Shown piece after piece: positions 1 to 9,479 of a stretch of 9,479 nucleotides of DNA. The stretch's first letter is position 1, and each line of letters begins with the position of its first letter. Both the position numbers and the translations under genes were made by a program. Origin of the DNA: a bacterium (lineage in GTDB: Bacteria > Blakebacterota > Blakebacteria > Blakebacterales > Blakebacteraceae); the NCBI GenBank assembly GCA_025774615.1, contig JALGVQ010000111.1, forward strand, positions 1-9,479, written 5' to 3'. A model generated the notes under the pieces. That model was not told the origin of the DNA. It did no database searches and saw nothing but the letters and a program-made list of their open reading frames with translations.

Positions 1-489
1 CCCGTTCGAACGCAGACGCTGGTGGAAGTAACCCTTCTGATAGAGCAGTCCGACTCCGACGAAGGGAAGGCGCAGGTCACTTGCCTCCTTGCAGTGGTCA
101 CCGGCCAGCACGCCGAGGCCTCCCGAATAGATCGGGACCGAACTGTGAAGACCAAATTCGGCACAGAAGTACGCAACAGGCCGATCGGGGGTGATCCCGA
201 ACCTGTCAGCCCATTCACTCCGCGTACCGTTCAGGTCGTTTTCGAATCGCATGACGACATCGTCGAGCCGTCTCAGAAAGGAAGCGTCACCTGCTACTTC
301 TTCCAGCCGGGCAGGGTCGATCTGTCGCAGGATGGCGACCGGGTTGTAGTGGGACTTCCGCCAGAGAGGGATATCGAGTTCCCGGAACAATGTCCGGGCC
401 TTCGGATGCCAGCTCCACCAGAGGTTATTGGCAAGATCCCAGAGCGGATGAATTCGTTCGGGCAGATGTTCGGGCGGTTGTTTCAGCAT
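1..489 (-). CDS. glgP: Alpha-glucan (glycogen/maltodextrin) phosphorylase, N-terminal part, cut by window edge
   Basis: This cytoplasmic enzyme of the alpha-glucan phosphorylase family would release glucose-1-phosphate from glycogen or maltodextrin. The first 163 residues are in the window. The start has the DUF3417-type N-terminal domain, with LPERIHPLWDLANNLWWSW at residues 9-27 and a HYNPVAIL segment near residue 47. The phosphorylase core follows, with AYFCAEFGLHSSVPIYSGGL near 106-125, then GVLAGDHCKEASDLRLPFVG and LLYQKGYFHQ. The ATG at 489-487 is the first in-frame start after a TAG at 513-511. It has a purine-rich GGAAAGAGA just upstream. The pyridoxal-phosphate lysine and most of the catalytic domain lie outside the window. 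The gene diverges from the cytochrome gene at 889. Identity is seen directly in conserved motifs; substrate preference is not. Confidence 0.93.
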   Translation of the reverse strand, partial: MLKQPPEHLPERIHPLWDLANNLWWSWHPKARTLFRELDIPLWRKSHYNPVAILRQIDPARLEEVAGDASFLRRLDDVVMRFENDLNGTRSEWADRFGITPDRPVAYFCAEFGLHSSVPIYSGGLGVLAGDHCKEASDLRLPFVGVGLLYQKGYFHQRLRSNG

Positions 490-513
490 GCGCTCTCTTT
501 CCGGTGACCACTA

Positions 514-528
514 TCCCTGCAACAGGGA
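514..528 (-). promoter_or_regulatory. Small hairpin in the glgP 5' leader
   Basis: TCCCTG, loop CAA, CAGGGA is a perfect six-pair stem with a three-base loop, 25 bases upstream of the phosphorylase ATG. On the minus strand it is preceded by TTTT rather than followed by it, so it is not a terminator of an incoming transcript. It could shape the leader mRNA, or simply be chance. Confidence 0.3.
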
Positions 529-533
529 AAACC

Positions 534-553
534 GTGGATCGAGATCGTTCCAC
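534..553. promoter_or_regulatory. Imperfect 20-bp palindrome upstream of glgP
   Basis: GTGGATCGAGATCGTTCCAC has 8 of 10 symmetric pairs matching (GTGGAnCGAnnTCGnTCCAC). It sits 45-64 bases upstream of the phosphorylase start. The form suits a dimeric repressor or activator operator, but the protein that would bind it is not in the window. Confidence 0.35.
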
Positions 554-767
554 AGTTCCGGCATCCTTACACAGAGAGCCGGACGGCCTGAGATGATACG
601 GCCTGAAGCGATATAGAATCCTGCATAGTCGCGGGCTTGGAAACATAAAAGAACGGGTATGACAGGATATCTGCTCTAACGGAGTAAGCGTGACGTGAAG
701 ATATCTCATTACAACTCATCGTGGGTGTCCCGTGCTATATTTGGTAATTTTGTACTTTAATACCTGT

Positions 768-796
768 TTTACTTGTCACCAGATCCCTGCTATGCT
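768..796 (+). promoter_or_regulatory. Candidate sigma-70-type promoter for the octaheme cytochrome gene
   Basis: TTTACT at 768-773 and TATGCT at 791-796 are separated by exactly 17 bases, each matching the consensus at 4 of 6 positions. Transcription would begin near 803, leaving a leader of about 85 bases before the ATG at 889. The boxes are weak, so this is a proposal based mainly on spacing and on the AT-rich setting. Confidence 0.35.
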
Positions 797-888
797 TGCC
801 GCAGCGATTCTCTGTTGCCGATGGGTCTGCCCACCCGAGGACTGAGATTGTAAAAAGACATCCGCGAGGTGTGGAAGGAGGTGGACGA

Positions 889-2163
889 ATGCGTAACAGG
901 CGATTCGTCCCTGTTGTACTCCTGGTAGTAGCCCTGCCGGTGCTCATGGCGATCAGCCCGGGTACTTCTGAGGCAGTCTACCAGGAACGAGACTGCGTCG
1001 GTTGTCATACCGACCAGACGCCGAACATCGTCCAGGACTGGAAGCTCAGTCTGCATGCTGAGAACGGCATCGACTGCGCGACCTGCCACCAGGGCGATTA
1101 CACCAGTGTCCATAACGGGGAAGGCAGTTCCCTCCCCACCCCTCAGGTATGCGCCCAGTGTCACGCCGACCGGGTGGAACAGTTCTCAGCGGGTAAGCAC
1201 GCATTGGCGTGGGCGGCACTGAAGGCCATGCCCACCGCGCACATGCTCCCGATCGAACTCTCCGATGGCATGAAGGGCTGCGGCGGCTGCCACAAGATCG
1301 GGCTCAAATCTGAAGAAGAGATCGCCCAGCTCAGGGAAGACGGGCACGGATATGGTGTCGCCTCGTGTGACGCCTGCCATACCCGCCACATCTTCTCGGC
1401 CGAAGAAGCGCGCCAGCCGGAAGCATGCCGGACCTGCCACATGGGTTTCGACCACCCGCAGTGGGAGATGTACTCCAGCTCGAAGCACGGCGTCAGGCAC
1501 GACCTGGTGAAGAGCGGGATCCTTCCTGAATCGGCAGCAGCACCGACTTGCCAGACCTGCCACATGCAGGAAGGGGACCACGAGGTGAGGACCGCCTGGG
1601 GATTCCTGGCGGTGAGACTTCCTCTCTCGGAAGATCCTGAATGGCAGGCCGACCAGGTCACCATCCTCCAGGCGCTGGGTGTGCTCGACCCTGAAGGGAA
1701 CCCGACCGGAAGACTCGATGTGATCAAGGCCGCTGATGTGGCGCGTCTGACCCAGGAGGATTTCGACCGGGAACGGGACAAGATGATCAAGGCCTGTACC
1801 CAGTGCCATTCGCCTTCGTTCGCGCGTGGTGAACTGGCCAAGGGTGATCAGATGATCCAGAAGATCGATCACCTGCTGGCTGAGGCGATCAGGGAGATCG
1901 TCGATCTCTACTCCGAAGGGGTCATCGAGAAACCCGATTTCTATGCCAATCCGTTCCCCGACCTGCTCACCTTCCAGGACGCTCCGACGGTGATCGAACA
2001 GAGACTGTTCGTAATGCACCTCAAGCACCGGATGCGGGCGTTCCAGGGTGTGTTCCACGCCAATCCCGATTACGCCCTCTGGTACGGCTGGAGCGAGATG
2101 ATACGCGATCTCACCGAGATCAGGGAGATGGCGGATCAGATGCGGAGAAACCGTATTCCCTGA
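889..2163 (+). CDS. Secreted octaheme c-type cytochrome, hydroxylamine oxidoreductase (HAO) family
   Basis: This is a periplasmic multiheme redox enzyme of 424 residues. A signal peptide (MRNRR, a hydrophobic run to about residue 21, then a cleavage-like SEA at 27-29) precedes eight CxxCH heme sites with Cys at 36, 63, 88, 131, 160, 180, 221 and 303. Segments typical of the HAO family are CHTRHIFSAEEARQPEACRT from 163, GFDHPQWEMYSSSKHG at 186-201, and the helical C-terminus with HANPDYALWYGW at 390-401. Family members oxidise hydroxylamine or hydrazine, or run reductively on nitrite or hydroxylamine; which applies here is unknown. Tyrosines 395 and 399 could hold the place of the P460-type cross-linking tyrosine, but only alignment can decide. 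The protein is shorter than the roughly 500-570 residues usual for characterised HAOs. The ATG at 889 is chosen over an in-frame TTG at 796 because AAGGAGGT at 875-882 lies six bases ahead and the signal peptide starts there. No partner cytochrome gene is adjacent. Confidence 0.88.
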   Translation: MRNRRFVPVVLLVVALPVLMAISPGTSEAVYQERDCVGCHTDQTPNIVQDWKLSLHAENGIDCATCHQGDYTSVHNGEGSSLPTPQVCAQCHADRVEQFSAGKHALAWAALKAMPTAHMLPIELSDGMKGCGGCHKIGLKSEEEIAQLREDGHGYGVASCDACHTRHIFSAEEARQPEACRTCHMGFDHPQWEMYSSSKHGVRHDLVKSGILPESAAAPTCQTCHMQEGDHEVRTAWGFLAVRLPLSEDPEWQADQVTILQALGVLDPEGNPTGRLDVIKAADVARLTQEDFDRERDKMIKACTQCHSPSFARGELAKGDQMIQKIDHLLAEAIREIVDLYSEGVIEKPDFYANPFPDLLTFQDAPTVIEQRLFVMHLKHRMRAFQGVFHANPDYALWYGWSEMIRDLTEIREMADQMRRNRIP

Positions 2164-2201
2164 TACGCAGGTGACGCACTGACAGAGTAGTCCACCTCTA
2201 C

Positions 2202-2250
2202 GCGGGATCGCGGGAAGGCCTGATCTGGTCTCACCCGCGGTCCCGTTTAT
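2202..2250 (+). terminator. Strong hairpin downstream of the cytochrome gene, probable terminator
   Basis: CGGGATCGCGGG (2203-2214) pairs with CCCGCGGTCCCG (2234-2245) over 12 pairs with one G-U wobble; a further G-U at 2202/2246 can extend it. The 19-base loop can itself pair GGCC with GGTC. It is followed by TTTATATT, a weak but AT-rich tail. It begins about 40 bases after the cytochrome stop and ends before the toxin-antitoxin promoter, so it would insulate the two units. Confidence 0.7.
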
Positions 2251-2284
2251 ATTCCACTTCACTCAGCGACATCTCTGCCTGACC

Positions 2285-2313
2285 TTGAAAAATATCTGTA
2301 ATGGTGCTATTAT
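2285..2313 (+). promoter_or_regulatory. Promoter of the vapBC-hicB operon
   Basis: TTGAAA at 2285-2290 and TATTAT at 2308-2313 are separated by 17 bases, and each matches the sigma-70 consensus at 5 of 6 positions. This is the best-looking promoter in the window. The predicted start of transcription is near 2320, about 37 bases before the antitoxin ATG. The -10 box overlaps the palindrome at 2307-2326, as expected for autoregulation. Confidence 0.7.
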
Positions 2314-2326
2314 GGAGCCAATATAG
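2307..2326. promoter_or_regulatory. Palindromic operator over the -10 box of vapBC
   Basis: CTATTATGGAGCCAATATAG has the symmetric pattern CTATnnTGGnnCCAnnATAG, with 7 of 10 pairs matching. It covers the -10 hexamer and the predicted start of transcription. A further CTATGG half-site follows at 2332-2337. RHH antitoxins of the FitA/VapB type bind such dyads in their own promoters, usually as a complex with the toxin. The site is seen directly; its role is inferred. Confidence 0.55.
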
Positions 2327-2356
2327 ATTCACTATGGGTTCACACAGGGGGATCTC

Positions 2357-2593
2357 ATGCCTGTCAATCTGTCGATCAAGAATGTTCCCGATGACCTTGC
2401 CGAGAAGCTGCGTCAGCGCGCCAGGGCGGCACACCGATCGCTTCAGGGTGAGCTGATGGTCATCCTTGAAGAAGCAACAGGTGAATACCAGCCGGTCACT
2501 CTCGGGATGATCAGGGAACGGGCTCGAGCCTATGGGATCAGGACGAAAGATGACTCGGTCGACATTATCCGCGAGGATCGCGATGAGCGGTAG
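2357..2593 (+). CDS. FitA/VapB-type ribbon-helix-helix antitoxin
   Basis: A 78-residue DNA-binding antitoxin. The N-terminus has the RHH pattern: a short strand (PVNLSIKNV at 2-10), helix 1 from about 11 to 25 (PDDLAEKLRQRARAA) and helix 2 from about 28 to 40 (SLQGELMVILEEA). This matches FitA-like antitoxins closely. The C-terminal half is charged and ends in REDRDER; in this class it normally wraps the toxin and blocks its active site. A G-rich ribosome binding site (AGGGGGA, 2346-2352) precedes the ATG by four bases. The stop overlaps the next gene by 11 bases, indicating translational coupling with the PIN toxin. It should neutralise the toxin and repress the promoter at 2285-2313. Confidence 0.9.
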   Translation: MPVNLSIKNVPDDLAEKLRQRARAAHRSLQGELMVILEEATGEYQPVTLGMIRERARAYGIRTKDDSVDIIREDRDER

Positions 2594-2993
2594 TCTCATC
2601 ACGATCGATGCCTCCGCTCTTGCCTCCGTGATATTCAATGAGCCCGGGAGTGACGCAGTGTGGAGCGCAGTAAGGGATCGGCCTCTGGTAGCTCCATCCC
2701 TGCTTCCATACGAACTCGCGAATGTGGCTGCGAAAAAGATGCAGGCGTACCCTGAACAATATCAGTTGCCTGAGATCATCTCGCTGGTGGACAATCTCCT
2801 GATCGACTATGTGACGGTCCCATTTACCGATGCCGTGATCCTATCCTTGGAAACAGGCCTCTCCAGTTACGATTCAGCCTATCTCTGGGTAAGCCGGGGA
2901 CTGGACATCCCGCTGGTAACACTGGATGTGAAACTGAGCATGGCTGCTCGACGACTTGGGATAGAGGTATCACTCCGGAATAAAGGAAGCTGA
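2583..2993 (+). CDS. vapC: VapC-type PIN-domain ribonuclease toxin
   Basis: A 136-residue PIN-domain protein, the usual size for VapC toxins, which are Mg2+-dependent RNases that cut tRNA or rRNA. Acidic residues fall where the family needs them: D9 in ITIDASAL, E44 in LLPYELANV, D97 in LSSYDSAYL and D115 in VTLDVKL, so the active site looks intact. The ATG at 2583 gives the canonical N-terminal strand; a longer in-frame start at 2532 would add 17 residues with no family match and run deep into the antitoxin gene. It overlaps the antitoxin by 11 bases and lies just before the HicB-like gene. RNA target unknown. Confidence 0.92.
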   Translation: MSGSLITIDASALASVIFNEPGSDAVWSAVRDRPLVAPSLLPYELANVAAKKMQAYPEQYQLPEIISLVDNLLIDYVTVPFTDAVILSLETGLSSYDSAYLWVSRGLDIPLVTLDVKLSMAARRLGIEVSLRNKGS

Positions 2994-2998
2994 TGTTG

Positions 2999-3175
2999 AT
3001 GTTGAAAAGCAATGATCACTACCTGAAGATTGTTGAGTGGTCTGATGAAGATCAATGCTATGTGGGCTCCTGCCCCGGGCTGATGCTTGGCGGAGTGCAT
3101 GGTGATAATGAAGCTGAAGTATATAGAGAACTGTGTATAGTGGTCGATGAATGGATTTGCATCGAAGATAATTGA
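2999..3175 (+). CDS. Short HicB-like protein, orphan antitoxin-type domain
   Basis: A 58-residue protein resembling the N-terminal partial RNase-H-like domain of HicB antitoxins: HYLKIVEWSDEDQCYVG, then SCPGLMLGGVHGDNEAEV, then a helix ending in EWICIEDN. Longer relatives continue with a PLP-rich linker and a DNA-binding segment; here the frame stops right after the first domain, so it is truncated or a minimal form. No HicA toxin gene is nearby. It follows the PIN toxin directly. An earlier ATG at 2993 overlaps the toxin stop (TGATG), but AAAGGAAG at 2982-2989 is better spaced for the ATG at 2999. It probably shares the vapBC transcript. Whether it interacts with the PIN toxin is unknown. 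Confidence 0.72.
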   Translation: MLKSNDHYLKIVEWSDEDQCYVGSCPGLMLGGVHGDNEAEVYRELCIVVDEWICIEDN

Positions 3176-3248
3176 AGGAGTAACTCTGATCCTCTGGATT
3201 TCAACACCAATGTTCGCAGTGTTGATTGGATTAGCCCGATTTTTCCGC

Positions 3249-3263
3249 TACACTCGTTATAAT
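3249..3263 (+). promoter_or_regulatory. Possible -10 elements just before the kinase start
   Basis: TACACT at 3249-3254 has a weak TTGGAT 17 bases upstream (3226-3231), and a perfect TATAAT lies at 3258-3263, ending one base before the ATG. Use of TACACT would start RNA near 3261, giving an almost leaderless message. Use of TATAAT would start inside the coding region. No ribosome binding site is visible. Confidence 0.35.
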
Positions 3264-3264
3264 T

Positions 3265-4977
3265 ATGATTGGGAAATATATAGGAAGATATGAGATAATA
3301 GAAAAACTCGGCGAAGGCGGCATGGGGATTGTCTATCTCGCTGAAGACCTCAACCTGGGCCGTAAGACGGCTCTCAAACTGTTACCGCCAGAAGTAGCGA
3401 CAGATCCCGAACGACTTTCCCGCCTCCATCGAGAAGCGCGAGCTGCGGCCGCCCTCAACAATCCCCATGTTTGCACGATCTATGAGGCTGGAGAAGCCGA
3501 GGGTAATTCCTTTATCAGCATGGAATACGTTGAAGGGACAACCTTGCAGGAGAAGATCCCTGCCGGTGGTCTTCCAGTCAGTACGGTTCTCACCCTGGGG
3601 GCTCAGATTGCAGAGGGGGTCGCTCACGCTCACGAAAAGGGGATCCTTCACCGGGATCTGAAGAGCTCCAATGTGATGATCACAAGCGATGGGCGAGCCA
3701 AGGTCATGGATTTCGGATTGGCTCGGCCATTGCAGAATACCGAGGTGGAGGAACTCACTCACTCGATCGCCGACCTGACTGTGGCCGGTTCTGTTGTTGG
3801 AACGCTCCCCTATCTCGCACCCGAAGTTCTCCGGGGAGAGTCTGCAACAGAGTTGAGTGATATCTGGGCCATCGGGATTCTGCTCTATGAAGCAGTGACA
3901 GGTGTGCTTCCCTTCCAGGGTGAGACCGGATTCGCACTCACCTCAGCAATCATGACTGAACAAGCACCTCCCCTTCCCCCTGGAACAAAAGCTGGCCTCA
4001 TTGCCGTTATCCAGCGCTGCCTGGACAAGGATCCCATTCAGCGGTACCGATCGGCTGATCAAATCCGAGCAGCTCTGGAGGCATTGAGTTCGGATGTCTC
4101 CATCAAGCCCCCTGTGATGTCATGGGTTCCTGTACCGGGACGGGGCCTGTGGTACGCCCTGGCAGTTGCTGGAGTTCTGGCCGCCTCGGGAATTGCCTGG
4201 TGGATCAGCACCTCACGCCCGATGAAGCCCAATTTTCTTCATGTGAGAAATGTCACCACCGAAAGGCATGTCACCAGCGACGAAAACTACACCAGTCACC
4301 CATCCTTCTCACCCGACGACAACTGGATTGCGTTCAGATGGGATGCAGAGCCACACGGCCCGGGGATTTATCGCATCTCCGTGGAAGGTGGGACTCCTCG
4401 GCTCCTGGTCAGCGACGGCTTCTTACCGGTCTGGTCACCTGATGGCCGTTGGATCGCCTACCTGCGTGAGAGGGACGAGGCCAGCTTCTGGATTGAGCGC
4501 ATTTCATCGGGGGGAGAGGGTGAATCCCAACAGATTGGTCATTCTACCACCAATCCAGATGGAGTGGCTCTCTACTGGGGCCTGGACTGGTCACCAGACG
4601 GAACAGCTCTAGCCATCGTGGACAGGGAAGCACCCGAACAGCCTTATGGTATATATCTACTCTCCCTTGAATCCGGGAATAAGGAGAGAAAACTGATCCT
4701 GCATCAGAACAAGAGAGAGACATGCTGCCGGTCTTCTCACCCGACGGTCGGAAGCTGGCATTTCTTCGACAAACTTCGTTTCCAAAGAATCGCGACATCT
4801 ACATTCTCTCTCTGGAAAGTGGAGAATTGCTCCGGCTTACCTCTGACAACAGCGAGATACGCAGTCTCGACTGGATGCCGGACAGCAAGTCAGTTGTATT
4901 CTCCTCCGGTCGCAACGACGGTCAACTGCGACTGTGGTGGACTCCCGTCAGAAGGCATTCAGTTCCAATCCAGTTGA
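3265..4977 (+). CDS. Membrane Ser/Thr protein kinase (PknB type) with PD40 propeller, frameshifted: 5' part
   Basis: The N-terminal kinase (about 9-270) has all key residues: glycine loop GEGGMG at 16-21, ATP lysine K38, helix-C glutamate E57, HRDLKSSN at 129-136 with catalytic D131, DFG at 149-151, APE at 185-187, D199 and R260. One membrane helix follows (LWYALAVAGVLAASGIAWW, about 295-313), placing the kinase in the cytoplasm and the rest outside the membrane. PD40/WD40-like repeats begin after residue 345 (PSFSPDDNWIAF, WSPDGRWIAYL, WSPDGTALAIV). Genuine coding ends near residue 485 (about 4719); beyond that this frame is meaningless to its stop at 4977, and the propeller continues in the frame of 4722-5909. 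An in-frame TAG at 3232-3234 makes the ATG at 3265 the only possible start; it lacks a ribosome binding site but matches where homologues begin. Confidence 0.88.
   Translation: MIGKYIGRYEIIEKLGEGGMGIVYLAEDLNLGRKTALKLLPPEVATDPERLSRLHREARAAAALNNPHVCTIYEAGEAEGNSFISMEYVEGTTLQEKIPAGGLPVSTVLTLGAQIAEGVAHAHEKGILHRDLKSSNVMITSDGRAKVMDFGLARPLQNTEVEELTHSIADLTVAGSVVGTLPYLAPEVLRGESATELSDIWAIGILLYEAVTGVLPFQGETGFALTSAIMTEQAPPLPPGTKAGLIAVIQRCLDKDPIQRYRSADQIRAALEALSSDVSIKPPVMSWVPVPGRGLWYALAVAGVLAASGIAWWISTSRPMKPNFLHVRNVTTERHVTSDENYTSHPSFSPDDNWIAFRWDAEPHGPGIYRISVEGGTPRLLVSDGFLPVWSPDGRWIAYLRERDEASFWIERISSGGEGESQQIGHSTTNPDGVALYWGLDWSPDGTALAIVDREAPEQPYGIYLLSLESGNKERKLILHQNKRETCCRSSHPTVGSWHFFDKLRFQRIATSTFSLWKVENCSGLPLTTARYAVSTGCRTASQLYSPPVATTVNCDCGGLPSEGIQFQSS
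4712..4719 (+). other. AG dinucleotide run at the kinase frameshift
   Basis: The run is AG x 4 within AACAAGAGAGAGACATG. The reading frame shifts here from the kinase frame to the frame of 4722-5909. With one AG fewer, the text would read N-K-R-D-M-L-P-V-F-S-P-D-G without a break. A two-base expansion, a lost base, a read error or programmed slippage could all produce this. I see no classical X-XXY-YYZ heptamer in the zero frame. Confidence 0.75.
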
Positions 4978-5909
4978 ACGTGGGGAAAGGTACAAGAGAA
5001 CTGTCCATCAGCAGCGCGGGAGACCAGATCGCGTGTTCGATGCAAACACAAAGAGACTGGGACGTTATGAAGGTCAATGGTCCCACTTCAGGACAGGTAT
5101 CAGCTTCACCATTCATTGCCGGTGTCGCTGCATCGGATAACGATCCGGTTTACTCACCAGACGGCAACATGGTTGCATTCAGATCCGGAAGATCAGGAGG
5201 TCAGGGTGCAGTATGGCTGTGTGACCGCGAGGGAAGGAACTTACGGAAGGCAGCGCAGATCAACGGACTTGGTGTCACTCCGCGGTGGTCACCTGATGGG
5301 CGTCGACTTGCCTTTTCTGGTTCCAACTCCGCAGACGATGAATCTGGACACTCTATTTACATTCTGGATGATATTGATCAGCCATTCACACGCAGACTGA
5401 CCACACTTGAAAACGTCCGCGAGTACTTTCCGGCCTGGTCGCGAAATGGAGAACGTATCTATTTCTGCTCCGATCGAGGTGGAACGCGACAAATCTGGAT
5501 GATCCCTGCCGAGGGTGGTGAGGCAAGGCAGCTGACGACACAAGGAGGGGAGCGGGGATTCGAATCAGAAGATGGTGACTTTTTCTACTACAGCACACGA
5601 GCCCCGACCCGTATTTGTCGGGTTCCTCGTGATGGCGGTGCGGAGGAGGAATTGCCTGTCCCGCTCGGGAATGCTTCACGCTGGACACTCTGGATGAATT
5701 GTATCCTCTACGTTCCAGAGGACCGGCACAATGTCATCGAATTGTTTGACCTGGACACACATCAGATTTCACAAGTAGCGGTCCTGCCTGAGGATCCCGG
5801 CTACATATTTGGAATGACCGCCTCACCTGACGGAAACACGCTTCTGTATGGAGCGCGCACCGAAATGATATTCAATATCTCGATCGCGGAAGCTTCGCGT
5901 CGCAGATGA
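4722..5909 (+). CDS. PD40/TolB-like propeller, 3' part of the frameshifted kinase gene
   Basis: This frame continues the extracytoplasmic propeller of the kinase. PD40 motifs recur: FSPDGRKLAFL at its start, DWMPDSKSVVFSS, YSPDGNMVAFRSGRSGG, WSPDGRRLAFSG, WSRNGERIYFCSDRGG and ASPDGNTLLYGA. Such repeats form TolB-like blades that bind proteins or ligands and are thought to sense signals for the attached kinase. Joined to the upstream part, the protein would be about 880 residues, normal for kinase-PD40 fusions. The first ATG at 4722 is preceded only by AGAGAGAG, a poor ribosome binding site. A propeller half without signal peptide or anchor is unlikely to work alone, so the region is best read as one gene broken by a frameshift. 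Nothing recognisable follows up to the RelE-type gene. Confidence 0.85.
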   Translation: MLPVFSPDGRKLAFLRQTSFPKNRDIYILSLESGELLRLTSDNSEIRSLDWMPDSKSVVFSSGRNDGQLRLWWTPVRRHSVPIQLNVGKGTRELSISSAGDQIACSMQTQRDWDVMKVNGPTSGQVSASPFIAGVAASDNDPVYSPDGNMVAFRSGRSGGQGAVWLCDREGRNLRKAAQINGLGVTPRWSPDGRRLAFSGSNSADDESGHSIYILDDIDQPFTRRLTTLENVREYFPAWSRNGERIYFCSDRGGTRQIWMIPAEGGEARQLTTQGGERGFESEDGDFFYYSTRAPTRICRVPRDGGAEEELPVPLGNASRWTLWMNCILYVPEDRHNVIELFDLDTHQISQVAVLPEDPGYIFGMTASPDGNTLLYGARTEMIFNISIAEASRRR

Positions 5910-6101
5910 ATACAAAGTGCATCTAGACTTTGGTGCACCACTTCACGTACCGCTCACGGTGGAGCGAAGCCAGAGAGCCTCAACGAAGCCTGCGTCGGCC
6001 TCGAACGACTTTTGTGAATTGATGGAGGTGTATCTCGGTGAGGGGGAATGGGATCTCTGGTTTGCATCTCCAATTTCCTGCACTGCATGCCGTTATCGAA
6101 G

Positions 6102-6404
6102 TCAATATGCGTCACGTCGCAGGTCGATAGTGAGAATTGACACAATATCCTCTTCTTCATCGATCCCATAGAACAGTCGGAATCGTCCAATTCGATAGCG
6201 CCAGGTATCGGGCGAATACCCTCTCAGTTTCCTGGTATTGGGGCCGAAAAAAGGTTCCTGACGCAACTGGGGATAGATGTACTCATCCAGTTTTCGGCGG
6301 ATGAACTGAGCATCTCGTGCGGAGAGTTTCTTCAGCTTCTTGAGGAACTCCTCTGTTTCGAAAATGCGGAACTCAGGCAAATTGCCCCCGCTTTTCGTCG
6401 GCAT
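6102..6404 (-). CDS. RelE/ParE-family toxin
   Basis: A 100-residue protein with the RelE/ParE fold pattern: strand FRIFETEEF near 12-20, two basic helices (LKKLKKLSARDAQFIRRKLD), and a C-terminal sheet with RKLRGYSPDTWRYRIGRFRL at 58-77, then FYGIDEEEDIVSILTID and the family ending RRDAY. RelE toxins cut mRNA in the ribosome and ParE toxins poison gyrase; the basic, RelE-like C-terminus favours the former, but this is not certain. The start is ambiguous: ATG 6404 lies seven bases from GGGGG, ATG 6410 is only one base from it, and TTG 6380 has another G-run just ahead. All overlap the antitoxin, which ends at 6373. Co-transcribed with the RHH gene upstream. Confidence 0.85.
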   Translation of the reverse strand: MPTKSGGNLPEFRIFETEEFLKKLKKLSARDAQFIRRKLDEYIYPQLRQEPFFGPNTRKLRGYSPDTWRYRIGRFRLFYGIDEEEDIVSILTIDLRRDAY

Positions 6405-6612
6405 CACCATGCCCCCGTCTGATACTCTCCTTGAGGCTCTTGCTGGCCTCTATCTCCTCCATCTCGAATTCATCCACAAACTGTTCGACCTCTATAAAAC
6501 GGAGCACTGCTGTTTCGATGAAGTTGGAGAGCGGTCGATTATCACTCTTGGCAAGCTTGCGGAAGAGGTCATACACTCTCTCGTCCAGGCGGAGGGTTAC
6601 GGTCTTGGACAT
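6373..6612 (-). CDS. Ribbon-helix-helix (CopG-like) antitoxin
   Basis: A 79-residue antitoxin and autorepressor. The N-terminus MSKTVTLRLDERVYDLFRKL gives the RHH strand (about 3-9) and helix 1, and PLSNFIETAVLRFIE (27-41) gives helix 2. The acidic stretch EVEQFVDEFEMEEIEA (41-56) should bind the basic toxin. The ATG at 6612-6610 has GGGAG seven bases upstream; an alternative start at 6651 would add 13 residues translated from the operator repeats and is rejected. The gene overlaps the RelE-type toxin at its 3' end. The 10-bp repeat array at 6641-6680 directly upstream is its likely binding site. Confidence 0.87.
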   Translation of the reverse strand: MSKTVTLRLDERVYDLFRKLAKSDNRPLSNFIETAVLRFIEVEQFVDEFEMEEIEASKSLKESIRRGHGDADEKRGQFA

Positions 6613-6626
6613 GTTCAGCTCCCTTG

Positions 6627-6652
6627 ATTGTATCCAATAATAAGAATACAAT
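6627..6652. promoter_or_regulatory. Inverted repeat ATTGTAT/ATACAAT in the antitoxin leader
   Basis: ATTGTAT at 6627-6633 and ATACAAT at 6646-6652 are perfect seven-base inverted repeats with a 12-base spacer. The right arm belongs to the 10-bp repeat array, and the left arm is one more copy of the same half-site in opposite orientation, near the start codon. It extends the operator or forms a hairpin in the leader. Confidence 0.5.
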
Positions 6653-6680
6653 AGAATACATATAAATACAATTCAATACA
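6641..6680. repeat. Four 10-bp tandem repeats, operator array of the RHH-RelE module
   Basis: Four consecutive decamers each end in AATACA: TAAGAATACA, ATAGAATACA, TATAAATACA, ATTCAATACA. The period of 10 bases is close to one DNA turn, so all copies face the same side of the helix. A promoter for the minus strand can be drawn inside it: TTGAAT at 6676-6671, 17 bases, TATTGT at 6653-6648. RHH repressors such as CopG and omega bind short direct or inverted repeats cooperatively, which this layout suits well. Confidence 0.75.
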
Positions 6681-6686
6681 TTTCGT

Positions 6687-6703
6687 GTGCCATGGTTTGG
6701 CAC
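6687..6703. repeat. Short hairpin GTGCCA/TGGCAC
   Basis: GTGCCA and TGGCAC form a six-pair stem with loop TGGTT, directly beyond the 10-bp repeat array. No T-run follows on either strand, so it is not a clear terminator. The rest of 6704-6839 contains nothing I recognise. Confidence 0.3.
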
Positions 6704-6839
6704 TCCAACGTACAGCAGGAGGCGGGAACATCTGGGAGAGCAAACGTATACAGCGAGCTGCCGTGGAGGCTGGTCTGGTTGGCCCGGATTATGAAACTGT
6801 CATGTTTCTCGCAAGCCATCTGTATATATCTATATCGCT

Positions 6840-7220
6840 TCAGGCTGTAATGAGTTCGAGTCCATCAACTTCTTCGAAATGTCGGCGGTTCCGAGTCAGC
6901 AGCATCCCCCCTTTTTCCATCACGATGCCGGCGATCAGGCAGTCAGCCATACCGATGTCACTCCCCCTGGCACGCAGATCCCGCCGGATTGTGGCAGCCA
7001 GATCTGCGGATGTTTCATCCAGTGGCAATGCAGGCAGGGCTTCCAGTAGCTGCTGGATCGTGCGTTCCTGTTTTGTTGATCGAACCCCGCACAACAGTTC
7101 AAAAAGGGTGATAACAGTGATCCAGAGTACGCCCCTTTCCAGATAATCCATAACGGTAGTGGCACCCGGATCGGTTCCGGTGAGGAAATCGATCAGGACA
7201 TCCGTATCGGCCACGATCAT
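6840..7220 (-). CDS. vapC: VapC-type PIN-domain ribonuclease toxin (second copy, different subfamily)
   Basis: A 126-residue PIN toxin. Acidic residues of the active site are present: D5 in MIVADTDVLIDFL, E41 in ITLFELLCGV and D93 in IGMADCLIAG, followed by the family signature LLTRNRRHFEEVDGLEL at 107-123 with N111. It differs clearly from the PIN protein at 2583-2993 and is not a recent duplicate. The ATG at 7220 overlaps the antitoxin stop as ATGA, a common coupling arrangement; a GTG at 7226 could add two residues. Predicted role: growth arrest by RNA cleavage when the antitoxin is lost. RNA target unknown. Confidence 0.92.
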   Translation of the reverse strand: MIVADTDVLIDFLTGTDPGATTVMDYLERGVLWITVITLFELLCGVRSTKQERTIQQLLEALPALPLDETSADLAATIRRDLRARGSDIGMADCLIAGIVMEKGGMLLTRNRRHFEEVDGLELITA

Positions 7221-7456
7221 CGCCACGACTCCCGGATCCGATTGATCTCATTCTTCAGATCGGTCGCTTCATCCTCGGAGAGGGAGCCTTTGAGCTCCAG
7301 CGCTTTCTTTTGACGTTCCAGGAGCGCATCCTGGCTGGCGAGATATGTATCGATCGCCTCCGCGACGACACCCGAGAATCCTTTTTCCCCTCGCCTCGCA
7401 GCCATCTCCAGCAACCTGGCCCTGTGCTCCGGATCCATTTCGATGGTTGTTCTCAT
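7217..7456 (-). CDS. vapB: VapB-like ribbon-helix-helix antitoxin
   Basis: A 79-residue antitoxin. MRTTIEMDPEHRARLLEMAA gives the RHH strand and helix 1; GFSGVVAEAIDTYLA (26-40) gives helix 2; the charged helical tail (LLERQKKALELKG, then EDEATDLKNEINRIRESWR) should bind the PIN toxin. The stop overlaps the toxin start by four bases (ATGA). The ATG at 7456 is out of frame with an upstream ATG at 7470 that has a far better ribosome binding site and is followed by an almost identical start. The perfect palindrome at 7491-7510 in its promoter is the likely binding site for autoregulation. Confidence 0.88.
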   Translation of the reverse strand: MRTTIEMDPEHRARLLEMAARRGEKGFSGVVAEAIDTYLASQDALLERQKKALELKGSLSEDEATDLKNEINRIRESWR

Positions 7457-7470
7457 ATAGTTGTCCTCAT
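7453..7470 (-). promoter_or_regulatory. Five-codon leader ORF (MRTTI) overlapping the vapB start
   Basis: ATG AGG ACA ACT ATA TGA reads M-R-T-T-I-stop, and its TGA overlaps the vapB ATG. GGAGG at 7481-7477 lies exactly six bases ahead, the best ribosome binding site in the area. The antitoxin itself begins M-R-T-T-I, because ATGAGGACAACTAT is followed directly by ATGAGAACAACCAT, a 14-base tandem duplication with two differences. The antitoxin could be translated by re-initiation after the leader, or directly using GAGG at 7469-7466. Confidence 0.6.
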
Positions 7471-7487
7471 GATGAACCTCCACCCAC

Positions 7488-7517
7488 AATATACATGCAT
7501 ATGCATGTATTTACAAA
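7488..7517 (-). promoter_or_regulatory. Promoter of the second vapBC module
   Basis: On the minus strand, TTGTAA (7517-7512) and TATATT (7493-7488) are separated by 18 bases, matching the consensus at 4 and 5 of 6 positions. The spacer is filled almost exactly by the palindrome 7491-7510, so a bound repressor would exclude RNA polymerase. The RNA would start near 7481, with a very short leader before the MRTTI ORF. Confidence 0.55.
7491..7510. promoter_or_regulatory. Perfect 20-bp palindromic operator
   Basis: ATACATGCATATGCATGTAT is identical to its own reverse complement over all 20 bases. It lies between the -35 and -10 boxes of the antitoxin promoter. Perfect symmetry of this length is expected for a dimeric RHH antitoxin or toxin-antitoxin complex. 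Confidence 0.75.
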
Positions 7518-7561
7518 TTGAATGATTTCTCACTACCTCCTGGGGAGAACACCCGACGAGA

Positions 7562-8320
7562 TCACCTGATGATCCGGCCGATCGTGTCCTGGTGCCAGTT
7601 GATCAGTGATCGCATATAGGGGCCGATCATTGATGAAGACTCGAATCCGGCTGCCACGGCGGCCTGGTCTTCTTCATCAGCGGGGACATCGGCAGATGCG
7701 GCAAAGTGCTGCAGGTCACGGTAGAGACCGAGCGTGAAACAATCCCACGGTCCGCCCATTGTCTTTGTGAAGATCATGTTCAGAGGCCGGCCGATCCGTC
7801 CCAGGTAGTCGTTCTCCATGTTCCGCTGCTGGTACAGTTCTTCGTGCTTACCAGGTAGAGCGACGAACATCTCCACATGGAAATATCCGGCTGGCGGAGC
7901 GATTTCTGCCTCGAAATTCGAGGGGGATGGCCCGGTGTAGAAGGTCTCTTCACGCCAGGAAACCAGTTCCCGCAAGCGACTCTCGTAGAGAGGTTCTGGA
8001 AGTCCTGTACTTCTGCCGGAAAGAACGCGGCGCTGGACCGCACTGCCGGCATAGTGCTCCTCCATGCTGCCGATCGACTGGATGATCATGAGGTCCCAGT
8101 GGTCCCCCTGGGCGTGGCGCAGGATGAGCGGGCGATGCTCGCCCGCCTGTTCGAGCACTTCTGCCCGCTTCTTCACAAGATCGATCAATTCCAGAAGACG
8201 CCCGGGCGCCGCACGCATCAGTACGGTCGCGTAGATCTGTTCCGTGGATTGAGGAGAAATCGGTCCGGTAGCAGTCGCTGGAGTTGTCGTGAGCAGAACG
8301 GCGAGCAGCAGAAAACGCAT
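7562..8320 (-). CDS. Secreted protein with two ferredoxin-like repeats, function unknown
   Basis: A 252-residue protein with a signal peptide (MRFLLLAVLLTTTPATATG), so exported to the periplasm or beyond. The mature part shows an internal duplication. Residues about 29-93 (YATVLMRAAPG, then HRPLILRHAQGDHWDLMII, then EEHYAGSA) line up with about 146-211 (YFHVEMFVALPG, then GRPLNMIFTKTMGGPWDCFT, then LQHFAASA). Each unit has the strand-helix-strand pattern of dimeric alpha-beta barrel domains such as ABM, Dabb or NIPSNAP, but I cannot assign it to one of them. The G-x-x-W-D motif in each half (W75-D76 and W192-D193) is notable. AAGGGA about ten bases ahead supports the ATG at 8320. It lies about 156 bases downstream of the TonB-dependent receptor on the same strand and may be co-expressed with it. 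Confidence 0.8.
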   Translation of the reverse strand: MRFLLLAVLLTTTPATATGPISPQSTEQIYATVLMRAAPGRLLELIDLVKKRAEVLEQAGEHRPLILRHAQGDHWDLMIIQSIGSMEEHYAGSAVQRRVLSGRSTGLPEPLYESRLRELVSWREETFYTGPSPSNFEAEIAPPAGYFHVEMFVALPGKHEELYQQRNMENDYLGRIGRPLNMIFTKTMGGPWDCFTLGLYRDLQHFAASADVPADEEDQAAVAAGFESSSMIGPYMRSLINWHQDTIGRIIR

Positions 8321-8388
8321 GAATTCACGTCCCTTCGAGCACAGTATCGATCAGCACCCGCTTATCGGATGCCACTGAGGTGGAGCAG

Positions 8389-8417
8389 ATTGTACGGATC
8401 AGATCAGCGGGCGTCCA
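8389..8417 (-). promoter_or_regulatory. Possible promoter of the secreted protein gene
   Basis: On the minus strand, TGGACG (8417-8412) and TACAAT (8394-8389) are separated by 17 bases, matching the consensus at 4 and 5 of 6 positions. The RNA would start near 8382, about 60 bases before the ATG. This would let the gene be expressed independently of the receptor upstream. Confidence 0.35.
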
Positions 8418-8476
8418 GTGGTCGAAGTCTATCTGGCTCAAGATAAGCGTCTATCGACTGCCGCCCCTGCATTCCA

Positions 8477-9479
8477 CTAGAAGAAGACGCGAATCCCTAT
8501 GTCGATCGACCGCGGCCTCTCATAGTAGTGCCACCGGTCGTAGCTCTCGCTGTAGCTGGTAGCGCCGGGACCTGGGTCGTCGGCCTTACCGGTACGCGAG
8601 TAAACCGAACGAACATTCTTCCTGTTAAAGAGGTTCCGGACGTCAGCAAAGATGCTGTAACGCAATCCGAACGACTCGAAGTCGCGGTAGAGCTTCGCTG
8701 ACCACGAGAACGTCCACGGACGACGACCGGAGTTCGGTTCGAGCCTCTTCTCCTTGGTGGTCGGAGTGTACGGCTTACCCGCCGCGGCCGTGTAGATCAG
8801 GCTCGCGTTCACCCGCTCGAAGGGACGGATACCGAAAACGTGCGGACCCACACCCTGCGGGATACTGATGCTGAACGATGAACTGACCCGGTGCGGCTGG
8901 TCCCAACCGAGCACCCGGGGGCGCTTCGGGCTGGTATCCAGTTCGTCGCCACCGCGATAACCGGCCCACGGGTCGTCCCGGTTCGACTGTGTCGTCATGT
9001 ACGAGTAGTTCACCCGGGCACTCCAGTATTCGCTGTAACGCTTGATCAGCGACAGGTCGACACCCTTCGAGAACGCATAATCATAATTAAGGAAGACCGT
9101 GTAATCGTACGGATTCGAGCTGCCGCCGAAAAAGGCCGGGATCCGCTCCGAACCGACCAGGTTGGATGTGTCCTTCCCCCACATGACCAGCTCGAGTGCG
9201 TGGATCTCGGTGAACTGATGCTTGTAACCGAACTCGTACGAGACCGTCTTCTCACTCTCCAGTACCGGGTTGCCGATCAATGGTACAGAATCCTCCAGAG
9301 TCCCCTGGATGTAGATGTTCCGGTAGATGGGGTTCTGGTAGAAGTGACCGTAGTTGAAGTAGACAACCGAACGTTCGGTGACCGGGTGCGAAACGCCAAT
9401 ACGCGGTGAGAACTGATTGCGTGTTACACCGGTCTTGACAGGCGCGGTCTCCGGGTCGGAGGGGTCGATGACCAGTTCA
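8477..9479 (-). CDS. TonB-dependent outer-membrane receptor, C-terminal part, cut by window edge
   Basis: The visible 333 residues are the last part of a 22-strand beta-barrel that imports ligands across the outer membrane using TonB energy. The pattern is clear: FSPRIGVSHPVTERSVVYFN near the edge, then a GHFYQNPIYRNIY segment, SYEFGYKHQF, and barrel strands alternating aromatic and polar residues (SARVNYSYMTT, RVNASLIYTAAAGKPYTPT, LRYSIFADVRNLFNRKNVR). It ends RSIDIGIRVFF, with the terminal Phe needed for outer-membrane assembly. The LFNRKN-type motif near the end is common in SusC/CarboxypepD-plug receptors of Acidobacteria-like phyla. The frame stays open to base 9478, so the TTG near 9280 is not the start; plug and signal peptide lie outside. 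Ligand unknown. Confidence 0.9.
   Translation of the reverse strand, partial: ELVIDPSDPETAPVKTGVTRNQFSPRIGVSHPVTERSVVYFNYGHFYQNPIYRNIYIQGTLEDSVPLIGNPVLESEKTVSYEFGYKHQFTEIHALELVMWGKDTSNLVGSERIPAFFGGSSNPYDYTVFLNYDYAFSKGVDLSLIKRYSEYWSARVNYSYMTTQSNRDDPWAGYRGGDELDTSPKRPRVLGWDQPHRVSSSFSISIPQGVGPHVFGIRPFERVNASLIYTAAAGKPYTPTTKEKRLEPNSGRRPWTFSWSAKLYRDFESFGLRYSIFADVRNLFNRKNVRSVYSRTGKADDPGPGATSYSESYDRWHYYERPRSIDIGIRVFF

Follow-up and report, generated by a model that had tools for sequence, protein, structure and literature searches.

Operators of ribbon-helix-helix (RHH) antitoxins are already known as a class. In Escherichia coli, RelB dimers occupy one helix face of the operator relO, with the RelE toxin as co-repressor (PMC2812701). 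At relBE of Streptococcus pneumoniae, hydroxyl-radical footprinting gave three protected stretches around the -10 box, all on the same helix face and 10-11 bases from one another (PMC8071376). The omega/ParB protein of plasmid pSM19035 places one RHH dimer on each asymmetric short repeat, binding weakly to one repeat and strongly to at least two contiguous ones, direct or inverted (PMC9499535). The locus considered here, an antitoxin-toxin operon with a tandem repeat upstream of it, is located in the window, i.e., the whole analysed stretch of 9,479 nucleotides from a bacterium of the Blakebacterota (contig JALGVQ010000111.1). It comprises the following features:

6102..6404, - strand: predicted RelE/ParE-superfamily toxin P0002, 100 aa; Pfam ParE_toxin over the cut-off, NCBIfam RelE_StbE just below the cut-off
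6373..6612, - strand: predicted RHH antitoxin P0001, 79 aa; Pfam DUF6290 over the cut-off, RHH_1 below the cut-off; 80 homologues
6619..6624, - strand: ribosome-binding site AGGGAG, from the sequence
6627..6633, + strand: putative inverted half-site ATTGTAT; 4.0 bits, P about 0.13; at the same place only in L003; doubtful
6641..6650, - strand: candidate operator decamer 4 (TGTATTCTTA), strong core copy; 13.7 bits; holds the predicted -10
6643..6648, - strand: predicted -10 hexamer TATTCT, inside decamer 4; TATTCT in 37/52 forward-oriented loci
6651..6660, - strand: candidate operator decamer 3 (TGTATTCTAT), strong core copy; 14.6 bits; conserved pair with 6641-6650
6661..6670, - strand: candidate operator decamer 2 (TGTATTTATA), weak, presumably accessory copy overlapping the predicted -35; 6.1 bits, without C7
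6666..6671, - strand: predicted -35 hexamer TTGTAT, 17 bp from the -10, where homologues have TTGACA/TTGnnn
6671..6680, - strand: candidate operator decamer 1 (TGTATTGAAT), weak, presumably accessory copy upstream of the -35; 6.6 bits, without C7

With E. coli relBE this locus has in common an RHH antitoxin, a RelE-superfamily toxin, a TGT core and the placement of the operator, which in relO covers the -10 and the transcription start (PMC2812701). However, relO is built of four [A/T]TGT[A/C]A hexads forming two 12-bp palindromes (-10 to +17) and tolerates no extra spacing, whereas the array of the window, spanning about -40 to -7, repeats an asymmetric unit directly every 10 bp; having no 12-bp (pseudo)palindromes, it was not assigned to the relO type. 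The pneumococcal operator is described as two palindromes, and no TGTATTC direct repeats are reported in the available part of the source (PMC8071376). The omega arrays differ in their 7-bp repeats, in their number (up to 7-10 per array) and in serving partition and copy control rather than as a toxin-antitoxin operator of the present kind; an omega-type array of contiguous heptads was rejected on the 10-bp period of the window. CopG of pMV158 and Arc, which have the folds closest to the P0001 model, also place adjacent RHH dimers on one operator, but their operators are symmetric or pseudo-symmetric elements and not TGTATTC direct repeats (PMC9731233 and general knowledge). CopASO-ParESO of Shewanella combines an RHH antitoxin with a ParE-superfamily toxin and has two GTA-core units 10 bp apart (GTANTAC N3 GTANTAC; PMC8706911), yet each of its units is itself palindromic and the sequence is another. 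Finally, the RHH repressor TrcR of Anabaena recognizes a TGTA-core site overlapping the -10 of its own promoter, but it has no toxin, controls many target genes and uses an 8-bp consensus for which no tandem array is reported (PMC10272220).

P0001 and P0002 are predicted, from sequence and from the modeled antitoxin fold, to form a type II toxin-antitoxin pair of the RelE/ParE superfamily with an RHH antitoxin, toxicity and neutralization being part of this prediction. The start of the P0002 gene overlaps the antitoxin gene by 32 nt. P0002 scored 34.6 bits against Pfam ParE_toxin (cut-off 23), which places it in the RelE/ParE family, and had weak sequence relatives among RelE-type chains. P0001 scored 28.4 bits against DUF6290 (cut-off 27) and, together with its fold match, is an RHH-domain antitoxin. 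Its AlphaFold model (mean pLDDT 77.6; residues 11-40 above 85) matched Arc, CopG and CopASO chains with a probability of about 1.0 and a TM-score by target of 0.72-0.90, the Foldseek E-values exceeding 0.1 for this very short chain; a sequence search found no solved relative. As it reached only 22.1 bits against the NCBIfam RelB antitoxin equivalog NF046040 (curated cut-off 50), it was not filed as RelB. In the N-terminal strand MSKT[VI]TLR, presumed to be the DNA-binding strand, K3, T4, T6, L7 and R8 are invariant in 47/47 antitoxins, as would be expected if the strand reads an invariant site.

A preliminary description of this DNA had pointed out four consecutive decamers ending in AATACA, and these are indeed present without gaps at 6641-6680, which reads TAAGAATACA ATAGAATACA TATAAATACA ATTCAATACA (6641-6650, 6651-6660, 6661-6670 and 6671-6680, respectively). 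The operon strand (-) reads, 5' to 3', TGTATTgaat TGTATTtata TGTATTctat TGTATTctta ... ATACAAT ... AGGGAG ... ATG. The exact hexamer TGTATT thus occurs four times at one constant period, while at most two were seen when these 100 bases were shuffled 5,000 times with dinucleotides preserved and searched for exact hexamers at any constant period of 7-12 bp, and in the 3.3-Mb genome of the organism TGTATT-N4-TGTATT without mismatch occurs solely in this array. The four sites are not equal: a half-site model derived from the homologues with the window left out gave 13.7 and 14.6 bits for two strong copies and 6.1 and 6.6 bits for two weak ones. The outer copies (6661-6680) score low because they lack C7, the most informative position, and decamer 1 is absent at its position in L003, the nearest relative of the window.

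By the criterion set in the preliminary description, the operator would have been refuted had the decamer not been conserved in front of homologous modules. A scan for the antitoxin over 84,980 species yielded 80 homologues (53-89% identical), the homologous toxin being encoded downstream in 77/80 of these loci; another DUF6290 protein, L121, belongs to a toxin-first pair and was left out. Upstream regions were readable for 79 homologues, making 80 with the window. Among these regions, 56/80 contain TGTATTC pairs (no more than one mismatch) spaced by exactly 10 bp, compared with 0.12 in shuffles, and besides 10 bp only 20 bp stands out among the same-strand spacings. The resulting 20-position model, TGTATTCTAW TGTATTCTWW, has the 10-bp period; its leave-one-out score exceeded 10 bits in 72/80 upstream regions (0.4% of shuffles) and 15 bits in 65/80 (0.05% of shuffles). 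The regions above 10 bits come from 18 named phyla and from 28/32 antitoxin clusters at 75% identity. Relatives differ in copy number, which ranges from 2 to 4: at a lenient threshold, runs of two units were seen in 48 loci, of three in 20 and of four in the window alone. What is conserved is a core of two decamers, a degenerate third overlying the -35 box, and the longest run seen has four. Counting against an operator, poor copies of the element were found at L044, L032, L063, L028, L047 and L065, and two family antitoxins, both from Latescibacterota, have no operator element (L017, 167-400; L023, 1501-1737); L023 also has no recognizable toxin downstream, and both are possibly solitary or re-wired copies.

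The array overlies the predicted promoter of the antitoxin's own operon, and repeated short sites in such a position are characteristic of RHH autorepressors. In the 52 well-scoring loci that form the forward-oriented group, the -10 lies inside the second core decamer with TTGnnn at a 17-bp spacer, and the degenerate third unit of the homologues, TGnnnTTC, is merged with the -35 TTGnnn. In 19 loci the array is on the opposite strand, 16 of them forming one clade, mostly Ignavibacteria; in these inverted arrays the -10 is TACATT (16/18), derived from the complementary strand of the decamer unit, and the spacer is again 17 bp. The tree, which is poorly resolved, needs at least two changes of orientation. 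Since orientation differs by clade while the place over the promoter stays the same, a protein site fits better than a part of the promoter. In the window, transcription of the operon is predicted to start near 6636 on the - strand. A + strand promoter-like sequence (TTGATT-17-TACAAT, 6624-6652) crosses the same repeats in the opposite direction; its TACAAT echoes the TACATT of inverted arrays, and no clear gene follows on that strand.

The inverted ATTGTAT at 6627-6633 had been counted into the operator. It is present as written, 11 bases from the nearest AATACA (6645), but its 4.0 bits were matched or beaten by 13.5% of flank shuffles and its register is shared by L003 only. In the family, convergent sites are modestly enriched (at least 4 bits in 14/52 loci; 200 shuffles gave 6.0 on average and never more than 13), and 6/14 of them share a single register, 30 bp away from where the first core unit starts. 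As the copy of the window stands at register 23, not 30, and is near chance, the half-site was rejected as a fixed part.

In a reverse search of 32 whole genomes with the two-decamer pattern TGTATTCTAWTGTATTCTWW, two mismatches being allowed, 31 places were found, compared with 4 for the control, the same pattern read backwards. Upstream of the antitoxin family of P0001 were 29/31 places, none beyond a few tens of bases from the start codon. As nearly all places are at the antitoxin, the element goes together with this gene and marks neither promoters in general nor a regulon. A match at L101 lies within coding sequence and was discarded as an operator. Another, at L097, is upstream of a sequence-unrelated pair of RHH (RHH_1) and ParE proteins (1235-1520) whose promoter is overlaid by TATTCTATTCTATTGTATTC; this counts against the operator in so far as a comparable site might be recognized there by a different RHH antitoxin. 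No mobile copies were found in viral contigs or plasmids. The sole exact pattern match in viral contigs (L137, 4536-4570) comprises four TGTATTC units at 10 bp inside an open reading frame for a low-complexity peptide and was rejected for want of operator context; such a repeat in coding sequence means that the repeat alone is no proof of an operator.

The conservation upstream of the homologues and the almost exclusive location at the antitoxin indicate that 6641-6680 is very probably the operator of the cognate autorepressor, through which P0001, whose binding we infer, represses its own operon; the array itself is real, conserved and almost certainly functional. It might instead be promoter sequence and nothing else, A+T-rich -10/-35-like hexamers that recur through promoter conservation. 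The decamer does supply a fair -10 (TATTCT, 17 bp from a TTGnnn -35) and, with the -10 lying inside it, some of its conservation is promoter conservation, which counts against the operator. Sigma-70 promoters have no required sequence in the spacer, however, whereas here the spacer decamer is as conserved as the -10 decamer; T1, G2 and C7 rank with the most informative positions, although a -10 does not need them; the mostly-Ignavibacteria clade keeps a promoter with another -10 under an oppositely oriented array; and outside this locus the genomes hardly contain the element. We therefore consider a mere promoter very unlikely.

Chance or slippage, i.e., a recent tandem expansion of an A+T-rich spacer with no function, could have produced the two outer copies, which may be duplications (copy 1 is missing in L003 and both are without C7), and the phage coding sequence at L137 has four TGTATTC at 10 bp without such context. 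The core pair, however, is kept across phyla amid diverged flanks, and so this origin, possible for the outer copies only, is likewise very unlikely for the array. Sites of this size could also be read by proteins other than the cognate antitoxin, but a host-encoded regulator would have to retain the same specificity in 18 phyla and act at one locus per genome, while no protein other than the antitoxin is known to accompany the site; we regard such a regulator as the least likely explanation.

If P0001 is the cognate repressor, each asymmetric decamer (core TGTATTC) would take the two-stranded beta sheet of one RHH dimer in its major groove. Three 10-bp steps lag the 10.5-bp helix by only about 50 degrees; successive dimers would lie on about the same helix face, so that neighbors could touch and bind cooperatively. 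By analogy with E. coli RelB-RelE, bound toxin probably strengthens occupancy of the array. Cooperative filling would run from the strong core (6641-6660, with the -10 box) outward, the weak copies at 6661-6680 extending the array over and past the -35 box, and the occupied array would exclude RNA polymerase from both boxes. When the antitoxin is degraded or the toxin is in excess, the array would empty and the operon would be re-expressed. The operator proposed in the preliminary description accordingly stands as regards conservation at one helical turn over the promoter, cooperative binding being a supposition that we share; that the number of units sets the strength of repression is a fair hypothesis.

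The window contains three toxin-antitoxin modules in 5 kb. Overlapping genes for a FitA-like RHH antitoxin and a PIN-domain toxin are located at 2357-2993 (+ strand), and a VapB-like/PIN (VapC) pair at 7217-7456 and 6840-7226 (- strand). Just upstream of the latter is a long palindrome (ATACATGCATATGCATGTAT, 7491-7510), the probable operator of that module and of quite different design. At 3265-5909, the gene for a Ser/Thr kinase that carries a PD40 beta-propeller extends to 4977 and apparently continues in another frame from 4722 to 5909, a frameshift that is either real or due to assembly. No RNA families were found in the window.

New in this operator are direct repeats of an asymmetric 10-bp unit that merge with the promoter, as well as the inversion of the array in one clade, where the -10 has been rebuilt. 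The doublet sequences were not found in the open-access literature, a body that excludes most subscription journals, and no described member of this particular RHH-RelE family was found in the literature searched. Tentatively, and with more doubt than confidence, we suggest that one design, in which asymmetric TGTATTC units spaced by exactly one helical turn are fused with the promoter hexamers, stayed with the antitoxin family as it spread over many phyla; inversion of the array would have rebuilt the -10 (TATTCT to TACATT) from the complementary strand of the same unit, and the core would be accompanied by 0 to 2 accessory units, whose number could change freely and so tune repression. This RHH-RelE toxin-antitoxin family gains an operator with a sharp consensus, which can also serve as a DNA signature to detect or verify its modules where genomes are unannotated. 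Its natural variants with 2, 3 or 4 units, in both orientations, make the effect of unit number and order on repression and on the sensing of the toxin:antitoxin ratio testable in one system.
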